From assembly GCA_019186965.1 (NCBI GenBank), contig JABARV010000010.1, forward strand, positions 248,001 to 312,000: 64,000 nt of DNA, read 5' to 3'. The position numbers and the translations under genes are program-made. Below are positions 1 through 64,000 of this stretch, piece by piece. How positions within the stretch are numbered: position 1 is the first letter of the stretch; every line of letters starts with the position of its first letter. The DNA is from Turneriella sp. Lineage in GTDB: Bacteria; Spirochaetota; Leptospiria; Turneriellales; Turneriellaceae. The notes under the pieces are model-generated. The model searched no databases, was not told the origin of the DNA, and saw nothing but the letters and a program-made list of their open reading frames with translations.

Positions 1-558
1 ACCGTTGCAGCATCGGATGTGCTTTTGGTGATTTCAGATAAACTGCAAGTGGTTGCAAAGGTCGACGAGACCGATATCGCTCGCGTAAAACCGGGTGTTG
101 CTGCTGAAATTATTCTCGATGCGTATTCCAAAGATGTGATAAAAGCAAAAGTAACCGCGATTGCGTTTGAAGCGAAGACAGTCAACAACGTCACCACGTA
201 CGATGTTGAAACGCTCCCCAATAAACAACCCGATTTTATGCGCAGCGGCATGACGGCAAATGTCACATTTATTTTAAGCGAGCGAATGGGGGTGCTTGCG
301 TTACCGATGGCTGCGATACAATTCAATAAGGAATCTCCGTTTGTGCTCGTTAAAGGCGCAAAAGGAAAACCCGCTCAACAACCCATTGAAACCGGCGAAT
401 CCGACGGTGGGTTGACGGAAATTACCGCAGGACTTAGCGACGATAGAGTGGTGTTAATCCCCAGTATTCAAACAAAAAGCGACGACGAAGGCAGCAACCC
501 ATTCATGATGAAGCGCGGTGGTAGCAAGAGGTCGGGCGGTAAAAGCGCGCCACACTAA
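1..558 (+). CDS. macA: MacA-like periplasmic adaptor subunit (3' part only)
   Basis: The frame is open from base 1, so the N-terminus lies outside the window; about 185 codons remain. The visible part matches the beta-barrel and membrane-proximal domains of HlyD/MacA-type adaptors: a stretch on instability to D-E-T-D-I-A-R-V-K-P-G, then a segment on target-site permeation ending RSGMTANVTF, then LALPMAAIQF. These are typical of RND/MacB periplasmic adaptors, which bridge an inner-membrane ABC transporter to an outer-membrane channel. The tail is basic and rich in Gly and Ser. The macB-like gene follows after 8 bp, so the two are very probably co-transcribed. An adaptor for another ABC exporter of the same class cannot be excluded. 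Confidence 0.85.
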   Translation, partial: TVAASDVLLVISDKLQVVAKVDETDIARVKPGVAAEIILDAYSKDVIKAKVTAIAFEAKTVNNVTTYDVETLPNKQPDFMRSGMTANVTFILSERMGVLALPMAAIQFNKESPFVLVKGAKGKPAQQPIETGESDGGLTEITAGLSDDRVVLIPSIQTKSDDEGSNPFMMKRGGSKRSGGKSAPH

Positions 559-566
559 AATCCCCC

Positions 567-2519
<1,953 letters not shown>

Positions 2520-2523
2520 CGGT

Positions 2524-3285
2524 TTACTTCGCCAATTTAATTAGTTCGCTAAAACTCTCTGCTTTCAAACTCGCGCCACCGACGAGGGCGCCGTCGATGT
2601 CTTCTTTTGCCATGAGTGCTGCAACGTTGTCGGGCTTCACCGAGCCGCCGTAAAGGATGCGCGTTGTGGGTGCAGCGTCTGCGTTGAGTAGGGCGATGCG
2701 TTTGCGGATGGCCGCGTGCATTGCTTGCGCATCTTCGGGGGTGGCGTTTTTGCCGGTGCCTATTGCCCATACGGGTTCGTACGCAATCGCAATGTGTTTC
2801 CACGCGTCTTTTGTCAGGTGTGAAAGCGCGGCGTTGAGTTGATTAAGCACGACGGTTTCTGCGCGGCCACTTTCGCGTTCATCCAAAGTTTCACCCACGC
2901 AAAGCATCGCCATAAGGCCTTCATCCAAAACGCGATCGATTTTTGTTTTAAGGAATGCATCGCTTTCTTTGAGGATGTGGCGGCGTTCGGAATGCCCAAT
3001 GAGGATGTACCCTGCACCGGCGTCTTTAATTTGTGCGGCGGCGATTTCACCGGTGAACGCGCCTTCTTTTTCGGCGGAGCAATTCTGTGCGCCGAGTAGA
3101 ACGCGCGAGCCTTTGACAATTTCAGCGACGCGGGTGAGCTGCAAAAATGTGGGGTAGAGCAGCACGTCTCTGTCGGTGTATTTTGCCGCAGCGTCTTTGA
3201 CGGCACTCGCCAAGGCTGTTGCTTCGGCGAGCGAGAGGTTCATTTTCCAATTGCCCGCAATGAGGGGGGTGCGTGTGTTTGCCAT
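2524..3285 (-). CDS. tpiA: Triosephosphate isomerase
   Basis: 253 aa, normal length. It interconverts dihydroxyacetone phosphate and glyceraldehyde 3-phosphate in cytoplasmic glycolysis. Visible motifs are the N-terminal AGNWKMN with the substrate-binding Asn and Lys, IGHSERR with the electrophilic His, AYEPVWAIGTG with the catalytic Glu and start of loop 6, and the phosphate-binding YGGSVKPDN and GALVGGASL. The start ATG gives a family-typical N-terminus. It converges with macB across only 4 bp, so no terminator fits between them. SURF1 lies 41 bp upstream on the same strand. Confidence 0.98.
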   Translation of the reverse strand: MANTRTPLIAGNWKMNLSLAEATALASAVKDAAAKYTDRDVLLYPTFLQLTRVAEIVKGSRVLLGAQNCSAEKEGAFTGEIAAAQIKDAGAGYILIGHSERRHILKESDAFLKTKIDRVLDEGLMAMLCVGETLDERESGRAETVVLNQLNAALSHLTKDAWKHIAIAYEPVWAIGTGKNATPEDAQAMHAAIRKRIALLNADAAPTTRILYGGSVKPDNVAALMAKEDIDGALVGGASLKAESFSELIKLAK

Positions 3286-3326
3286 GGAGTTAAGTGTTTT
3301 ACGGCGTATGCTTGTAAACGAAAAAA

Positions 3327-4022
3327 TTATTGCGTCGCCCGTTTGGAATAAATCTGCGTTTTAAGCCACCAAACACACAACGCCGCAAGTGCAAGCCACT
3401 GCAAGGTGTACACTAAATTCATTTCAGGTTTAATGATAATACGTTGGGCAACTTTTTCTAAGTCGTTACTAAGCTGTGCCTCCGATTCAAGTACCCCTGA
3501 AAAAATTTTTAAGCCAGTCATTGCTTTAAACGCACTTGTTTCCATAACGGGAATAACAAACTCTGTCGGATTTCCAGCGCGTATAAGGCTGGCGTCGCGA
3601 GCAGGATACATTTCCGATACAGTACCAGTAATTTGCATTTTAGCAGGAATTGTTTTCCAGTAAGCTTCTGGGTTTGTTTTAGCGCCTGCAAAACCCGCAA
3701 GTACAGGTATATAGGCATCGCCGTTTTCTGGACGCGCAAATACATAAAAATGGCGTCCGCTTTCACCACTTGCAGATTTTCCGGGTAACAAGACCCACGC
3801 CCCGCGATAAATTTCTGCAGCTATGGTGATACGGTGGAAACGTAGTTGTGAAAAATCTACTCCTACAAACGAAGATATAGTTTCTGGTTTTTGGTTTGTA
3901 AAGTGCTGCTTTTGCCGCACGAGGGCGCTATTTTGTGCGTAGCGTTTCAATTGCCAAACCGCTAAACCAGTAAATAGTATAGCCAGAAATCCAGCTAAAC
4001 CAAGTGCAAGGTAACGTCGCAT
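3327..4022 (-). CDS. SURF1 family cytochrome oxidase assembly protein
   Basis: 231 aa with one transmembrane helix at residues 5-25, a periplasmic domain and a second helix at about 205-222, the SURF1/Shy1 layout. The family helps insert haem a into oxidase subunit I. The motif around FHRITIAAEIYRGAWVLLPG and the two-helix topology support the call. It sits 3 bp after the small membrane protein at the end of the cox operon, which agrees with a role in oxidase maturation. Haem A synthesis genes (ctaA, ctaB) are not in this window. Confidence 0.85.
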   Translation of the reverse strand: MRRYLALGLAGFLAILFTGLAVWQLKRYAQNSALVRQKQHFTNQKPETISSFVGVDFSQLRFHRITIAAEIYRGAWVLLPGKSASGESGRHFYVFARPENGDAYIPVLAGFAGAKTNPEAYWKTIPAKMQITGTVSEMYPARDASLIRAGNPTEFVIPVMETSAFKAMTGLKIFSGVLESEAQLSNDLEKVAQRIIIKPEMNLVYTLQWLALAALCVWWLKTQIYSKRATQ

Positions 4023-4025
4023 GTT

Positions 4026-4235
4026 TTAAGGAGACTCTTTGCTATGCTTGGCACGGCGGCGCAGGTAAAAGAAAATAAAAAGGGCAAAGATAAAAGGTAT
4101 CGCAGTAAAGACCATCGACATCGTTAAATATGCCCATGCTTGTTTTGCATTGTATTGTGAACCACACACGCTACAAGCAAACAGCGAGTCGTATGTACTC
4201 CAAGCGATGAGGAATAATATGCCAATAGTATGCAT
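4026..4235 (-). CDS. Small membrane protein with CxxC motif, end of cox operon
   Basis: An upstream start would overlap the preceding gene by 58 bp. I prefer the ATG at 4235, which overlaps the upstream stop as TAATG and gives 69 aa by translational coupling. The protein has two hydrophobic helices separated by FACSVCGSQYNAKQAW and ends in a basic RRRAKHSK tail. Small membrane proteins with a C-x-x-C pair beside cox or SCO genes occur in several phyla, but their role is unknown. A metal-handling or assembly role is only inferred from the cysteines and the position between subunit III and SURF1. Confidence 0.65.
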   Translation of the reverse strand: MHTIGILFLIAWSTYDSLFACSVCGSQYNAKQAWAYLTMSMVFTAIPFIFALFIFFYLRRRAKHSKESP

Positions 4236-4804
4236 TAGAGTAAGTAAAGAAGAAAATACAACAATGGCCACAAAAGCACAACAAAATACCAATAAATAGC
4301 AGCTGCCCTCATCGTGTCCTGTGATGGGGGCTCTTTACGGAACAAAATAGGGGTAATGGCTAAAATACCGCCTAAAACATGCAACCCGTGGGCACCAATG
4401 AGCGTATAAAAAAAAGCGCCAAAAAGAGAAGAATGGACAGTAATGCCAAAACCGAGCAAACGCACCCACTCGCTACCTTGGATAATAAGAAACACAAGCC
4501 CTAAGAAAACTGCAATACGTGCTACATTTTGCCTCAGTTCTATACGTACGCGGCCTTGTACCGCAAGGTACAGCAAAAGACCACTTAGCAAAAGTATGGC
4601 CGTGTTTACCGCAGTTGCCTCCACAGGCAACCGTGGCTGATCGACTGGTGGCCATGGTAGGCGGCTACTGATGCGGTTAACAAGGTACGAGCTAATAAGC
4701 CCTGTAAAAAACATTAGCTCAGCGCCCACGAGTACCAAAACACCGAGTACGGCGTTTGGTATACCTGTGCGTGTGGTCTGCGGTATAAATGTAGCGGTTT
4801 GCAT
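4235..4804 (-). CDS. Haem-copper oxidase subunit III-like protein (first copy)
   Basis: 189 aa, predicted five-helix short form of cytochrome oxidase subunit III. GAELMFFTGLISSYLV, QGSEWVRLL and GAHGLHVLGGI match the conserved helices of the family, including the Glu near the lipid cleft and the GxHxLHVxxG segment. This is one of two subunit III-like genes in the operon; the other is at 5142-5735. The two differ clearly and are not a recent duplication. One could serve as CoxC and the other as a paralogous accessory subunit. Confidence 0.87.
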   Translation of the reverse strand: MQTATFIPQTTRTGIPNAVLGVLVLVGAELMFFTGLISSYLVNRISSRLPWPPVDQPRLPVEATAVNTAILLLSGLLLYLAVQGRVRIELRQNVARIAVFLGLVFLIIQGSEWVRLLGFGITVHSSLFGAFFYTLIGAHGLHVLGGILAITPILFRKEPPSQDTMRAAAIYWYFVVLLWPLLYFLLYLL

Positions 4805-4805
4805 G

Positions 4806-5120
4806 CTAAAGCTCTGCGTGGATAAGCGGCACTATCGTAATGTCGGGATAGACTAATCCAAAAAAGATAATCGCCATAAGTATAGCTATACCAGGGAGCG
4901 CGATAAGCACCCAACTTTCGTAGTGTAGGTGCATAAAAAAACCCGCCACCAAATACGCTTTGGCAAGGGCAAGGATGAAAATGAGCGTTATTGCAAGCGT
5001 ATGGTTTGGTAGCGCACCAAAGGCGAGCGAGACACCAAAAAGCACTACAAGTGCAATGAACACTAAAAGATAGTTTGGGTGTCCATGGTATTCAGGGGCG
5101 ATTGTTTTTGTTTGTTCCAT
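4806..5120 (-). CDS. Cytochrome c oxidase subunit IV family protein
   Basis: 104 aa with three predicted helices. The sequence after the N-terminal PEYHGHPNYLLVFIALV, together with AKAYLVAGFFMHLHYES, is characteristic of bacterial CoxD/subunit IV (caa3/aa3) proteins. They are small subunits that stabilise the oxidase and are not needed for catalysis. The gene lies between the two subunit III genes with 1 bp to the next one downstream. Confidence 0.85.
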   Translation of the reverse strand: MEQTKTIAPEYHGHPNYLLVFIALVVLFGVSLAFGALPNHTLAITLIFILALAKAYLVAGFFMHLHYESWVLIALPGIAILMAIIFFGLVYPDITIVPLIHAEL

Positions 5121-5141
5121 TTGTTACCTCAATTTTTAATT

Positions 5142-5735
5142 TCAATGCGCAAGATAGAGGAGCGGAAAAAGGAAAATCCAAATTACGTCGACCATGTGCC
5201 AGTAAAGGCCTGCAAATTCGACACGCGGCAAATGTTTCCCTTTGCGAATTTGGAGGGCAACAATCGCAAGAGCAATCATTCCGCCAATGACGTGCAATGC
5301 GTGCAGTCCCGTGAGCACAAAGTAGAACGACCAATAGAGCGATTGCATCTTGTCGATATTTGGGCTTGAGAAGGTAATGCCGTGTGAAAATTTACTTGTA
5401 TATTCAATCGACTTTACAATAAGAAATCCGCATCCGAGTAAAATCGTCAGCCAAAGCAAATTGGACGCTTTTTTGGAATCATTCCGTTGCGCAGCCGCAT
5501 GCGCAAGTACAACCGTAAAGCTACTTGTAAGTAGGATCATGGTGTTGAGCGCTCCCAAGGGTGTTGAAGTCAGTTGCGCCTGGATACCCCACTGTGGAAA
5601 ACGTAGGCGGTAGAGTAAATAAATAGCAATTAGACCGCCAAAAATTGCAAGCTCCCCCGCGATAACAACCCAAAGGGCGACGCGGCCAGCGGGAACCTTA
5701 CCTAAAGGTGGTAGTGTAGCCGTTGCATGGTTCAT
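5142..5735 (-). CDS. Haem-copper oxidase subunit III (second copy)
   Basis: 197 aa. It shows the family pattern WVVIAGELAIFGGLIAIYLL, then KSIEYTSKFSHGIT, then LTGLHALHVIGGMIAL and a C-terminal LYWHMVDVIWIFLFPLLYL. The HxxDxxWxxxFPLLY end is a hallmark of subunit III. It follows subunit I by 14 bp. It is closer to textbook CoxC than the copy at 4235-4804, which lacks the H-x-V-D ending. Confidence 0.9.
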   Translation of the reverse strand: MNHATATLPPLGKVPAGRVALWVVIAGELAIFGGLIAIYLLYRLRFPQWGIQAQLTSTPLGALNTMILLTSSFTVVLAHAAAQRNDSKKASNLLWLTILLGCGFLIVKSIEYTSKFSHGITFSSPNIDKMQSLYWSFYFVLTGLHALHVIGGMIALAIVALQIRKGKHLPRVEFAGLYWHMVDVIWIFLFPLLYLAH

Positions 5736-5749
5736 CGTGTATCTCCTTA

Positions 5750-7435
5750 TTATTTAGTCGACTGCGGCAAATAGTCATCTTGCCTATCGGGTAGACTGTA
5801 TTCGTACGGGCCGTGAAAAACTTCGAGCTCTGCCGCAAAATTACCATGCGGTGGGGGTGACTCCGCCTGCCACTCAAGCGTATTGGCAAGCCATGGATTT
5901 TTTGTAGCTTTTTTCCCTTTAAAATAGCTGTAGACAATATTAAAAATTAAAAGGAATTGCGCGAGGATAAAAATAATCGCAAAGATAGTCGCGTATTTTT
6001 GGATTGAAAGGAACGGCTCTTTCATTAGGCTTGGGAAAGATGAAAAGTCGTAAATGCGGCGATGGTATCCCCCAATACCAAGAAAGAATAGTGGGAAAAA
6101 CAGTGCATTAAAGGAAATCATTGTAATCCAAAAATGGATTTTTCCAATTGTTTCGTTCATAAAGCGGCCTGTAAATTTGGGGAACCAAAAGTAAAATCCC
6201 GCAATCGCGCCAAAAATCGCTATTGGAGCCATGGTATAATGGAAGTGCGCGACAACAAAGTACGTATCGTGCGCGTAAATGTCGATGGCGCTTGAGCCGA
6301 GGTAAATACCGGTAACTCCCCCCACAAGGAAAGTCGACAACATACCAAGCGCCCAGAGCATCGCTGTCGTAAACTGGATTGAACCACCGTAAAGCGTGGC
6401 GATAAAAGCGAATATAATTACCGACAATGGTATCGAAATGATAATCGTCGTGATACTAAACGCCGCCGCCATACGCGGATCGATACCTGCAACAAACTGG
6501 TGGTGCGCCCAAACGATGAGCGCAATAAAGCCAGAGATGAGCGCTGAGTAAACGATAATTTTATACGCAAAAAGTGGCTTGCGCGAAAAAACTGGAATAA
6601 TTTCGGCAACCATACCAATGGACGGGAGCAACACAACATAAACTTCTGGGTGTCCAAAGAACCAAAACAAGTGCTGGAATAAAACAGGGTCACCACCGCG
6701 TGCAGGGTCGTAGAAACCTGTGCCCGCGATACGGTCGAGCAACAAAAGCACAGCGCCAGCGATAAGAGGACCAACCGAGAACATAAAATCGGCCGAGGCT
6801 ATATTGATAAACCAAATTACAATGGGCATGTCCATAAACTTCATGCCTTTTGTACGGCGGTTAATCGTTGTCGTTATGAAGTTAATGCCGCCTAAAAGCA
6901 TCGATACAAATTCCAGTGCAGTGGCTAGTATCAACAACGAACCGCCTGTAAAAAAGTTTTTCACAAAGCCAAGGCTCTGCGCGTTGTACCCGTCGGTAGA
7001 TAATGGTGGGTAGAGTGTCCATCCGCCTGCAAATGCGCCCCCCGGTACAAAGAAAGATGCGATTAAGATAATTGTGCTCAGTAAGAAAATCCAATACGAC
7101 AGCATGTTGAGCTTGGGAAATACCATGTCGTCTGTACCAAGCATTAAAGGAATTAAAAGGTTACCAACGCCCGCTAAAAGGACGGGCATTGCAAACCAGA
7201 AGAACATAATCATGCCGTGCATCGTGACAAATGCATTGTACTTTTGCCCAACCAATTTACCTATAAGAGGTATATCTTGGCTGGGGAACGCAAGTTGCAT
7301 GCGAAAGCCGTAAGCCAAAAGGCCTGCGACAAACCCCATAATGATGCCGGTAATTAGGTACTGTTTGCCAATTACCTTGTGGTCGGTAGAAAATACGTAT
7401 TTACGAAAAAAACCTTGTTCTGCGTGTGCTGTCAT
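5750..7435 (-). CDS. ctaD: Cytochrome c oxidase subunit I (aa3 type)
   Basis: 561 aa, catalytic subunit. Seen motifs: TMHGMIMFFWF with a haem a ligand; WFFGHPEVYVVLLP with the CuB His, the cross-linked Tyr and the Glu of an A1-type D-channel; WAHHQF with the two further CuB ligands; and HDTYFVVAHFHYTM with the haem ligands. About 12 membrane helices. It reduces O2 to water and pumps protons. The start ATG overlaps the subunit II stop (ATGA), and the order II-I-III-IV-III is that of a single operon read leftward. Confidence 0.97.
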   Translation of the reverse strand: MTAHAEQGFFRKYVFSTDHKVIGKQYLITGIIMGFVAGLLAYGFRMQLAFPSQDIPLIGKLVGQKYNAFVTMHGMIMFFWFAMPVLLAGVGNLLIPLMLGTDDMVFPKLNMLSYWIFLLSTIILIASFFVPGGAFAGGWTLYPPLSTDGYNAQSLGFVKNFFTGGSLLILATALEFVSMLLGGINFITTTINRRTKGMKFMDMPIVIWFINIASADFMFSVGPLIAGAVLLLLDRIAGTGFYDPARGGDPVLFQHLFWFFGHPEVYVVLLPSIGMVAEIIPVFSRKPLFAYKIIVYSALISGFIALIVWAHHQFVAGIDPRMAAAFSITTIIISIPLSVIIFAFIATLYGGSIQFTTAMLWALGMLSTFLVGGVTGIYLGSSAIDIYAHDTYFVVAHFHYTMAPIAIFGAIAGFYFWFPKFTGRFMNETIGKIHFWITMISFNALFFPLFFLGIGGYHRRIYDFSSFPSLMKEPFLSIQKYATIFAIIFILAQFLLIFNIVYSYFKGKKATKNPWLANTLEWQAESPPPHGNFAAELEVFHGPYEYSLPDRQDDYLPQSTK

Positions 7436-8145
7436 GTAGGGCTCCCTGATTTTTTCTTGTTTGCTTCAACCTTTTTCGTAAGTTCGGCAATATATTTATC
7501 GTAATCTTCTTGCGATTCTACTTTAATCCAGTTACGCATTTTTGCGTGCGACATACCACAAATCTCTGCACAGGCAAGCTCGTAACGTCCGGGTTTGTTG
7601 ACGTTAAGCCAGCGGTTAATAACGCGCCCGGGGATTACGTCTTGCTTTAAACGGGTTTCTTTTACCCAAAAAGAATGCAGTACGTCTACCGACGTAAGCT
7701 CAAGGTTGATAACTTTGTTCATTGGTAAATGGAGTTCGCTCGATGTATTTTCATTCACAACAAGATCGTCTGGAGTCCCAATTTTTCCATCGGGTCCTGG
7801 GTAGGTAAATGCCCAGTACCATTGCTTGCCTGTAATACGCACGGTTAAATCGGTCTTTTGGGGTTGGTATTCGACCAAGCCCCAAACCCGTGCTGTTTCA
7901 ATATCAATAAAAAGATCGCTTAAAAACACCAAGGCCAAGGGAACCAAAATCCAACGTGTTTGCTTCCAGCCAATACCGCGGATGTATTGCGCTTTTTGGC
8001 CATTGCGGCGGCGGAAGTAGATAGCAAAGAAAATTATTGCTCCCAACGCTACTACAAACCAGATAAGCGCAAACCAAGTAACTAAGCGCCAAATATAGTC
8101 GATATCGGCCCCGTAAGTGGAAATAGATTCAGGCATAAAATACAT
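7432..8145 (-). CDS. ctaC: Cytochrome c oxidase subunit II with CuA site
   Basis: 237 aa. Two N-terminal helices precede a cupredoxin domain with QWYWAFTYPG, the His of VDVLHSFWV and the CuA motif CAEICGMSHAKM near the C-terminus, so the electron-entry centre is intact. No haem c domain follows, so this is an aa3 rather than caa3 subunit. The start at 8145 is supported by TCTGGAG about 7 nt upstream. It is the first gene of the leftward cox operon. An EF-hand-like insert PGPDGKIGTPDD is common in this family. Confidence 0.96.
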   Translation of the reverse strand: MYFMPESISTYGADIDYIWRLVTWFALIWFVVALGAIIFFAIYFRRRNGQKAQYIRGIGWKQTRWILVPLALVFLSDLFIDIETARVWGLVEYQPQKTDLTVRITGKQWYWAFTYPGPDGKIGTPDDLVVNENTSSELHLPMNKVINLELTSVDVLHSFWVKETRLKQDVIPGRVINRWLNVNKPGRYELACAEICGMSHAKMRNWIKVESQEDYDKYIAELTKKVEANKKKSGSPT

Positions 8146-8308
8146 ATGTTTACTCCAGATGTTTAACAGACGCCGGTATTTGGATACGAAATAAATTGCA
8201 AACCTTTTTTCTTAAGACTAATTAAATAATTTGACGTTGTATAACGAGTATTGAAATAACAGACAAAAGGCATTGCCGCTTTGTATGCGTTCATAGCCTG
8301 TAGAAGAT

Positions 8309-10018
8309 ATGCGCAATTTTGAAGAATCACTCGCCATCGCCGAAGCATGGACAAAACCACCATTCGATGTTGAAACACAAAACCAAGTGCGAACTCTCCT
8401 CAAGCTGGATGAAAAAGAGCGTGAAAAAGAAATTCTCGACCGCTTTGGTTATGATTTAGCATTCGGTACCGCTGGCATGCGTGCTGTGATGGATGTCGGT
8501 ACAGCGCGTACCAACGAATACACCATCCGACGCGTTAGTTGTGCGCTCGCACAAGTTATAAAAAAAGAGAGCGGCAAGAGCATTGTCATTGGTTACGATG
8601 GCCGTAAAGACTCAGCCAAATTTGCCGAAGTGGCGCGCAACGAATTTTTAGGCGCAGGACTTGATGTCTTTGCTTTCGATCGCATTTTACCGACACCCTT
8701 GATTCCTTTTGCCGTCAGAAAATTAAACGCCGATTGCGGTGTGATGATCACCTCGAGCCACAACGCCGCGCCGTACAACGGTTACAAAGTGTATAACGCG
8801 CAAGGCGCACAAATTTTATCGCCGTTCGACACCGCCGTCATGGCGGTGATGCAAAACTTGCCGTACAGTGGAGCATCTGCTGCAAGCACAGGGAAGCTCA
8901 CGTTGTTGGATGAAACCCTTTTACGCGAGTATGTTTCGTGGGCGACAAGCGAAGCAGATTTTTCCCCTAAAGAAAATCGAAATTTGAAAATTGTATTCAC
9001 CCCGTTGCATGGCGCATCGGGCGCGATGATGAATTCGGTTTTTTACCGCGCCGGTTTCAAAAATTTTCTCCCCGTGCCGCAGCAATACGAACCGCGCCCC
9101 GACTTCCCTACGGTAAAAGCCCCCAACCCTGAAAATAAAGACAGCCTCGGTATGGCAATCCGCATGGCGAAAGAAGAAAACGCCGATTTAATCCTCGCCA
9201 CCGACGGTGACGGCGACCGTGTGGGGATTGCATACCAAAAAGACGGCTCTTACGTTTCGCTCACCGGCAACCAAATTGGCACTCTCTATCTTTTTTATTT
9301 ATTAACGAAGCTCAAAGAAAAAAATACAGACCTTCAAAAATGCTTCGCGCTCTCGAGTGTGGTCTCCACGCCGCTCACAAAAAAAATATGCGATGCGTTT
9401 GGCGTGCGCTACTTTGCAACGCTCACCGGCTTCAAGAACATGGGGAATAAGGCGGATGCGTACATCCGCGCCAACGCCGGTGCGCGCATGGTGCTCGCGT
9501 TTGAAGAGGCGTTCGGCGTCACCATCGGCGATTCGCGCGATAAAGACGGGCTCGTCAGCTGCCTTTTGGGTGCGCACATCGCCGCCGACGGCGGCATCGA
9601 GGCGTGGCTTAAAAAAATGTATAGCGAGTGTGGGTACGCCGCCGAAGATGCAGTCGAAAAAGAGTTTTTAGGCTCCGAAGGTATTTCTGCGATGAACGCT
9701 GTTGTCGACGCATTGCGGCAAAAGCCCATTACAGAATTTTTGGGCGCACCGGTTGTCTCGGTGCGTGATTTTAAAACCGGTGTGGAAAAACGCGGTGGAA
9801 AAGAAATTCCGATTGAGGACATCCCAACCCAAAATCTTCTTTATTACACAAATACAGCCGGTGATTGGTTTGCGCTGCGCCCTTCGGGCACCGAGCCCAA
9901 ACTCAAAGCATACGTCGGCGTGTGCGCAAATGAATTTTCTACATCGAGCGAAAGCCATTTACGCGAACGCCTCACCGCGCTCTGCCACTTTGCGCAAGCT
10001 CTTTTGGATTCGCCATGA
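8309..10018 (+). CDS. Phosphohexomutase (phosphoglucomutase/phosphomannomutase)
   Basis: 569 aa, the length of the PgcA-like branch of the alpha-D-phosphohexomutases. It moves phosphate between C1 and C6 of glucose or mannose. Motifs: the phosphoserine loop ITSSHNA at about 147-153, the metal-binding DGDGDRVG near 299-306, the sugar-binding AFEEAFGVTIGD, and the phosphate-binding RPSGTEPKLKAYV near the end. The preference for glucose or mannose cannot be told from sequence alone. The stop overlaps the next start by 4 bp (ATGA), coupling it to the cyclase. Confidence 0.93.
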   Translation: MRNFEESLAIAEAWTKPPFDVETQNQVRTLLKLDEKEREKEILDRFGYDLAFGTAGMRAVMDVGTARTNEYTIRRVSCALAQVIKKESGKSIVIGYDGRKDSAKFAEVARNEFLGAGLDVFAFDRILPTPLIPFAVRKLNADCGVMITSSHNAAPYNGYKVYNAQGAQILSPFDTAVMAVMQNLPYSGASAASTGKLTLLDETLLREYVSWATSEADFSPKENRNLKIVFTPLHGASGAMMNSVFYRAGFKNFLPVPQQYEPRPDFPTVKAPNPENKDSLGMAIRMAKEENADLILATDGDGDRVGIAYQKDGSYVSLTGNQIGTLYLFYLLTKLKEKNTDLQKCFALSSVVSTPLTKKICDAFGVRYFATLTGFKNMGNKADAYIRANAGARMVLAFEEAFGVTIGDSRDKDGLVSCLLGAHIAADGGIEAWLKKMYSECGYAAEDAVEKEFLGSEGISAMNAVVDALRQKPITEFLGAPVVSVRDFKTGVEKRGGKEIPIEDIPTQNLLYYTNTAGDWFALRPSGTEPKLKAYVGVCANEFSTSSESHLRERLTALCHFAQALLDSP

Positions 10019-11229
10019 TTGCGTTTTTCAAATCGCTCGTCGTCGCGGGTGAAGAGCTCGATGCGCACCGCCGCCGCTATGTAGTCAACACCAATGTTTA
10101 TGCCTTGAGCGTAATTCTTTTTAGCTTACCTTATCCCTTTATCTATTTGTATCTACACGTCGATATCGATCCGCTTGCACTTTGGGGCTCTGTACTTTTT
10201 ATTCTGGCGTACGCGACGGTGCCTTTTTTCAACCGCCTTAAAGTATACACTCTCGCCAAACTTTTATTTTTTATCACCGCGCTAGTTCAACTTTTTATCA
10301 TCTGTGTTTTTTTTGGACAAGCCACCGGTCTCGATCAATTTTTTTACGCCGCGTTTATCGGCGTTTTTTTTGTGATGGATCGCCATCAAAAAATACTTAT
10401 TATCCCTGCGCTTGTCGTCATCGTTGCAGAGTATATACTGTTGCATTTAATCTACGCCCACTTTGCTCCCGTCATTAAAGTCGAACCAGAAACGGCGACC
10501 ATCATCCACCACCTGACATCTGTCGCGGTGTTTTTACTTTTAGGTTTGCAGTGCCTTTTTTTCTATTGGGGAAATTTACGCGCCGAAGAGAATCTCGAAG
10601 AAGCACGAAGGCAATCCGACCGTTTGCTCCTCAACATTTTACCCGAACCGATTGCCGACGAGCTCAAAGAAAAAGGTACGGTCGAACCGGTGGAGCACGA
10701 CTCGGTGACGGTGGTCTTCACCGATTTTGTGGGATTCACCTCGAGTTCCGAATTTCGCAATCCCGTGGATTTATTAAAAGACCTCGACGATTGTTTTTCT
10801 GCGTTCGACGCGATCATTGAAAAACACGGTTTAGAAAAACTCAAGACCATTGGCGATGCGTACATGTTCGCTGGCGGCGTGCCCACCGACTTGGTCGATA
10901 ACGCAACGCGCTGCGTAGCGGCCGCCATAGAAATTATCGCTTACGTCAAGAAGCGCCGCGAAGAGAACAATCGGTTTTGGCAAATCCGCGTCGGCATCCA
11001 CACGGGGCATCTCATCGCAGGCGTCATTGGTCGCAAAAAATTTATCTACGATGTGTGGGGCGACACGGTGAACACCGCCAGCCGCTTGGAGTCGTCGGGG
11101 GAACCCGGGCGGATTAACATCTCTCACGCCACATACGATTTAGTGAAAGAGAAATTTCGTTGCACGCCGCGCGGAGAAATTCCGGTGAAAGGCAAAGGAC
11201 CGCTCGCGATGTATTTTGTGGATGTTTGA
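10015..11229 (+). CDS. Class III adenylate cyclase, membrane-bound
   Basis: 404 aa. About six hydrophobic helices fill residues 20-190, then a cyclase homology domain from about 225. VVFTDFVGFTSS carries the first metal-binding Asp. KLKTIGDAYMFAGG has the adenine-selecting Lys, and FIYDVWGDTVNTASRLES has the adenine-selecting Asp plus the Asn and Arg of the transition state. By this residue code it should make cAMP rather than cGMP. It overlaps the mutase gene by 4 bp. A cyclic-nucleotide-gated channel is encoded at 59539-61212, a plausible cAMP target. Confidence 0.9.
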   Translation: MIAFFKSLVVAGEELDAHRRRYVVNTNVYALSVILFSLPYPFIYLYLHVDIDPLALWGSVLFILAYATVPFFNRLKVYTLAKLLFFITALVQLFIICVFFGQATGLDQFFYAAFIGVFFVMDRHQKILIIPALVVIVAEYILLHLIYAHFAPVIKVEPETATIIHHLTSVAVFLLLGLQCLFFYWGNLRAEENLEEARRQSDRLLLNILPEPIADELKEKGTVEPVEHDSVTVVFTDFVGFTSSSEFRNPVDLLKDLDDCFSAFDAIIEKHGLEKLKTIGDAYMFAGGVPTDLVDNATRCVAAAIEIIAYVKKRREENNRFWQIRVGIHTGHLIAGVIGRKKFIYDVWGDTVNTASRLESSGEPGRINISHATYDLVKEKFRCTPRGEIPVKGKGPLAMYFVDV

Positions 11230-11281
11230 AATTCAGAGATAAATTTTATAGACAAACTCACTCCTTCTCAGAAAAAGAAGT

Positions 11282-11596
11282 ATGCGAGTCACTATTTTGC
11301 TTTTTATAGCGGCCATTACAGCTACGGCTCTTTCCGCAAACCCCATAGCTTCAAATTGCACTTTCAAGGGACACAAACTCTACGGCAAAATTAAAATTGT
11401 AGAATCGTTTCCCGACATTAAAGTAAAAATTGTCGACTCGTTCCCCGACATCAAGGTAAAGCAGGTTTCGAGTTTCGCTGACAGTTGTGGTAAATGGCAA
11501 TTTGTCGAGTCATTCCCTGATATAAAAGTTCAATTTGTCGAATCTTTTCCCGATATAAAAATAAAATACGTTGAGTCGTTCCCGGGGATTAACTAA
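11282..11596 (+). CDS. Small secreted repeat protein, probable 7(1) septoil-knot family
   Basis: 104 aa. A signal peptide (residues 1-19, ending ALSANP) precedes tandem 11-residue repeats of the type KVKIVESFPDI: five near-exact copies plus a diverged one interrupted by SCGKW. Cys is present near the start of the mature part (SNCTFKG) and at DSCGKW, suggesting a disulfide. Short bacterial proteins with this VDSFPD-type repeat are, as I recall, annotated as 7(1) septoil-knot proteins, among the most complex knotted folds known; the function is not established. The upstream purine-rich AAAAAGAAGT serves as ribosome site. It stands alone after the cyclase. Confidence 0.7.
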   Translation: MRVTILLFIAAITATALSANPIASNCTFKGHKLYGKIKIVESFPDIKVKIVDSFPDIKVKQVSSFADSCGKWQFVESFPDIKVQFVESFPDIKIKYVESFPGIN

Positions 11597-11634
11597 CCAA
11601 AATACCACCAATATGCTTAGTGTATAATTCAGCC

Positions 11635-12594
11635 TTAAAGCACGCTTACGAGCGATAAAGAAACGGTTGTTGCGCCTTCGTAAAAGACAGTTCCATTAAG
11701 AGGTCCCATTGCCATTTGTGCGCTCAAAGGAAATTTTCTATCGACACCGATATTTAGCACCGTCGACTCGCCAACATAGAAGCCAAAATCTCCGCGAAGG
11801 TATGTTTGTGCCTGCCGTAGAATGGGATTATCTTGGCTTGTCGAATCTACTAACTTGAGCATGCCAAAAGCTGGCCTTAAGTAGAGGTCTTCAAAATCAA
11901 ATTGGAATATCAATTCTCCTGCGACGGCATCGGAACGGCGGTACTCCACCCCTTTAGAACTTGTCGAGGGTGCATGGGCGCCGTAAGCTGCCAACACACA
12001 CGTAAAGTCACCTGAATTCCATCCTGCTCCCACTATGCCAATATACGCATCTTGCGGCGAAGTAACCGCAGAGCCGTTTTTAATCCCGGGTTGAAAACGT
12101 CCTTCAACATTGAGGTACCACTCGTCGCTCCGCGTTCCTAAAATGCGGCCAGCAACACCAACCGTCGTTCGTTCGAAACCACTTTTTTCGGAAGAGGTAT
12201 CTGCGGGTAATCCAAACCCTCCTCGGTTGGTGGTTGATTCTTGCAGACTGAGTAGGTATTTTCCGCTTGTGGCAAGAGAAATGCGGTCTGTTATACCGTA
12301 CTTGAGAGTTAGCTCCGTAAAATATTGGTCTTTAGGGCTACGTATTTCCGCATCTGGCCATGACGCCAGTCCGACCATTTGTGTCGGTAAATGGATGTAC
12401 GACAAACTATATTCGTACAACCATTCGCTTTTTATAAGGAACTCGCCTGCGTAAGGTGAATAGGCGACATTTGCAACTTCCAAAGGAAAGTTGCCGTCGT
12501 CATCTGCGGATAAGCGGCTTATGGAAAAAAACGCCCATAGAAGAAGATACCACGGATGTTGACGGGCACAAATTATCCTGCGAGCCTTCTCCAT
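11635..12594 (-). CDS. Predicted outer-membrane beta-barrel protein
   Basis: 319 aa. A hydrophobic signal segment (about residues 13-30, ending SRLSADD) is followed by alternating hydrophobic/polar strands with many Tyr, Gly and Ser, for example LTLKYGITDRISLATSGKYLLSL and GVAGRILGT, typical of a barrel of the transporter/porin type. No specific family is recognised. The start ATG lies 2 bp after the stop of the large lipoprotein gene upstream, so the two are probably one operon and may work together at the cell surface. Confidence 0.6.
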   Translation of the reverse strand: MEKARRIICARQHPWYLLLWAFFSISRLSADDDGNFPLEVANVAYSPYAGEFLIKSEWLYEYSLSYIHLPTQMVGLASWPDAEIRSPKDQYFTELTLKYGITDRISLATSGKYLLSLQESTTNRGGFGLPADTSSEKSGFERTTVGVAGRILGTRSDEWYLNVEGRFQPGIKNGSAVTSPQDAYIGIVGAGWNSGDFTCVLAAYGAHAPSTSSKGVEYRRSDAVAGELIFQFDFEDLYLRPAFGMLKLVDSTSQDNPILRQAQTYLRGDFGFYVGESTVLNIGVDRKFPLSAQMAMGPLNGTVFYEGATTVSLSLVSVL

Positions 12595-12596
12595 GG

Positions 12597-15233
12597 CTAA
12601 AGCTCTGGCCCAAAAGTAAGATACGTGTCATCCATCGATTTGTATTCTGCTGCAATCCATGGGGAGGAGCGTACAGTGTTGCTAATGCGTACCTCGTCGA
12701 TATTTCCCCCCCAGTACTGTCCTTGGCAATGGTTCCATCCAATATTGAAAGTAGTTTCTAAAGTAGCAAAATTTGTATAGGTGCCGCCACTGGTTACATC
12801 GACCCCGTTAAGATAGACGTTGTAAGTTCCAGAGTTCCACGTGAGCACGACAAAATTCCAAGCATTCATAACCATTGTACCTGTAGTCGTTGTAGTATGG
12901 GGAAGTTCACCCATACTCACATTAAGCGCTGAAGAAGGAGGATTGTTGTTGCGCATTAAAAGGTTGATTCGATCGTTGTTAAGGCAGCTATTCGATTTAT
13001 GCTCGAAAATATATCCTTGGGTACCTGCTGCAAGCGCAGTAGTTGGATAAGCCCATGCGTATACTGTCCCCTGTGTTGGACTCATTCCAGAAGTTGGTGT
13101 CGTAATATAATTTGTGCTTCCGTCAAAACCTTTTCCGCCAGCCATTTTACCGCTGGAGTCTGTCGAACCCATATTTACACCATTATTGGCATTGGTGGAA
13201 GAATCGGTGAAGCTGCCGGCAGCTAAATGCAAGACTGTTTTAAAGTTGGTGTCCCAAACCGCAGCCGCATTCTGGCCATCCAAGGCAGTTGGATTGCCGT
13301 AGTACATCCAAATGTAATCTGTGTTTGAAGAGGCGTCTATCTGCGGAACTTTTACCCAAACGTATGAGCTACCCGCCTCATTCCACAATTCAACTTCGTG
13401 CGGCAACAATGTAATTCCATCGGCGTCGTAGAAGCGGATATCTTCGCCAGAGTTTTGTGTGTTTCCGTACGTAATACGCGTACCATCGACACGTACCATC
13501 AGTGGAAAATTTACTAAATTTTGTGCCTGCGCAGAATTATCAATAGTAAGTTTTTTGTGTTTTGTCCATCCGCCGACATAATTAACCGTTGCTCCGGAAA
13601 GATTGTTTCCAGCGCTATCTTGGATTCCGGAGAGGGTAATAACTAATGAACCATCTGCTGGGCTACCGGAGAAAACCAACTGGTAACAATTGGTGCCACA
13701 ACCTCCGCCGTTTTGTGTTACCGCAGTAGGGTTTGTCGACCAAGACCCTTTTCCTGGGCCGCTTGCAGTATAGCTTGTCGTGAGCGATGCCGCTGCATTC
13801 ACTGTTTCGCTAAATGTAACTTCAAACATATTAAAGACGGTACCAACAGCGCTATTTTGCGTAGGGTTTGGGGTTAAGCTTGGTGCAGTTGAATCGTAGG
13901 TACGCGAAAGTTGTGTTGCGCTTGTATTGGTATTACCTGCGCTATCGGATGCAACCCCTGCTGCAATGTCAATGGTGACAGTGCCCTGCGCAGAAGGGGT
14001 GGCATCTACGGTATAGGTTGTGCCGCTACCGGAAAAATTACTAAGCGTCGCATTGCCTACAGTAATATCACCCACAGTAAAGCCCGTCACAGTCTTACTG
14101 AATGTTATCGTTATTGGGATGGGTGAAGTATTTGTATTTGTAGGGGCTGCCGAGGTTATAGTGACCGTCGGTTGTACATTGTCGTAGCTACGGCTTAGCT
14201 GTGCCGCCGCAGTGTTATTGTTACCAGCTGCATCTTGAGCGACACCGCTTACAACATCAATCGTCACTGTTGCTACTCCTGCGGGGGTAATATCTGCAGT
14301 ATAAACCTGCGCGGATGTAATTTGAAAATTTCCTACACTTCCATTGCCGACAGTGATATCGGCTACAGTAAAACCAGTAACGTTTTCACTAAAGGTAAAT
14401 GTTACAGTAAACGGTGAGATATTAGTTGGGTTTGAAACAGCTGTCGAAATAGCCACCGTGGGTAAAGTTGTGTCTGCGGTGTACGTAAGGGGACCTCCGG
14501 CAAGTGGCAACCCCGTTGTCGAATCGGTTACATTGTTGATAGCGATACTAATGGCGCCGTTACCCACAACTCCCGTAAGGTTGATAGTGTAGGGACCTGC
14601 GCCGCTTCCCGTTACAGAAGAAACTGCAAGCGTGCCTCCCGCGGCGTTAGTAATTACGTAGTTACCGCTTGTCGCTGCGCCGTTGACGCTCGTAGAAAAA
14701 TTGAGAGTAATACTAGTAAGGCTGTTTATCGTTGTGGCAGCTATCGGAGATGCCGTGAATGTTGGATTGGCGATATTGCCCGTAAACGAAATCGAGCTTG
14801 GAACCGGAGGATTGCCGTCTGAATCTTTTATTCCGGCGAGCGAAATGGTAATAGTGCCGTTAGAAACAGTGCCAGCGATTTGAAGCCTGTAAGTAAATCC
14901 AGAAAGTAACGAAGCATTCGCGATAGATAGACTCGCTGCACCTACACCAGATAAAGTGTAATTTCCCAAAATAGCTGCGCCTGTTACTGGTTTAGAAAAA
15001 GTAATATCAACTTGCGTTAGGGTGCCAACCGTCGAGCCATTAGCAGGAACTGACGTTAAAGTGACGCCGGATTCAAGTTTGTCGTTTAGAAATTTTGTCA
15101 TTGCGGAATCACACCGTGTAATTAAGAAAATTATGAACGGCAAAACGAGAAAAAATAGCGCTTTGGAGTGTGCATATATACTTTTTTCACGACAGGTTGC
15201 ATAAATTTTCTTTTTTAAATAGTTGACGTACAA
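12597..15233 (-). CDS. Large lipoprotein-like surface protein: Ig-like repeats, DUF2341, LamG
   Basis: 878 aa. The start used is TTG at 15233; no in-frame ATG precedes the hydrophobic segment LFFLVLPFIIFLITRC. The Cys near residue 41 could be lipidated, but Arg at -1 is unusual even for spirochaetal lipoboxes. There follow Ig-like repeats: two of the type SxPANGSTV..ITFSKPVTGA, then two nearly identical ones with FTVTFTFSENVTGFTVADITVGN, then one similar to the first type. A DUF2341 domain starts at WTKHKKLTIDN with GEDIRFYD, and a LamG/concanavalin-like domain ends the protein. This is an adhesin- or glycan-binding-like layout; the ligand is unknown. Confidence 0.75.
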   Translation of the reverse strand: MYVNYLKKKIYATCREKSIYAHSKALFFLVLPFIIFLITRCDSAMTKFLNDKLESGVTLTSVPANGSTVGTLTQVDITFSKPVTGAAILGNYTLSGVGAASLSIANASLLSGFTYRLQIAGTVSNGTITISLAGIKDSDGNPPVPSSISFTGNIANPTFTASPIAATTINSLTSITLNFSTSVNGAATSGNYVITNAAGGTLAVSSVTGSGAGPYTINLTGVVGNGAISIAINNVTDSTTGLPLAGGPLTYTADTTLPTVAISTAVSNPTNISPFTVTFTFSENVTGFTVADITVGNGSVGNFQITSAQVYTADITPAGVATVTIDVVSGVAQDAAGNNNTAAAQLSRSYDNVQPTVTITSAAPTNTNTSPIPITITFSKTVTGFTVGDITVGNATLSNFSGSGTTYTVDATPSAQGTVTIDIAAGVASDSAGNTNTSATQLSRTYDSTAPSLTPNPTQNSAVGTVFNMFEVTFSETVNAAASLTTSYTASGPGKGSWSTNPTAVTQNGGGCGTNCYQLVFSGSPADGSLVITLSGIQDSAGNNLSGATVNYVGGWTKHKKLTIDNSAQAQNLVNFPLMVRVDGTRITYGNTQNSGEDIRFYDADGITLLPHEVELWNEAGSSYVWVKVPQIDASSNTDYIWMYYGNPTALDGQNAAAVWDTNFKTVLHLAAGSFTDSSTNANNGVNMGSTDSSGKMAGGKGFDGSTNYITTPTSGMSPTQGTVYAWAYPTTALAAGTQGYIFEHKSNSCLNNDRINLLMRNNNPPSSALNVSMGELPHTTTTTGTMVMNAWNFVVLTWNSGTYNVYLNGVDVTSGGTYTNFATLETTFNIGWNHCQGQYWGGNIDEVRISNTVRSSPWIAAEYKSMDDTYLTFGPEL

Positions 15234-15357
15234 ACTTGCATTCTTACAACCTTTTTATCCACTCTTGGATGGGTAGGAGAATCCAAAGCGATGCAAAGCG
15301 TGCACGTCAAAAGATGGAATACCATTCACCCAACAGTGGCATACTATCCGAATTCTA

Positions 15358-15864
15358 TTGGTGAGAGAGTCTTCGCTTTGTCAAACATATCACAAAAAAA
15401 TTTATGCACAAACCTCAGAGTCTATGAGGCAATCCAGAAGATGCACGAATATGAAACAGCAAGCACCCGATAACGCAGTTACTGTTACAGCGCAGAGCGG
15501 ATTAAAAAAGTCCTCAATTGTGCTGCGCCTTTCATTTCTTTATATCGTACTCATGTTAGTTAATATGTCTATTTTCTGGTTTGCTTCAAGGTCAAACCAA
15601 ATGCGTCTAATTGCAGAAAAAGCGACGATGGCTGCACAGTCGATTTCATTTGAAGTTTCTCGACGCTTACAACCGCTGCTCGATAAAACTATTAGCAAAA
15701 ATAAAGATCCTATTAAAGCATTTGTTCATAACAAAAAGGCTTTCGTGCAAAGTTTACAACTTTCAGCAGCAGATGGAAAGCTGATTCTTCCATCGTTACG
15801 CGTGTTCTCAACAGATATGCAAATGCTTCTTACCTATCCAGAAGATAAGATAGCTTGTAGTTAG
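15358..15864 (+). pseudogene. N-terminal part of a split SpoIIE-type phosphatase (frameshift)
   Basis: This frame encodes one transmembrane helix (VLRLSFLYIVLMLVNMSIFWFA) and the first half of an extracytoplasmic sensor domain, then stops at 15864. From 15854 the +1 frame continues the same domain (LVVSPDDLQ...) into the HAMP and phosphatase domains with no further stop, so one extra base near 15853 splits the gene. The true start is unclear: ATG codons at 15424 and 15451 are both in frame and more natural than the first one. Either a recent mutation or a sequencing/assembly error; both halves look otherwise intact. Confidence 0.65.
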
Positions 15865-16003
15865 TCCTGACGATTTACAACATGCTTTCAAGGCGATACA
15901 ACTTAAAGACCTCAAAAATGAAATTTTTTATGGTGTACCTGATATTCTGCGCTATCGTATCGAAATTTATTTACCATTAAGTTCAACTGGCGTAAACGAT
16001 TTA

Positions 16004-17590
16004 GTGTTATCAAGTACGATACCACTTGAATCAATCCAACAGGAGTTAAAAAGTTTACTCCGCTTGGGACTCGTGATGATAGCGCTCTTACTACTCGTGC
16101 AAGCAGGAGTTGGCTGGATTATTTATAAAACACTGATAAAGCCCATACGCAATGTCAGCATGGCTGCGGGAGAATTGAGTCGAGGCGAGTTTACGCAAAT
16201 TTCGTATAAAACAAGACGAGATGATGAAATACGAACACTTGTTGATTCGTTTAATCACATGTCTTCGGAACTCCAATTTAAAGAAAACACGATACGCCAA
16301 AATCTTGCCAGTATTAAGAAAAAAAATGATATTGCGCAATTTGAACTTAATATTGCGCAAAAAATTCAAGCATCGATTATGCCAGCGGAAAAACAAGTTG
16401 GCCATATCGATTGGTCAATTATTTACGAGCCGCTCTATACTGTTTCAGGCGACTATTATGATATTTTACGCCTAAGCGACGGTTCAGTTGCTATTTTTAT
16501 TGGAGATGCATCAGGGCACGGAGTTCCAGCTGCGTTTCTAACAATTATGGCGAAAATTTATTTTTCTTCGCTTGTTGAAAAAATTTCTGATCCAGCAGAG
16601 CTATTAGAGCAAATTAGTGTGCTCATGGCAGCGTATTTAGAGATGGAAGGCTTGTACATGACGGGTTTTTATCTGCGTATTTACCCTGATAACCGAGCAG
16701 AATATTGTAACTGTATTCATCCGGCTCCGCTTATTTTACGAAAAAAAACAGGCACACTCGAGCTGTTACCTTCTTCAGGGTTTTATATCGGAATTCTGGC
16801 GGATGACGGGCGCAAAAACGAAACACGTGCAATACACCTCGAACCTGGCGACTTGATTATTCTTTACTCCGATGGAATAACTGAGGCAAAAAATGCAGCA
16901 AAAAAAATGTTTGGTCTTGAACGCTTAAAAACACTTGTGATACAAAACAGTGAAAAAACTTCAAGTGAATTAAAAAAAATATTGCGAAATGAATTATCCA
17001 CTTTTTGCGATGGCGTTGCTCTGAACGACGATTTAACAATATTTATTGCAGAAGTAGGAATGCCTGTAGTAGAAGAACTTCTTGAACAATCCAAGGTTAT
17101 TCCCAAGAAACAAAAAGACGAAGATACATCTATAATCGACGATGCGCTAAAACTCTTTCAAGAGAAACACTACGCACAAGCTGTTGATAGCTTTCGTAAA
17201 GTTACTAATGATTCAGAAATTGCTGCACCGGTCTTTCTACTTATGGCTGAAAGCTATTTTTCGTTGAAGCATTACGACGAAGCGCTTACAGCCTATAAGC
17301 AGTACTCCATGCGCAGTGACATTCCAGAATTTCGCACTCTTTTTCGTATGACTTCGTGTTTAGCGCATCTTGGGAAATTTGCCGAAGCAGAAGAAATGGC
17401 GCGAAAGTCGGTAGATGCATGGCCTCTCGAAAGCGATGCACGGGCACAATTGGCGCTTATGTTAGTAAAACAGGGAAAAACAGAAGAAGCTGCAAGATAC
17501 ATTAGTGATGCACTACGCCAGAATCCAAATTCTTTTCGCTACCAAAAAATTCAAGATTTGCTTGAGAATTCAACGCTTAAAGAAGGATAG
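16004..17590 (+). CDS. SpoIIE/RsbU-type PP2C phosphatase with HAMP and TPR domains (C-terminal part)
   Basis: The frame is open back to 15854 and continues the sensor domain begun at 15358-15864. In order: end of sensor, transmembrane helix (VMIALLLLVQAGVGWIIY), HAMP (TLIKPIRNVSMAAGELSRG), a short coiled coil, the SpoIIE phosphatase domain (SGDYYDILRLSDGSVAIFIGDASGHGVPAA with metal-binding Asp residues, later YSDGITEAKN) and C-terminal TPR repeats from about residue 375. Such proteins dephosphorylate anti-anti-sigma factors in partner-switch control. No STAS or anti-sigma gene is adjacent. The TPR gene starts directly at 17591. Confidence 0.85.
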   Translation: MLSSTIPLESIQQELKSLLRLGLVMIALLLLVQAGVGWIIYKTLIKPIRNVSMAAGELSRGEFTQISYKTRRDDEIRTLVDSFNHMSSELQFKENTIRQNLASIKKKNDIAQFELNIAQKIQASIMPAEKQVGHIDWSIIYEPLYTVSGDYYDILRLSDGSVAIFIGDASGHGVPAAFLTIMAKIYFSSLVEKISDPAELLEQISVLMAAYLEMEGLYMTGFYLRIYPDNRAEYCNCIHPAPLILRKKTGTLELLPSSGFYIGILADDGRKNETRAIHLEPGDLIILYSDGITEAKNAAKKMFGLERLKTLVIQNSEKTSSELKKILRNELSTFCDGVALNDDLTIFIAEVGMPVVEELLEQSKVIPKKQKDEDTSIIDDALKLFQEKHYAQAVDSFRKVTNDSEIAAPVFLLMAESYFSLKHYDEALTAYKQYSMRSDIPEFRTLFRMTSCLAHLGKFAEAEEMARKSVDAWPLESDARAQLALMLVKQGKTEEAARYISDALRQNPNSFRYQKIQDLLENSTLKEG

Positions 17591-19120
17591 ATGACCGAAC
17601 TCTCGACTGGGATGCTCGTACGAAAGTATGCGGTGCGTGCAGCGCTACTTGGCGGTATGTGTGTACTCGCGGTTTATTTCATGAACTTAATTTTTGATAT
17701 TCGCATTCGTGAGTTGCGCAGTTCTCTCAAGAGTTTAAATAATAATCAAACTTCGTTTCGTACTTTGGCTTTGATTTCACGCTACCAACTTATTCGTGAT
17801 CGAATGGGCAAAAGCGATGAAGCAAACCAATTTCGTAACGAAGGTAAAACAATGTTGGCGCTCAACCAAACAACTGCGCTCGACGAAGGTGATAGAGCGA
17901 CACGTATAGACCGGCTTGGTATTGGTCTTATTAACGCGCTTAACTGGCTAACAGGCGTTGAGTCGCTAAAAAATTACCAGGGTAGTCCCGACCAGAGAAT
18001 GCTTGAACTTGCATATCTCTACGAATTGAGGCGTGATTATGTACGCGCGATTGATACTTATAATGCGGCGCTGCGGATGCTACCCGAAGAAAATCAGCAA
18101 GCAATACAATATGCTTATTTACATAGAGGATTTTGCCTTTCACTTATTGATAAAAAAAATGAAGCCCTCGCAGATTATTCCATCGTTATTGCAACAAACC
18201 AAACGGGGGAATTTCGTTATACTGCGGAGATACTCTCCGCTTTGTTGCGTGATTTGCTTCAAAAAACTGAAAAAATCGATCAAATGAACGACTCTGAAGG
18301 TAAAGCAGAAGCATACTACAAGCTTGCTGCTTACCCTAAAGCGGTAGTGGTTTATGAACGTCTACAAAAAAAGGGAAAACTTTCCGCGCGAGGTACATAT
18401 TTTTCAGGGCGTGCGCATGAAGAACTTGGCCAAACAGACAAGGCTGCTGAAAAATTTCGCTCGCTTGTTGCAACCGCTCCGACAGATGCATGGACAAAAC
18501 GTGCTAATCGGCGTATATATGCTCTTGGCGCTTTTTATGGCGGAGATAAAAAGTTTCGCGAAGAATCGCAGAAGAATGCTACTACTGTTGTTAAAGATAC
18601 AGAGCTTTTGAAAACAGCAGAAAAATTTGAGTCGGTTATTCAAAAAAATGAAGAAACAGTCCTTGCACGCCAAGAAGAATTTCATGAAACAGAAGCAATT
18701 GTCCAAAAAGAAAAGCAAGAAAACGTAGATAAGCCTGTCGTTGTCGAAAAAACTGTTGTGCCGACAAAAACTACACCGGCTCAAGTTCCGATAAAAAAAA
18801 TAGCTAAAGCACCGCCTATCCTAAAGCCACCGTCACAAAAAGATGTTATACTAAAACAGCAATTACCCGAAACACCTGAAGAAAAACTGAAAAGCGCGTT
18901 ACGCAAAGATAACCTTACTCGCGTCGAGAAAAAAGAAATTCTCATGACATTCAAGGAAATTGAACAGATTACACTCCTCGACGATAATAAAATCTGGGGT
19001 ATTTTAATCGGCGAAGACAAGGAAAGGTTATCGTTCTTCACGGTAATGGGGAAAATTAAAATCGCTAAAAGTCGTATCAAAAGTCGAGAGAAAGTTGGGC
19101 GTGATGAGGCTTTTCATTGA
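17591..19120 (+). CDS. Membrane-anchored TPR protein
   Basis: 509 aa. One N-terminal helix (AALLGGMCVLAVYFMNLIF), then TPR-like helix pairs across about residues 60-310 (e.g. YELRRDYVRAIDTYNAALRML and AYLHRGFCLSLIDKKNEALADY), then a Lys/Glu/Pro-rich low-complexity linker, and a C-terminal segment ending IKSREKVGRDEAFH. No enzyme motif. It begins at the base after the phosphatase stop and its stop overlaps the next start, so the three genes probably form one operon with a scaffold or signalling role. Confidence 0.7.
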   Translation: MTELSTGMLVRKYAVRAALLGGMCVLAVYFMNLIFDIRIRELRSSLKSLNNNQTSFRTLALISRYQLIRDRMGKSDEANQFRNEGKTMLALNQTTALDEGDRATRIDRLGIGLINALNWLTGVESLKNYQGSPDQRMLELAYLYELRRDYVRAIDTYNAALRMLPEENQQAIQYAYLHRGFCLSLIDKKNEALADYSIVIATNQTGEFRYTAEILSALLRDLLQKTEKIDQMNDSEGKAEAYYKLAAYPKAVVVYERLQKKGKLSARGTYFSGRAHEELGQTDKAAEKFRSLVATAPTDAWTKRANRRIYALGAFYGGDKKFREESQKNATTVVKDTELLKTAEKFESVIQKNEETVLARQEEFHETEAIVQKEKQENVDKPVVVEKTVVPTKTTPAQVPIKKIAKAPPILKPPSQKDVILKQQLPETPEEKLKSALRKDNLTRVEKKEILMTFKEIEQITLLDDNKIWGILIGEDKERLSFFTVMGKIKIAKSRIKSREKVGRDEAFH

Positions 19121-19863
19121 AACGGTTTTTTTGGCTATTTCTTTTTGTAACACCGTTCTTTGGCGCTCAAACAAAACTTGAAACTGGCGTTCAGTATAAT
19201 TTTATTGCTAAAGATGGGCAAAATCTTTATAATGCTACCCTTGTCAGAGAAACACCAAAAGCGTATATTGTAAAACTGGATAGTATTGGAGAAGAAGAAA
19301 TTGTTGTAGAAAAAAATATTTTAGTAGAGTTACCAAAAAAATCGCTAAAGGTGTCTAGTTTACTGCAGGAGAAAAATCTACCGCGACGCTCTTGGCAAAT
19401 TGATTTCACAGGCACACTATTAGCTCCGAGTGGAAACCTTACTCAGTATGCTGATATCTTTCCAGGATTTGCCTTGCGCCTTGGACGCTATTTATCACGC
19501 CTTCCATATTTACAATTAAATTCACTTTGGAGCCAAGTACAATACGTGCCAATTGTTCGCAGCCCCCGTCGCATTGATCTTGGATTACTGGCATTAGGGG
19601 TGGCATGGGTTTTAAACATTAACCGTTCCGGTACTTTAGATTTTTTTATACAGATAGCGCCGCTTCTTTCGGTTACTCACTATAATTCATTTACTTACCA
19701 GCAAACAAGCACGGGAACTGGAGCAACTGCTGCGATTGGAATTAATTGGCGATTACCCCACAACTTATTTTTTACAATGAACGTTGGTTCAAACTATTTG
19801 TACGATCAAGAGACGGTTATACTAATCCACGGTGTTTCTTTGGGTTTCGGAATATCCTGGTAA
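19117..19863 (+). CDS. Predicted outer-membrane protein of unknown family
   Basis: 248 aa, starting with TTG that overlaps the upstream stop (TTGA). A signal peptide (KRFFWLFLFVTPFFGAQT) is followed by a small beta domain (YNFIAKDGQNLYNATLVRETPKAYIVKL) that resembles an SH3-like strand set, and a region of amphipathic strands ending with the aromatic residue Trp (GFGISW), the usual C-terminal signal for barrel insertion. No known family is recognised. The tail of the TPR protein upstream also has a short strand region (IWGILIGEDKERLSFFTVMGKIKI) of similar type. Confidence 0.6.
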   Translation: MKRFFWLFLFVTPFFGAQTKLETGVQYNFIAKDGQNLYNATLVRETPKAYIVKLDSIGEEEIVVEKNILVELPKKSLKVSSLLQEKNLPRRSWQIDFTGTLLAPSGNLTQYADIFPGFALRLGRYLSRLPYLQLNSLWSQVQYVPIVRSPRRIDLGLLALGVAWVLNINRSGTLDFFIQIAPLLSVTHYNSFTYQQTSTGTGATAAIGINWRLPHNLFFTMNVGSNYLYDQETVILIHGVSLGFGISW

Positions 19864-19908
19864 ACCTGTGGATAGTTTTACAACGGTAGGTTGTAAATGC
19901 AGCGAGTT

Positions 19909-21588
19909 CTACTCATCTGTAACACAACCTTCGGCGGCGCTTTTCACTTGTTTAGCATACTTAAACAAAACCCCCGAGCTAACTTTGAGCTTTGGCGGTG
20001 GTAATTTTTTTCGGCGTTCTTCGATGACCGCATCGTCGACTTTGAGCGTGATGGTGTTTTTCTCGGCGTCGAGTTCAATAATGTCGTTGTCTTCAACAAG
20101 CGCGATGACGCCGCCTTCATACGCTTCGGGGGTAATGTGCCCCACCACAAAACCGTGTGTGCCGCCGCTAAAGCGGCCATCGGTGATGAGCGCTACGCTA
20201 TTGCCCAACCCTGCGCCAATGAGTGCAGAGGTGGGTTTGAGCATCTCTGGCATGCCAGGCGCGCCTTTCGGCCCTTCGTTTTTAATAACCACCACGTCGC
20301 CTGCTTTAATGCGACCCGAGCCGATGCCTCGGATGAGGTCGTGCTCGCCGTCGAAAACGCGCGCGGGGCCGGTGAAGCGTACACCTTCGTGGCCGGTAAT
20401 TTTTGCCACGCTGCCGCCTTTAGCCAAGTTGCCGTATAAAATTTGCAAGTGGCCGGTCGCCTTGAGCGGTTTTTCAACGGGATAAATGATGTCTTGCTGG
20501 GTGAAATCAATTTCAGCGACATCCTTCAAATTTTCAGCAATCGTCTTTCCTGTGACGGTGAGGCAATCGCCGTGGAGCATGCCGCGGTTCAAAAGATATT
20601 TCATCACCGCTGGGATTCCCCCTTTCTCGTGCAGGTCTTGCATCATGTATTTACCGCTCGGTTTGAAATCGGCCAAAAGCGGCGTTTTGTCGCTGATGCG
20701 TTGGAAGTCATCCTGTGTTACGGAAACGCCCACGCTCTTTGCCATCGCAATGATGTGAATCACCGCGTTTGTCGAGCCGCCGATGACCATGATAAGCGTG
20801 ATTGCGTTTTCAAACGCTTTTTTCGTCATGATGTCGCGCGGCAGAATATTTTTTTCGAGAATGTTTTTTACAGCGGCACCGATGTCCTTGCACTCTTTGA
20901 TTTTCTCGGGACTCAGCGCAGGGTTGCTCGAGCTATAGGGCAAACTCATGCCGAGGCACTCAATCGCCGCCGCCATGGTGTTTGCAGTGTACATGCCGCC
21001 GCAAGCGCCTGCGCCCGGGCAACTGTGGCATACAATTTCGTGGAATTCTTCGTCGCTAATTTTACCCGCTATTTTTTCTCCCAGTGCTTCAAACGACGAA
21101 ACAATGTTGAGGTCTCTTCCTTTATATTTACCTGGTGCAATCGTGCCACCGTAGAGCATAATCGCAGGGCGGTTAAGGCGCCCCATGGCGATGAGCGAAC
21201 CCGGCATATTTTTATCGCACCCAGGGATTGCGACAAGTGCATCGTAGTATTGCGCACCGCAGACGGTTTCAATCGAGTCGGCGATCACGTCGCGGCTCAC
21301 CAACGAATACCGCATACCGTCGGTGCCGTTCGCCATGCCGTCGCTTACCCCAATAGTGTGGAAAACCAAACCCACCATTCCGTTTTCCCACACCGACTTT
21401 TTTGCCTCAGCAGCGAGGCCGTTGAGGTGCATGTTGCACGTATTGCCGTCGTATCCCATGCTCACAATGCCGACTTGCGCTTTACTGAAATCTTCGTCTT
21501 TGAAGCCAATGCCATAGAACATGGCTTGCGATGCGGGTTGTGAAGGGTCTTGGGTGAGAGTTTTACTATACCGATTGAGTTCTGCCAT
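19909..21588 (-). CDS. ilvD: Dihydroxy-acid dehydratase
   Basis: 559 aa, normal length. It dehydrates 2,3-dihydroxy-3-methylvalerate and -isovalerate in Ile/Val synthesis. The Fe-S ligands are seen as Cys in [19 protein letters not shown] and [17 protein letters not shown], and the C-terminal catalytic region as [20 protein letters not shown]. The strong antisense frame on the plus strand is a shadow. No other ilv gene is adjacent. It converges with the gene ending at 19863 with 45 bp between. Confidence 0.97.
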
Positions 21589-21655
21589 TACATAAATGGC
21601 TTCAAGCGATTAAACTCAGCGCGTCAAGGCTTATCATAAAGCAAAGTCACAAAAC

Positions 21656-21673
21656 GGTGTAAAGGTTTACACC
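21656..21673. promoter_or_regulatory. Perfect 18-bp palindrome, likely operator
   Basis: GGTGTAAAGGTTTACACC is two 8-bp half-sites around GG. The flanks AAAAC and AGTTT almost extend the symmetry. It lies between the divergent ilvD and hydrolase genes, 25 bp before the hydrolase ATG, where a dimeric repressor could block transcription. The regulator is unknown; no regulator gene is adjacent. Confidence 0.5.
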
Positions 21674-21698
21674 AGTTTATGAAATTTAATTGTTGTTT

Positions 21699-22685
21699 AT
21701 GGGCCTGAAAAAAAAGATTCTTTACGGATTTCTTGTTTTAATAATCGGTTATATTGCCGCTATTTTCTTTAAGCCTACCCCAACTTATACATCCCCCCCC
21801 ATAAAATTGGCGGCTAACTTTGAAGCGTTTTACCAAGACCAATTACAGCAAAGTAAAAAGTTGGGTGCCCGATTAAATAATGAAGAAAGATTGCTGCGCG
21901 TTCGCAATGGAAAAACTCCTTATGCGATTTTGTACATCCACGGTTTTGGCGCTAGTCGCGGCGAAGGTGAATACTCGATGGATCGCCTTGCACAAAAATG
22001 GGGAGCCAACACATACTACATACGTTTGCCCGGGCATGGTACTAATATAGAAGACCATGTAGCAAAAGGATATTCTGAGTATTTAGCGTATTGCGAAAAA
22101 GCATTAGCGCACATGAAGTTTTTGGGTGAAAAAACTGTAGTAGTGGGAACCAGTATGGGTGGATTACTTGCAACGTGGCTGGCAGCCAGCCACCCTAATC
22201 AGGTTGATGCTTTAATTCTGGCATCACCGTTTTACGATTTTAGCGATCCGACTGCTCGTATCTTAGAGCTCCCTGGGGGTGTCTCATTGGGTGAGTTAGT
22301 TGTCGGTAAATTACGCGCAAAGCCCGAAGAGCGCGACAAAAATGATGTGGATGGTCTTGCTGGTTATTGGTACCGGCCGCAATATACGAAGGCTTTAAAA
22401 AATTTAAACGATTTACGCCATTTTGCTGCAAACGATGAAACGTACGCTAAAGTAAAACAGCCCGTACTCATGTTGGTCTACTATAAAGATGAAAAAAACA
22501 AAGACCAGGTTGCATCGATAAAGGCAATGCGGCATGCATTCTCAGTTTTTGCAACTCCTAAAAACCAAAAGCATTTTGTAGAGATCCAAAACGGTAGCCA
22601 CGTTTTGTTTAGCAAGTGGGTAAAAACGGATAAAGAAACAGTTGATCGTGAATTATATAAATTTGCGAAATCTTTGCCGTTTTAA
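21699..22685 (+). CDS. Membrane-anchored alpha/beta hydrolase
   Basis: 328 aa from the ATG at 21699 (a TTG three codons earlier is possible). An N-terminal helix (ILYGFLVLIIGYIAAIFF) anchors it or acts as signal. The hydrolase fold shows YIHGFGASRGEGEYSMDRLA for the oxyanion hole, VVVGTSMGGLLATWLAA with the nucleophile Ser, and a late His in QNGSHVLFSKW. It resembles monoacylglycerol lipase/carboxylesterase types. The palindrome at 21656-21673 sits just upstream, so the gene may be repressed by an unknown regulator. Confidence 0.8.
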   Translation: MGLKKKILYGFLVLIIGYIAAIFFKPTPTYTSPPIKLAANFEAFYQDQLQQSKKLGARLNNEERLLRVRNGKTPYAILYIHGFGASRGEGEYSMDRLAQKWGANTYYIRLPGHGTNIEDHVAKGYSEYLAYCEKALAHMKFLGEKTVVVGTSMGGLLATWLAASHPNQVDALILASPFYDFSDPTARILELPGGVSLGELVVGKLRAKPEERDKNDVDGLAGYWYRPQYTKALKNLNDLRHFAANDETYAKVKQPVLMLVYYKDEKNKDQVASIKAMRHAFSVFATPKNQKHFVEIQNGSHVLFSKWVKTDKETVDRELYKFAKSLPF

Positions 22686-22709
22686 AAAATATTTAGACTT
22701 ATACGCAAA

Positions 22710-24275
22710 CTACTTAACCTGTAGCTTTGCGAATGAATCTAAAAGTTGATCGACTTCACTCTTGAGACCTGTTGCGGTGTTGTGGAGCGTCTCCGATACT
22801 GTAGTAAATTTTTTTCCCATATCAGCAAGCGCACGTATATCGTTTTGGATTGTTTTTAATTTCATTTTGATATCTTCGGTTTCAACCCTAATTTCTTTCG
22901 AAAAAAGTGAACTTTGGTCAATATCGGGTATTGTTGTAACAAACAAGTGGCTTGCTTCGTCGGTTGTTTTTGCGGAGACACTAATATAATCTGCAATTTC
23001 TCGCGCTGTATTTCGGCTATATTCTGCGAGTTTACCCACCTCTGTAGCGACCACAGCAAATCCGCGCCCTTGTTCGCCTGCTCGTGCCGCTTCAATGGTT
23101 GCGTTTAGGGACAAAAGGTTTGTTTGTGCGGCAATCTCTTCTATTGCAGAAACTTTTTCAATAATTATCTTTAACGTTGAAATAGCAGAGTGGACAGCTT
23201 CTTCTGTACTATGCATTTGTTCTTTAGTGTGGTTTAGTTTTTCTTCGTTGAGGCGTGCATTTTGTAATCCTTTTTCTAATGCAGTGTCAATTTGTGTAAT
23301 TGTTTTGTCCGCAATCGTTAAACCATGCATCTGCTTTTCAGCATCACCGCTGAGTTCCTGTGCTGTTTGCGTCATGAAAGTTCCATTTTCAGCAACTTTC
23401 ATCGCCAATAGCTGTGAGTTTTTTACCAACTGGCTAATTTGTCGCGTAAAACGATTAAATGTAAGTCCAACTTCACCAAATTCGTCTCGGCTATCAAGCA
23501 TTAGTTGTTCAACAAGATTACCACCCTTGCCAGTAATTTTAATCAATTTCTCCTTTAATTCGTGTAGAGGCTTTATGAGCTGTTTTTGTGAAATAAGTAT
23601 ATTCGTAACCGCAATCGTTAATGCCATGATTGATGCGATTGTTTCGCGTAACGCCGTAAAACCTACCTGCTGTTCTCTTAATGAGAAGGAGACTAGAAAC
23701 AAGAAGACAATAACCCCAATAAATGTCGTTAAATATATCATAACGAATTTTTGCCTAAGCGAGAAAAAAGGAATTTGGGGAACCATGGGGATCTCTCGAC
23801 CCAAGTGTTCTGCAATATTCATAAGTAGAATAAGAACAGGCATTGCAAAAAGAATAATAAGAGGCAATCCAAGGAGCCAAGCGACAATATATTCTGTTGT
23901 ATTGATAAATTCAAAACCAACAAGGTGTGCATTTGGACCAATTGCACAATAAATAGGCAAAATAAAGAAAAAATCTCTTGGCAAAGCTTTTAAAGCTTTG
24001 TTTGCCCTCACAAGGCTTGCTTGGCTTTTGTCTTTTTCAAGATAATTACGGATTGCTTTGAGACGAAAACGGGTCAATAATATTACTGACGTAATTGTAA
24101 ACATGACAAAAAAGGGCGCTAACGGCGCACCGGCCACCAAGGCAAATTCTTCAGCGGTTTTTGTAATTCCTGCAATTAAAAGCGAACTAACCCAAAAGCT
24201 GGGAGGTATAAGGTAACCGATAAGCGTTATAATATAGACACGACGGTATATTTTTTTATTGTTTGTATCGTTCAT
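22710..24275 (-). CDS. Methyl-accepting chemotaxis protein with polytopic membrane domain
   Basis: 521 aa. About six helices occupy residues 10-245, then a HAMP-like linker ([20 protein letters not shown]) and the signalling domain with the hairpin tip [38 protein letters not shown]. The lack of a large periplasmic ligand domain suggests it senses membrane or intracellular cues. It would signal through CheA/CheW to the flagella. No other che gene is near. Confidence 0.9.
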
Positions 24276-24376
24276 AGAACCACTACTTATTGTCGGCGTT
24301 TCATTGTCTTTAGAATAATATTTTAGTATTTATTTTTATTCTTGAAAGGCACGCTGTATCTTTTGCTTCGGATAAG

Positions 24377-25528
24377 ATGCACATCTTTGAACTTTGGCAC
24401 GGCGAATGGGGATTAACACGCGATGCAGAATTTAGGAGCGATCCCTGGTTTATTGTTTCGGGAAAAGAGGTTATCGAGTCGGGTTTTGGGAAGCCGCCAA
24501 AGGATTTTTTTAAAAAAAAACTTCCTCCAGGAGTTATTGTGCCGGGCTTTGTCAATGCACATAGCCATATAGAGCTTTCGTGTATCGCAGGAAAAGTACC
24601 CCAAGGTAGCCATTTAACGCGTATGGGAGAAATTATCCAAGCCGAACGCGGTACGCTCACCAGCCAACAAATTCGGCAAAAGGCGGTTGACGCAATCCGT
24701 TTTGCAGAAGACTTTGGGACATTTTTTTTCTGCGATATTTCAAACAGTACAGATTTCATCCGTTTCTTACGCGACTTGCCGTTGTTTAATGGAAACCGCT
24801 ATCTGGAGCTATTAGGATTTTCCTCGCCAAGTGACGCTGAACGTATAGACCGTGCAAAAGAATTACTCGATATCGACGCGACGTTTTATCCAACAGTGCA
24901 TTCGATTTATGGATCGTCTCCACGGCAAATGCGTTTCGTGCGTGAAAAAGCTCGGCACACTTCTCTTTCTATCCATATTCTAGAAAGCCCTGCAGAAATT
25001 GAATTCCAAAACGACGAAGGCCCCATCGTCGATTTTTTACAGAAAATTGGGCAACACGTAAAACATGCCGAAATGCAAGGACAATCGACGATTGATTATC
25101 TTTATGCCATGGGAATGCTTTCGTTTAAAAAACTCCTCATGGTTCATCTTTCTGCAGCGCGTATAGAAGACATTGATAAATTAAACGATTACGTACCCCA
25201 TGCAGCGTGGGTGCTGTGCCATCGCTCGAATTTACACTTAGGAATTGAAAGGACAAATTGGGAATCGCTAAAAAATTCTTCGCTCAAAATGCTTATCGGA
25301 ACGGATTCGTTAGCGACAAATTCGGATTTATCTATTCTGCACGAAATGAAATCGCTTTTAGAAATAGATAAATTTTCTGAACGCGAACTTCTTCGGGCGG
25401 CAACGTGGGATGCATACGAATATTTAGAAATTCGCGAAAACGCAATCCCGTATTTTTTATTTGTTGGTGCTAAGCCCAATATTCTGTCGATGGGCGCCGC
25501 GAATAAAGTTAAAATGCTCGGCCTTTAA
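24377..25528 (+). CDS. Amidohydrolase, possibly aminofutalosine deaminase-like
   Basis: 383 aa, TIM-barrel amidohydrolase superfamily. GFVNAHSHIELSC holds the HxH metal ligands, a further His is in SIHILESPAE, and IGTDSLATNSDLSILHEM carries the metal Asp. The NAHSHIELS form and overall pattern resemble deaminases acting on purine-like substrates, including the futalosine-pathway enzymes, but the substrate is not proven and no other mqn gene is adjacent. Confidence 0.7.
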   Translation: MHIFELWHGEWGLTRDAEFRSDPWFIVSGKEVIESGFGKPPKDFFKKKLPPGVIVPGFVNAHSHIELSCIAGKVPQGSHLTRMGEIIQAERGTLTSQQIRQKAVDAIRFAEDFGTFFFCDISNSTDFIRFLRDLPLFNGNRYLELLGFSSPSDAERIDRAKELLDIDATFYPTVHSIYGSSPRQMRFVREKARHTSLSIHILESPAEIEFQNDEGPIVDFLQKIGQHVKHAEMQGQSTIDYLYAMGMLSFKKLLMVHLSAARIEDIDKLNDYVPHAAWVLCHRSNLHLGIERTNWESLKNSSLKMLIGTDSLATNSDLSILHEMKSLLEIDKFSERELLRAATWDAYEYLEIRENAIPYFLFVGAKPNILSMGAANKVKMLGL

Positions 25529-25570
25529 AAAAATTATAGTACGCCAATTGATAAAATTGAAGTTTAAATT

Positions 25571-26794
25571 TCACGCGGGGCTTGCAAAAAAGAGCATATA
25601 GAACATTTGTCCCAAACCGACCGCTGCACCTAAAACAGCGCCCAAGACAATGAGAATCCACTCGTCTTCTTGGAAAGCAGAGCGCAATAGAACCTCAAAG
25701 TCGGGGCCGGGTAAATCTTTCATGCGGTTATAGATTGTTGTTTTAACATTCATCGAGCGGCTAATAAGTTTTTCCATCGTTTGCGAAGCATCTGAAAGCT
25801 TTGCTCCCATTTCGGCTGCAAGTTCTTTGCGTTTTTCGTCGCTTGCTTTTTCAAATGCGGCAATACTTTCGCCAGCGCAACCAACTTTGTGTAAGGTATC
25901 TACAATGTCGTCTTGTATTGTATCTACAACAACGCGGCTAATGCGGCGGTAGAGTACTTCTTCAAGAATGTTTTTGCCGTTAAGGACGTGCTCTGCAAAC
26001 ATCGCCGAAAACTTTTCAGAAACTTCAATTTGGCGGCGATGGAAAAGCCCTTGGTACTTAATAAAAAGATAACGCTTCTCGACCATGGGGCGAAAGATCA
26101 TGATGAGTGCGAGCCAATTTGTTGCATAACCTACAATGGCGCCCTGCACGGGAAGTGTCCACATTCCTGGATAAAGCCACCAGATAAGCATTTGGAGTAA
26201 TCCGAAAAGTGCTCCAAAAATCCATCCTGATGCAGCGATAAATTTAAATTCTTTGCGCCCAATTTCTTGGAAAAGGTCGACAAGCAGTTGCGTATTACCT
26301 CCGGTTAAATTACGCAGCACCATATTTTTGAAACTAAAAACTTTGCTTGCATCTTCTTGTAGGTGGCTTGTAATTTGTATAAGTTTGGCTTCTGATTTTT
26401 TAGTTGCATTCTCGATAAGCGCTGTTTTATGCGGCACGACTTTACTTTGTAAATCTGCTGGTAAAAATTCTAAAATTTTGGTAGACATTAAAGGAATATT
26501 TTCATGGAGCAAAGGCTTATACGCTTCGGCGAGTTTATCCGAAGGGATTTTATCAAAAAACTCTTCTATTTTAAGAAGTTTTTCGCTCAAAATATTGACG
26601 ACTTTAAGAGCAAGCCCCGTCGCTTTACGCGGTACAATCCCTTGCCAACCAAACCAAGGAGGAATACCCCAAAATTTCATTGGATAAAACATCATCTTGA
26701 GAGCGACCACATTGGTTAACCAACCAATAAAGCCATACGTCACAGGCATAAAGAGGACGCCGATAAGCTCAGCATTTTGCCTAAACCATTCCAT
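25571..26794 (-). CDS. DUF445 family membrane protein
   Basis: 407 aa. N-terminal helix region GVLFMPVTYGFIGWLTNVVALKMMFYPMKFWG is repeated as GAIVGYATNWLALIMIFRPM near the middle, and ends with a C-terminal helix (ILIVLGAVLGAAVGLGQMFYMLFF). The doubled GxxTNxxAxxMxFxP motif is the mark of DUF445 (YheB/YjiN-like) proteins, whose role is unknown. A hairpin repeat element lies between its start and thrS. Confidence 0.82.
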   Translation of the reverse strand: MEWFRQNAELIGVLFMPVTYGFIGWLTNVVALKMMFYPMKFWGIPPWFGWQGIVPRKATGLALKVVNILSEKLLKIEEFFDKIPSDKLAEAYKPLLHENIPLMSTKILEFLPADLQSKVVPHKTALIENATKKSEAKLIQITSHLQEDASKVFSFKNMVLRNLTGGNTQLLVDLFQEIGRKEFKFIAASGWIFGALFGLLQMLIWWLYPGMWTLPVQGAIVGYATNWLALIMIFRPMVEKRYLFIKYQGLFHRRQIEVSEKFSAMFAEHVLNGKNILEEVLYRRISRVVVDTIQDDIVDTLHKVGCAGESIAAFEKASDEKRKELAAEMGAKLSDASQTMEKLISRSMNVKTTIYNRMKDLPGPDFEVLLRSAFQEDEWILIVLGAVLGAAVGLGQMFYMLFFASPA

Positions 26795-26853
26795 AGGAGA
26801 AAGTTAAAAAGCGGGATATGTGGAAAAGTTAATCTGTAAAAGAGGTTGTTTAG

Positions 26854-27064
26854 GTGGGTAGGCCGGAACTCGCGAAGCCAAGATAGAGAGCAAATTTTCC
26901 GCACATTTTGAATTGCGGTTCGTTCAAAAATACGAAATTTTGCACAAATTCGGGCGTCTTCGCCCCTCGCAGAGCAAATCAATAGTGATTTGCGGAGGAA
27001 TTTGTGCAAAATAGCGATTCAAAATGTGCGGAAAATTTGCCCCAGCGAGTTCCGGCCTACCCAC
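26854..27064 (+). repeat. Hairpin repeat element, copy 1
   Basis: Outer arms GTGGGTAGGCCGGAACTCGC (26854-26873) and its exact reverse complement (27045-27064). Inner arms 26890-26913 and 27017-27040 pair over 24 bp. Within them a conserved core holds small hairpins: TTCGT/ACGAA, GGGCG-TCTT-CGCCC, and GCAAATCA-ATAG-TGATTTGC, plus a stem TTTTGCACAAATTC with its complement. TTAG flanks both ends (26850-26853, 27065-27068), a possible target duplication. It fills most of the 325-bp gap between the divergent DUF445 and thrS genes. Copies 2 and 3 share the core. Confidence 0.9.
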
Positions 27065-27119
27065 TTAGGAGGCTTGCGATTTCACTTTATCGCCTGTTTC
27101 GACCCTTAGTTTTGCACAC

Positions 27120-29168
27120 ATGGCAAACGTGCGCATCCAAATCGACAATGAAGAGGGGGATTTCTCTCTCGACACCACGTTTGCAGAAGTGGTTGAAAAA
27201 CTTGCACCCAAAAAACGCAAAGCGGTATTGGGCGTCGAAGTCGACAAAAAAAGTTACGATTTATCGCGCCCCCTTTCAACCATAAAATCACCGAGCGCAG
27301 TCGAGGCCAAGGTACCGAGCGCAGTCGAGGCCAAGGTACCGAGCGCAGTCGAGGCCAAGGTACCGAGCGCAGTCGAGGTAAAGTTACTCACGTTTGACGA
27401 CGAAGCCGGCAAAGAAATCTTTTGGCATTCGAGCGCACACGCTTTGGCGCAGGCGCTCAAGAGGCTATACCCCAAAATCCAACTCGAAGATGGACCTGTC
27501 GTTAAAAACGGCCCCGGGTATTTTTTCTACGATGTTCTCCTCGACGAAAAAATTAACGAAGACGCGTTCGAAAAAATTGAAGCCGAAATACAAAAAGTCG
27601 TGCGCGAGAACCATCCCATCCACCGTAAGGTAATGGAACGCAAAGACGCGGTTCAAAAATTCAAAGCGATGGGTGAAGACTTAAAAGTCGGCATCATCGA
27701 GCGCCTGCCCGCCGACGCCGAAATTAGTATCTACGAGCAAGGCGAGTTCGCCGACCTTTGCCGTGGGCCGCACGTCCCTTCGACCGGCAAGCTCGGCGTC
27801 TTTAAGCTCACCACGGTTGCGGGCGCGTATATTGGCGGCAATGCCGAAAACCAAATGCTGCAACGTATTTACGCGGTGAGCTTTCCCGACAAGCAGATGC
27901 TCAAAGAGCATTTTAGACTTCTCGAAGAGGCAAAGAAACGCGACCACCGCCGCTTGGGGCAAGAGTTGGAACTTTTCACCACGAGCGAAGATATTGGGCC
28001 GGGGCTCATCCTCTGGCTGCCGCGCGGCAACATCATTAAAGAAGAACTCGAAACGTGGGCGAAAGACACCGAGGCGGCGCACGGGTACGAACGCGTGACG
28101 ACGCCCATCGTTACCAAAGAAAAACTTTTTTATACGAGCGAGCATTTGCCGCACTACACCGAAAGCATGTTCCCACCGATGCAGATGGATAACGAAAATT
28201 ATTACATCAAACCGATGAACTGCCCGTTCCACCATACTATTTTCGGACACCGCCCACGCAGCTACCGTGAGTTGCCGTTGCGCCTCGCCGAGTACGGCAC
28301 CTGCCACCGCTACGAAGATTCGGGCGCGCTCATGGGGCTCATGCGCGTGCGTGCCATGCAGATGAACGACGCGCACATCTACTCAACCGAAGAGCAGGCG
28401 GTCGAAGAATTCAAAGCGGTGATTCGCCTGCATGAGTATTATTACAAAATTTTAGACATTAAAGATTACCACATGGTGTTGTCGCTCAGAAACCCTGAAA
28501 GCAAAAAATACCACGGCGAAGACGCGATGTGGAAAAAAGCCGAAGCGCTTACACGGCAAGCGATGGAAGAATCGGGCGTCGAGTTCATCGTTGAAAACGA
28601 CGGCGCGGCGTTTTATGGCCCCAAGATGGATTTCCAAATTAAAAGCTCGATTGGCCGTGAGTTTACATCCTCCACCTGCCAACTCGATCTATTTATGCCG
28701 ATGAAATTCGATCTCAAATACGTCGACAAGGACGGCTCGCTCAAGCGGCCGGTGTGTATCCACCGCTCGCCGTTGGGGACGCACGAACGTTTTGTGGGTT
28801 TTCTCATCGAGCACTTTGCGGGTGCTTTCCCCACTTGGCTTTCCCCCGAGCAGGTGCGCATTCTCCCTGTGAACGAAGTGCACGAAGCGTATGCAAAAAA
28901 TTTGGCGGATGAGTTACGCAAAGAAAAAATACGCGTACATGTCGAGCTTCCCGAGGAAAGTTTGGGTAAGCGCATCCGCAGTGCGGAAAAAATGAAAGTG
29001 CCGTATATGCTCGTTGTGGGCGACAAAGAAGTTGAAGCGAATATCATCAACGCGCGCAATTATTTCACTGGCGCACAGAAAGAATTTTCGCAAGACGAAT
29101 TTTTGAAAATGATCCAAGAAGAAATCCGGCTAAAAAAAATTACTGCAATGGTGAAAAAACAGCAGTAA
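27120..29168 (+). CDS. thrS: Threonyl-tRNA synthetase with in-frame octapeptide repeats
   Basis: 682 aa, about 40 longer than E. coli ThrRS. Order: TGS domain (1-57), a repeat segment of PSAVEAKV three times plus PSAVEVKL (58-89), the editing domain (HSSAHALAQAL; LCRGPHVPSTG), the class II catalytic core (PMNCPFHHTIF, CHRYEDSGALMGLMRVRAMQMNDAHIY, motif 3 IHRSPLGTHERFVG) and the anticodon domain (VPYMLVVGDKEVE). Catalytic residues are intact, so it should be active. It charges tRNA-Thr. The repeat (24-bp DNA unit at 27291-27386) sits between TGS and the editing domain. Confidence 0.97.
   Translation: MANVRIQIDNEEGDFSLDTTFAEVVEKLAPKKRKAVLGVEVDKKSYDLSRPLSTIKSPSAVEAKVPSAVEAKVPSAVEAKVPSAVEVKLLTFDDEAGKEIFWHSSAHALAQALKRLYPKIQLEDGPVVKNGPGYFFYDVLLDEKINEDAFEKIEAEIQKVVRENHPIHRKVMERKDAVQKFKAMGEDLKVGIIERLPADAEISIYEQGEFADLCRGPHVPSTGKLGVFKLTTVAGAYIGGNAENQMLQRIYAVSFPDKQMLKEHFRLLEEAKKRDHRRLGQELELFTTSEDIGPGLILWLPRGNIIKEELETWAKDTEAAHGYERVTTPIVTKEKLFYTSEHLPHYTESMFPPMQMDNENYYIKPMNCPFHHTIFGHRPRSYRELPLRLAEYGTCHRYEDSGALMGLMRVRAMQMNDAHIYSTEEQAVEEFKAVIRLHEYYYKILDIKDYHMVLSLRNPESKKYHGEDAMWKKAEALTRQAMEESGVEFIVENDGAAFYGPKMDFQIKSSIGREFTSSTCQLDLFMPMKFDLKYVDKDGSLKRPVCIHRSPLGTHERFVGFLIEHFAGAFPTWLSPEQVRILPVNEVHEAYAKNLADELRKEKIRVHVELPEESLGKRIRSAEKMKVPYMLVVGDKEVEANIINARNYFTGAQKEFSQDEFLKMIQEEIRLKKITAMVKKQQ
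27291..27386 (+). repeat. Four 24-bp tandem repeats inside thrS
   Basis: Three exact copies of a unit that begins CCGAGCGCAGTCGAGG and ends CCAAGGTA (27291-27314, 27315-27338, 27339-27362) and a diverged fourth (27363-27386). Being a multiple of 3, they keep the frame and encode PSAVEAKV. The core GAGCGCAGTCGA is like a REP-type palindrome core common in several bacterial phyla (from memory). There are no spacers, so this is not CRISPR. Confidence 0.95.
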
Positions 29169-29197
29169 TCGTTTAGTAAACTCGTTAGTAGCCGAAA

Positions 29198-29794
29198 ATG
29201 AATAAAAAATTTACCGAAGAAGAATTACGCCATTACTACAAACTTTTGGACGAACCGCTAACTCCGTACGATTGCGGAAAGCTGTGCGCACCCCAAAACG
29301 GGGGAGAGCCTTTTTGTTGCATACTCGAAAATGCAGTACCGATGCTCTACCGTGAAGAGTTTAAATATCTATCGCACCGGACAAAACTCTGGAAGCGCTG
29401 GAGTTCCTCGCACCCACAAGATAAAAAACAAAAGAAAGATGAAGAAACGCCAATCCTCATTTTTTGCGAATGCAAAGGCATCGCCCACTGCGAGAGAGAA
29501 AATCGCTCTATCGCCTGCCGCACTTTTCCGCTCGAACCTTACTTCAACCCTAAAGGCGAATACGTTGGGCTTATTTTTATGCGCGAATTTACTGGCAAGT
29601 GCCCCCTTATAGGGCGTCTCAAAGATATTAAGCAATCGGTAGTCGATAAACATTACGAATTTTGGCGCCTCATTATGGAAAAAAAATCGGACGAATACGA
29701 TCTTTACAAATCGACTTCACGCGGATGGCGTATCTCTGCAACTAAACGTGGCATTGCACTACCGATTTTATACCCAAGTTGGTACAAAGGGTAA
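29198..29794 (+). CDS. Cys-rich YkgJ/zinc-cluster-like protein
   Basis: 198 aa. Nine Cys are concentrated in three clusters: YDCGKLCA, PFCCIL and CECKGIAHCERENRSIACRTFPLEP, with a later C in GKCPLIG. The CRxFPLxP ending of the cluster matches YkgJ-type (putative zinc- or iron-chelating) proteins. Function unknown. It lies 29 bp after thrS and 49 bp before uvrC, so it may be co-transcribed with them. Confidence 0.55.
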   Translation: MNKKFTEEELRHYYKLLDEPLTPYDCGKLCAPQNGGEPFCCILENAVPMLYREEFKYLSHRTKLWKRWSSSHPQDKKQKKDEETPILIFCECKGIAHCERENRSIACRTFPLEPYFNPKGEYVGLIFMREFTGKCPLIGRLKDIKQSVVDKHYEFWRLIMEKKSDEYDLYKSTSRGWRISATKRGIALPILYPSWYKG

Positions 29795-29843
29795 CACGAA
29801 ACAAAAAAAAACACTTTTTCCAAAGTTTGATTATTTTACGGGT

Positions 29844-31805
29844 ATGAGTGAAGAGCTTTCTCTTGCTGAATACATTGCTCTTGCGCCTATATCTCCGGGG
29901 GTGTACCAGTGGTTAGAGAATGAAAACGATAAAACACCGCTCTATGTCGGCAAAGCAAAAAATTTACGAGCGCGACTTAAACAGTACCTTACCGCAGAAG
30001 ACCTCAAAACAACTTTTTTAATGCGGCGGGCGAAAGCAATCCGTTGGATTGCAACCGATAACGAAACAGAAGCGTTGCTTCTGGAAAATAATTTAATCAA
30101 AAAACACCGCCCGCTTTACAATGTGCGTCTTAAAGACGACAAACAGTATCCCTATATTTGTGTTTCGACGAGCGAACCCTTTCCACGGATTTATTTAACG
30201 CGGCGGCGCCTTCCGGGGAATTTATATTTTGGCCCATTTTCTAAAGCGCAAGTTGCACGCGAAAAAATTCAATTAACCCTCGATTTATTTCCCTTGCGGC
30301 GTAGGCCGCTAAAACTTCCCCTACCAAAACCTGGAAAACCCTGCCTTAACTACCACCTCAAAAAATGTCTTGCCCCATGTGCAGAGCTTATCTCCCGTGA
30401 AGACTATGCAAAAATCGTAGAGCAAGCCATTGCATTTATTTCAGGTTCGGACGAAGAAACGCGAAAACAGATTGAAGCGCGAATGCAAGCTTTATCGGTA
30501 GATTTACGCTTTGAAGAAGCGGCAGAGTTGCGCGATGTACTCCAGTATTTTAACGAACGCAACGTAAAACCACAGGTAGAAATGCGTGAAAGTGCACTCG
30601 ATTTCGACATTGTGGGAATTTTTTCCTCTCCACTATCCACGCTCAAGGAAGAATTACCCATTGGCGTTTTCCAAAAATTTTTAGCCGAAAAAGAAGAAAC
30701 ACAAATAGATGCATCTGCGCTGCGTTTTGCGCAAATTTGTCTTTTGAAGTTTCGGGAAGCTAAACTTATTGCAAAAGAAAATTTTTCACTTACCGAAACA
30801 GATATTGGCGCACAGTATTTAAGCGACACTAATTTTGCAGAAACATTCTTTCGCGATTACTACACCGGTATGCTCGACTTGCCACCCTTTATTGTGCTTC
30901 CCGACGGGGTAGAGCTTTCTGCATGGCAAGGGGCTTTAAAAGAACGCAACGGAAATCCAGTAAAAATTTTAGAGCTATCGGAGTTTACCCGCATAGTTAA
31001 AAAAAATTCTCCCGAAATAAATCCGTCTGCGCTTATGGCAATGGCGCAAAATAACGCAAGGCTTGTAATGCGTGAACGCCTTTTAGCAGAAAATTTGCGC
31101 AACCAACGCGTGGGGCTTAGGCAACTGCAAAAATTTTTACACCTTAAAAATTTGCCCGAAATTATAGAATGCTACGACATCTCGAATATCCAAGGAACAG
31201 ACCCTGTCGCAAGCGGCATAGTTCTTAAAGACGGAATGCCGCACAAAACTGCATACCGAAAATACCAAATTAAAACAGTCGAAGGCGCAAACGACCCTGC
31301 GATGATGCACGAAGTACTTTCGCGGCGTTTGGCGCGTATTTTATCGGGCGAAGTTAAAGCTCCCGATTTGATCGTCATCGACGGCGGTTCGACACAATTA
31401 AACGCCGCGCTTAAAGCAAGAAAAAATACGGGACTTAAAATTCCAATGGTGGGGCTTGCCAAAAAACTCGAAGAGATTTACACAGAAGATGAAAAAATTT
31501 TACGTTTCGATAAAGAAAGCCCTGGGATGCACATCTTGCGCCGCGCACGTGACGAGGCACACCGCTTTGCTGTTGCGTACCACCGTAACCGCCGCATGAA
31601 GCGTAACCTTAAATCGCTTTTCGACGGCATCGAAGGCGTGGGTGAAAAAAAACGTGCGAAGGCGCTTTTATTTTTGCGAAAAACCGATTTAGGCGGCATG
31701 GATAAAGAAGGGCTTGCAAAAAAATTAAAAAACGCCGCTGCGCTTACGCCTGATTTATCTTTGCAAATCGCGGAGAAAATTTTCCAAAGCCTGCCACGGC
31801 AGTAA
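29844..31805 (+). CDS. uvrC: Excinuclease ABC subunit C
   Basis: 653 aa from the ATG at 29844, which gives the canonical N-terminus; an earlier in-frame start at 29748 would overlap the previous gene. Features: GIY-YIG domain (SPGVYQWLEN, LYVGKAKNLRARLKQY), Cys cluster region (PCLNYHLKKCLAPCA), UVR motif (ARMQALSVDLRFEEAAELRD), RNase H-like nuclease domain (IECYDISNIQGTDPVASGIVL, LIVIDGGSTQLNAA) and C-terminal HhH (FDGIEGVGEKKRAKAL). It makes both incisions in nucleotide excision repair. The final 51 bp overlap the convergent sufU gene. Confidence 0.96.
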   Translation: MSEELSLAEYIALAPISPGVYQWLENENDKTPLYVGKAKNLRARLKQYLTAEDLKTTFLMRRAKAIRWIATDNETEALLLENNLIKKHRPLYNVRLKDDKQYPYICVSTSEPFPRIYLTRRRLPGNLYFGPFSKAQVAREKIQLTLDLFPLRRRPLKLPLPKPGKPCLNYHLKKCLAPCAELISREDYAKIVEQAIAFISGSDEETRKQIEARMQALSVDLRFEEAAELRDVLQYFNERNVKPQVEMRESALDFDIVGIFSSPLSTLKEELPIGVFQKFLAEKEETQIDASALRFAQICLLKFREAKLIAKENFSLTETDIGAQYLSDTNFAETFFRDYYTGMLDLPPFIVLPDGVELSAWQGALKERNGNPVKILELSEFTRIVKKNSPEINPSALMAMAQNNARLVMRERLLAENLRNQRVGLRQLQKFLHLKNLPEIIECYDISNIQGTDPVASGIVLKDGMPHKTAYRKYQIKTVEGANDPAMMHEVLSRRLARILSGEVKAPDLIVIDGGSTQLNAALKARKNTGLKIPMVGLAKKLEEIYTEDEKILRFDKESPGMHILRRARDEAHRFAVAYHRNRRMKRNLKSLFDGIEGVGEKKRAKALLFLRKTDLGGMDKEGLAKKLKNAAALTPDLSLQIAEKIFQSLPRQ

Positions 31806-32150
31806 CGCGCATTTATAACGTGCGGGAATGGCATAAACCGCAGAAAGGGGATGCTCCATGTGCGTTGCGCCTGTGCCGAAAGAAGCGACGAAATCACGTT
31901 GGATTTTTTTTATATCTTCAAGAGTTTTCCCCTTAAGTGTTTTTGCAAGGTGCGCTGTGCTCGCACGTAAAATTGCACACCCTTCCGCTATCCAATAAAC
32001 CTCGCGGACTGTATTACCTTCGGTATCAAGCGCAATTTCACACTTGTCTCCACATAGCGGATTTAGCATTGAGGAGCGCCGCATTCCGTGGGGTATAGGG
32101 TTAGGAACCGTTTCCGCGAGACGGAGTAAATCTTCCGAGTACGTAGCCAT
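31755..32150 (-). CDS. SufU/NifU-like Fe-S cluster scaffold protein
   Basis: 131 aa. Conserved SufU features: NPLCGDKCEIAL, the second Cys in AEGCAILRAST, and the third in RYKCALLPWQAL. These Cys/Asp bind zinc or carry sulfur from SufS. The spacing fits SufU rather than IscU. The end overlaps uvrC tail to tail by 51 bp. It follows SCO by 1 bp and could be in one transcript with the copper chaperones. No sufS or sufB is visible here. Confidence 0.85.
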   Translation of the reverse strand: MATYSEDLLRLAETVPNPIPHGMRRSSMLNPLCGDKCEIALDTEGNTVREVYWIAEGCAILRASTAHLAKTLKGKTLEDIKKIQRDFVASFGTGATHMEHPLSAVYAIPARYKCALLPWQALENFLRDLQR

Positions 32151-32151
32151 T

Positions 32152-32691
32152 TTAAAGCGATGTAGCGGCGCTAAGTACAGTTGAAATTTTTTCGAGAGGG
32201 TCGTTGCGGCTAATTAGGTATACAACTTTTCCCTGCGGATTAAGTACGTATACAAAAAGAGAGTGCTGTATTGCGCCTTTTTCCACTTTTGAATATGCGC
32301 CAAGACTTTTTTCTACAGCGGCTATTTCCGTTTTTGTTCCCACAAATCCCCGTGCGTATGGGTATGGGGTAAGGTATTTTTGCAAAGTTTCGGGAGTGTC
32401 GTTTTTGGTGTCGACGCTTACAAAAATTAGGTTTATTTTATTTTGTAAGTTTGCGCTTTGGATTGCTGCATCGACACGGCTAAGCGTTAGTGGGCAAAAA
32501 TCGGGGCAGCGGGTAAATCCAAAGAAAACTAAGTTTATGCGGCCTTTGGCAATTAGTGCTTCTTTTTTTCCTTCTTGGCTAAGGAGTGACGTTTCGGGGG
32601 CAATTCCCAAATCAAGTACGCGCCATTCAACGCGGTGGCGTTTGCAATCTGCAAATACCAAGAACAAAAACAATAAAATAAATTTTTTCAT
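32152..32691 (-). CDS. SCO1/SenC family copper chaperone, lipoprotein
   Basis: 179 aa. Signal with lipobox VFADC (Cys at residue 16), so probably lipidated and periplasmic. FFGFTRCPDFCPLTLSRV has the copper-binding CxxxC and a distal His occurs in GAIQHSLFVYVL, the third ligand. SCO proteins deliver Cu to the CuA site of oxidase subunit II; that gene is at 7432-8145. It overlaps the PCuAC gene by 4 bp. Confidence 0.93.
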   Translation of the reverse strand: MKKFILLFLFLVFADCKRHRVEWRVLDLGIAPETSLLSQEGKKEALIAKGRINLVFFGFTRCPDFCPLTLSRVDAAIQSANLQNKINLIFVSVDTKNDTPETLQKYLTPYPYARGFVGTKTEIAAVEKSLGAYSKVEKGAIQHSLFVYVLNPQGKVVYLISRNDPLEKISTVLSAATSL

Positions 32692-33188
32692 AACTTTCTC
32701 TCTTTTATAGGGATATTAAAATGCACCGTTGTGTGTGCGAAATAGAAAACCCCTTCGCAGTTTTCACGGTTTTTTAAGTTTATTTTTTGCAGCATCACAT
32801 GCTTTCCCGCCGGTTCAAAAATAATTTTTTCGTTAGTGGCAATCTTTTGCGAAGTTAATCTTTGCATCGAGACGTGTCCATTTTCTTCGCGTGTTTCGTG
32901 TAGTTCACTTCTCTCGGCACACGAAAAATCAATGCTTTGTAAAAGGCTTTCCTTTGCTGATTGATTTGTAATTGAACCGTACGCCACCGTGGTAGCGTTT
33001 TCTCCGCGTGGTTTTACAATGTACCAATTTTCAAAAAGAAGGTTTGCCTCTTTATGTTTTTGGGACGAACAAGAAAGCAATGTCATTCCACAAAGGATGT
33101 AAAAACCGTGTATGATTCTTTTGGAGTATTTTTTTCTCTGGATATGCGTTGTTTGTTGTAAGTATACCACAATGCGTAATTTATTCAT
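32688..33188 (-). CDS. PCu(A)C copper chaperone, lipoprotein
   Basis: 166 aa from ATG at 33188. An open frame continues upstream into the hairpin repeat, but that part is repeat DNA. Signal region ILCGMTLLSCSS has a lipobox LLSC. The domain has YGSITNQSAKE, then HETREENGHVSM and GKHVMLQ; the H..M...HxM pattern is the copper site of PCuAC (DUF461) proteins, which load CuA together with SCO. The overlap with SCO (4 bp) agrees. The start is uncertain by a few codons. Confidence 0.8.
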   Translation of the reverse strand: MNKLRIVVYLQQTTHIQRKKYSKRIIHGFYILCGMTLLSCSSQKHKEANLLFENWYIVKPRGENATTVAYGSITNQSAKESLLQSIDFSCAERSELHETREENGHVSMQRLTSQKIATNEKIIFEPAGKHVMLQKINLKNRENCEGVFYFAHTTVHFNIPIKERKL

Positions 33189-33209
33189 TCCCTTTGTACG
33201 GCAACCATA

Positions 33210-33473
33210 AAGAGCCTGTGCGCCAACTCGCTGGAGCAATTTTTTTGAGAATTTTTGTACGCTATTTTGCACAAATTCCCCCGCCAAAGCGGCGTGCAAC
33301 GCCGTGAGGGCGGCGGCGCTTTGGCCGACGGCAAATCGTTGCCGATTTGCTCTGCGAGGGGCGAAGACGCCCAAATTTGTGCAAAATTTCGCACTTTTAA
33401 GCGAACCGCGTACAAAAATTCTCAAAAAAATTGCCTCTTCATAAACACTACACGAGTTGGCGCACAGGCTCTT
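33210..33473 (-). repeat. Hairpin repeat element, copy 2 (core on minus strand)
   Basis: Outer arms AAGAGCCTGTGCGCCAACTC (from 33210) and its complement (to 33473), different from those of copies 1 and 3. Inner arms 33236-33262 and 33408-33434 pair over 27 bp and again differ from copies 1 and 3. The core read on the minus strand is the same family: TTCGC/GCGAA hairpin, GGGCG-TCTT-CGCCC, GCAAATCG-GCAA-CGATTTGC with a GNRA loop, then an additional GC-rich hairpin CCAAAGCG/CGCTTTGG. It fills the 317-bp gap between the divergent PCuAC and 33506 genes. Confidence 0.88.
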
Positions 33474-33505
33474 AAGCTTTTTTTATAGAACGTCGAAAAT
33501 AAACT

Positions 33506-33871
33506 ATGGATTTACAAAACGAAGCAGGTATCCAAAGTCCAGAAAGTGACGAATGGTCACGCGTAGGGGTATACCTCGACAAACTTGCTTTTGAAAATGA
33601 CCGTTTAGAAATCGACTTAAAAAAATCCCGCGAAAGAAGGCTTGCCCGCACACAAGACGAAGCAAAGTATATCGAAAAAGCGCAACATAATTTTAACGAA
33701 TCGCGTGAAACGGTTTTGTACGAAACATCCGCAGCAATAAGTACCGCAGAATCGATGCATGTTTCGTACGACGCCCTCAAAAACGACCTTTCGGGGCTTA
33801 TGGGAGAACTTGCGGAGTTTAAAAGCAAGTGCGCAGGGCTCGAATCCAGATTTCTCGCGGCACGGGCATAA
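33506..33871 (+). CDS. Small coiled-coil protein of unknown function
   Basis: 121 aa, highly charged and helical (FENDRLEIDLKKSRERRLARTQDEAKYIEKAQHNF), predicted coiled coil in the middle, no signal or membrane segment. The family is not recognised. It lies between the hairpin element and hpf. The start ATG is the first in frame. Confidence 0.5.
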   Translation: MDLQNEAGIQSPESDEWSRVGVYLDKLAFENDRLEIDLKKSRERRLARTQDEAKYIEKAQHNFNESRETVLYETSAAISTAESMHVSYDALKNDLSGLMGELAEFKSKCAGLESRFLAARA

Positions 33872-33891
33872 CAAAAAAACCTTTCCCGCAG

Positions 33892-33914
33892 GCCAAAAAG
33901 TAGCGTTTTTTGGC
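33892..33914 (+). terminator. Possible hairpin terminator before hpf
   Basis: GCCAAAAA (33892-33899) and TTTTTGGC (33907-33914) form an 8-bp stem with a short loop and T-run in the second half. It follows the stop of the 33506 gene by about 20 bp and abuts the -35 box of hpf. The stem is AT-rich, so strength is uncertain. Confidence 0.3.
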
Positions 33915-33943
33915 TTGACTTTGGGTCGCAAAAGCAGTATTTT
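33915..33943 (+). promoter_or_regulatory. Sigma-70-like promoter of hpf
   Basis: TTGACT (33915-33920), 17-bp spacer and TATTTT (33938-33943). The start codon lies only 5 bp after the -10 box, so a transcript from it would be leaderless. No Shine-Dalgarno is seen before the ATG, which fits. It is a sequence-based guess. Confidence 0.3.
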
Positions 33944-33948
33944 AAGGC

Positions 33949-34692
33949 ATGGATATAGCATATTATTTCAAAAACCTTCCGCCTACGGAAGCAATTAAGT
34001 CGTACGCGTCAAAAAAGCTTGAAAAACTCAAAGAGCGCTTACACCATATTGAAGGCGTCGATGTGCGTTTTTCACTGGAGCGGCAAAACCAGTTTTTTGA
34101 GATTACCGTACGCGGCGACGCAACAGTTTTTCATCTTAAAAAAAGTGACAAAGACCTCTACGCGGCAATTGATAATGCGTTGGATGTACTCAACAACCAA
34201 ATCGACAAATACCGAAAAAAATTTGAAGAAAAAGTTGTGGTTACAAAGGAGGCACTAACCCCTGCGCCAGAAGAAGCACAAGAAGACGAAGAACTCGAAA
34301 TCGAAATGCGTAATGCAGAAATAAAACCCATGGACGATGTAGAGGCAATACTCCAGCTACGTTCGCATAAACACCATTTTGTGATGTACCATCAGGCAGA
34401 TCCAAAGCGCTACGGGCTTGTTACGGAGCGTAATGACGGCAATTACAGTATTGTTGTGCGTGGGGATGATGGCGGATTTCTCGAAAAAATTATGAAATTC
34501 TCTGAAGGAAAGTTAGAAAAACGCGCAGAATCTGTTTTTCCCGTATCGAAATTTACTATAGCAGAGGCTCTCGACGTAATGCGCGAATCACGGCTCGACT
34601 ATCTCGCATTCCTTAACGAAGAAACCGACCGCCTCAATGTCATTTACAAGCGGCAGGGAGGGGGATTCTTAATTAAGAGGCCAGCCGCCTGA
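33949..34692 (+). CDS. hpf: Long-form ribosome hibernation promoting factor
   Basis: 247 aa. N-terminal RaiA/HPF fold (MDIAYYFKNLPPTEAIKSYASKKLEKL, LYAAIDNALDVLNNQIDKYRKKF), an acidic linker (residues 105-122) and a C-terminal domain with VYKRQGGG-like end (NVIYKRQGGGFLIKRP), the typical dimerisation domain that brings two 70S ribosomes together into 100S. Normal long HPFs are about 180-190 aa, so this one carries extra sequence in the C-terminal half (residues 125-247). Its stop overlaps the hprK start. Confidence 0.87.
   Translation: MDIAYYFKNLPPTEAIKSYASKKLEKLKERLHHIEGVDVRFSLERQNQFFEITVRGDATVFHLKKSDKDLYAAIDNALDVLNNQIDKYRKKFEEKVVVTKEALTPAPEEAQEDEELEIEMRNAEIKPMDDVEAILQLRSHKHHFVMYHQADPKRYGLVTERNDGNYSIVVRGDDGGFLEKIMKFSEGKLEKRAESVFPVSKFTIAEALDVMRESRLDYLAFLNEETDRLNVIYKRQGGGFLIKRPAA
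34675..34680 (+). promoter_or_regulatory. Ribosome-binding site supporting the hprK CTG start
   Basis: AAGAGG, with 8 nt to CTG at 34689. No ATG, GTG or TTG exists in frame between the upstream in-frame stop (34674) and the conserved N-terminus, so the non-ATG codon is the only start compatible with the family. Confidence 0.5.
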
Positions 34693-35627
34693 GAACCGTC
34701 AAAGTTAGCCAAATCCTTAAAGACGCGGAGCGTCTGAAGTTACGTCTAATCAACGAAGACGCCGACCTTAGCCGCACGCTCCATGAAATTGACGTTAACC
34801 GTCCAGGGCTTGCCTTGAACGGCTTTTTTGAACACTTTGCGCACGACCGGATACAAATTTTCGGTAAAGGCGAACACGCATTCCTTATCGGCATGGAAGC
34901 CGAACAAAGAACACATCCGCTCGAAAGGTTCTTTAACTTTCCCATTGCTGGAATTGTTTTTACGCATGGAAACATGCCTCCGGATATTTTTTTACAATTC
35001 GCGGTAAAAAATCAATGCCCAATTTTTGTTTCGCAATTACGTACAAGTAAATTTATCAATGTTTTCTCCGATTTTCTCGATGCAGAGCTTGCGCCACAAA
35101 CGCTGCTGCATGGAACCTTTGTTGAAGTCTACGGGGTTGGTATACTGCTCCAAGGGAAAAGCGGTGTCGGTAAAAGCGAAACCGCATTGGAACTTGTCCA
35201 GCGTGGGCACAGCCTTGTTGCAGACGATGCCGTACGTATTGTTTGCCGTGATGGTGCACGGCTTTACGGGCATGTTTCACAAACGATAGAGCACCACCTT
35301 GAAATTCGTGGGCTTGGAATTATTAGTATTAGCGATCTCTTTGGCGCAGGGGCAGTCCGCCTAAGTAAGCGGCTCGATTTGATTGTCCACTTAGAAGACT
35401 GGGACGAGAAAAAAGAGTACGATAGGCTTGGTTTAGACGACGAAACAGAAGAAATTTTAGGCGTTGAAATTGCAGTAATGACGATTCCTGTGCGCCCTGG
35501 GCGCAACGTTCCCGTGCTTATTGAAACCGCCGCGAAGAACCATAATTTAAAGGCGCGGGGGCACCATGCGGCGCGAAAATTTCAGGAACGGCTTGCCCGC
35601 ATGACCAATAACGCAGTAGAGAACTAA
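34689..35627 (+). CDS. hprK: HPr kinase/phosphorylase, CTG start
   Basis: 312 aa from CTG at 34689; the first ATG (34815) would remove 42 residues. Residues after CTG, VKVSQILKDAERLKLRLINE then DVNRPGLALNGFFEHF, are the conserved N-domain. AAGAGG ends 8 bp before CTG (34675-34680), and CTG overlaps the hpf stop (CTGA). The P-loop is LLQGKSGVGKSETALEL, the HPrK signature LEIRGLGIISISDLFGAGAV. It phosphorylates HPr on Ser46. ptsH starts 1 bp after its stop. Confidence 0.93.
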   Translation: MRTVKVSQILKDAERLKLRLINEDADLSRTLHEIDVNRPGLALNGFFEHFAHDRIQIFGKGEHAFLIGMEAEQRTHPLERFFNFPIAGIVFTHGNMPPDIFLQFAVKNQCPIFVSQLRTSKFINVFSDFLDAELAPQTLLHGTFVEVYGVGILLQGKSGVGKSETALELVQRGHSLVADDAVRIVCRDGARLYGHVSQTIEHHLEIRGLGIISISDLFGAGAVRLSKRLDLIVHLEDWDEKKEYDRLGLDDETEEILGVEIAVMTIPVRPGRNVPVLIETAAKNHNLKARGHHAARKFQERLARMTNNAVEN

Positions 35628-35628
35628 C

Positions 35629-35892
35629 ATGGTTTCGCGCAGCACAATTATCCAAAACGAAAGCGGCGTACACGCAAGGCCTGCTGCGGTTTTCGTGAAG
35701 ACAGCAAACCGCTACCCGTGTGAAATTTTTGTAGAAAAAGATGGGCAACGTATCAATGGAAAAAGTATAATGGGACTTATGATGCTCGCGCTTACGCGGG
35801 ATAGCCGCATAATGATTTCTGCAAATGGAGAATCGGAAGCTGAAGCGGTCGACGCCCTTGTAAAACTTGTCGAGCGTGGCTTTGCAGAGTAA
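35629..35892 (+). CDS. ptsH: HPr phosphocarrier protein
   Basis: 87 aa. GVHARPAA contains His15, the EI phosphorylation site, and INGKSIMGLM contains Ser46, the HprK site. Both are intact. In this operon (hpf-hprK-ptsH) HPr-Ser-P is probably a regulatory rather than sugar-transport species; no EI or EII gene is seen in the window. Confidence 0.96.
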   Translation: MVSRSTIIQNESGVHARPAAVFVKTANRYPCEIFVEKDGQRINGKSIMGLMMLALTRDSRIMISANGESEAEAVDALVKLVERGFAE

Positions 35893-35901
35893 ACTCTTAA
35901 G

Positions 35902-36837
35902 CTACGGTAACGGCGTATCTATACGCGGGCGCATCGCACGGACTTCACCTTCAAATTCGTAGAGCGATCTTTTTCCATAATAATCCATTGCTGTTTCTTC
36001 ATTGTGGCAATTTGCGTTTGTAGCTTGTCCGCGCAATAGATACGCTAAATCGATTTGCTTGCGCAGCTCAGCCATTTGCTGCGGCGAAAACGACATTTTT
36101 TGATCAGGACCGGGAAGCGACTTATCTAAAGTGAAATGTTTTTCTATAATTTGCGCTCCGGCACTCACGGCAGCAAATGCGGCGACGACATCTTCTGTGT
36201 GGTCAGAAAAACCAATTGGCCTACTTTGTTCTTTAGGCACAAGATTTGCAATGTGCCCCATCCGTGCGATGTTTGCTTTAGCGTTTGGCGTAGGGTAGAG
36301 GGAGACGCAGTGCAATAGTGCATAGTCGCTGCGTTGTTTTTCGAAAAAGTCAATCAGCGTTTGTATTTCCTCTTGGCTTGCAGCTCCCGTCGACGCAATT
36401 ATTGGTTTTTTGTAGGTTGTAATTTTTTCGACAAGCAGCGTATTTGTCACGTCGCCTGAAGCTATTTTAAACGCAGGAACTTCGAGCGCATCCAAATTCT
36501 CTACCCAGTCGAGGGTTAACGGTGCGGATATAAATGCCAAGCCGGACGAAACTGCGTAGTCGCGTAGTTGGCGATGGAAATCCATACCTATTTCTAGTGA
36601 TTGGAAAATATCGTACAGGCCGTGCATGTTTTCGAACGTACGATTTATAAAATACCTTGTCGTATACGACTGTAACTTTATTGCATCAACGCCGCTTTTG
36701 GTGGCCGCATCGACCATACGCTGTGCAAGGCCAATGTCGCGGTTATGGTTAAGCCCAAATTCGGCGACAAGAAAAGGTTTCTCATGGATAGAGATAATTT
36801 TTTCTTTTGGGTTTGCTGCAGATTTCTTAAGTATCAT
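35902..36837 (-). CDS. NeuB-like sialic acid (or related nonulosonate) synthase without SAF domain
   Basis: 311 aa. FLVAEFGLNHNRDIGLAQRMVDAATKSGVDAIKLQSYT is the NeuB TIM-barrel start, with HCVSLYPTPNAKANI and GFSDHT following. It condenses PEP with an N-acetylated sugar to a 9-carbon acid. Family members are about 340-350 aa with a C-terminal SAF (antifreeze-like) domain; here the protein stops after YGKRSLYEFEGEVRAMRPRI, so most of SAF is absent. No other neu gene is near. Convergent with ptsH, 9 bp apart. Confidence 0.82.
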   Translation of the reverse strand: MILKKSAANPKEKIISIHEKPFLVAEFGLNHNRDIGLAQRMVDAATKSGVDAIKLQSYTTRYFINRTFENMHGLYDIFQSLEIGMDFHRQLRDYAVSSGLAFISAPLTLDWVENLDALEVPAFKIASGDVTNTLLVEKITTYKKPIIASTGAASQEEIQTLIDFFEKQRSDYALLHCVSLYPTPNAKANIARMGHIANLVPKEQSRPIGFSDHTEDVVAAFAAVSAGAQIIEKHFTLDKSLPGPDQKMSFSPQQMAELRKQIDLAYLLRGQATNANCHNEETAMDYYGKRSLYEFEGEVRAMRPRIDTPLP

Positions 36838-36887
36838 TGATGTGTTTTATAGAGACACAACCAAGCGCGCCTCTTAAATAAAACATT

Positions 36888-38222
36888 TTACCGTTTTTTC
36901 GAGCGGCCACGCAAACCTTTAAGGAATTTACTAGGGTTTACATTTTCGCCGTTTTTTGAAATCTCAAAGTGCAAGTGTGGTCCAAACGAATAGCCCGTAT
37001 CGCCTGTGCGTCCCAAGACCTGCCCGCGCCGCACTCGTTGGCCAACGCTTACGTGGCGGCGTGAAAGGTGTGCGTATAAAGTCTTGTAAGTGTCATCGTG
37101 TTTTACAATAATTGCATTTCCATAACCGCCAAGCCATCCCGAATAGGTAACAACCCCCGATTTTGCTGCACGGAAAGGAACATAAAATGCTTTGAGGTCG
37201 AGCCCACGGTGGAATGCCAACCGAGGATAACTACGCCTTCCGTACCCCGATGTAATAATTCTACTTGGTACAGGAATAAGCCAACCTTCAGCGCGGCGGA
37301 TTGGCTTTGCTCCGGGTAGAAAAATTTCTTCTCCAGAATCTAAAAGGTCGATGTTGACATGCTCGTTTTCCGCCATAAACTTATCGAGGGTTACTTTATG
37401 CGCTTGTAAAATATTTGCTAAACGTTCGTTCTTCTTGACGATGTAGTAAAACCCGTCGCGTGTGGGGATTGATAGGGTTTGGCCGGGTGAAATTTCTTGG
37501 AACTCGTTTAATCTGCTCGAGCCGCTGATGGATTCTGGCCGCACGTTATATTTTTTTGCAACAGACTGTAATGTGTCCCCGCGCTTTACTTTGTACTTTA
37601 ATTTTTTTACTTTATCTTGATTTTTTTCTTGGCTTAAATCATTTTGCGTACGTTCTTCGATGGCGCCCATCAACTGGTCTTTCATTTTTTCGTCGTCTTC
37701 AAAACGGGCAAGTTCTTCGACAAAATCGGTTGTTTGGGCGATAACTTTACCAGATTCTAACCGACCAACACCGCCGATTCCACGTTTATCTTCGTCGAAT
37801 GCAAGAGCCATTGAGTTTTGCCGTTTTTTCCAAACGAAAAATGATGTTGCGCTTACAACACTTACTGTTGCGAGCAAAAAGATGGCAACCGTACGGCCAG
37901 TCAATTGGTACACGCCGCTTTTAAGCGTTTTTTGGTGGCGATAAAAGTATAAAAACTTGCCTGCGCCTTGGTACGAGAGTTCGATAAATCCCAAATTTAT
38001 CCGCATATTCGCAAAACGCGATTTTTTAGGTGGGTTTTCAAAAGAAGAAATTAGAGGGGAAGTGGTCTCTTCTTTTTTTAATCCAGTATGTCCTGTTTTG
38101 TTTTCTAAAACAAAAAAATCAGAACGTGATTTATTCGTAGGTATCTGTCGGTGCATCGGTTTTCCCTTCTTTGATTTTCGACCGACACCCGTACCCCTGT
38201 TAAGCCCTTTTTTTTTCGCCAA
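36888..38222 (-). CDS. LysM and M23 peptidase, cell-wall hydrolase
   Basis: 444 aa, start TTG at 38222. Basic N-terminus, one membrane helix at about 130-150, coiled-coil-like segment, LysM at about residues 205-250 (YKVKRGDTLQSVAKKYNVRPESI), a second LysM-like (YYIVKKNERLANILQAHKV) and an M23 domain at the end: FHRGLDLKA gives HxxxD ligands, and GPHLHFEIS gives HxH. Probably cleaves peptidoglycan cross-links. The bactofilin gene lies 23 bp upstream, a pairing also seen in other bacteria where it shapes the cell. Confidence 0.92.
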   Translation of the reverse strand: MAKKKGLNRGTGVGRKSKKGKPMHRQIPTNKSRSDFFVLENKTGHTGLKKEETTSPLISSFENPPKKSRFANMRINLGFIELSYQGAGKFLYFYRHQKTLKSGVYQLTGRTVAIFLLATVSVVSATSFFVWKKRQNSMALAFDEDKRGIGGVGRLESGKVIAQTTDFVEELARFEDDEKMKDQLMGAIEERTQNDLSQEKNQDKVKKLKYKVKRGDTLQSVAKKYNVRPESISGSSRLNEFQEISPGQTLSIPTRDGFYYIVKKNERLANILQAHKVTLDKFMAENEHVNIDLLDSGEEIFLPGAKPIRRAEGWLIPVPSRIITSGYGRRSYPRLAFHRGLDLKAFYVPFRAAKSGVVTYSGWLGGYGNAIIVKHDDTYKTLYAHLSRRHVSVGQRVRRGQVLGRTGDTGYSFGPHLHFEISKNGENVNPSKFLKGLRGRSKKR

Positions 38223-38245
38223 TGTTGTGTTCCGTTAGTTTTGAG

Positions 38246-38653
38246 TTATTGAATACCTTTTTTGTCGAGTTCGCGTACAAGACCATAGCTTTCTTCGACA
38301 ATTTTACGCGGATCTTTTTTGTGCCCGCCATGGATGCTCACGTTTCCTTTAAAGACCACCCCGCGCGAAAAATTAAGCACGGGCGCTACAATGTCTCCGA
38401 CCATGCGGCCAGTTTCGGTGAGGCGTACTTCGTCTTTTGCGTCGATATCGCCGATAAGAGTTCCCGCTAAAACGACTTCACGGGCGGAGATATTTGTCTT
38501 TACCTTGCCTGTTTCGCCGACAACGAGCGCCTCTTCGGTGCGTATATCCCCTTCGAACTTACCGTCGACACGCAAACTACCAGAAATATAAAAACGTCCT
38601 TCGAATATTGAACCTTCTCCAATGACGGAGTTTGTTTGATCGTATTTGGCCAT
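38246..38653 (-). CDS. Bactofilin
   Basis: 135 aa. The beta-helix pattern GEGSIFEGRFYISGSLRVDGKFEGDIRTEEALVVGETGKVKTNISAREVVLAGTL is typical for bactofilins, which polymerise without nucleotide into filaments linked with cell shape and with LysM/M23 proteins. The adjacent M23 gene is the natural partner. Confidence 0.93.
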   Translation of the reverse strand: MAKYDQTNSVIGEGSIFEGRFYISGSLRVDGKFEGDIRTEEALVVGETGKVKTNISAREVVLAGTLIGDIDAKDEVRLTETGRMVGDIVAPVLNFSRGVVFKGNVSIHGGHKKDPRKIVEESYGLVRELDKKGIQ

Positions 38654-38799
38654 ACACTACCTATGCAAAATTGATGCGCCAGTATGTAGGGGCGAGGCGG
38701 CGTGAGAACTAAAAAAGAAATTTCACCCACACCCTGGCATACAAGCGCATCTTTCTGTGTAAAGTTTGACGGCGTGTCTTTTTAACCCATGCGGGAAAT

Positions 38800-39699
38800 A
38801 TGCCACTAACTTTCAAGGGCACGTATACCGCGCTCATTACCCCTTTTACCGCCGACGGCGCAAACGTCGACTGGCCCCGCCTAAAAAGTCTTGTCGAAGC
38901 GCAGATAGACGCGGGTGTCGAAGGGCTTGTCCCCTGCGGAACCACAGGCGAATCCCCAACACTTTCACACCAAGAACACAGCGAGGTTATTGCAAAAGTT
39001 ATCGAATGGGCTAAGTCGAAAAAAAAAGATATTACTATTATCGCCGGAACAGGTTCCAATTCTACCGCAGAGGCAATACAGCTAACCCGCGACGCTGCAT
39101 CTGCCGGCGCCGACGCAGTGCTTTCTGTAAACCCTTACTACAATAAGCCGGTGCAGGCTGGCCTTGCACAACATTTCCAGCGCATTGCAGATGCATCTAA
39201 GGTTCCGGTAATGCTCTACAATATTCCTGGGCGCTCTGCCGTAGGGATGACTATCGACACCATAACGACCCTTGCAAAACACGGGAACATTACCGCGATT
39301 AAAGAAGCAACGGGCGATTTAGGATTTATGGCGCAAATTATTGAAGCCACCGAAGGGCGAATGGCGCTCCTTTCGGGGGATGATAATTTGATTATGCCGG
39401 TACTTTCTATAGGCGGTCAAGGTGTGGTGAGTGTTATCGCCAATATTTATCCCAAAGAAACGGGGTTAATCAGCCGTGAATATTTTGCAGGCAATATAGA
39501 AAGTGCTCGAAAGAAATTTTTACACCTGTTGCCGCTTTGTAAATCGATGTTTATCGAAACAAACCCTATACCTGTGAAGTTTGCTGCGGCTAGAAAAGGC
39601 TTATGCGAAAATTCTTTACGCCTTCCCATGACTGCGCTTTCGGCAGCAAACGAAACGGTGCTTATGCAAGCAATGGCGCGTTTTGAAGGTGCACGATGA
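38800..39699 (+). CDS. dapA: 4-hydroxy-tetrahydrodipicolinate synthase
   Basis: 299 aa. Catalytic Tyr in YNIPGRSAVG, Schiff-base Lys in AIKEATGDLG and Thr pair in VPCGTTGESPTL. It condenses pyruvate with aspartate semialdehyde in lysine/diaminopimelate synthesis. The dapB start overlaps its stop by 4 bp. Confidence 0.97.
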   Translation: MPLTFKGTYTALITPFTADGANVDWPRLKSLVEAQIDAGVEGLVPCGTTGESPTLSHQEHSEVIAKVIEWAKSKKKDITIIAGTGSNSTAEAIQLTRDAASAGADAVLSVNPYYNKPVQAGLAQHFQRIADASKVPVMLYNIPGRSAVGMTIDTITTLAKHGNITAIKEATGDLGFMAQIIEATEGRMALLSGDDNLIMPVLSIGGQGVVSVIANIYPKETGLISREYFAGNIESARKKFLHLLPLCKSMFIETNPIPVKFAAARKGLCENSLRLPMTALSAANETVLMQAMARFEGAR

Positions 39700-40514
39700 T
39701 TAACTTCGGTATTGTTGGCGCGTTGGGGCGCATGGGGCAAGCAATTGCAAAACAAGCAGCGGCAAATTCAAACTTGTCTTTGCAATTGGTTACGCCCGTC
39801 GAGTACGCAACACACCCCAACATAGGGAAAAAATACAATGCGGTTACAGGCATTGCTTTCGATGCAGAAATTACTTCTTTAGAAAATGCAAAAATTCCGC
39901 AAGGGGGATTTATCGATTTTTCGCATGCATCGACAGTAATCCATACACTCCAGAAGGCTGCTGAAAAAGGAGTTCCTGTGGTGGTGGGCACCACAGGGTT
40001 TACAAAAGAAGAACGTGAAGCGCTCGAAAGTATGGCAGTAAAAATTCCCTTAATTATTGCCTCAAATATGGCTATTGGCGTCAACGTGCTTTTTTCGTTA
40101 GTGTCAGAGGCGGCAAAGGCTCTTGCGCAACACGGGTTTGATCCTGAGGTTATGGAGATACACCACAAGCTTAAAAAAGATGCGCCGTCGGGTACCGCAA
40201 CAACCCTCAAAGAAGAAATTTTACGTGCGTACAACCGCCGTGAAGAAAACGTGCTCTATGGCCGCCAGGGTATGGTTGGCGAACGCAAAGCAGACGAGGT
40301 GGGTGTTATGGCGTTACGCGGCGGCGATGTTGTAGGCGACCACACAGTGTACTTTTTAGGGCAAGGCGAGCGCATCGAGATAAAACACCAAGCGGTAAGC
40401 CGCGATACGTTTGCTTCGGGAGCGCTGGCCGCGCTACGGTTTTTACAAAACAAAAACCCTGGCCTTTATTCGATGAAAGATGTTTTGGGCTTAAAAGAAA
40501 AGCCTGTACAATAA
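39696..40514 (+). CDS. dapB: 4-hydroxy-tetrahydrodipicolinate reductase
   Basis: 272 aa. NAD(P)H motif VGALGRMG at 6-13, catalytic EIHHKLKKDAPSGTA, and the C-terminal RRGGDVVGDHTVYF-type segment (ALRGGDVVGDH). It follows dapA by overlap (ATGA), so both steps of the diaminopimelate pathway are one unit. Confidence 0.97.
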   Translation: MINFGIVGALGRMGQAIAKQAAANSNLSLQLVTPVEYATHPNIGKKYNAVTGIAFDAEITSLENAKIPQGGFIDFSHASTVIHTLQKAAEKGVPVVVGTTGFTKEEREALESMAVKIPLIIASNMAIGVNVLFSLVSEAAKALAQHGFDPEVMEIHHKLKKDAPSGTATTLKEEILRAYNRREENVLYGRQGMVGERKADEVGVMALRGGDVVGDHTVYFLGQGERIEIKHQAVSRDTFASGALAALRFLQNKNPGLYSMKDVLGLKEKPVQ

Positions 40515-40577
40515 ATTATAAAAAGCGCGTGTTTGCGATTTAAGTAGACAAGTGTGATAGAAATTTCGGTACGGGGC

Positions 40578-41078
40578 ATGCGTTTCCAAGTATCCATCCG
40601 CCTTTGCATGTTTTTTAGCGTTTTGTGCGCGACTACCACCATGGCTGCGCCGCAAGAAGCAAAAGAAAAACCAATAATTTTTGATGAACACGCAGAACGC
40701 AAAGCCATGCTTCCCAAACTTATCGATGCAGGTATCCTTATGTTAGAAGGTAAAGCATACCACCAATTTATCTATACATTTATCGATGCAGAAAATTTGC
40801 CGCGCTTTGAAGCAAATTACACAAAGGACGGTGTTGTCGATTATGCACGTTGGGGTAGAGAAAAAGCGTTTAGTGTGCTGCGGCTTTTACGCGGGCTGCG
40901 CGGTACTTACCCCCGTTGGGAGGGCGAAAGAGCATGTTTTGGAATTGGGGGAATGGACGATAAAAGTTTTTCGTTTATTTACATAAAAGACGCTTGGTAT
41001 ATCGAAAACCATAGCGCATGCCCTGTGCGGCACAAAGTAGAGCCCGAAAAAAAACTTCCCCGCAAGGTTTCGCCCTAA
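40578..41078 (+). CDS. Exported protein of unknown function
   Basis: 166 aa from ATG at 40578 (a GTG at 40554 is possible). Signal peptide VSIRLCMFFSVLCATTTMA followed by PQEAKEK. The mature part has LIDAGILMLEGKAYHQFIYTFID, then DYARWGREKAFSVLRLLRGLRG. Family not recognised. It is 40 bp downstream of dapB, and could be read from the same promoter. Confidence 0.5.
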   Translation: MRFQVSIRLCMFFSVLCATTTMAAPQEAKEKPIIFDEHAERKAMLPKLIDAGILMLEGKAYHQFIYTFIDAENLPRFEANYTKDGVVDYARWGREKAFSVLRLLRGLRGTYPRWEGERACFGIGGMDDKSFSFIYIKDAWYIENHSACPVRHKVEPEKKLPRKVSP

Positions 41079-41102
41079 ATTAAAAAAATTTAATAAGCGC
41101 GA

Positions 41103-41465
41103 TTACTTAGCCGAGCACCGCTGTTTTAAATCTTGCTTTTCAATAATAACACGCGCACGGCATTGTGTATCTGAACATTGGACGCGGCGTTCTTTTTGGT
41201 TTTCTACACGGAAGGCCGCAATTCCCTCGGAACTTGTAAGCGCCGAACAAAATTTTATCCAGTGGCTTAGTGCATCCATAACAGCAGCTTCTTTTGCCAT
41301 TTGTATCGCGCGTATTTGTGGTTCGCTTTCAGAAACCTTACTTTCGCCAACAAGCTGCAACCTGTTTGCGCCATGAAAACCCTCACGCCATTCGGCGCTC
41401 GCGCAAAAAGGCAGTAAAAAAGCGAAAGCTACGAAAAGTAAGTTATATGTTCGTGGGTACATCAT
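41103..41465 (-). CDS. Exported small protein, unknown family
   Basis: 120 aa. Signal peptide (LLFVAFAFLLPFCASA) then EWREGFHGANRLQLVGESKVSESEPQIRAIQMAKEAAVMDALSHW and four Cys in the C-terminal half (FCSAL, VQCSDTQCRARV, QRCSAK). The pattern with repeated AxxxAxxxA helix and Cys pair resembles LPP20/Leptospira small exported proteins, but not identified. It is the last gene of a five-gene minus-strand cluster, 6 bp after kdsA. Confidence 0.45.
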   Translation of the reverse strand: MMYPRTYNLLFVAFAFLLPFCASAEWREGFHGANRLQLVGESKVSESEPQIRAIQMAKEAAVMDALSHWIKFCSALTSSEGIAAFRVENQKERRVQCSDTQCRARVIIEKQDLKQRCSAK

Positions 41466-41471
41466 ACTATA

Positions 41472-42308
41472 TTAGACTCCTTTTTTGACTAAACGGTCAA
41501 TTTTTAATGCGGTCGAAAGAAATTCTTCGTAGTCTTTTAAATAAAGTTGGTTCGTTGCGTCGGATTTCGCCTCGGGGGGGTTTGGGTGCACTTCGCTAAA
41601 AATTCCATCGAGCCCCACCGCACACGCGGCACGCATAAGGGGGAATGCCATTTTTCTGTCGCCACCCGAGGTTTTGCCCCCCCCGGGAAGCTGCGTTGAG
41701 TGTGTTGCATCGAAAACGACGTGTAGCCCTTCGCGGCGCATAATCTCAAAAGAACGCATGTCGACAACGAGGTTGTTGTACCCAAAAGTATACCCACGCT
41801 CGCAAAGCGTTACGCGATTAGAACCCGATTTGCGGAACTTGTCGGCAATTTGGAGGGAATCTTCCGGAGCGACAAACTGGCCTTTTTTAATATTGGTCCA
41901 TTTTCCCGTTTGTGCAGCTGCTGTGAGGAGGTCTGTTTGCCTACAAAGGAACGCTGGTATTTGGAGCATGTCGACATAACGCGCTGCAACTTCAGCTTCG
42001 TTGGGAGAGTGGATGTCGGTGAGCGTAGGTAAGTTATATTTTGCCGCGGCATTTTTAAGGAGTGTAAGCCCTTCGTGTATTCCAGGCCCACGGAAGGAAT
42101 CTATCGACGAACGGTTCGCCTTGTCGAACGACGACTTAAAAAGAATAAGTACGCTGTATTTGTCGCTTAAACGGCGGATTTCTTGCGCGACCGCTTCGAG
42201 AAGGTTTTCGTTTTCTATAACGCATGGCCCTGCGATAAAAAACGGCTGATTATCCCCGCCAATTTTTGTTTCCTTTAAGAAAGTAACTTCACTATTTTTC
42301 TGGATCAT
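41472..42308 (-). CDS. kdsA: 3-deoxy-8-phosphooctulonate synthase (metal-dependent type)
   Basis: 278 aa. FIAGPCVIENEN has the Cys seen in metal-dependent KDO8P synthases (an Asn replaces it in E. coli). FKSSFDKANRSS, GKWTNIKKGQFVAPED, FDATHSTQLPGG and FSEVHPNPPEAKSDATNQL are further family motifs. The enzyme joins PEP and arabinose 5-phosphate to make KDO-8-P for lipid A/LPS core, so the organism should have LPS. Confidence 0.96.
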   Translation of the reverse strand: MIQKNSEVTFLKETKIGGDNQPFFIAGPCVIENENLLEAVAQEIRRLSDKYSVLILFKSSFDKANRSSIDSFRGPGIHEGLTLLKNAAAKYNLPTLTDIHSPNEAEVAARYVDMLQIPAFLCRQTDLLTAAAQTGKWTNIKKGQFVAPEDSLQIADKFRKSGSNRVTLCERGYTFGYNNLVVDMRSFEIMRREGLHVVFDATHSTQLPGGGKTSGGDRKMAFPLMRAACAVGLDGIFSEVHPNPPEAKSDATNQLYLKDYEEFLSTALKIDRLVKKGV

Positions 42309-42638
42309 TTATCCTGCTTTGAGAGCAATCCGAATGCGGCACGAGCCACCCTTTTCGAGATACTCCCCTAAAAGTTGGGTATTGGCCTTTGTTAAAGATT
42401 TTTCTTTTAAAAAACGTTCCATAGCATTTTTTTTTGCTTCTTCGCAATTTTGTTTAAACCTTTCGACTACAGGCATATCAAGCTTGGTGTTATTTGCTGT
42501 CTCGACATACTGTGTGTATCCTTTTTCAAGAACAAACCCGTCGGTAAAAAAATTTTCATCCGGTACTTTAAACGCTGCCGATGCGCAAGAGATAAAGAAA
42601 AATGTTAGAACAGTAAACCGTATAAAACGGCGTTGCAC
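42309..42638 (-). CDS. Putative small lipoprotein or exported protein
   Basis: 109 aa. Signal VLTFFFISCASAAFKVPDENFF: a Cys at residue 18 is a possible lipidation site (ISC), or cleavage may follow ASA. It has helical AKKNAMERFLKEKS and a single further Cys pair (NCEEAKK, GGSCRIRI). Its end abuts the kdsA start and it follows the ABC ATPase by 3 bp. Layout is reminiscent of the other Cys-bearing protein at 41103-41465. Family unknown. Confidence 0.5.
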   Translation of the reverse strand: MQRRFIRFTVLTFFFISCASAAFKVPDENFFTDGFVLEKGYTQYVETANNTKLDMPVVERFKQNCEEAKKNAMERFLKEKSLTKANTQLLGEYLEKGGSCRIRIALKAG

Positions 42639-42641
42639 GTT

Positions 42642-43352
42642 TTACGCAGCCTCACCTTCTGTGTGCCGCATAAACCACGTTTCGAATTCTTCTGCTTTAA
42701 TGTCGGCTGTTGCGCTTTCGGCAAGAATTTTTCCTTGGTGCATTAAGAAAACACGATCGGCAAATTCGTGTACCTCTTTGAGGATATGGCTTGAAACTAG
42801 AATTGCGTGGTCGTTTTTTAGCTCAAGTAAAAGCGCACGAATTTCACGAATTTGGCGTGGATCTAAATCGGTAATTGGCTCGTCGAGAAGAAGAATTTCA
42901 GGCTCGTGTACAATTGCTTGCGCAAGACCTACGCGTTTGCGAAATCCTGCGGAAAGCGAAGCAATGTAGTCGTGCCGCCTTTGGGTCAACGAACACTTTT
43001 TAAGCGCCCGTTCAACTTTCTCCATCTCTTTTTCTTTTGTGGCGCGACGCAGGCGGTACATGTAAAGAAGAAAATCTTCGACTGTCATGTCGTTATAAAG
43101 CGCGGGTTGTTCGGGTAAATACCCAATGTGGCTTAAAAGTTTTTCGCGGACTGTTAAGATATTTTCTCCTGCAAATTCAACGCTACCCGAGGTTGGGGTA
43201 ATGTACCCCGTGAGCATCCGTAGCGTTGTTGTTTTTCCCGCGCCGTTTAACCCAAGAAGCGCGGCAATCTCTCCTTTTTTTAGCGCAAAAGAAACTCCAT
43301 CGACCGCTTTACGCGAATTATAGTGCTTGGATAGATTACGAACGGAAAGCAA
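42642..43352 (-). CDS. ABC transporter ATP-binding protein, no linked permease
   Basis: 236 aa. Walker A GLNGAGKTT, Q-loop region GYLPEQPALYNDM, signature SLSAGFRKRVGLAQAI, Walker B EILLLDEP, then H-loop SSHIL. The closest types are CcmA/GldA-like ATPases. Permease subunits (GldF/G or ABC-2) are not adjacent; the upstream gene is not a permease. It starts 1 bp after the stop of the 43354 gene. Confidence 0.88.
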   Translation of the reverse strand: MLSVRNLSKHYNSRKAVDGVSFALKKGEIAALLGLNGAGKTTTLRMLTGYITPTSGSVEFAGENILTVREKLLSHIGYLPEQPALYNDMTVEDFLLYMYRLRRATKEKEMEKVERALKKCSLTQRRHDYIASLSAGFRKRVGLAQAIVHEPEILLLDEPITDLDPRQIREIRALLLELKNDHAILVSSHILKEVHEFADRVFLMHQGKILAESATADIKAEEFETWFMRHTEGEAA

Positions 43353-43353
43353 A

Positions 43354-45033
43354 TTATCTCCTGTTGAGCTCTAATGTAAAATCTGCGCTTGTAAAATCTT
43401 TTTTGATATCTGAAATAATAGAAAAGTTTTTAAGCTTTTTTAACATTGGTTCGTAAGCGGCGATAGCAGAGGCTTCCTTGCTTTTGGCAAGCGCTTTTAC
43501 AACTTGTTGCAAGTCTATAAAGAAAATTGCTTGTGCGTTATCGTACGGCAAACGCAACAAGCGTTCGCTTAGCGTGCTTTCTGCTCCTTTGAGCGATTTT
43601 TGTATGATTGTCTTGTTCGTAGAGATGACAATCTCTGTCTCACGAATGAGGATTAGTATTGGAAAGTTTTTTTGTGCGCCTGCTGGTTGATTTTTAACGG
43701 GCTGGATTGTCACCAAATCGCCATCTTCAAATTTTTCGTATCGAAATCGTACTTGCTGTTGCCTACTTTTTTCTTTTATTTTTTTCTCGACACTTTTGAT
43801 TGCCTTTAACCAGCCGGCGCTACTTCCGCTTTTGATTCCAAAACTTCCCGCCAGTTGCCATGCTAAAACATCTTTAAGTTTTTTACTCGAAGGAATACCA
43901 AGAACTTGGAAGTTGAAGTTACCACGGAACGAATTCAAGATATCTTTTTCAAGCTCTACATGGAGTTCATTCCTAAAATCTTGTTCTGCTTTTTGGTATT
44001 TTGCGTTAAAAAGTGGACTCGCAGTCCTCAGGGCGTCTAAAATTGCTATAATGTTGAATTTGAAAAGCGTATAGTGGACTGGAGTTGCACTAAGAGTATC
44101 GGAAGTTAGCGGCTGTGTTTTTACTTGGAGCATCCGTGGATATACCTTGCTCATGTCGTTTAAATACCCCGCTTTATACTTGTATGAAAAGTTTGCCATA
44201 ACCCTGTCTTCGCGTAGCATAAACGCACCACCTGCAGATTCTAAGTTCTCGCTTAATTCTTTGATAAGTGGAGAGTCTTCTGCAATAACTGGCTCTTCTG
44301 TGCTATTGCCGTTCAAGCTTCGCTGTAATTGCGCAAGCAGTTCTTTTTGGCCATCGAGAGTAGATACCAGCATTTTTGGATTGAGGTAAAACGATGCAAT
44401 GGGTTGTTTGCCTCCATTTTTTGCTGCAAGGTGGTTGCGCATTGTTTTGTAGTAGTCGGCCTTTGAAACTGGAGAGGAAGCACGGCTACGCATTTGTTTT
44501 GCGAGATCAAGATTATTTGAGATAAGGACAGCATCGTCGGCATTAACTAGGCATCCTGGATCTTCTTCTGTCCCGAAGAAAAGAATTTTTCCAGGTTCAA
44601 TTTCCTGAAAATTTGCAATTTCTCCGTTTTGGGATTTTTGTGTAATTTTTTCTTTAAGAAAGTTAAAAAGTTTCGATTTTGAAACTGTCGGAAGAATACC
44701 TACAAAATCGGGTTTATACGCTTTGGGGGCGTTTTGGATCTCTTGGTAGGCAACGATACCCCACTGTGCTTTTGTGTCGACACCAAGCTCTTCGAGCTGC
44801 TTTAAATCGAGGAGGTTGATTCCCCCGCGGGCTTCAAAGCCTTGTGCAAAAAGATCCCACGCGCCCTCGCCGGCAACCGAGGTTACAACGGCCTTAAGCG
44901 CAGGAATACTTTCGGCAAGAGGCGCACCTTCAATAAAAATTGCAGCGTCTGTGGATGCCCGTTCGTTAGGCTGCAGTGCGGCAAGAGGGAGTACAGAAAA
45001 AAGGCTTAGAAAAACAAGTTTCTTAAATAGCAT
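43354..45033 (-). CDS. Exported protein of unknown function, DUF3352-like
   Basis: 559 aa from ATG at 45033, which gives a standard signal peptide (LFKKLVFLSLFSVLPLAAL). An upstream extension to 45156 is less likely because it would overlap the divergent gene. Mature part resembles large bacterial DUF3352-type proteins (AAIFIEGAPLAESIPALKAVV, LKDVLAWQLAGSFGI), with no catalytic motif. Probably secreted. Tight operon with the ABC ATPase. Confidence 0.5.
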   Translation of the reverse strand: MLFKKLVFLSLFSVLPLAALQPNERASTDAAIFIEGAPLAESIPALKAVVTSVAGEGAWDLFAQGFEARGGINLLDLKQLEELGVDTKAQWGIVAYQEIQNAPKAYKPDFVGILPTVSKSKLFNFLKEKITQKSQNGEIANFQEIEPGKILFFGTEEDPGCLVNADDAVLISNNLDLAKQMRSRASSPVSKADYYKTMRNHLAAKNGGKQPIASFYLNPKMLVSTLDGQKELLAQLQRSLNGNSTEEPVIAEDSPLIKELSENLESAGGAFMLREDRVMANFSYKYKAGYLNDMSKVYPRMLQVKTQPLTSDTLSATPVHYTLFKFNIIAILDALRTASPLFNAKYQKAEQDFRNELHVELEKDILNSFRGNFNFQVLGIPSSKKLKDVLAWQLAGSFGIKSGSSAGWLKAIKSVEKKIKEKSRQQQVRFRYEKFEDGDLVTIQPVKNQPAGAQKNFPILILIRETEIVISTNKTIIQKSLKGAESTLSERLLRLPYDNAQAIFFIDLQQVVKALAKSKEASAIAAYEPMLKKLKNFSIISDIKKDFTSADFTLELNRR

Positions 45034-45126
45034 TAAGCAAAAAATCTTATTTATATCCGGCGGCAAGCGTATTTCTGGACAGGGTGTCTCCTTCTTGCTT
45101 ACTGTTCCTTCCTGTGGAGATACAAA

Positions 45127-45900
45127 GTGAAAACAAAAGATAGTTCTTTGGTACAAGTAAAAACGGGTTCATCGTCGAATACGCAAGAAAAGGGCGAGGC
45201 TTCTTTGCTTATGCACAAGGTATTCCGCTGGTTTTCACAAAATCCAACGGCGGTTAGGCACAGTATTTTTACCCTTATAGGTATTGTTGTTGTGGTGGTG
45301 GTAATCCTTTTCGTTTACGCGGCTGCGCGGCACAACCATAGCGATAAGCTCCACGAAGCGCTCGAAAAATACGAGCTTATAAAAATTTTACCGCGTGGCG
45401 AAGCACGCCAGGCACAAATGAAAGAATTTGGGTTAAGCCTCAAGGATATTTGCGAGCAAACAATTTCTACCGTCGAGAGTGCAGCTGCATGCTTAAGCGG
45501 CGGGAATGCACTTCTCGAAGCGCGAGAATTTACCGCAGCGGCAAAGCTCTTTGGAAAAGCCGCATCTGCGTATAGTAGCCAACCGATGATTTCCATCGCG
45601 CAGTTTATGCAAGCGCAGGCATACGAAAGCAACCGTGAATTTGACAAAGCGCTTGCACTTTATAAAGGCCTCGAAAAGAATTTCACGCTCGCAAAAAAGC
45701 CAGAAATGGCGACTTTCCATCAGGCGCGTATGCTCTATTACTTAGGACGCTACGACGAAGCCGAAGAAAAATTTGCAAAACTTTCGCGTGAAAACGAGGG
45801 AAAGGAATTTGCTGCTCCAAGCCGTAACTATATTTCACTACTCAACGCAGAACGTGCGGCCAAAAGTACAACTCCTCAAAATGAAAATCTGAAAAAATAG
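45127..45900 (+). CDS. YfgM-like single-pass membrane protein with TPR repeats
   Basis: 257 aa, GTG start. Cytoplasmic N-tail, one strong helix (IFTLIGIVVVVVVILFVYAAA, about residues 47-67), then TPR-like repeats (TAAAKLFGKAASAYSS, REFDKALALYKGLEKNF, RYDEAEEKFAKLS). Resembles the YfgM/ancillary SecYEG-type family, whose role is in protein export or assembly. It is followed by hisG after 1 bp. Confidence 0.6.
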   Translation: MKTKDSSLVQVKTGSSSNTQEKGEASLLMHKVFRWFSQNPTAVRHSIFTLIGIVVVVVVILFVYAAARHNHSDKLHEALEKYELIKILPRGEARQAQMKEFGLSLKDICEQTISTVESAAACLSGGNALLEAREFTAAAKLFGKAASAYSSQPMISIAQFMQAQAYESNREFDKALALYKGLEKNFTLAKKPEMATFHQARMLYYLGRYDEAEEKFAKLSRENEGKEFAAPSRNYISLLNAERAAKSTTPQNENLKK

Positions 45901-45901
45901 T

Positions 45902-46531
45902 TTGGCTGCTGTAAAAGAAAAATTACGTATCGCCTTACCCAAGGGGCGGATGAGCGACGAAAGTCTTGAATTTTTCTCAACGCGTGGGCTGTGTACAATT
46001 TCTAAAACAAACGATGGGCGTGAGCTCATCCTTACCGACAGCGCGAACAATATCGATTTCTATCTTATTCGCAGCAAAGATGTGGGCGCGTATGTCGAAC
46101 AAGGTGCCGCCGATTTAGGTATTATGGGGCTAGACCTCCTCTTAGAGTATAGCTTTGACGTATACATTCCCGCATCCCTTCCTTTTGGAGAATGCCGTTT
46201 ATCTGTTGCTTACCCCAAAGGACAAGACGGATGGCAAAAAAAACGAGAAATTCGTGTTGCGACAAAATACCCCCGTTTAGCGACGGAATATTTTTTCCGT
46301 CGGGGCTTTAACATCCGCACGATTGAACTCTATGGTTCCATTGAAATCGCGCCGCTTACTGGGCTCTCGGATGTTATCGTCGATCTGGTTTCGACGGGTG
46401 CAACGCTTAAAGCCAATAATTTGGTAGAAGAGGAAATCATCCTCAAAAGTAGCGCACGGCTTATTTTAAACCCTGCATCTTTTGCGTTGCGTCGAGACAG
46501 AGTTATGCAATTCGTTGACACCTTGTTTTAA
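45902..46531 (+). CDS. hisG: ATP phosphoribosyltransferase, short form
   Basis: 209 aa, TTG start directly after the upstream stop. RIALPKGRMSDESLEFF, GAADLGIMGLDLLLE and IVDLVSTGATLKANNL (PRPP-binding) are intact. It commits ATP and PRPP to histidine synthesis. The short form lacks the regulatory C-terminal domain and needs HisZ, which is not seen here. Confidence 0.94.
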   Translation: MAAVKEKLRIALPKGRMSDESLEFFSTRGLCTISKTNDGRELILTDSANNIDFYLIRSKDVGAYVEQGAADLGIMGLDLLLEYSFDVYIPASLPFGECRLSVAYPKGQDGWQKKREIRVATKYPRLATEYFFRRGFNIRTIELYGSIEIAPLTGLSDVIVDLVSTGATLKANNLVEEEIILKSSARLILNPASFALRRDRVMQFVDTLF

Positions 46532-46549
46532 ATTCGCTTTACGCCTTCA

Positions 46550-46753
46550 ATGGCCGTACCTAAGAGAAGAACCTCCCATACACGTCGACGTAACCGCCGT
46601 GCACACCACGCAATAGGGAAACCTAATTTACGCCCTTGCTCCAATTGCGGCGCGTATGGTATTCCACACCGTGTTTGCACTGCCTGCGGGTACTATGCGG
46701 GTAAACAAGTCCTTATTCCACGTGTCAAAAAAGCAAAAGCCGACAAAGAATAA
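46550..46753 (+). CDS. rpmF: 50S ribosomal protein L32
   Basis: 67 aa. [20 protein letters not shown] start and two CxxC zinc knuckles (PCSNCGAYG and VCTACGYY) are intact, so it is the zinc-containing (C+) form. It is placed between hisG and a thioesterase, not with the usual yceD/plsX neighbours. Confidence 0.97.
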
Positions 46754-46775
46754 AATACGGCGGGCTTTATAGACC

Positions 46776-47327
46776 GTGCCATTACCCATAGGTAAAACAA
46801 GTTCGGTAGGGCAAGAACTCCACCACGATAATTGTTTCGGGTGTGGGGCGCTTAACCGGTATTCTTTCCATATTCCATCGACATTCGACGAGAAAACAGG
46901 CGAAGTCGATTTTACGTACCAATTACGCCGCGAACATGAAGGAGCCCCAGGGCATGCACACGGGGGAGCGCTTGCCGTTATTTTAGACGAAGCGCAAGGT
47001 GTGCTTTGCCACCATTTAGGATATTTCGTTATGACAGATGGTTTTTCCGTGAAATACCACAAAGCAACGCCCCTCTATAAAGATTTGCGCATCCACGCGA
47101 AACTTACCTCTGCTCGTTCCAAAAGGCTTTATACGAAAGCGAGTATTTACTTGGCGGATGAACTCCTCGTCGAGTCCAAAATTAAGTGGTACATTATTCC
47201 CGTGCGTTTAATAGAACGCCGGTTTAGTGGAAATGGGAGTGCGCCCCAGCTTGAGCTTAAAAATTTTCTCGAACCTAACAGGCAGCGTGCAAAAGAAATC
47301 CGCCGCCGCCTAAGATTATCGAAGTAG
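46776..47327 (+). CDS. Hotdog-fold acyl-CoA thioesterase (PaaI-like)
   Basis: 183 aa, GTG start. NCFGCGALN, then GHAHGGALAVILDEAQGVLCHH (catalytic-loop Asp/Glu region) and VKYHKATPLYKDLRIHAKL are the PaaI/4HBT pattern. Cytoplasmic thioester hydrolase; the substrate is unknown. A C-terminal basic tail (RQRAKEIRRRLRLSK) is unusual. Confidence 0.8.
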   Translation: MPLPIGKTSSVGQELHHDNCFGCGALNRYSFHIPSTFDEKTGEVDFTYQLRREHEGAPGHAHGGALAVILDEAQGVLCHHLGYFVMTDGFSVKYHKATPLYKDLRIHAKLTSARSKRLYTKASIYLADELLVESKIKWYIIPVRLIERRFSGNGSAPQLELKNFLEPNRQRAKEIRRRLRLSK

Positions 47328-47363
47328 ACTTTACGGGATATCTAAAAAAATACCTCTCCACGC

Positions 47364-48275
47364 ATGAGAATGCTTGTCGTTGGTTCAGTCGCTTTTGACG
47401 ATATCCAAACCCCGTTTGGAATAAAAAAGAATGTATTGGGTGGCGCCGCAAGCCACTTCTCGATTGCCGCAGCGCCTTTAATTGCACCTAAAATTATTGC
47501 TGTTGTAGGCAACGACTTTCCCGAAAAATATTTTACATACTTCGAAAAATTTGGAATCGATACGCAAGGGATTGAAAAAAGCGACGGTAAAACATTCCAC
47601 TGGTCTGGATACTACGAACACGATATGGCGATTGCGCACACCCGCACAACCGAGCTTGGCGCGTTTGCTACATTCGAGCCAAAACTAACCGAAGAAGATA
47701 AATTACGCCAAGTCCTTTTTTTGGCGAATATCGACCCTGTGATCCAATACAAAGTGTTAAAGCAAATGAAAAATGTCCAGCTTGTTGGGTTCGACTCGAT
47801 GAATTTCTGGATTGAATCGAAACGTAAAGACGTATGGAAAATGGTAAAAGAAGCCGATATCGTTTTTTTAAACGACGCCGAGGTGCGTATGCTTGCCGAA
47901 GAAGCGTCCCTTATTAAAGCGGCGAAAATTATCCAAAAAAAGGGACCAAGCGCTGTTATTGTTAAAAAAGGCGAACACGGGGTAACTGGCGTAACTAAAG
48001 ACGAAATATTTGTTTCTCCAGCATACCCTACAGAAGAAGTACTAGACCCCACGGGCGCAGGCGACTCTTTTGCAGGCGGATGTATGAGCTACCTTGTCGC
48101 AAACACACAGCCGGGAAAACACATCACAAGCGATATTTTGCGTAAGGCTGTTTCGTGGGGTTCTGCTGTTGCGAGCTTTGCTGTCGAAGGATTTTCCACC
48201 GATGGCGTTGCAAAAGCAACACGCAAAAATATTGAAACACGCATGTCTGTCATCAAAAAGCTTACTGCTTTTTAG
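47364..48275 (+). CDS. PfkB family carbohydrate kinase
   Basis: 303 aa. VLGGAASHFSIAA in the N-lobe and the ATP/anion-hole motif DPTGAGDSFAGG near the C-terminus are intact. The substrate (ribose, adenosine, fructose-type or ADP-heptose precursor) is not resolved. The third hairpin element follows its stop. Confidence 0.85.
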   Translation: MRMLVVGSVAFDDIQTPFGIKKNVLGGAASHFSIAAAPLIAPKIIAVVGNDFPEKYFTYFEKFGIDTQGIEKSDGKTFHWSGYYEHDMAIAHTRTTELGAFATFEPKLTEEDKLRQVLFLANIDPVIQYKVLKQMKNVQLVGFDSMNFWIESKRKDVWKMVKEADIVFLNDAEVRMLAEEASLIKAAKIIQKKGPSAVIVKKGEHGVTGVTKDEIFVSPAYPTEEVLDPTGAGDSFAGGCMSYLVANTQPGKHITSDILRKAVSWGSAVASFAVEGFSTDGVAKATRKNIETRMSVIKKLTAF

Positions 48276-48288
48276 TTTTAAATTGCTA

Positions 48289-48499
48289 GTGGGTAGGCCG
48301 GAACTCGCGAAGCCAAGATAGAGAGCAAATTTTTCGCACATTTTGAAGTACGGTTCGTTCAAAAATACGAAATTTTGCACAAATTCGGGCGTCTTCGCCC
48401 CATGCAGAGCAAATCGGCAACGATTTGCGGAGGAATTTGTGCAAAATAGCGATTCAAAATGTGCGGAAAATTTGGCTCAGCGAGTTCCGGCCTACCCAC
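48289..48499 (+). repeat. Hairpin repeat element, copy 3
   Basis: Nearly identical to copy 1: outer arms GTGGGTAGGCCGGAACTCGC (48289-48308) and complement (48480-48499), same core. In the tetraloop hairpin it has GCAAATCG-GCAA-CGATTTGC, as in copy 2. GCTA occurs directly at both edges (48285-48288 and 48500-48503), a likely 4-bp target-site duplication. It sits between two convergent genes, so it is not a promoter element. Confidence 0.92.
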
Positions 48500-48513
48500 G
48501 CTAGAGGCTCCCT

Positions 48514-50382
48514 TTAGCTAATATAGTTTGCTGGTAAAGCGCGTATCCATTCGTCGGTATCTAACGCAAGCTGGCGCACCGTTTCGGGGTGCGTTATTAT
48601 ACCCAAATGCCCTTGGCTGTATTCGCTAATTTTGTTCTTGGGTGATTTTCCCGCCAGGTGGCCTTGGCGTACAGTATCGGGAGGAGCAATTTCGTCTATG
48701 GTGCCAACGACGGTATAGTGTGGAATCTCTAATTCGTTGAGCGCAAGCGTGTAGTTAATTTTTTTATCGATCGATGTAAAATTATCGCCTTCAATTAGCG
48801 AACGGACAAATTGGCTAATAACGAGAGTCGACTCTTCGCAAAATACATCTTCCACGAGGAAATACCATTCGGGCGGAGTAATTTGTTCGTAACCGATAAA
48901 CTCTTTGATTGTTGGCAACCTGTACGTTACGTCAAAAGAAAGCGTGCGCACCGAGGCGGAGATACTATTTAGAAAAGTAAAAAACTTGTTGAGGTCGATT
49001 CCACCAATTGTTAACGCAAGGGTATAATCGAGAATCTTCATCCAGGGGTCGGCGATAACGTTTTGCATTAGAAATTTTGCAGAAGAACGAAACATGTTAA
49101 ACCACGTCGACTGTGCAGCGATCCTAACGTACATGGGGCTTGCGATGCTAATGATGCCGTCGATTATGGATTCGGGTTTAATTCCTAAATGCCCAGAACG
49201 TTCTTTACCGTAACGGTCGTACGCAGCAGAATAAAAAAGCGGAATCATTCCGCCCATGCTATGCCCATACACGACTACTTTTTTTCCCGGGTGCGTTTCT
49301 TTAAGCCACTGCAAGGCAACAGGAAAATCTTCCCAAATATAGTTGTCTACCGACCAATGGTGGTTGTTGAATCCTTTTGAGGGGAGGGTCTCCTTGGAGC
49401 GTCCGCGGATATCTAACGTGAAGACAGGATAGCCATGCTCCAAAGCCATTTCTTTTGCTAAACGGTCCAAAAGCGAACGGTTGCAAAAAAAACCGGGGAG
49501 CATAAGCAATATACGGTCTTGCCCATTTAAGTGCTCTGGCAAGTAGCGTTTTAAACTAATGCTACAACCATTAACAGTACGGACGATATAATCCGTGTCT
49601 TGGCGGTATTTTTCCGAATAGCGGTTTGAATAAAGCACCATCGATTTAATCGGTTTTTGTTGTCTGGGCCGTTGCGTGTAGACGAGGGTTTCTAAGTTTG
49701 CAGTAGGGTCGTGTTTTTCGATTTTGCGCCGTGTGCCAAATGCGTCCGCTCCATCGGCGAATTCTTCAGAAACAATAAAGTCAATCGCACGGCTTAAAGA
49801 AATCATCTGCTGGCGTACGTCGCGCCGTTCATCGTTGTTAAATGTTTTACGGTGGATTCCCCATAAAACCCCAATGGGTTTGCGGTCGATAATGATGGGA
49901 ATACCTACCGAGTAACGCATCCCCTTGGGCGCAAGCCGCTTCATTGCAGAGTGTAAGCGCTCTTCGGAGGCAATATGGAGGAACTCAACCATGGGCGGCA
50001 AATTGTGCGCGTAGTTGTAGAGCGATTGCCGCATCATTTGGGCAGATAGATTTTTTTCGTGTTGAATTGGTAATGGGCGCGTACGTGCGATAAATTTATT
50101 AAACCCGTCTATATTTTTTGTCTCTGCAAATTCTTGTAAAAAAAACTGCGACGAAGATGCCGAAACGCGTAGATTTTCACCGTCTATAATTTCAAATATG
50201 CTGTATTCAAAACAGTATGTAAAGTCTGGAAACGTAAAAGAAACGACTTTATTGACAAACGCACTTTGTACTTGCATAATGAAGTCAAACCGCGGCTTAG
50301 GAATTGGCTGAATAAAAAGGAATCCAGGGCCAGGTTCGTAGGATTGGTCTAATTGGGCGTCACGGGTATTAAAACGGGCCAT
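48514..50382 (-). CDS. Alpha/beta hydrolase with N-terminal GAF-like domain
   Basis: 622 aa. The first 215 residues resemble a GAF-like sensor, ending SVGIPIIIDRKPIGVLWGIHRKTFNNDERRDVRQQMISLSRAIDFI. The C-terminal half (from about 260) is a hydrolase: LLMLPGFFCNRSLLDRLA, then VVVYGHSMGGMIPLFYSAA (nucleophile Ser), GTIDEIAPPD and GHLGIIT with the Asp and His. The combination suggests a signal-controlled lipase or esterase. Substrate unknown. Confidence 0.75.
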   Translation of the reverse strand: MARFNTRDAQLDQSYEPGPGFLFIQPIPKPRFDFIMQVQSAFVNKVVSFTFPDFTYCFEYSIFEIIDGENLRVSASSSQFFLQEFAETKNIDGFNKFIARTRPLPIQHEKNLSAQMMRQSLYNYAHNLPPMVEFLHIASEERLHSAMKRLAPKGMRYSVGIPIIIDRKPIGVLWGIHRKTFNNDERRDVRQQMISLSRAIDFIVSEEFADGADAFGTRRKIEKHDPTANLETLVYTQRPRQQKPIKSMVLYSNRYSEKYRQDTDYIVRTVNGCSISLKRYLPEHLNGQDRILLMLPGFFCNRSLLDRLAKEMALEHGYPVFTLDIRGRSKETLPSKGFNNHHWSVDNYIWEDFPVALQWLKETHPGKKVVVYGHSMGGMIPLFYSAAYDRYGKERSGHLGIKPESIIDGIISIASPMYVRIAAQSTWFNMFRSSAKFLMQNVIADPWMKILDYTLALTIGGIDLNKFFTFLNSISASVRTLSFDVTYRLPTIKEFIGYEQITPPEWYFLVEDVFCEESTLVISQFVRSLIEGDNFTSIDKKINYTLALNELEIPHYTVVGTIDEIAPPDTVRQGHLAGKSPKNKISEYSQGHLGIITHPETVRQLALDTDEWIRALPANYIS

Positions 50383-50438
50383 AAGTTATCTTTAAGAAGG
50401 CAGTCCTGACTTATTAAATAGCGCGGCAAGAGCTATGG

Positions 50439-50456
50439 AGTTGGCGCACAGGCTCC
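50439..50456 (+). repeat. Solo end of the hairpin repeat family
   Basis: GAGTTGGCGCACAGGCTC matches the outer arm of copy 2 (its right end at 33454-33471). Upstream AAATAGCG (near 50416) resembles the core end. No matching left arm is seen, so a remnant or a partial copy. Confidence 0.5.
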
Positions 50457-50480
50457 CACCCTCCGGGCACCTGCGTAACC

Positions 50481-50928
50481 ATGATTTCATTTGACGGTAC
50501 TCGCGCAAATTGTTATCTTGTGCGTATGCGCAGGAAAGTTATCGGCATTATCTTTTTATTCGTGCTAATTGCCCCCGCTTTCGCTGCGCCGGCAACAAAA
50601 GACGATATAAAGCAACTCATTCACTATATGGATAAACGATTTGAGGCGGTAGACAGGCGTTTTGAAGATATGCAAAAACACATGGATAAGCGCTTTGATA
50701 TGATGATGTGGTTTATCGGTACCTTAACGGTATTGGGTACCGGTGTAGTGTCGTATATGATTTCACGTATCAACCGACAAGATTCGCGCATCGACGGGGT
50801 TGAAATACGCACACAACACGTTGATTTATCGGCTTTATTGCGCGACCTGCGCCAAGCCGACCCTGCTATTAAGAAAGGCTTGAAAGAGATTTTGAAATAA
50901 TCTCTGTAGACGATGATTTCATTGGACG
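50481..50928 (+). repeat. Near-identical 16-bp direct repeats around the 50526 gene
   Basis: ATGATTTCATTTGACG (50481-50496) and ATGATTTCATTGGACG (50913-50928), 15 of 16 matching. Both are near a CACAGGCTCC sequence, which is upstream of the first and downstream of the second. The gene lies between them. Chance cannot be excluded, but it suggests a cassette-like insertion. Confidence 0.45.
50526..50900 (+). CDS. Small membrane protein with coiled coil, unknown
   Basis: 124 aa from ATG at 50526, which gives a clean signal peptide (VIGIIFLFVLIAPAFA); an earlier in-frame ATG at 50481 lies in the direct repeat and is less likely. The body has a heptad-type segment (MDKRFEAVDRRFEDMQKHMDKRFDMMMW), one membrane helix (FIGTLTVLGTGVVSYMI) and a C-terminal helix. 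The family is not recognised. Confidence 0.55.
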   Translation: MRRKVIGIIFLFVLIAPAFAAPATKDDIKQLIHYMDKRFEAVDRRFEDMQKHMDKRFDMMMWFIGTLTVLGTGVVSYMISRINRQDSRIDGVEIRTQHVDLSALLRDLRQADPAIKKGLKEILK

Positions 50929-50991
50929 CCGCCTGCACAGGCTCCATAGTAAATCTTTACCGCATACCGCTAAATTTTGCTTTGTTTTGCT

Positions 50992-51927
50992 ATGCCGTTT
51001 TTTGAAAAAAAAATAAAACCTATCCTATCAAATTTACGCCGTTATAGAGTACATCCACGTTTTTTTACTAGCGCTACATTCGTGTTCGTTGCCTTATTTT
51101 CGACAAATGCGTGTAAACAAGTAAAGCCGTGTGCAAAAGAAATTCCCGGTATGGCGTGTATTCCTGCGGGAGAGTTTATCCGCGGTTCCAATAATTATCT
51201 GGATGACGAAAAACCTGAAGAAAAAATATATATCAGCGAATTTTATATAGATAAAACAGAGGTTACCAATAAAGACTTTAACGAATGCCTTGCGCAAGGC
51301 AAGTGCCAAGAGTGCATGAAAAACGGTAACTGCAATTACATTGGGCCACGGTATGGATGGCGCTACAAAAGGGACAATCAGCCTGTATCGGGAGTTAGCT
51401 GGTTTACTGCAAAAGAATACTGCGAGTTTCGTGGCAAAAGACTCCCCACAGAAGCCGAATGGGAAAAAGCGGCACGCGGGCCTAACGGCAATATTTACCC
51501 TTGGGGAAACGAAATGGCAACGTGCAAAAATGCTATCATCCAAGAAGGTGAAGGCGATAAGCTTATTAAAGGATGCGTTGGGAAACATTTAGAACCGGTG
51601 TGGCACATGCCTACCGCTGGTGTCGCGTCGCGTCCAGCAGGTATTTACGGCCTTTACGACATGGCAGGAAACGTCCACGAATGGGTACAAGATTGGTATA
51701 CAGAAAGTTACGCAGTATGCGGCGACGCTTGCCGCGGTAAGGACCCTAAAGGGCCATGCAACGGCGCAGATAAATGTGCAGGATTTACCAAGCGCAGCGT
51801 ACGCGGTGGATCGTGGTGGTGGAGCGCCGAACATGCACGGGGTTCAAAACGCCGTGCGAATGTGCCGGGCAACATGCCTTCGGTAGACTACCACCACTTC
51901 GGTTTTCGCTGCGCAAAATCGCTATAG
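50992..51927 (+). CDS. SUMF1/formylglycine-generating-like lipoprotein
   Basis: 311 aa from ATG at 50992. Lipoprotein signal (FTSATFVFVALFSTNAC). The C-terminal SUMF1 (FGE-sulfatase) fold is clear: PGMACIPAGEFIRGSNN, YIDKTEVTNKDF, KRLPTEAEWEKAARGPNGNIYPWG, GLYDMAGNVHEWVQDWY, SVRGGSWWWS and DYHHFGFRCAKS. The sulfatase-activating Cys pair is not obvious, so it may be a structural/ligand-binding member; many Cys are present in the N-half (KCQECMKNGNC). Confidence 0.87.
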   Translation: MPFFEKKIKPILSNLRRYRVHPRFFTSATFVFVALFSTNACKQVKPCAKEIPGMACIPAGEFIRGSNNYLDDEKPEEKIYISEFYIDKTEVTNKDFNECLAQGKCQECMKNGNCNYIGPRYGWRYKRDNQPVSGVSWFTAKEYCEFRGKRLPTEAEWEKAARGPNGNIYPWGNEMATCKNAIIQEGEGDKLIKGCVGKHLEPVWHMPTAGVASRPAGIYGLYDMAGNVHEWVQDWYTESYAVCGDACRGKDPKGPCNGADKCAGFTKRSVRGGSWWWSAEHARGSKRRANVPGNMPSVDYHHFGFRCAKSL

Positions 51928-51939
51928 GTTCTCTAATTT

Positions 51940-54399
51940 TTAAAACCGCCACTCGAGGCCAAAGTAAGGAATAATTGTAATAACTCCATCGGGAATGGTA
52001 ACCTTGGGATTATCCGAGGAGTACGGTTTATTGTAATTCCACTCTTGCTGGTTTGCCGCTTGCTGGTTGTAAATGTTGATTACCTCGATATACCAGCTAA
52101 AATATCCCCACGAATAAACACTCTTATGCGTGTACCGCAAATCGAGCCTATGCGAAGGTTCAAAGCGTGCGCCATAACTACGCGAAGAATAGATGGGAGA
52201 ATAGCGCACATTTGCTGGGTCAACGCAGTTATTGAAACCTGGCGTACAAACGCTTGAAATAATTTCGGTATATGGGTATCCTGAAAAAAGTTGAAACTGC
52301 GCCCCAAGTTTATGCGCTCCCCATTTTACCGCAGCGACGAGTTTAAGTGCATGCGGTTGTTCAAATTCAAAAGTCCTCCACTCTCCATTTTGTTTTCTTT
52401 CGCTACGGGTGTATGTATAGCTTAACCAACCCGAAAAATCGAGATCTTTATCTTCGCGCTCTTTGCGTAGCATCACTTCGACTCCCTGCGCACGAAGGGC
52501 ACCATTATTAGAGAAATACCTCCCTATTGCGGCACCGTTGTTTTGTGCTTCGAGCAAACGGTCGAAGTCGTTGTGAAAACCCTCTACTTTAAAAATAAAT
52601 GCCGCGAGCCTTTGTTCAATACCTACTGTTTTGTGTATTGCACGTTCGGGTTTAATGTAATCGGCGACAACAACCTGCGGTTGGTAGTTAAAAACTTGGT
52701 TAAAATAAAAAGTATTTGTTTGCGGAAAAGATTGGTACTCACCGCCCGCAACCGAAAACGTTGTTTGGCTTTCTAGTTCGTAACTTAAAAGAGCGCGTGG
52801 GTCGAGAATTCCCGTACTGTTACGCGATAAAAATTCGCTTCTTAACCCTGGAACAAATTTTAATCCGCCAAATTTGAAAGTATTTTCTGCGTATGCAGAG
52901 ACGACATGGTTACCTTCTGAAAAATTTACAGGAACGCTAACAAAAAGCGTATTGTTTCCGTAATCGGGCATACCCCCCGATGGCGATGAAACCTGCTGCT
53001 GTGTTTGGCCAACAGATTTGAAGTAGAAAAAATTGTACTCCAACGCAGTACGTAGTGTCGCGTAAGGCGCCCATTCCCATTTGGTTTTATCTTTTAAACC
53101 TAAAATATTGGGGTACACTTTTAAATCAACAGGGCCAAAAGAGCTTGTATCGGGAAAACTTGCGTAAAAATAACTATACGTGAAGCTATTAAAGAGGATT
53201 GTGCGGTTAGAAAATTTTGAAGACGGAATATAATCGTAATAGAGGCCTTGGCTGTGCGCAGAAATATCGTTGCTCAAATTAAAACTTGCAAGAATGGGGT
53301 CGCCACCTTTTGATTTGTACTCCGCCTTTTCTTCGTCGCTTAAGTCGCGCACAAATTTGAGCGTGTCGTAGCTTCCAAACGCCAAAAGAGAAAAAGCATG
53401 GTGTCCTTTTTCATCCAGAAAAAATTTTCCTTTAAGCTGGTAATCATAATACTGCGGCAGGCGATCGATAGTTTTTCCGGTAATAAGCTTATAGATAGGC
53501 GGAACAAAAAGCGAAAGGTAACCGATACGTCCCGAAGTAATCCAGTATCCTTTGCCCGATGGATTTTTTTGGGTAGTGGGATTTTCTTCCGAAGGATTTT
53601 TTTCCGTTGTGGCGTTAGAAACCGAAACAGCTCCGTCGCGATTTTTACCCCACACGCTTTTTAGTAAAAAATTGGAAGAGATGAGCGAAGTATCAACAAC
53701 ACCGCCAAATTCTTTTACCTCGTCGATGGTCTGTATGTCGATAATTGCTCCCACAGCGCCGCCAAACTGTGCAGGAAATGCGGAGGAGTAAAGGTCAACT
53801 TCGCGCATCAAGTCGTTTGAAATAATCGACTGCAACCCTCCAAAATGTTGCGGGTTGGGTACGGGAATGTCGTCGATAAAATACCGGTTTGCTTTGTCTC
53901 CCGCGCCGCGTATAATAAGCGGACCAAAAAATCCGCCAGGGCGCACAACGCCAGGAAGCGACGCCAAAGCGTTAAGGGCGTCGCCAAGCGTCGCAGGGGT
54001 TTCTTTTAGCTCTTCAACCGAAAGGGTATTGCGTCCCAGTTTTTGTATTTCCCTTTCGGCACGAATGCGCACAGTACGTGTTTTTACAATGGGGAGGGAC
54101 ATACGAAAATCCCGCTTTAGCGATTTTGCAATACTAATTTTTTCTTGAATGGTTTTTAGTCCAGGAGAAGAAATAATAATTGTATATATTCCTGGAGTTT
54201 CAACCGCCGCCGTGTAACTACCGTTTTCTTGGATACGGCTTTTAAATCTCGCTTCGGTAATAACGACGGTACCAAATTCAACAGGAGCATTGTTGTGCTC
54301 GGAATAAACAGTCCCCGAAATTGTTATAGGAAGCGCCCAAGAAATTGTACCTGTAAAAAAGAACAAAGTACAAAGAATAATCCGCGTGTAACGCGCCAT
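51940..54399 (-). CDS. TonB-dependent outer-membrane receptor
   Basis: 819 aa from ATG at 54399. Signal peptide (MARYTRIILCTLFFFTGTISWAL), CarboxypepD_reg-like domain (ITISGTVYSEHNNAPVEFGTVVI), plug (LGDALNALASLPGVVRPGGFFGPLIIRGAGDKANRYFIDDIPVP) and a large barrel ending in aromatic Trp-Arg-Phe. The insert EKNPSEENPTTQKNPSG near residues 270-290 is a low-complexity loop. It could take up siderophores, cobalamin or metals; substrate unknown. The next gene is 7 bp upstream. Confidence 0.9.
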   Translation of the reverse strand: MARYTRIILCTLFFFTGTISWALPITISGTVYSEHNNAPVEFGTVVITEARFKSRIQENGSYTAAVETPGIYTIIISSPGLKTIQEKISIAKSLKRDFRMSLPIVKTRTVRIRAEREIQKLGRNTLSVEELKETPATLGDALNALASLPGVVRPGGFFGPLIIRGAGDKANRYFIDDIPVPNPQHFGGLQSIISNDLMREVDLYSSAFPAQFGGAVGAIIDIQTIDEVKEFGGVVDTSLISSNFLLKSVWGKNRDGAVSVSNATTEKNPSEENPTTQKNPSGKGYWITSGRIGYLSLFVPPIYKLITGKTIDRLPQYYDYQLKGKFFLDEKGHHAFSLLAFGSYDTLKFVRDLSDEEKAEYKSKGGDPILASFNLSNDISAHSQGLYYDYIPSSKFSNRTILFNSFTYSYFYASFPDTSSFGPVDLKVYPNILGLKDKTKWEWAPYATLRTALEYNFFYFKSVGQTQQQVSSPSGGMPDYGNNTLFVSVPVNFSEGNHVVSAYAENTFKFGGLKFVPGLRSEFLSRNSTGILDPRALLSYELESQTTFSVAGGEYQSFPQTNTFYFNQVFNYQPQVVVADYIKPERAIHKTVGIEQRLAAFIFKVEGFHNDFDRLLEAQNNGAAIGRYFSNNGALRAQGVEVMLRKEREDKDLDFSGWLSYTYTRSERKQNGEWRTFEFEQPHALKLVAAVKWGAHKLGAQFQLFSGYPYTEIISSVCTPGFNNCVDPANVRYSPIYSSRSYGARFEPSHRLDLRYTHKSVYSWGYFSWYIEVINIYNQQAANQQEWNYNKPYSSDNPKVTIPDGVITIIPYFGLEWRF

Positions 54400-54406
54400 C
54401 TGGAGC

Positions 54407-56926
54407 TTAGTATTCCATATCATAGAATTTACGCGTTTCGATTAATTCTTTTGGTAGCATTTTATTTTCTCTCTCGTATTTTGTGTACCGAGGAGTAAGC
54501 TCGTTTGCCTTCCGTTTTCTAACATTGATGGACTTTTGCACCACATCGGTGTAGTTTGGCAGCTTAAGCAATTTTTCACGGATTTCTTTCGCGAAAGGAA
54601 CATGCTTGGTAAAAATTTTTCGGGCTACACGGTTCATCCGTTGTGACCCTTCGGATTCAAAACGCATATATATAGAGTAATCGTTCACAAAACGGGCACG
54701 GTCGTCCCTAAAGCGCTTAAAATCTTCGTTTAATTTTTCTTTAATCTCTTCCGAAAGTTCTTTGCTCTTGTAGTAAAATTGTACGTAGTCTGTGTAATCT
54801 GCTGTTAATGACGAAACAGAAATATTATTCCAATCGGGTCCCATCGTCGTTTTGCACATCTCCCACCGGTACGTACCCACCGCTTTAAGGAGCATCATTT
54901 GCAAATCCGCAGTTGCCATAATGGGCGCAATTAAGCGGCCGCGTGACGTACGGTCGTTTCCTTCGCGCTCTTGCCAAAATTGGATTACCGTACCAATCGA
55001 AGGGACAAGTATAATGTTGGGCATCACCTGCACTTGGATAAACTCGCGTTGGATACCCATTTGCTCGTTTGTATAAAGAATTTCTCGGTGGAACGCGCCA
55101 AAATCAACTTGCAAAATTTTTCGAACATTCTCGAGAATAATATCTTTCGTGTTAAGTACTTTAGTCAAAGGCTGAGTAATTTGGTGCCGCGTTAAAATAT
55201 TGAGGTGGCTTGAAATGTTTCCCGAACAAAGACGACAGTTCATCTGCAACATTTCTTTAATTTCAAATTTAACCCTCGCTTCGGGAGAATTAACATCGGG
55301 AGGAAGATCACTTTCGCGTCGCCATTTTTTATCGCGGTTGGCGGGCTCTTGCCGCAGCATTTCAAAAAAGGTAACGCCCATTTCGCTAATAGAATTTTTT
55401 ACCTTGTTGTCGTAAATTGCCGCGAGCCACTCCGAAACGGTGTAAACGGGTAACCACGGATCGCCTTTGCCGTAACTTGCGTTGATTAACGCGTTCATCT
55501 GGTCTGGTTCGAGTTGGGTTTCGTCCATAAAGCCGTAGTCGAAAAAAAGACGCATGTACCGAGGTAAATCCGAACGTTTACGCAAAAATTTAAGCATCCC
55601 TTTTTCGAAGATTTCCCAGTATTGTAAGCTAACGCGGCGGCGTAATTTACGGATATCGTCATCCGAACCATCAAGGGGGTTTTTAAATTTTTTGAGCGTG
55701 TCCCAGTCTTTTTTAAACTGCTGCATTTTTTCGGGTGGCATTTCGCACCACGACAAAATTTTATCGACCGCCCCTTGGAATTCGCTTAGGTCTCCTTGTA
55801 GTTTAAGGGCTGCACCGTCGGCATTTTCCGCAGGTTTAATTTCTTGTTTTTGTACAGAAGCCTTTTGTATCTTTTGTAGCGATGCTTGTGCGAATGGAGG
55901 GTATGCTATTTCGGCAAATCCCAAAAGTTTATCACGGACTGCCGTAAAACCTTCCGCAAAAAAAGCGCACGACACGACAATATCTTCACGGCTTGCAGTA
56001 TTGCTATTTGATTCCATAAGCTCTGCCTGTAAAGAGAACTTGGAAAGCCACGAGTAATCGCCCAAAAGTAGACGCGTTACATATTCTTGGATTTGCGAAA
56101 GAATTTTCTCTAACGAAGAAACTTGCGTATGGATACTCTCTGCAATTGATTCGCCAGCAGTGTGGAAAAGTTGTGCATCACGATTTGCGATTACCGCAAG
56201 CACGTCTTGGGGTAAAGAGACAAGGCGCCGCACAAGGGAAATAGTCGCATTATCGCTTCGCTTTTCTTCGCTTGTTTCAATTTGGTCTCGCGCCGAACGC
56301 AAAAAATTGATATTGAGTGGCTTTACAATATTACCGCCACGTTCAATAAAATCTTGGACTTGCGTACGTGCGTTGGGCAAAATTGGATCGGTAAATGTGG
56401 TTGGCTTATCGTCAGGAGAAAATTTATCGGGCAAAAGTGCGCTTAGCGCTAAAGAAAACCCAAGCTCGAAAGAGTCTAACTGTTGCCACGTTTGCTCCGC
56501 CTGTACACACTTAGCTTCGAGATCGGTAAGTTCTTTATATACAGATTTTAGCGCCAAAACTCCTATATTAGGTTTTGCCGCTATTAGTTTCAAGAGGTAA
56601 TCTTTATTGCTCGGGTAGACGCTTAATTCAGAAGAAGCTGAAGTTACAATTTGGAAATTTTGGCGCGTTTGCGAAAAAAGGGACGCGGCGCCTAAAACCG
56701 CAGGGGCGTTTATCGTGTAAAGTGGGCGCAAAATTGCTTGCCCCATCGCCCCCAATTCAACGGCGTTCACAGAAACCTGTCCTTTTTGCAAAATGACAAG
56801 TGACTTCGCTATTTGTCCTTTAGCGATAACGATTTGGCCTTTAGGCACCTGTTGGTTTGCGCCAGAGCGCTCGGCGAGGGACTGCATTAGATTCTCACAA
56901 ATTTGAATTGTAGCCGAGCATGTCAA
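54407..56926 (-). CDS. Large protein with cyclic-nucleotide-binding-like N-terminus
   Basis: 839 aa; a start at 56887 (MQSLAERSG) is as plausible. Residues 15-140 look like a CNB/Crp-type beta barrel (QQVPKGQIVIAKGQIAKSLVILQKGQVSV, PAVLGAASLFSQTRQNFQIVTSASSELSVY), although the canonical phosphate-binding RxA arginine is not evident. The rest (150-839) is helical with no catalytic motif; FDYGFMDETQLEPDQMNALI is a typical piece. Large proteins of this layout occur in spirochaetes. Function unknown. It could regulate the receptor gene that follows by 7 bp. Confidence 0.55.
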   Translation of the reverse strand: MTCSATIQICENLMQSLAERSGANQQVPKGQIVIAKGQIAKSLVILQKGQVSVNAVELGAMGQAILRPLYTINAPAVLGAASLFSQTRQNFQIVTSASSELSVYPSNKDYLLKLIAAKPNIGVLALKSVYKELTDLEAKCVQAEQTWQQLDSFELGFSLALSALLPDKFSPDDKPTTFTDPILPNARTQVQDFIERGGNIVKPLNINFLRSARDQIETSEEKRSDNATISLVRRLVSLPQDVLAVIANRDAQLFHTAGESIAESIHTQVSSLEKILSQIQEYVTRLLLGDYSWLSKFSLQAELMESNSNTASREDIVVSCAFFAEGFTAVRDKLLGFAEIAYPPFAQASLQKIQKASVQKQEIKPAENADGAALKLQGDLSEFQGAVDKILSWCEMPPEKMQQFKKDWDTLKKFKNPLDGSDDDIRKLRRRVSLQYWEIFEKGMLKFLRKRSDLPRYMRLFFDYGFMDETQLEPDQMNALINASYGKGDPWLPVYTVSEWLAAIYDNKVKNSISEMGVTFFEMLRQEPANRDKKWRRESDLPPDVNSPEARVKFEIKEMLQMNCRLCSGNISSHLNILTRHQITQPLTKVLNTKDIILENVRKILQVDFGAFHREILYTNEQMGIQREFIQVQVMPNIILVPSIGTVIQFWQEREGNDRTSRGRLIAPIMATADLQMMLLKAVGTYRWEMCKTTMGPDWNNISVSSLTADYTDYVQFYYKSKELSEEIKEKLNEDFKRFRDDRARFVNDYSIYMRFESEGSQRMNRVARKIFTKHVPFAKEIREKLLKLPNYTDVVQKSINVRKRKANELTPRYTKYERENKMLPKELIETRKFYDMEY

Positions 56927-56937
56927 GACATAAGAGC

Positions 56938-57759
56938 CTATGCGCCAGCCATAAAAGTGTCGTATAGAGAAATAAATTCTTCAACGGTAAGGTCGTCAGC
57001 ACGCCTTTGTAGGATTGCCTCTTTCTCGAAAGATGCTCCAGTAAGTTTTCTTCTCCACTCGATTGCTACCGGTTCGTTTTCCCAAAAGGGGTTATTTTTG
57101 AGCGCCGTCGCAAGAGTTTTTCTTTTGCCCCAAAACGCCGCTTTTAAAAGAAGACGAAGGTGTGGGCGCAAAATAGTTTTAGAGCGGGTAAATGAAAGTA
57201 GTGCTGCGTCGACATCGGGTACGGGAAAAAAACTCGTGCGTTTAATACGGCTTACAATTTTCAATTGCCCTTGCGAGCCCAAGGCGATAGCCAGAGACGA
57301 ACCTTTACCCGAAGCCAAACGCTCGGCAACTTCGAGCTGTACGCCCAAAAGTGCGTGTTCAATAAAAGGGAAGTCTACGAGAACACGCAGCAAAAGTTCG
57401 CTCGTTATATAAAACGGTAAATTACCAATTGCGGCATTGCAGCTATGTATAAAAGGCTCTGTTTTAGGTACCTCTAAAAAATCTCCTTCAAGAACTCGCA
57501 CACGCGTATCATTTTTATAAACTTCGCGCAAACGCGCAGCAAGAGTACGATCTTTTTCTGCAAGCACCATCGAATGGGCACGGGGTAAAAAGACCTCTGT
57601 CCATGCGCCTAAACCAGGGCCTATCTCAAGAATGCGCGAATTTTCTGGAATAAAACTTGCCGCATTTTCAACGCTATGTGTATCGGTTTGGAAATTTTGT
57701 CCAAACCTTTTTAGCGGATGGATTCCCAATTCTTTAATTATTTTAGAAGGGTGCTGCAT
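56938..57759 (-). CDS. rsmA: 16S rRNA dimethyltransferase
   Basis: 273 aa. FGQNFQTDTHSVENAASFI, ILEIGPGLGAWTEVFL (SAM motif), VLEGDFLEVP and NAAIGNLPFYITSELLLRVL (NLPY-type) are the RsmA (KsgA) marks. It dimethylates two adenosines in helix 45 of 16S rRNA. The stop codon lies within a short sequence like the outer arm of hairpin copy 2 (56935-56950 on the minus strand). Confidence 0.94.
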   Translation of the reverse strand: MQHPSKIIKELGIHPLKRFGQNFQTDTHSVENAASFIPENSRILEIGPGLGAWTEVFLPRAHSMVLAEKDRTLAARLREVYKNDTRVRVLEGDFLEVPKTEPFIHSCNAAIGNLPFYITSELLLRVLVDFPFIEHALLGVQLEVAERLASGKGSSLAIALGSQGQLKIVSRIKRTSFFPVPDVDAALLSFTRSKTILRPHLRLLLKAAFWGKRKTLATALKNNPFWENEPVAIEWRRKLTGASFEKEAILQRRADDLTVEEFISLYDTFMAGA

Positions 57760-57798
57760 AAGGCGTGTTTGTTTAACCGCGCACTTAACGCATTTTAC

Positions 57799-58590
57799 CT
57801 ATAGCAAACTTTTCATTTGCGAAAGTCTACCGCGCAAACGCATAATTGCTTTAGTGTGTAGTTGGGATACACGCGATTCGGTAACTTCCAAAACCTCGCC
57901 GATTTCTTTGAGGGTTAAATCTTCGTAGTAATAAAGTACGATAACTTTCTTTTCGCGGTCGGGTAATTTTTTAATACACTCGACAATCATATTTTTAATC
58001 TCTTCGCGCTCGACAATTGTGTCGGGGTTAAGCGCCTCGGGAGATTCGAGTGTGTCGACGAATACCATTTCTTCGTTTTCGTCGTTTCCGTGCCATACGT
58101 CGTTAAGAGAAATAAGCGAAGTACCAGAAATTTTCGACATGAGTTCATGGAACTCATCAATATCGATATCAAGTTCTTGAGCAATTTCTTCGTCTTCGGC
58201 AGTACGACCCATGCGGTTTTCTAACTCAAGAATTATTTTTTCGACCTGTTTTGCCTTTTGTCGGATTGACCGTGGAATCCAGTCGACGTTACGTAGTTCG
58301 TCAAAAATTCCCCCGCGTACACGTGTCATTGCGTATGTTTTGAATTTGACTTCTTTCGCAGGATCGTACTTTTCAATTGCGTCTAAAAGTCCAAAAGTAC
58401 CGTAGCTCACGAGGTCGTCGAACTCGACGTTGTGCGGCATACCAACGGCAACTTTACCTGCGACATACTTTACAAGCGGCGCATACTTCTTTATAAAGTA
58501 TTCACGCAACTTAGGTTCTTTGGTTTTCTTATACTCTTCCCAAAGAAGCTGTTCGTCTGTTTCATCGTACTTCTTGGGATCAATGGGCAT
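57799..58590 (-). CDS. WhiG/FliA family sigma factor
   Basis: 263 aa. Regions: sigma-2 ([39 protein letters not shown]), sigma-3 ([17 protein letters not shown]) and sigma-4 ([41 protein letters not shown]). This is a flagellar/WhiG-type sigma-28. Ribosome site GGTGA is 4 bp before ATG and lies within a repeated ATTATGTCAC motif. The IS-like remnant begins 48 bp upstream, so a former upstream flagellar neighbour may be lost. Confidence 0.93.
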
Positions 58591-59117
58591 TATGTCACCC
58601 GTGCTTCTGCGGCGATGGCTACGTCAAGTGTTTTCACACTTACCCTCGGCGGCAAGGTCGGACAAATTTTTAGAAAAATTGTAATGTGACATAATACTTT
58701 GCCGATACTTCTATAGGGAAGCCAATTTTCAGAAGAAACAATTGATGCATTCATCACTCCCGTTGTGGGTAGAACTCCTAAGTTCCGCAAACAAATGTCT
58801 GCAATTATAAACGCAATTCTTGCAGCGAGGACACTCAGAATTTCATCTGTTGCGCATGCGATGAAAGCAAATTATGAAACAGCATATCGGCGCATTACGC
58901 GATTCTTAAATGAGTTCGATGATCACGACATGGTTCTGCAGCGTATGCTCTGCGGTAATGTGCCGTTTTTGATTGCTGATCCGACAATCATCGATCGACC
59001 TGAAGCAGAGAAAACAAAATATGTCGGCTTAGTTCGACCTCCCCGCCGAGGCTTCAAAAACTATGGTTTGGCCAAAGATTGTCCGACCTTGCCGCCGAGG
59101 GTAAGTTATTATGTCAC
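58589..59117. repeat. Three copies of the 10-mer ATTATGTCAC around the IS-like remnant
   Basis: ATTATGTCAC at 58589-58598 and at 59108-59117 in direct orientation, and its inverse GTGACATAAT at 58686-58695. The first overlaps the sigma-factor start codon, the third adjoins the right 28-bp terminal repeat. Possible target duplication or regulator site; not resolved. Confidence 0.4.
58638..59106 (+). mobile_element. Internally deleted IS-like element with 28-bp terminal inverted repeats
   Basis: The left terminal repeat 58638-58665 begins ACTTACCCTCGGCGGCAA and has a perfect 28-bp inverse at 59079-59106. Inside is an N-terminal transposase fragment. At 469 bp it is too short to be autonomous. 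The plus-strand part reads through the right end into DCPTLPPR. Confidence 0.75.
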
Positions 59118-59145
59118 ATATTATGAGAGCTATATCTTTATTTAG
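58765..59145 (+). pseudogene. Transposase N-terminal fragment (IS4/IS701-like)
   Basis: 126 codons from GTG. FRKQMSAIINAILAARTLRISSVAHAMKANYETAYRRITRFLNEF, then LIADPTIIDRPEAEKTKYVGLV are typical of the N-terminal half of IS4/IS701-type transposases, whose full length is above 350 aa. After RRGFKNYGLAKD it enters the right terminal repeat. The DDE catalytic part is mostly lost. Confidence 0.7.
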
Positions 59146-59311
59146 TGGCTGTGGTGGTATGGACATTGGAGTCGGCAGAGCTGGCTTCAATACTATTTCT
59201 TCTGTAGAAATTGATAAATTTGCTGCAGCTTCATTGAAGGGTTGTTATGAAAAGAATAATCATGATGCCCAAGTAATAAATTGTGACATTAGCGAATGGT
59301 CTACCCCCTAA
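59123..59311 (+). pseudogene. DNA (cytosine-5) methyltransferase N-terminal fragment
   Basis: MRAISLFSGCGGMDIGVGRAGFNTISSVEID is motif I of C5 methyltransferases with the SAM loop; the frame stops after EWSTP at 59311, so the PC catalytic motif and the rest are missing. The first ATG at 59111 adds four residues. It starts 5-16 bp after the IS-like end. Remnant of a restriction-modification gene. Confidence 0.75.
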
Positions 59312-59350
59312 AACTGGAATACAGCACAGGGGCAAAAAGGAGTATAAACC

Positions 59351-59608
59351 ATGGTCACACGACGTAACTACACACAAGAAAAAAGGAAGCTAACGAACGC
59401 ATTCCAAAGCCTTCGTCGCTTTCATCGACTGTGCAAAAGGCTAGAAAAGTGGGATTGCTGCGTGAGGATAAAATTTTTGGAATCGATGGTACAAAAATTG
59501 CTCCAGCGAGTTCCGGCCTGGCCACCTGCACAGCCTCGTTATACATCCGCGTTGGTGGCGCTTGACCACTGCCCAAATTCTCCACGGATAATTGCGCGTA
59601 CGCGGTAA
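59351..59608 (+). pseudogene. Truncated gene of unknown function with strong ribosome site
   Basis: AAGGAG (59337-59342) sits 8 nt before the ATG, better than most sites in this window. The N-terminal 40 codons (VTRRNYTQEKRKLTNAFQSLRRFHRL) are basic and helical, then the frame runs into hairpin-element sequence (from about 59485) and antisense to the channel gene. Origin unknown; likely the other half of a decayed restriction/defence module. Confidence 0.35.
59489..59535 (+). repeat. Solo right end of the hairpin repeat family
   Basis: TACAAAAATTGCTCCAGCG followed by AGTTCCGGCCTGGCCACC. The first part matches the inner right arm of copy 2, the second the outer right arm of copies 1 and 3, so it is a hybrid. 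The left half is missing. It lies immediately before the channel-gene stop. Confidence 0.6.
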
Positions 59609-61212
59609 ATGTTTGTTCCCGTTTTGTTGGGCAAAAGGTCGGTAAACTCGCTGATCAACACCGACTGGCTGAGAAAAATCCATTGGTCGGATGCATCGTC
59701 CCAACGCTGTACTTGGTATCCCATTGTGCCAGGTACGTCGTGCCAATCGAGAAAAACATGCCCTGCCTGGAAAGACGCTTTTAAGCCTTGAACGTGCGCA
59801 TCTTTTGAATCCACGAGAAGTTGTGTGCGGCCATCGGTTTTTGCCTGCATTTGCCTTTCTTCCGCCATCTGTTGCACCTGCGTGGCGACATCGGGAAATT
59901 TTGCAAGTACATGATCGAAAGTATATTTATCTAAGGTGTACAAATCGCAGTAGTCAACTGCGCGTACGCTTGCCGTGCGTTCGCTGCTAAAAAGAAGCGC
60001 AATTTCGCCAAAGAATGCCCCATCGGAAAGGGTTGCGTACACCGTTTTGCCGTCTTCGGAAACGATGTCAACTTTACCACGGCTAATAAAAAACATTTCG
60101 TCACCCATCTCTCCTCTATGGAAAATATAATCGCCGGGGGTGTAGAGGACTGGCTTTAAATTAAGAACGATTTGGCGGATTAACTCTTCGGGAGCGCCAT
60201 TAAACATGGGCACTTTTTCAATAATATCTTTGTTGAGGTGCAGCGCTACTTGGAGTTTAAGAGACGACGGCAAATCTTCAAGTACAGAAGTTTCGTCGAA
60301 CCCGCGCCTGTTGTTCCATACGTAGTCGTAGTATGTACGGATATTCTCTTGTAAGTCTTCTGGCACGTCGCGGTACTGCATAAAAGTTTGTATTTTTTCC
60401 ATTTTTGCGCGAAACTGCGTACGCGCAAGATCGCTGTTTGCAAGCATACTCGCTAAATTACCAATGATATAGCCGTACATTCCCGCGCCTAAAAGCTGTA
60501 CGAAAATCGTGTAGAGCATTTGCAAATTTGTCGTGGGAACGATATCGCCATAACCCGTTGTCGTGATTGTCGTTACCGTCCAATAAAGTGCGCGTAAGTA
60601 ATTTGTAAGTATATCGAGGGCAGGGTCGGCTTTTCCCAACGCAAGCCATCCGCACGAAATCCAATGGGAAACAAAGATGACAATAAAAACAGTGAAGATG
60701 AGCCGCAGAATTCCTGGGTTGAGTAATTCTTTTTTGTTTGTTTTTTCCAGAAAAGGAAAAATGTGGTAAAGGCGCAGCATTCGCACTTGGAGTAGGGTTT
60801 GTATGTAGCGCGGAGAAAAAAGGCGCAACGAACGCGCTGCGTTTGAAGCCTCTGAAAGCCAGCCGACGGAAAAAATTAAATCGAAAGGCGTTGCGGCAAT
60901 TACATCGACAATAAACCACGAACGTAAGTATTTAATCGCAATCTTTTTTTTAGAAGTAACTTCTTCTCCATCAATGGTAATTGACGTGAAGAATGTGGCG
61001 ATAATGTCTACCGAAAAGATAATCGGATAAACAAAATTAACAAGATGTATCCAGTGTGGCGTAGGATACCTGAGGGCAAGGTGTAGCGGAACTTCAATTG
61101 CCGCGAAGAGGGTAAATATAAGGAGGAGTGCATCAAAATATTTTTTTAGGACATTATCTTGCCGTATAACCATCAGTGTAGTAGTAATCTGAAGCCGTTT
61201 TGTGGGCGTCAA
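59539..61212 (-). CDS. Cyclic-nucleotide-gated potassium channel (SthK-like) with C-terminal FnIII domain
   Basis: 557 aa, TTG start at 61212 (ATG at 61173 also possible). Six helices, with S4-like RSLRLFSPRYIQTLLQVRMLRLYH, pore with filter TTTGYGD at 217-223 (K+ selective), C-linker and CNB domain (GDYIFHRGEMGDEMFFISRGKVDIV; FFGEIALLFSSERTASVRAV with the phosphate-binding Arg-Thr). The final 85 residues fold like fibronectin III (LDWHDVPGTMGYQVQRWDD). Spirochaete channels of this kind bind cAMP. The extra FnIII is unusual. Confidence 0.9.
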   Translation of the reverse strand: MTPTKRLQITTTLMVIRQDNVLKKYFDALLLIFTLFAAIEVPLHLALRYPTPHWIHLVNFVYPIIFSVDIIATFFTSITIDGEEVTSKKKIAIKYLRSWFIVDVIAATPFDLIFSVGWLSEASNAARSLRLFSPRYIQTLLQVRMLRLYHIFPFLEKTNKKELLNPGILRLIFTVFIVIFVSHWISCGWLALGKADPALDILTNYLRALYWTVTTITTTGYGDIVPTTNLQMLYTIFVQLLGAGMYGYIIGNLASMLANSDLARTQFRAKMEKIQTFMQYRDVPEDLQENIRTYYDYVWNNRRGFDETSVLEDLPSSLKLQVALHLNKDIIEKVPMFNGAPEELIRQIVLNLKPVLYTPGDYIFHRGEMGDEMFFISRGKVDIVSEDGKTVYATLSDGAFFGEIALLFSSERTASVRAVDYCDLYTLDKYTFDHVLAKFPDVATQVQQMAEERQMQAKTDGRTQLLVDSKDAHVQGLKASFQAGHVFLDWHDVPGTMGYQVQRWDDASDQWIFLSQSVLISEFTDLLPNKTGTNIYRVRAIIRGEFGQWSSATNADV

Positions 61213-61680
61213 TCATTCGGCAAGAAGTAATCCAATTTCTGTACCCAAATAGAGATCGTCCATTTGTCCAAAAAAGTGTCGTGCAATCCGTCCTTTCTTG
61301 TCTACGAGAAGGATGCTTGGCGTTCCACGTAGCCCCAGCTTTGCCATTGTTTGTGGTATAGGTATCTCTATCCCCGGCGTATCAATGGCGACAGGAAAAG
61401 TGTATTTGAATTCGTAAAGGTATGCCTTGAGCGATTCCTCTCGCATTGCCTCGTGGTGTTCAAAGACGCTGTGGAGTCCAATAACGGTTAGGGTATCTGC
61501 GCCATAAAAATCACGTACCTTTTGTACCTGTGGCGATGCATGCGTTACACAACCGGGGCAAAGCATCTGGAAGGCATAAATGAGTATGACTTTGCCACGT
61601 TCTTTTTCAATCGTTAAAGGTGGTGAATTTAACCAAGACGCTGCTTCAATTTCTGGCATGGGTTTTCTATCTGCACTCAT
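61213..61680 (-). CDS. Thioredoxin-like (TlpA/redoxin) protein
   Basis: 155 aa. YAFQMLCPGCVTHASPQVQKV has the redox CPGC motif, then LGLRGTPSILLVDKKGRIARHFFGQ with the cis-Pro. No signal peptide is visible, so it may be cytoplasmic. It adjoins the channel gene without gap and is divergent from the VKOR-DsbA gene. Confidence 0.85.
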   Translation of the reverse strand: MSADRKPMPEIEAASWLNSPPLTIEKERGKVILIYAFQMLCPGCVTHASPQVQKVRDFYGADTLTVIGLHSVFEHHEAMREESLKAYLYEFKYTFPVAIDTPGIEIPIPQTMAKLGLRGTPSILLVDKKGRIARHFFGQMDDLYLGTEIGLLLAE

Positions 61681-61809
61681 AATTCCAGTGTACGTTAAGT
61701 ATACAAATAATTCTATAAATTGTGTATTGGCGTAAGACGCGCTCGCACCCGCACAGACTCAAAAATGCTTGTCCGTGTGTGCGCGTAAAGAGGACGTTCA
61801 GAAAATATT

Positions 61810-63027
61810 ATGGAAAAAAGATCGTTTAAATTTCTTCTTTTACTTATCCTTGTAGGGGCACTTATCGGACTATTTTTTTCTGCTGTGCTCATCTACGAGC
61901 ATAATGGCGCAGAAACAAGTATCGGCTCTGCGGTATGCGATGCGTCGCACACAAGCTCGTGCCAAAAAGCGGCTACTTCGTCTGTAGGTAGCATCTTTGG
62001 ATACCCCCTTGCGCTATACGGTTTTATTTTTTACGGCGGCATTTTTGCGCTTGCGATTTTTCTTTTTATATCACTTCACGAAACTGTAATGCGGCTTGTT
62101 TTTTGGGGTTCAATCGCCGCGTTTGCATTCGACGTCTTTCTTTTTTTATACTCAATTAGTATACTCGGCGGAGTTTGCCGTTTGTGCGCAATCACGTACA
62201 TAGCGAGCGCTCTCATCGTGTTTGGTGCATTTACGCTACAGCGCAAAGGAGTAGATACCATGAAATCGGATAAACTTTCAATACCAGCAGCGTCTGCGTT
62301 TGCGGTTGTTTTTCTCGTAACGCTTTTTATGGGGTTTTATTTTAATAGCTCCGCACTTTCGGCGCAAGTGAAACCTAAAGAGGGCGAAACCCAAAAAGAG
62401 GCGGAGCTAAAAGCGCAGCTTTTGAGCGAGTTCTACAAACAGTGGAAAGCGGCAGAAAAAGTAGGGCTTGATACACCGCGTACGGGGACAAAAGGCGCAT
62501 CAAAGGCAATCCTCACAGTTGTGGAATTTGCCGACCCGCTTTGCCCACATTGTAAGAGTATGGGGATTGTGCTCGATTCGTTTATGAAAGCAAACGCGGA
62601 TAAAGTCCGCGTTATTTACCGCCACTATCCACTGGATATACAGTGTAATAACGCCATGCGGCAGGCTTTCCACGTAGGTGCGTGCGATCTTGCGCGTGCG
62701 ATGGAGTGCGGCGCGGCGCAGGACAAATTTTGGCCGGTACACGATGCTATTTTCCAGGAACAAGAAAATTTTTTCCGCAACCCTGTAACCGACAAAGCGA
62801 TTGAAAATATTAGCGTACGCGCAGGGGTGCAAACGGCGCCTTTTGTACAATGTTTTAAGTCGCAATCGACATTGGGTAAAGTAAAAAACGATGTTGCAAT
62901 GGGCAACAAACTTAAAATCACAGGTACGCCAACCGTGCTTGTAAACGATAAACGCTTACCTTCGATTCCGCTTGAATACGTTTCTGGAGTTTTGGAGAAA
63001 ATCCTTATCGAAGAATCAAAAAGGTAG
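61810..63027 (+). CDS. VKOR-DsbA fusion, disulfide-forming enzyme
   Basis: 405 aa. N-terminal VKOR domain with helices, the Cys pair loop HTSSCQKAATSS, and CRLC in GGVCRLCAITY (quinone-reactive CxxC). From about residue 230 a DsbA-like thioredoxin domain with DPLCPHCKS (CPHC) and cis-Pro TGTPTVLVND. It oxidises periplasmic proteins and passes electrons to quinone, replacing DsbB/DsbA. Disulfides in the small Cys-bearing exported proteins may depend on it. Confidence 0.92.
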   Translation: MEKRSFKFLLLLILVGALIGLFFSAVLIYEHNGAETSIGSAVCDASHTSSCQKAATSSVGSIFGYPLALYGFIFYGGIFALAIFLFISLHETVMRLVFWGSIAAFAFDVFLFLYSISILGGVCRLCAITYIASALIVFGAFTLQRKGVDTMKSDKLSIPAASAFAVVFLVTLFMGFYFNSSALSAQVKPKEGETQKEAELKAQLLSEFYKQWKAAEKVGLDTPRTGTKGASKAILTVVEFADPLCPHCKSMGIVLDSFMKANADKVRVIYRHYPLDIQCNNAMRQAFHVGACDLARAMECGAAQDKFWPVHDAIFQEQENFFRNPVTDKAIENISVRAGVQTAPFVQCFKSQSTLGKVKNDVAMGNKLKITGTPTVLVNDKRLPSIPLEYVSGVLEKILIEESKR

Positions 63028-63032
63028 TATGC

Positions 63033-63410
63033 ATGCTTGTCGAGGTTAAGAGAGAACTCGTCAAGCAGGACCATCGTTATCTCCAAAAGCGTTTTTTACA
63101 AGATGCACACAATAGGCTTGCTGTTTATATTTGGCAACTACCGGACGATGACGATGGCGAGATGCTACGATTCCAAATTTCGTACCGTGAAATCGCTCTC
63201 GATTGGGCAGCTGAACGCGGAATGCGGTACGCAAGCGTTGACGATGGAGAAAATCCGATGGGAATGAAGAGGTCGCCTATATTAAAAGAAGAACACCACG
63301 TTCAGAGGGTAGCCGTGGATAAACTTCTTTCTCTTTTGCGTGAATACGACGAGAAGAAATCCTTGCAATTTATTTGCAAAATTATAGAAGACGAAAAGGC
63401 GACTCGCTAG
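63033..63410 (+). CDS. Conserved-looking protein of unknown function
   Basis: 125 aa, no signal or helix, acidic and basic segments (LPDDDDGEMLRFQISYREIALDWA; HHVQRVAVDKLLSLLREYDEKKSLQFICKIIEDEK). It lies 5 bp after the VKOR-DsbA gene and 3 bp before aroE, so operon membership is likely. No family recognised. Confidence 0.55.
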   Translation: MLVEVKRELVKQDHRYLQKRFLQDAHNRLAVYIWQLPDDDDGEMLRFQISYREIALDWAAERGMRYASVDDGENPMGMKRSPILKEEHHVQRVAVDKLLSLLREYDEKKSLQFICKIIEDEKATR

Positions 63411-63413
63411 CTT

Positions 63414-64000
63414 ATGAAAATCGACGCACGTACAGAAATCTACGGCATCATCGGCAATCCTTTGGGGCATACATTTTCACCTGCGCTACATAATGCGGCG
63501 TTTGATGCAAAAAAGATTAACGCTGTATATTTACCTTTTCCGCTCAAAAGTCTTATTGGATTAAAATCTTCAATGCGGCAGTTGAATATCCGAGGTCTAT
63601 CGGTTACTATACCGCATAAAATTACTGTACGTAGAATTTTGGAACAAATTGACTCTTTAGCGTTACAAATTGGCTCTGTAAATACAATCCTTTGGGGTAA
63701 AACAGGGCTTCTCGAGGGGTACAACACCGATGGACCGGGTGCAATAATGGCGCTTAAAAAATCGCACGTTGTTCTTTCGGGAAAAAAAATCCTTATTTTG
63801 GGTTCTGGTGGCTCTTCCCGTGCAATTGCATTTGCCCTTACGCGTGAAAAACCCGCGGAACTGGCAATTTTGTCGCGTAACGCTTCGATGGCGATGCAGC
63901 TTGCGCGTAATTTAACTTTGCAAAAAGAAAATCCGCAGGTGACGCTACTTATGCGCGACAAGCATGGAGGCGAACGTACAAAGCTTAGTGATTTTATGCC
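63414..64000 (+). CDS. aroE: Shikimate dehydrogenase (5' part only)
   Basis: About 195 codons, running off the window edge. YGIIGNPLGHTFSPALHNAAF has the shikimate-binding SxS-like Ser; SVTIPHKITV holds the catalytic Lys; GYNTDGPGAIMAL and the NADP motif LGSGGSSRAIAFAL follow. It reduces 3-dehydroshikimate in the aromatic pathway. The start ATG at 63414 lies 3 bp after the previous stop. The antisense open frame is a shadow. Confidence 0.93.
   Translation, partial: MKIDARTEIYGIIGNPLGHTFSPALHNAAFDAKKINAVYLPFPLKSLIGLKSSMRQLNIRGLSVTIPHKITVRRILEQIDSLALQIGSVNTILWGKTGLLEGYNTDGPGAIMALKKSHVVLSGKKILILGSGGSSRAIAFALTREKPAELAILSRNASMAMQLARNLTLQKENPQVTLLMRDKHGGERTKLSDFM

Follow-up and report, generated by a model that had tools for sequence, protein, structure and literature searches.

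What fold is encoded at positions 11282–11596 (+) of the analyzed window, a 64,000-nucleotide stretch of a Turneriella sp. genome, and what might the product do for the cell? Our analysis of this short gene indicates that its product belongs to the Q9PR55 (septoil, 7_1) knotted family, is predicted to be exported and would probably fold after export into a disulfide-stapled, two-strand torus-type knot. This interpretation builds on established features of the protein and its family, namely homology, a signal peptide, a 3+3 repeat layout, a confident six-strand model, paired cysteines, concerted turns and phage carriage; the biological role is its least certain step.

Gene layout and homology to the Ureaplasma protein

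An open reading frame check of the sequence revealed an intact gene of 104 aa. Its first 18 residues (MRVTILLFIAAITATALS; 11282–11335, +) form a Sec-type signal peptide by sequence and hydropathy, comprising a basic start, then a hydrophobic segment (average Kyte-Doolittle value of 2.3 over residues 4–17) and an A-x-A-like end preceding ANPIASNC, and similar exported-type N-termini are seen in the sequences of most homologues; the protein is thus a predicted Sec substrate. The remaining 86 aa (11336–11593, +) constitute the mature knot-family domain, as delineated by phmmer, Foldseek and VIA matches to PDB entry 8iwa, a high-confidence model and a match to phrog_6462. The gene is lower in GC content than the genes flanking it (39.7 vs. 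48%).

The domain carries six VxSFPD-type turns starting at residues 40, 51, 62, 75, 86, and 97, three on either side of a central SCGKW break (residues 68–72; 11483–11497, +) that occupies a conserved column in the family. On the plus strand, these turns read VESFPD (11399–11416, also located by the turn positions of the family alignment), VDSFPD (11432–11449), VSSFAD (11465–11482), VESFPD (11504–11521), VESFPD (11537–11554), and VESFPG (11570–11587), the last one lying within a C-terminal extension past the part aligned with Q9PR55. The turns are spaced by 11 residues, or 13 across the break, and a self-repeat score of 146 at offset 11 (vs. a mean of 21 and a maximum of 45 in 1000 shuffles) bears out the tandem repeats with a central SCGKW break proposed in the preliminary description. 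The repeats use differing synonymous codons and, therefore, do not stem from a recent DNA duplication, and since the same layout recurs in independent homologues from many phyla, neither the reading frame nor its repeats can be attributed to chance. The protein contains exactly two cysteines, Cys26 in the N-terminal segment (11357–11359, +) and Cys69 in the break (11486–11488, +), which, based on their covariation, would be the two halves of a disulfide.

A phmmer search of all PDB sequences yielded a single match at E ≤ 1, the Ureaplasma protein UU089.1/Q9PR55 (E = 7.9e-13; five entries including 8iwa), with residues 28–93 of the window protein aligned on residues 20–85 at about 43–44% identity. 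A family profile built from 50 homologues matched Q9PR55 with E = 5.8e-16. Membership in the septoil-knot family, as originally suggested, is upheld by both of these searches, as well as by the agreement of the model described below with the Q9PR55 structures, and the comparison with this family, recommended at the outset as a check, returned homology rather than a lack of similarity. To our knowledge, Q9PR55 is the most complicated knotted protein having a solved structure, and it is the sole solved 7_1-knotted protein found in this analysis. It was described as a 7_1 knot with a core at residues 27–83 (Brems et al., 2022, PMC9278004), and crystallography has confirmed the knot according to a later review (PMC13352647). 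This core is aligned in its entirety with approximately residues 37–91 of the window protein, none of them missing, Q9PR55 carrying a 2-residue insertion near the break. As the whole core is aligned, we infer a 7_1 knot for the window protein too, an assignment that we consider fairly likely.

Predicted fold, knot type and family-wide constraints

AlphaFold modeling of the mature protein with its homologues produced a confident model (pLDDT 95.2, pTM 0.81) with six strands at residues 17–21, 28–32, 39–43, 53–56, 63–67, and 74–78 of the mature numbering, again in a 3+3 arrangement. In a Foldseek search of this model against the PDB, the Q9PR55 entries were the only ones at E ≤ 0.001 (E from 6e-6 to 7e-5); no significant match was found among viral predicted structures. 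A second look with VIA placed the model on 8iwa in register (Z 5.8, 2.3 Å over 58 residues). The predicted structure shares the 8iwa fold, with a fit that is not tight (TM of only 0.58–0.64 despite 43–44% identity, and a VIA Z below 8).

This looseness bears on an alternative of considerably lower, yet appreciable, probability, in which the protein adopts the same fold with a terminal segment threaded differently, giving a 5_1 or another knot. The knot type could indeed differ, since P73136 (112 aa), a published Q9PR55 homologue with 48% identity to it, is predicted to form a 5_1 knot (PMC9278004), and 8iwa is fitted more closely by a model of a DUF6150 protein than by that of the window protein (1.9 Å over 60 residues vs. 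2.3 Å over 58). Nevertheless, all residues aligned with the core are present, the indels amount to 2 residues only, the tails are adequate on both sides, and the N-terminal segment FKGHKL aligns with FKNKKV of Q9PR55, which together argue for the 7_1 type.

Far less probable is an ordinary unknotted beta-solenoid or other repeat protein, with the knot as a prediction artefact. Solenoids are common among simple repeat proteins, and AlphaFold, being blind to chain crossing, is able to produce false knots; this concern is lessened here by the existence of a solved knotted homologue, approximately 43% identical and knotted in both crystal and NMR structures. The structure prediction suggested in the preliminary description, for which an unknotted solenoid was the contrary outcome, gave a confident model matching Q9PR55, and no solenoid is among its fold matches (Foldseek vs. 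PDB). Furthermore, among the 152 distinct family sequences from the gathered loci that we aligned, the distance from turn 1 to turn 6 is exactly 57 residues in 140 of 140 complete members. Such a fixed number and spacing of repeats is as expected of a closed entangled fold, unlike open solenoids.

The turn motifs themselves shift as a set from protein to protein (SFPD, AFPD, HFPD, NFPD, TFPD, YGED, HHED, HGAD, or IAPD). In 52 sequences of <70% identity, the identity of turns within a protein reaches 0.743 vs. 0.472 ± 0.007 after shuffling. The codon identity between turns is close to expectation (0.459 vs. 0.407, an excess of 0.05 ± 0.015), and the likeness of the turns is therefore kept mainly at the protein level. 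Homogenization of DNA as its main cause was mostly rejected in view of this small excess; ancient conversion followed by synonymous drift is a possible source of the like turns.

The two cysteines, noted early on along with the signal peptide, behave as a pair throughout the family: those of the N-terminal segment and of the break are gained or lost jointly (34/1/2/15 in the set of <70% identity, Fisher p = 4.6e-10), and in the two exceptions having the break cysteine only, the N-segment cysteine is shifted by an insertion. A different arrangement is seen in 8 of 85 sequences (<80% identity), of Myxococcota, other deltaproteobacteria and Bacteroidia types: they lack the cysteine of the break and have one immediately ahead of the first strand together with another at the C-terminus. 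A bond between these two, if formed, would close the backbone into a true knot. The alternative pair was noted at loci L083, L088, L166, L167, L169, and L178–L182.

Several members of unusual architecture or turn type were encountered as well. A Bacteroidia locus (L074) contains two nearby family genes, the turns of which differ between the genes and agree within each; this locus and another one from Bacteroidia (L098) display HHED, HGAD, and AFPD turns. A Myxococcales protein of the YGED type (L101, 1–418), cut by the contig end, has two tandem knot domains and is a candidate composite knot, and one further protein (L019) has an extra N-terminal domain ahead of the knot domain in one open frame.

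In the mechanism that we favor, the chain would leave via Sec and, once in the periplasm, would adopt the form of a compact torus-type knot of two strands, with 7_1 as the likeliest type. The three-strand halves would wind about each other around the SCGKW turn. A Cys26–Cys69 disulfide, suggested by the covariation, would staple the N-terminal segment onto that turn, and the six SFPD turns would take equivalent, symmetry-related places and be held alike by selection. Such a module would be small and highly stable and would probably resist proteases. The turns together may form a repeated surface, and we tentatively propose this ring of identical turns as a binding face.

Distribution, gene neighborhoods and possible role

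The family has a scattered distribution over many phyla. Members are present in 29 of 296 Spirochaetota genomes, in 17 of 235 genomes from the phylum of Minicystis, in 19 of 295 from the class of a Tannerella genome and in only 2 of 369 from the class of an Achromobacter genome, and also occur in Alphaproteobacteria, Selenomonadales and others. Thus, this knot-type fold has a far wider distribution in bacteria and their phages than the searched literature describes. For the window protein, searches of Pfam, NCBIfam and PADLOC were uninformative, and a search of a phage collection gave no match; its match to phrog_6462 spans 99 of 103 positions (E = 7.8e-36). The same phrog is common to all eight phage and prophage copies tested. 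The window copy, by contrast, is chromosomal, with no visible prophage.

The cyclase neighbor mentioned in the preliminary description does adjoin the gene in the window, which begins 52 bp past the stop codon of the cyclase (10015–11229) on the same strand; this arrangement, however, is not conserved. A joint action of the knot protein with this membrane adenylate/guanylate cyclase, e.g., as its extracellular input, would fit the shared strand and the short distance, and we regard it as extremely unlikely given that six congeners possess an orthologous cyclase (68–71% identity) whose flanks, as read, contain neither a knot gene nor a phosphoglucomutase match. The knot gene of the congeners is located elsewhere, by an alpha/beta hydrolase gene and, in some, a YidB-like gene. 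With synteny broken in the flanking sequences read from all six, a functional tie to the cyclase was dropped. Class III cyclase genes are abundant in the genus (12 matches in the genome of the window, 22–45 in several congeners). On the other side of the knot gene, the window encodes a 319-aa exported-looking protein (11635–12594, −) that resembles an outer-membrane barrel on visual inspection and matched nothing in Pfam or PHROG.

Clustering of the neighbors at approximately 100 loci revealed lineage-specific neighbors only (a macro-domain gene, a DEAD helicase, YidB, an alpha/beta hydrolase), and no neighbor conserved outside close kin was found among them. At Selenomonas-type loci (L002, L050, L059, L065, L072, L079, L092, and L099), a macro-domain protein is often encoded downstream of the knot gene.

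Phage and prophage copies adjoin genes for the baseplate hub, tape measure, tail, terminase or endolysin. This setting raises the possibility, which we deem unlikely, that the phage members are structural, as a part of the baseplate or tail tip that the host subsequently recruited as an exported protein. Two Leptospira prophages have the knot gene within the baseplate operon and on its strand, flanked by a 120-aa baseplate-region gene and by gpJ, with gene ends that overlap or nearly do so; such a placement may point to a component of the virion instead of a cargo gene, as may the baseplate hub genes adjoining the knot gene in other phages. However, both Leptospira copies bear signal peptides, odd for a virion part, and elsewhere the placement resembles that of cargo genes, the knot gene being oriented against the late genes at six loci (L137, L138, and L141–L144), near the terminase at two (L134 and L136) and near the endolysin at one (L135).

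As to the role of the exported knotted protein, functional data for any member were not found in the literature searched. We tentatively suggest, as a possibility well short of even odds, a stand-alone envelope or lysogenic-conversion factor spread horizontally and by prophages, as moron-type cargo beside the tail genes, which may act, e.g., in superinfection exclusion or envelope protection. The phage carriage, patchy spread, low GC content and unconserved neighbors were counted in favor of this overall explanation.

The DUF6150 family and comparison with known systems

A distant relative emerged from the weaker matches of the family profile in Bacteroidia (L183–L187), which turned out to match Pfam DUF6150 (PF19647; E = 4e-25 at L187, 1e-8 at L183, and 1e-7 at L186). 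The window protein itself has no PF19647 match at E ≤ 1 and lies short of the DUF6150 gathering cut-off, and the predicted relationship of the two is at the superfamily level only. Comparison of the DUF6150 alignment with the knot family by hhalign gave a score of 38.1 (E = 3e-6, probability 88); 200 column shuffles scored no higher than 19.5, and the reversed profile scored 11.1. A DUF6150 member from viral contigs, modeled with seven sequences (pLDDT 89.7), was superimposed by VIA on residues 25–84 of 8iwa, i.e., on the entire knotted core (1.9 Å over 60 residues, Z 6.5); a Z of 2 was attained by only 4 of 405 chains, and each of the three entries listed belongs to Q9PR55. Foldseek alone aligned this model poorly and with a shift, and the in-core match comes from VIA. 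Both families have 3+3 repeats, a central W and concerted turns (0.796 vs. 0.382 ± 0.011 for DUF6150), whereas DUF6150 differs in its 13-residue repeats and in motifs such as YESQAD. The profile and model comparisons provide strong but not final support for a shared fold, the Z being below 8. The distant relatives recorded as DUF6150, with viral-contig copies included, comprise L183–L187 and L222–L235; no mention of DUF6150 was found in the literature searched.

On a broader reading, plausible although somewhat below an even chance, the 7_1-type knot defines a superfamily that includes DUF6150, extends over many bacterial phyla and phages and is mostly exported, in which the torus quasi-symmetry makes the turns evolve as a set and an N-/C-terminal cysteine pair closes the knot in one branch. 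We think that the DUF6150 superfamily link and the family-wide constraints are new. In the exported branch with its putative disulfide, the chain would have to leave the cell before folding and knot itself in the periplasm; the long-standing question of complex knotting without cytosolic help thereby becomes directly testable. Ready variants for studies of folding, stability and evolution are offered by the diverse turn motifs, the constant repeat number, DUF6150 and the alternative cysteine pair.

Among known systems, the closest is Q9PR55 of Ureaplasma (PDB 8iwa, 8iwb, 8iwc, 8jrm, 8w68), which has six strands and 3+3 repeats, as does the window protein; the latter differs, as judged from the aligned part of Q9PR55, by its signal peptide, by CGKW in place of the EETIK shown there and by a longer C-terminal tail. 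P73136, with its predicted 5_1 knot, is linked to the window protein through its published homology to Q9PR55. A more general likeness is shared with the designed (2,q) torus-knot proteins (Doyle et al., 2023, PMC10598012), in which tandem repeats also make up a two-strand torus knot; those designs are alpha-helical and artificial, whereas the family described here occurs in nature and consists of short strands.

Follow-up and report, generated by a model that had tools for sequence, protein, structure and literature searches.

What kind of element keeps the shape of a long hairpin while the sequence of its stems changes? The question is raised by positions 26854-27064 of the window, which is the whole 64,000-nt stretch of Turneriella DNA that was analysed. 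The first-pass annotation had proposed three copies with self-complementary arms, and all three were present, with ends refined to 26854-27064, 33212-33471 and 48289-48499.

Copies in the window and range of the family

A covariance model (R1) was built on 44 full-length copies of the family. The copies and remnants in the window were as follows.

26850-26853, unstranded: target-site duplication TTAG left of copy 1 (same 4-mer at 27065-27068)
26854-27064, plus strand: copy 1, full-length, 211 bp, type-A ends GTGGGTAGGCCGGAACTCGC (R1 score 219 bits, E 5e-47)
27065-27068, unstranded: target-site duplication TTAG right of copy 1
33212-33471, minus strand: copy 2, 260 bp, type-B ends GAGCCTGTGCGCCAACTCG, fold on the minus strand
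48285-48288, unstranded: target-site duplication GCTA left of copy 3 (same 4-mer at 48500-48503)
48289-48499, plus strand: copy 3, full-length type-A, 211 bp, 94% identity to copy 1
48500-48503, unstranded: target-site duplication GCTA right of copy 3
50438-50455, minus strand: solitary type-B arm, decayed remnant (locus L067)
59493-59525, minus strand: solitary type-A-like arm, GTGGCCAGGCCGGAACTCGC variant (locus L091)

Copy 2 is oriented oppositely to copies 1 and 3, and its P6, the final stem of the core, is enlarged by an additional hairpin of about 48 nt. The sequences flanking copy 2, TAAA and TTAA, are not an exact repeat. The genes beside copy 1 encode a protein with a DUF445 domain and a tRNA synthetase of class II (threonyl-type), those beside copy 2 are SCO1/SenC and one gene without assignment, and those beside copy 3 encode a PfkB kinase and a hydrolase of the alpha/beta type. 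The adjoining genes varied between copies in several species as well, which is the opposite of the single occurrence beside constant neighbours that the first-pass annotation had named as evidence against its proposal. None of the window copies contained a gene call, and their longest stop-free stretches were 55-86 codons.

A separate decayed mobile element was observed at 58638-59119 of the window. Its ends, ATGTGACATAAT and ATTATGTCACAT, lie at 58684 and 59108; it carries nested inverted repeats with CCTCGGCGGC, and its interior reading frame is broken. The ATGTGACATAAT motif was found again beside elements at L063, L078, L104 and L030, in two species.

Searches of the source genome (3.08 Mb, 27 contigs) returned 72 matches with copy 1 and 87 with copy 2, and separate arms accounted for many of these. 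When relatives were searched with R1, the element was found in six of the seven Turneriella genomes and in none of the 41 genomes outside the genus, among 48 genomes of the class. The exact core pattern had a sole match in the GTDB genome collection, the MAG Spirochaetes bacterium SZAS TMP-1, and the viral contigs searched gave no match. Searches of the literature on MITEs with covariation, or on Leptospira or Turneriella repeats, found nothing describing the hairpin family.

Element size was nearly constant despite heavy sequence change, at mostly 209-215 bp. Copies of about 202 bp, present in at least three species, lacked P5 and carried a CCAATAG/CTAATAA-like sequence instead, and P6 was longer by about 50 nt in copies of 249-271 bp. 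The family spans 202-271 bp, is dispersed over six genomes and contains no transposase gene.

The six-helix fold and its preferred strand

The fold consists of six helices with 78 pairs. Its parts in copy 1, all on the plus strand, were the following.

26854-26873, plus strand: P1 left arm, 20 bp, terminal inverted repeat (pairs with 27045-27064)
26874-26889, plus strand: one-sided internal loop of about 16 nt, starting with conserved GNAAGC-like nucleotides
26890-26916, plus strand: P2 left arm, 27 bp (pairs with 27014-27040)
26919-26936, plus strand: P3 side hairpin, TTCGT/ACGAA (both-side changes in 4 of 5 pairs)
26937-26951, plus strand: P4 left arm (pairs with 26998-27012)
26952-26965, plus strand: P5 head hairpin GGGCG-TCTT-CGCCC (missing in some members)
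26974-26993, plus strand: P6 head hairpin GCAAATC...GATTTGC (98-99% of cells paired in both alignments)
26998-27012, plus strand: P4 right arm
27014-27040, plus strand: P2 right arm
27045-27064, plus strand: P1 right arm

P4 measured 14-15 bp, and 96-97% of P1 cells were paired. Columns 22 and 24 of the internal loop are unpaired yet conserved in 42 of 44 copies. Elsewhere in the family P3 reads TTCGC/GCGAA, TTTCGCC/GGCGAAA and others. The P5 hairpin GGGCG-TCTT-CGCCC had been called constant, but it also occurs as GGCCG-TCTT-CGGCC, GGCCC-GCCA-GGGCC or GGGCG-GCTTTG-CGCCC, or is missing. The GNRA loop GCAA described earlier was likewise not conserved family-wide.

The P6 extension CGGCCAAAGCGCC...CACGCCGCTTTGGC was near-identical in two species in copies with otherwise strongly different arms (L021-L025 and L006/L007 in the source genome, L190-L192 in G004). 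This suggests that the extension may be an exchanged module or a separate repeat.

In the alignment of the 44 full-length copies (A1), 97.2% of pair cells held standard pairs, compared to 78.3% after shuffling and 32-47% with slid partners, and both-side changes occurred at 44 of the 78 pairs. A held-out alignment comprised 34 matches from held-out loci in four genomes. Here 93.8% of cells were paired and both-side changes were found at 65 pairs; since the rows were aligned by fitting to the model, and a small number of them are partial copies or represent a copy's reverse strand, it is in this respect a weaker test than A1. All six helices, including P3, P5 and P6, showed 88-99% pairing in the held-out copies. 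The compensatory stem changes proposed from three copies therefore hold on 44 copies and on held-out copies.

Close copies differed by 2.95 one-sided against 0.17 two-sided changes per pairwise comparison. As divergence rose, transitions and other types among the two-sided changes numbered 5:0, 45:1 and 111:22. Over all pairwise comparisons, one-sided changes reached a plateau at about 8 of the 78 pairs; the two-sided ones climbed to 29. At least 87 double changes from one Watson-Crick pair to another were counted over 42 pairs, with ancestral states assigned by parsimony on a tree built from the same alignment columns. The earlier claim that structure is kept while sequence changes is thus borne out by covariation that is stronger than in either control, shuffled or slid, and that proceeds step by step along the tree. 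These comparisons indicate that the stems change one side at a time through G.T wobbles, each step being slightly harmful and later compensated.

One strand of the element was preferred. On the strand carrying GGGCG-TCTT-CGCCC, G.T mispairs outnumbered A.C mispairs by 117 to 32 in A1 and by 95 to 25 in the held-out copies. The G.T:A.C ratio was 12:1 (A1) and 10:1 (held-out) for mispair types common to at least three copies, and 24:17 and 22:13 for types seen once. This comparison of single-copy with shared mispairs gave p 0.005 when pooled, p 0.04 for A1 and p 0.13, not significant, for A2 alone. The consensus fold had a value of -124.8 on this strand and -99.8 on the other (a gap of 25 kcal/mol), and 39 of 44 copies folded better on the GGGCG-TCTT-CGCCC strand; the energy comparison scores G.T as pairs and is not independent of the G.T excess.

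Where a Watson-Crick pair changed on one side, the product on internal branches was G.T in 26 cases, A.C in 3 and another mismatch in 7, compared to 39, 24 and 30 on terminal branches. Pair-breaking changes made up 10 of 36 one-sided changes on internal and 54 of 93 on terminal branches. Copies ancestral to others kept a foldable strand, and resident copies lose pairs near the neutral ratio. The terminal ratio of 39:24 still favours G.T, and some constraint may act on resident copies. From the difference between internal and terminal branches in G.T and A.C counts, the single-stranded fold appears to be selected in proliferating copies while resident copies decay.

Insertion and relation to known systems

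Identical 4-mers were found on both sides of 42 of the 72 full-length copies with flanks, and a 5-mer matched in one. With right flanks shuffled, the mean number of 4-mer matches was 1.2 and the maximum 5 in 2000 trials. Furthermore, the type-A copy L003 interrupts a type-B2 arm and is bordered by the duplication GCAT; taking out L003 with one duplication restored the exact B2 arm. The terminal inverted repeats and exact 4-bp target-site duplications therefore identify the family as a MITE-type, non-autonomous transposable element of about 212 bp, and the earlier statement that no known repeat class explains it does not stand. The ends and duplications are MITE-like; what is unusual in MITE terms is the six-helix fold, the single-strand preference and the compensated turnover of stems.

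Except for three uncertain cases, copies lie between predicted genes. In G005, both orientations were present in both chromosome halves. At 69 loci in several genomes, copies tended to directly follow a stop codon and to lie 50-70 bp upstream of the next start, with placement based on gene calls that are simple ORFs. Promoters seem to be spared by insertions.

Two 138-bp copies without P4-P6 differ by one base and carry different 4-bp duplications (CTAC and ATAG). Movement therefore does not strictly depend on a core in cis. G006 contained many 44-bp mini copies (L211-L223, L228-L230) consisting of P1 and a 4-nt loop. The loop matches the NNCA right-hand loop, as though P2-P6 had been deleted between TCGC repeats, and the flanks exceeded shuffled ones both in 4-bp repeats and in mutual complementarity. 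L024, L029 and L017 are hybrids with a type-A end, a type-B end and no duplications; they are probably products of recombination between copies.

No autonomous IS with the same ends was found by end-pattern, PF13751 and PF01609 searches. An intact-looking PF13751 gene at C1:308036 and two DDE_Tnp_1 genes, from a Turneriella-like complete genome and the source genome, were rejected as parents because matching ends were absent. The 2.4-kb interval at L079 was also rejected as a transposase carrier; its content is an adenylate-cyclase-like gene. This gene lies between two type-B arms with TTAG on both sides (L079:811-3177), an arrangement that is probably due to chance and possibly to gene capture.

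Prokaryotic MITEs are short, non-coding and intergenic, with terminal inverted repeats, a duplication of fixed length and a stable predicted stem-loop, all of which the Turneriella family shares (PMC10969869). The family differs from them in its six helices including side hairpins, in its preferred strand, in the compensated turnover even of the terminal repeats, and in that the searches above found no parent IS. To our knowledge, the BOX and RUP elements of Streptococcus pneumoniae have no established sequence relation to the family. They are likewise dispersed structured elements with paired terminal repeats and a modular interior, and a term search of the BOX/RUP paper found compensatory change and covariation unmentioned (PMC3049150).

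REP/RAYT systems are also palindromic mobile repeats with G.T pairs in their stems; REPs measure 20-40 bp and have one end tagged by GTAG or CGTC, and their single-stranded hairpin DNA is bound by the RAYT enzyme (PMC3733652). The Turneriella element, in contrast, measures about 212 bp, has ends GTGACT, GAGCCT or GTGGGT without a tag, and is flanked on both sides by a duplicated variable 4-mer. Hairpin shape matters for IS1272 (IS1182 family) as well (PMC5678879). There, however, the hairpin is the target and is replaced without duplication, whereas in Turneriella the element is itself the hairpin and 4 bp are duplicated, which sets it apart from IS1182/IS1272-type structure replacement. For integron attC sites, the structure of one folded strand outweighs sequence. 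A single-strand fold matters in both, but the family has a target-site duplication, and in place of the attC core sites RYYYAAC/GTTRRRY its P1 carries CGGGAAC, CGCCAAC or CCGGAAC before TCGC. By analogy, the fold and strand preference may be likened to BOX-type repeats or to hairpin-recognised systems (REP/RAYT, attC), although the defining tests run on these gave negative results.

A proposed role of the fold in multiplication

The mobility signature, fold, covariation, strand asymmetry and internal-branch excess of wobble-preserving changes are established for the family. We favour, with some reserve, a genus-wide MITE in which the fold of one strand serves the multiplication of copies and resident copies decay without host function. 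Copies would insert by a 4-bp staggered cut, as made by DDE transposases, and would presumably be moved in trans by an enzyme encoded elsewhere, probably a DDE transposase. One strand would fold into the P1 terminal stem, the P2 long stem, the P3 side hairpin, the P4 inner stem and the P5/P6 head hairpins, and this shape would persist while the stems, terminal repeats included, turn over via G.T wobble intermediates. The folded single strand, as ssDNA or as transcript, would take part in multiplication, so that only foldable copies leave descendants; the fold would then serve proliferation of the element. Resident copies would have no host function and hence decay. The first-pass suggestion of a functional RNA or a single-strand-DNA mobile element stands in that the evidence points to a single-stranded fold and that the element is mobile; RNA and ssDNA are both compatible with the data as the folded strand.

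Alternatively, the resident copies could supply a MITE-borne structured RNA, retained for host benefit, that acts in trans or on neighbour transcripts through processing or termination. The wobbles favoured on one strand, the junction nucleotides that are conserved in 40-44 of 44 copies although unpaired, and the many copies 50-70 bp upstream of start codons agree with this, and BOX and Correia repeats act on transcripts through folded RNA (PMC3049150, PMC10969869). However, orientation showed no bias relative to same-strand neighbour genes, with 17 (+,+) and 15 (-,-) cases, and an RNA acting in cis on these genes was dropped for this reason. Pair-breaking that is common on terminal and rare on internal branches would also be unexpected if each copy were useful. 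In addition, the window had no Rfam match at the gathering score, and relaxed thresholds gave weak sub-threshold matches, none near any gathering score or credible as a known RNA family. We regard a host-useful resident RNA as doubtful, though it is the most serious competitor.

In an ordinary MITE, the terminal repeats would co-vary since the transposase must bind both ends, and the inner fold would be incidental. The repeats and duplications are typical of MITEs, the 138-bp copies manage without the core, and differing tips could track different transposases. P3, P5 and P6, however, are not ends and yet keep pairing in the held-out copies, and equal ends leave the strand-specific wobble preference unexplained, which makes an incidental fold improbable.

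Just as improbable is movement by an IS1182-type transposase that recognises the hairpin by structure, as does IS1272, which targets inverted repeats by shape (PMC5678879). Three type-B copies of about 530 bp in the source genome (L071, L078, L113) hold a C-terminal PF13751 (DDE_Tnp_1_6) fragment between type-B ends. These copies lack a target-site duplication, and because IS1272 inserts into hairpins without duplication, they are possibly hairpin-replacing insertions into a palindrome. The hairpin family itself leaves 4 bp, unlike IS1272, and a PF13751 gene was found in none of the six other genus genomes, five of which contain the element. An IS1182-type parent was rejected on the last point and on the missing duplications of the fragment-bearing copies.

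Long palindromes are known to be corrected by arm-to-arm copying, and the element is dominated by its stems, but template switching or gene conversion changing both sides together is the least credible source of the covariation: two-sided changes are rare in close copies and follow one-sided transitions, where conversion predicts the opposite, so that arm-to-arm copying was rejected as the cause in view of stepwise change, and it also predicts no strand preference, against 26 G.T to 3 A.C among inherited mispairs, and leaves the persistence of the asymmetric loops and side hairpin unaccounted for.

MITEs are usually viewed as decaying DNA in which the hairpin is a by-product of inverted ends. 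In the Turneriella family, the fold of one strand obeys RNA-like compensatory evolution along the whole element, and the tree pattern points to selection on the multiplying copies and not on the resident ones. Strong covariation in a repeat is not in itself proof of a host-useful RNA. A further, tentative proposal is that an element with 4-bp duplications is recognised, wholly or partly, by the shape of one folded strand rather than by end sequence. If so, the terminal inverted repeats would be free to drift so long as they remain paired, and DDE-type insertion would be joined to the structure-based recognition known from attC and REP/RAYT. If confirmed, the family could be used to ask which folded strand transposition needs and whether transposases follow shape.
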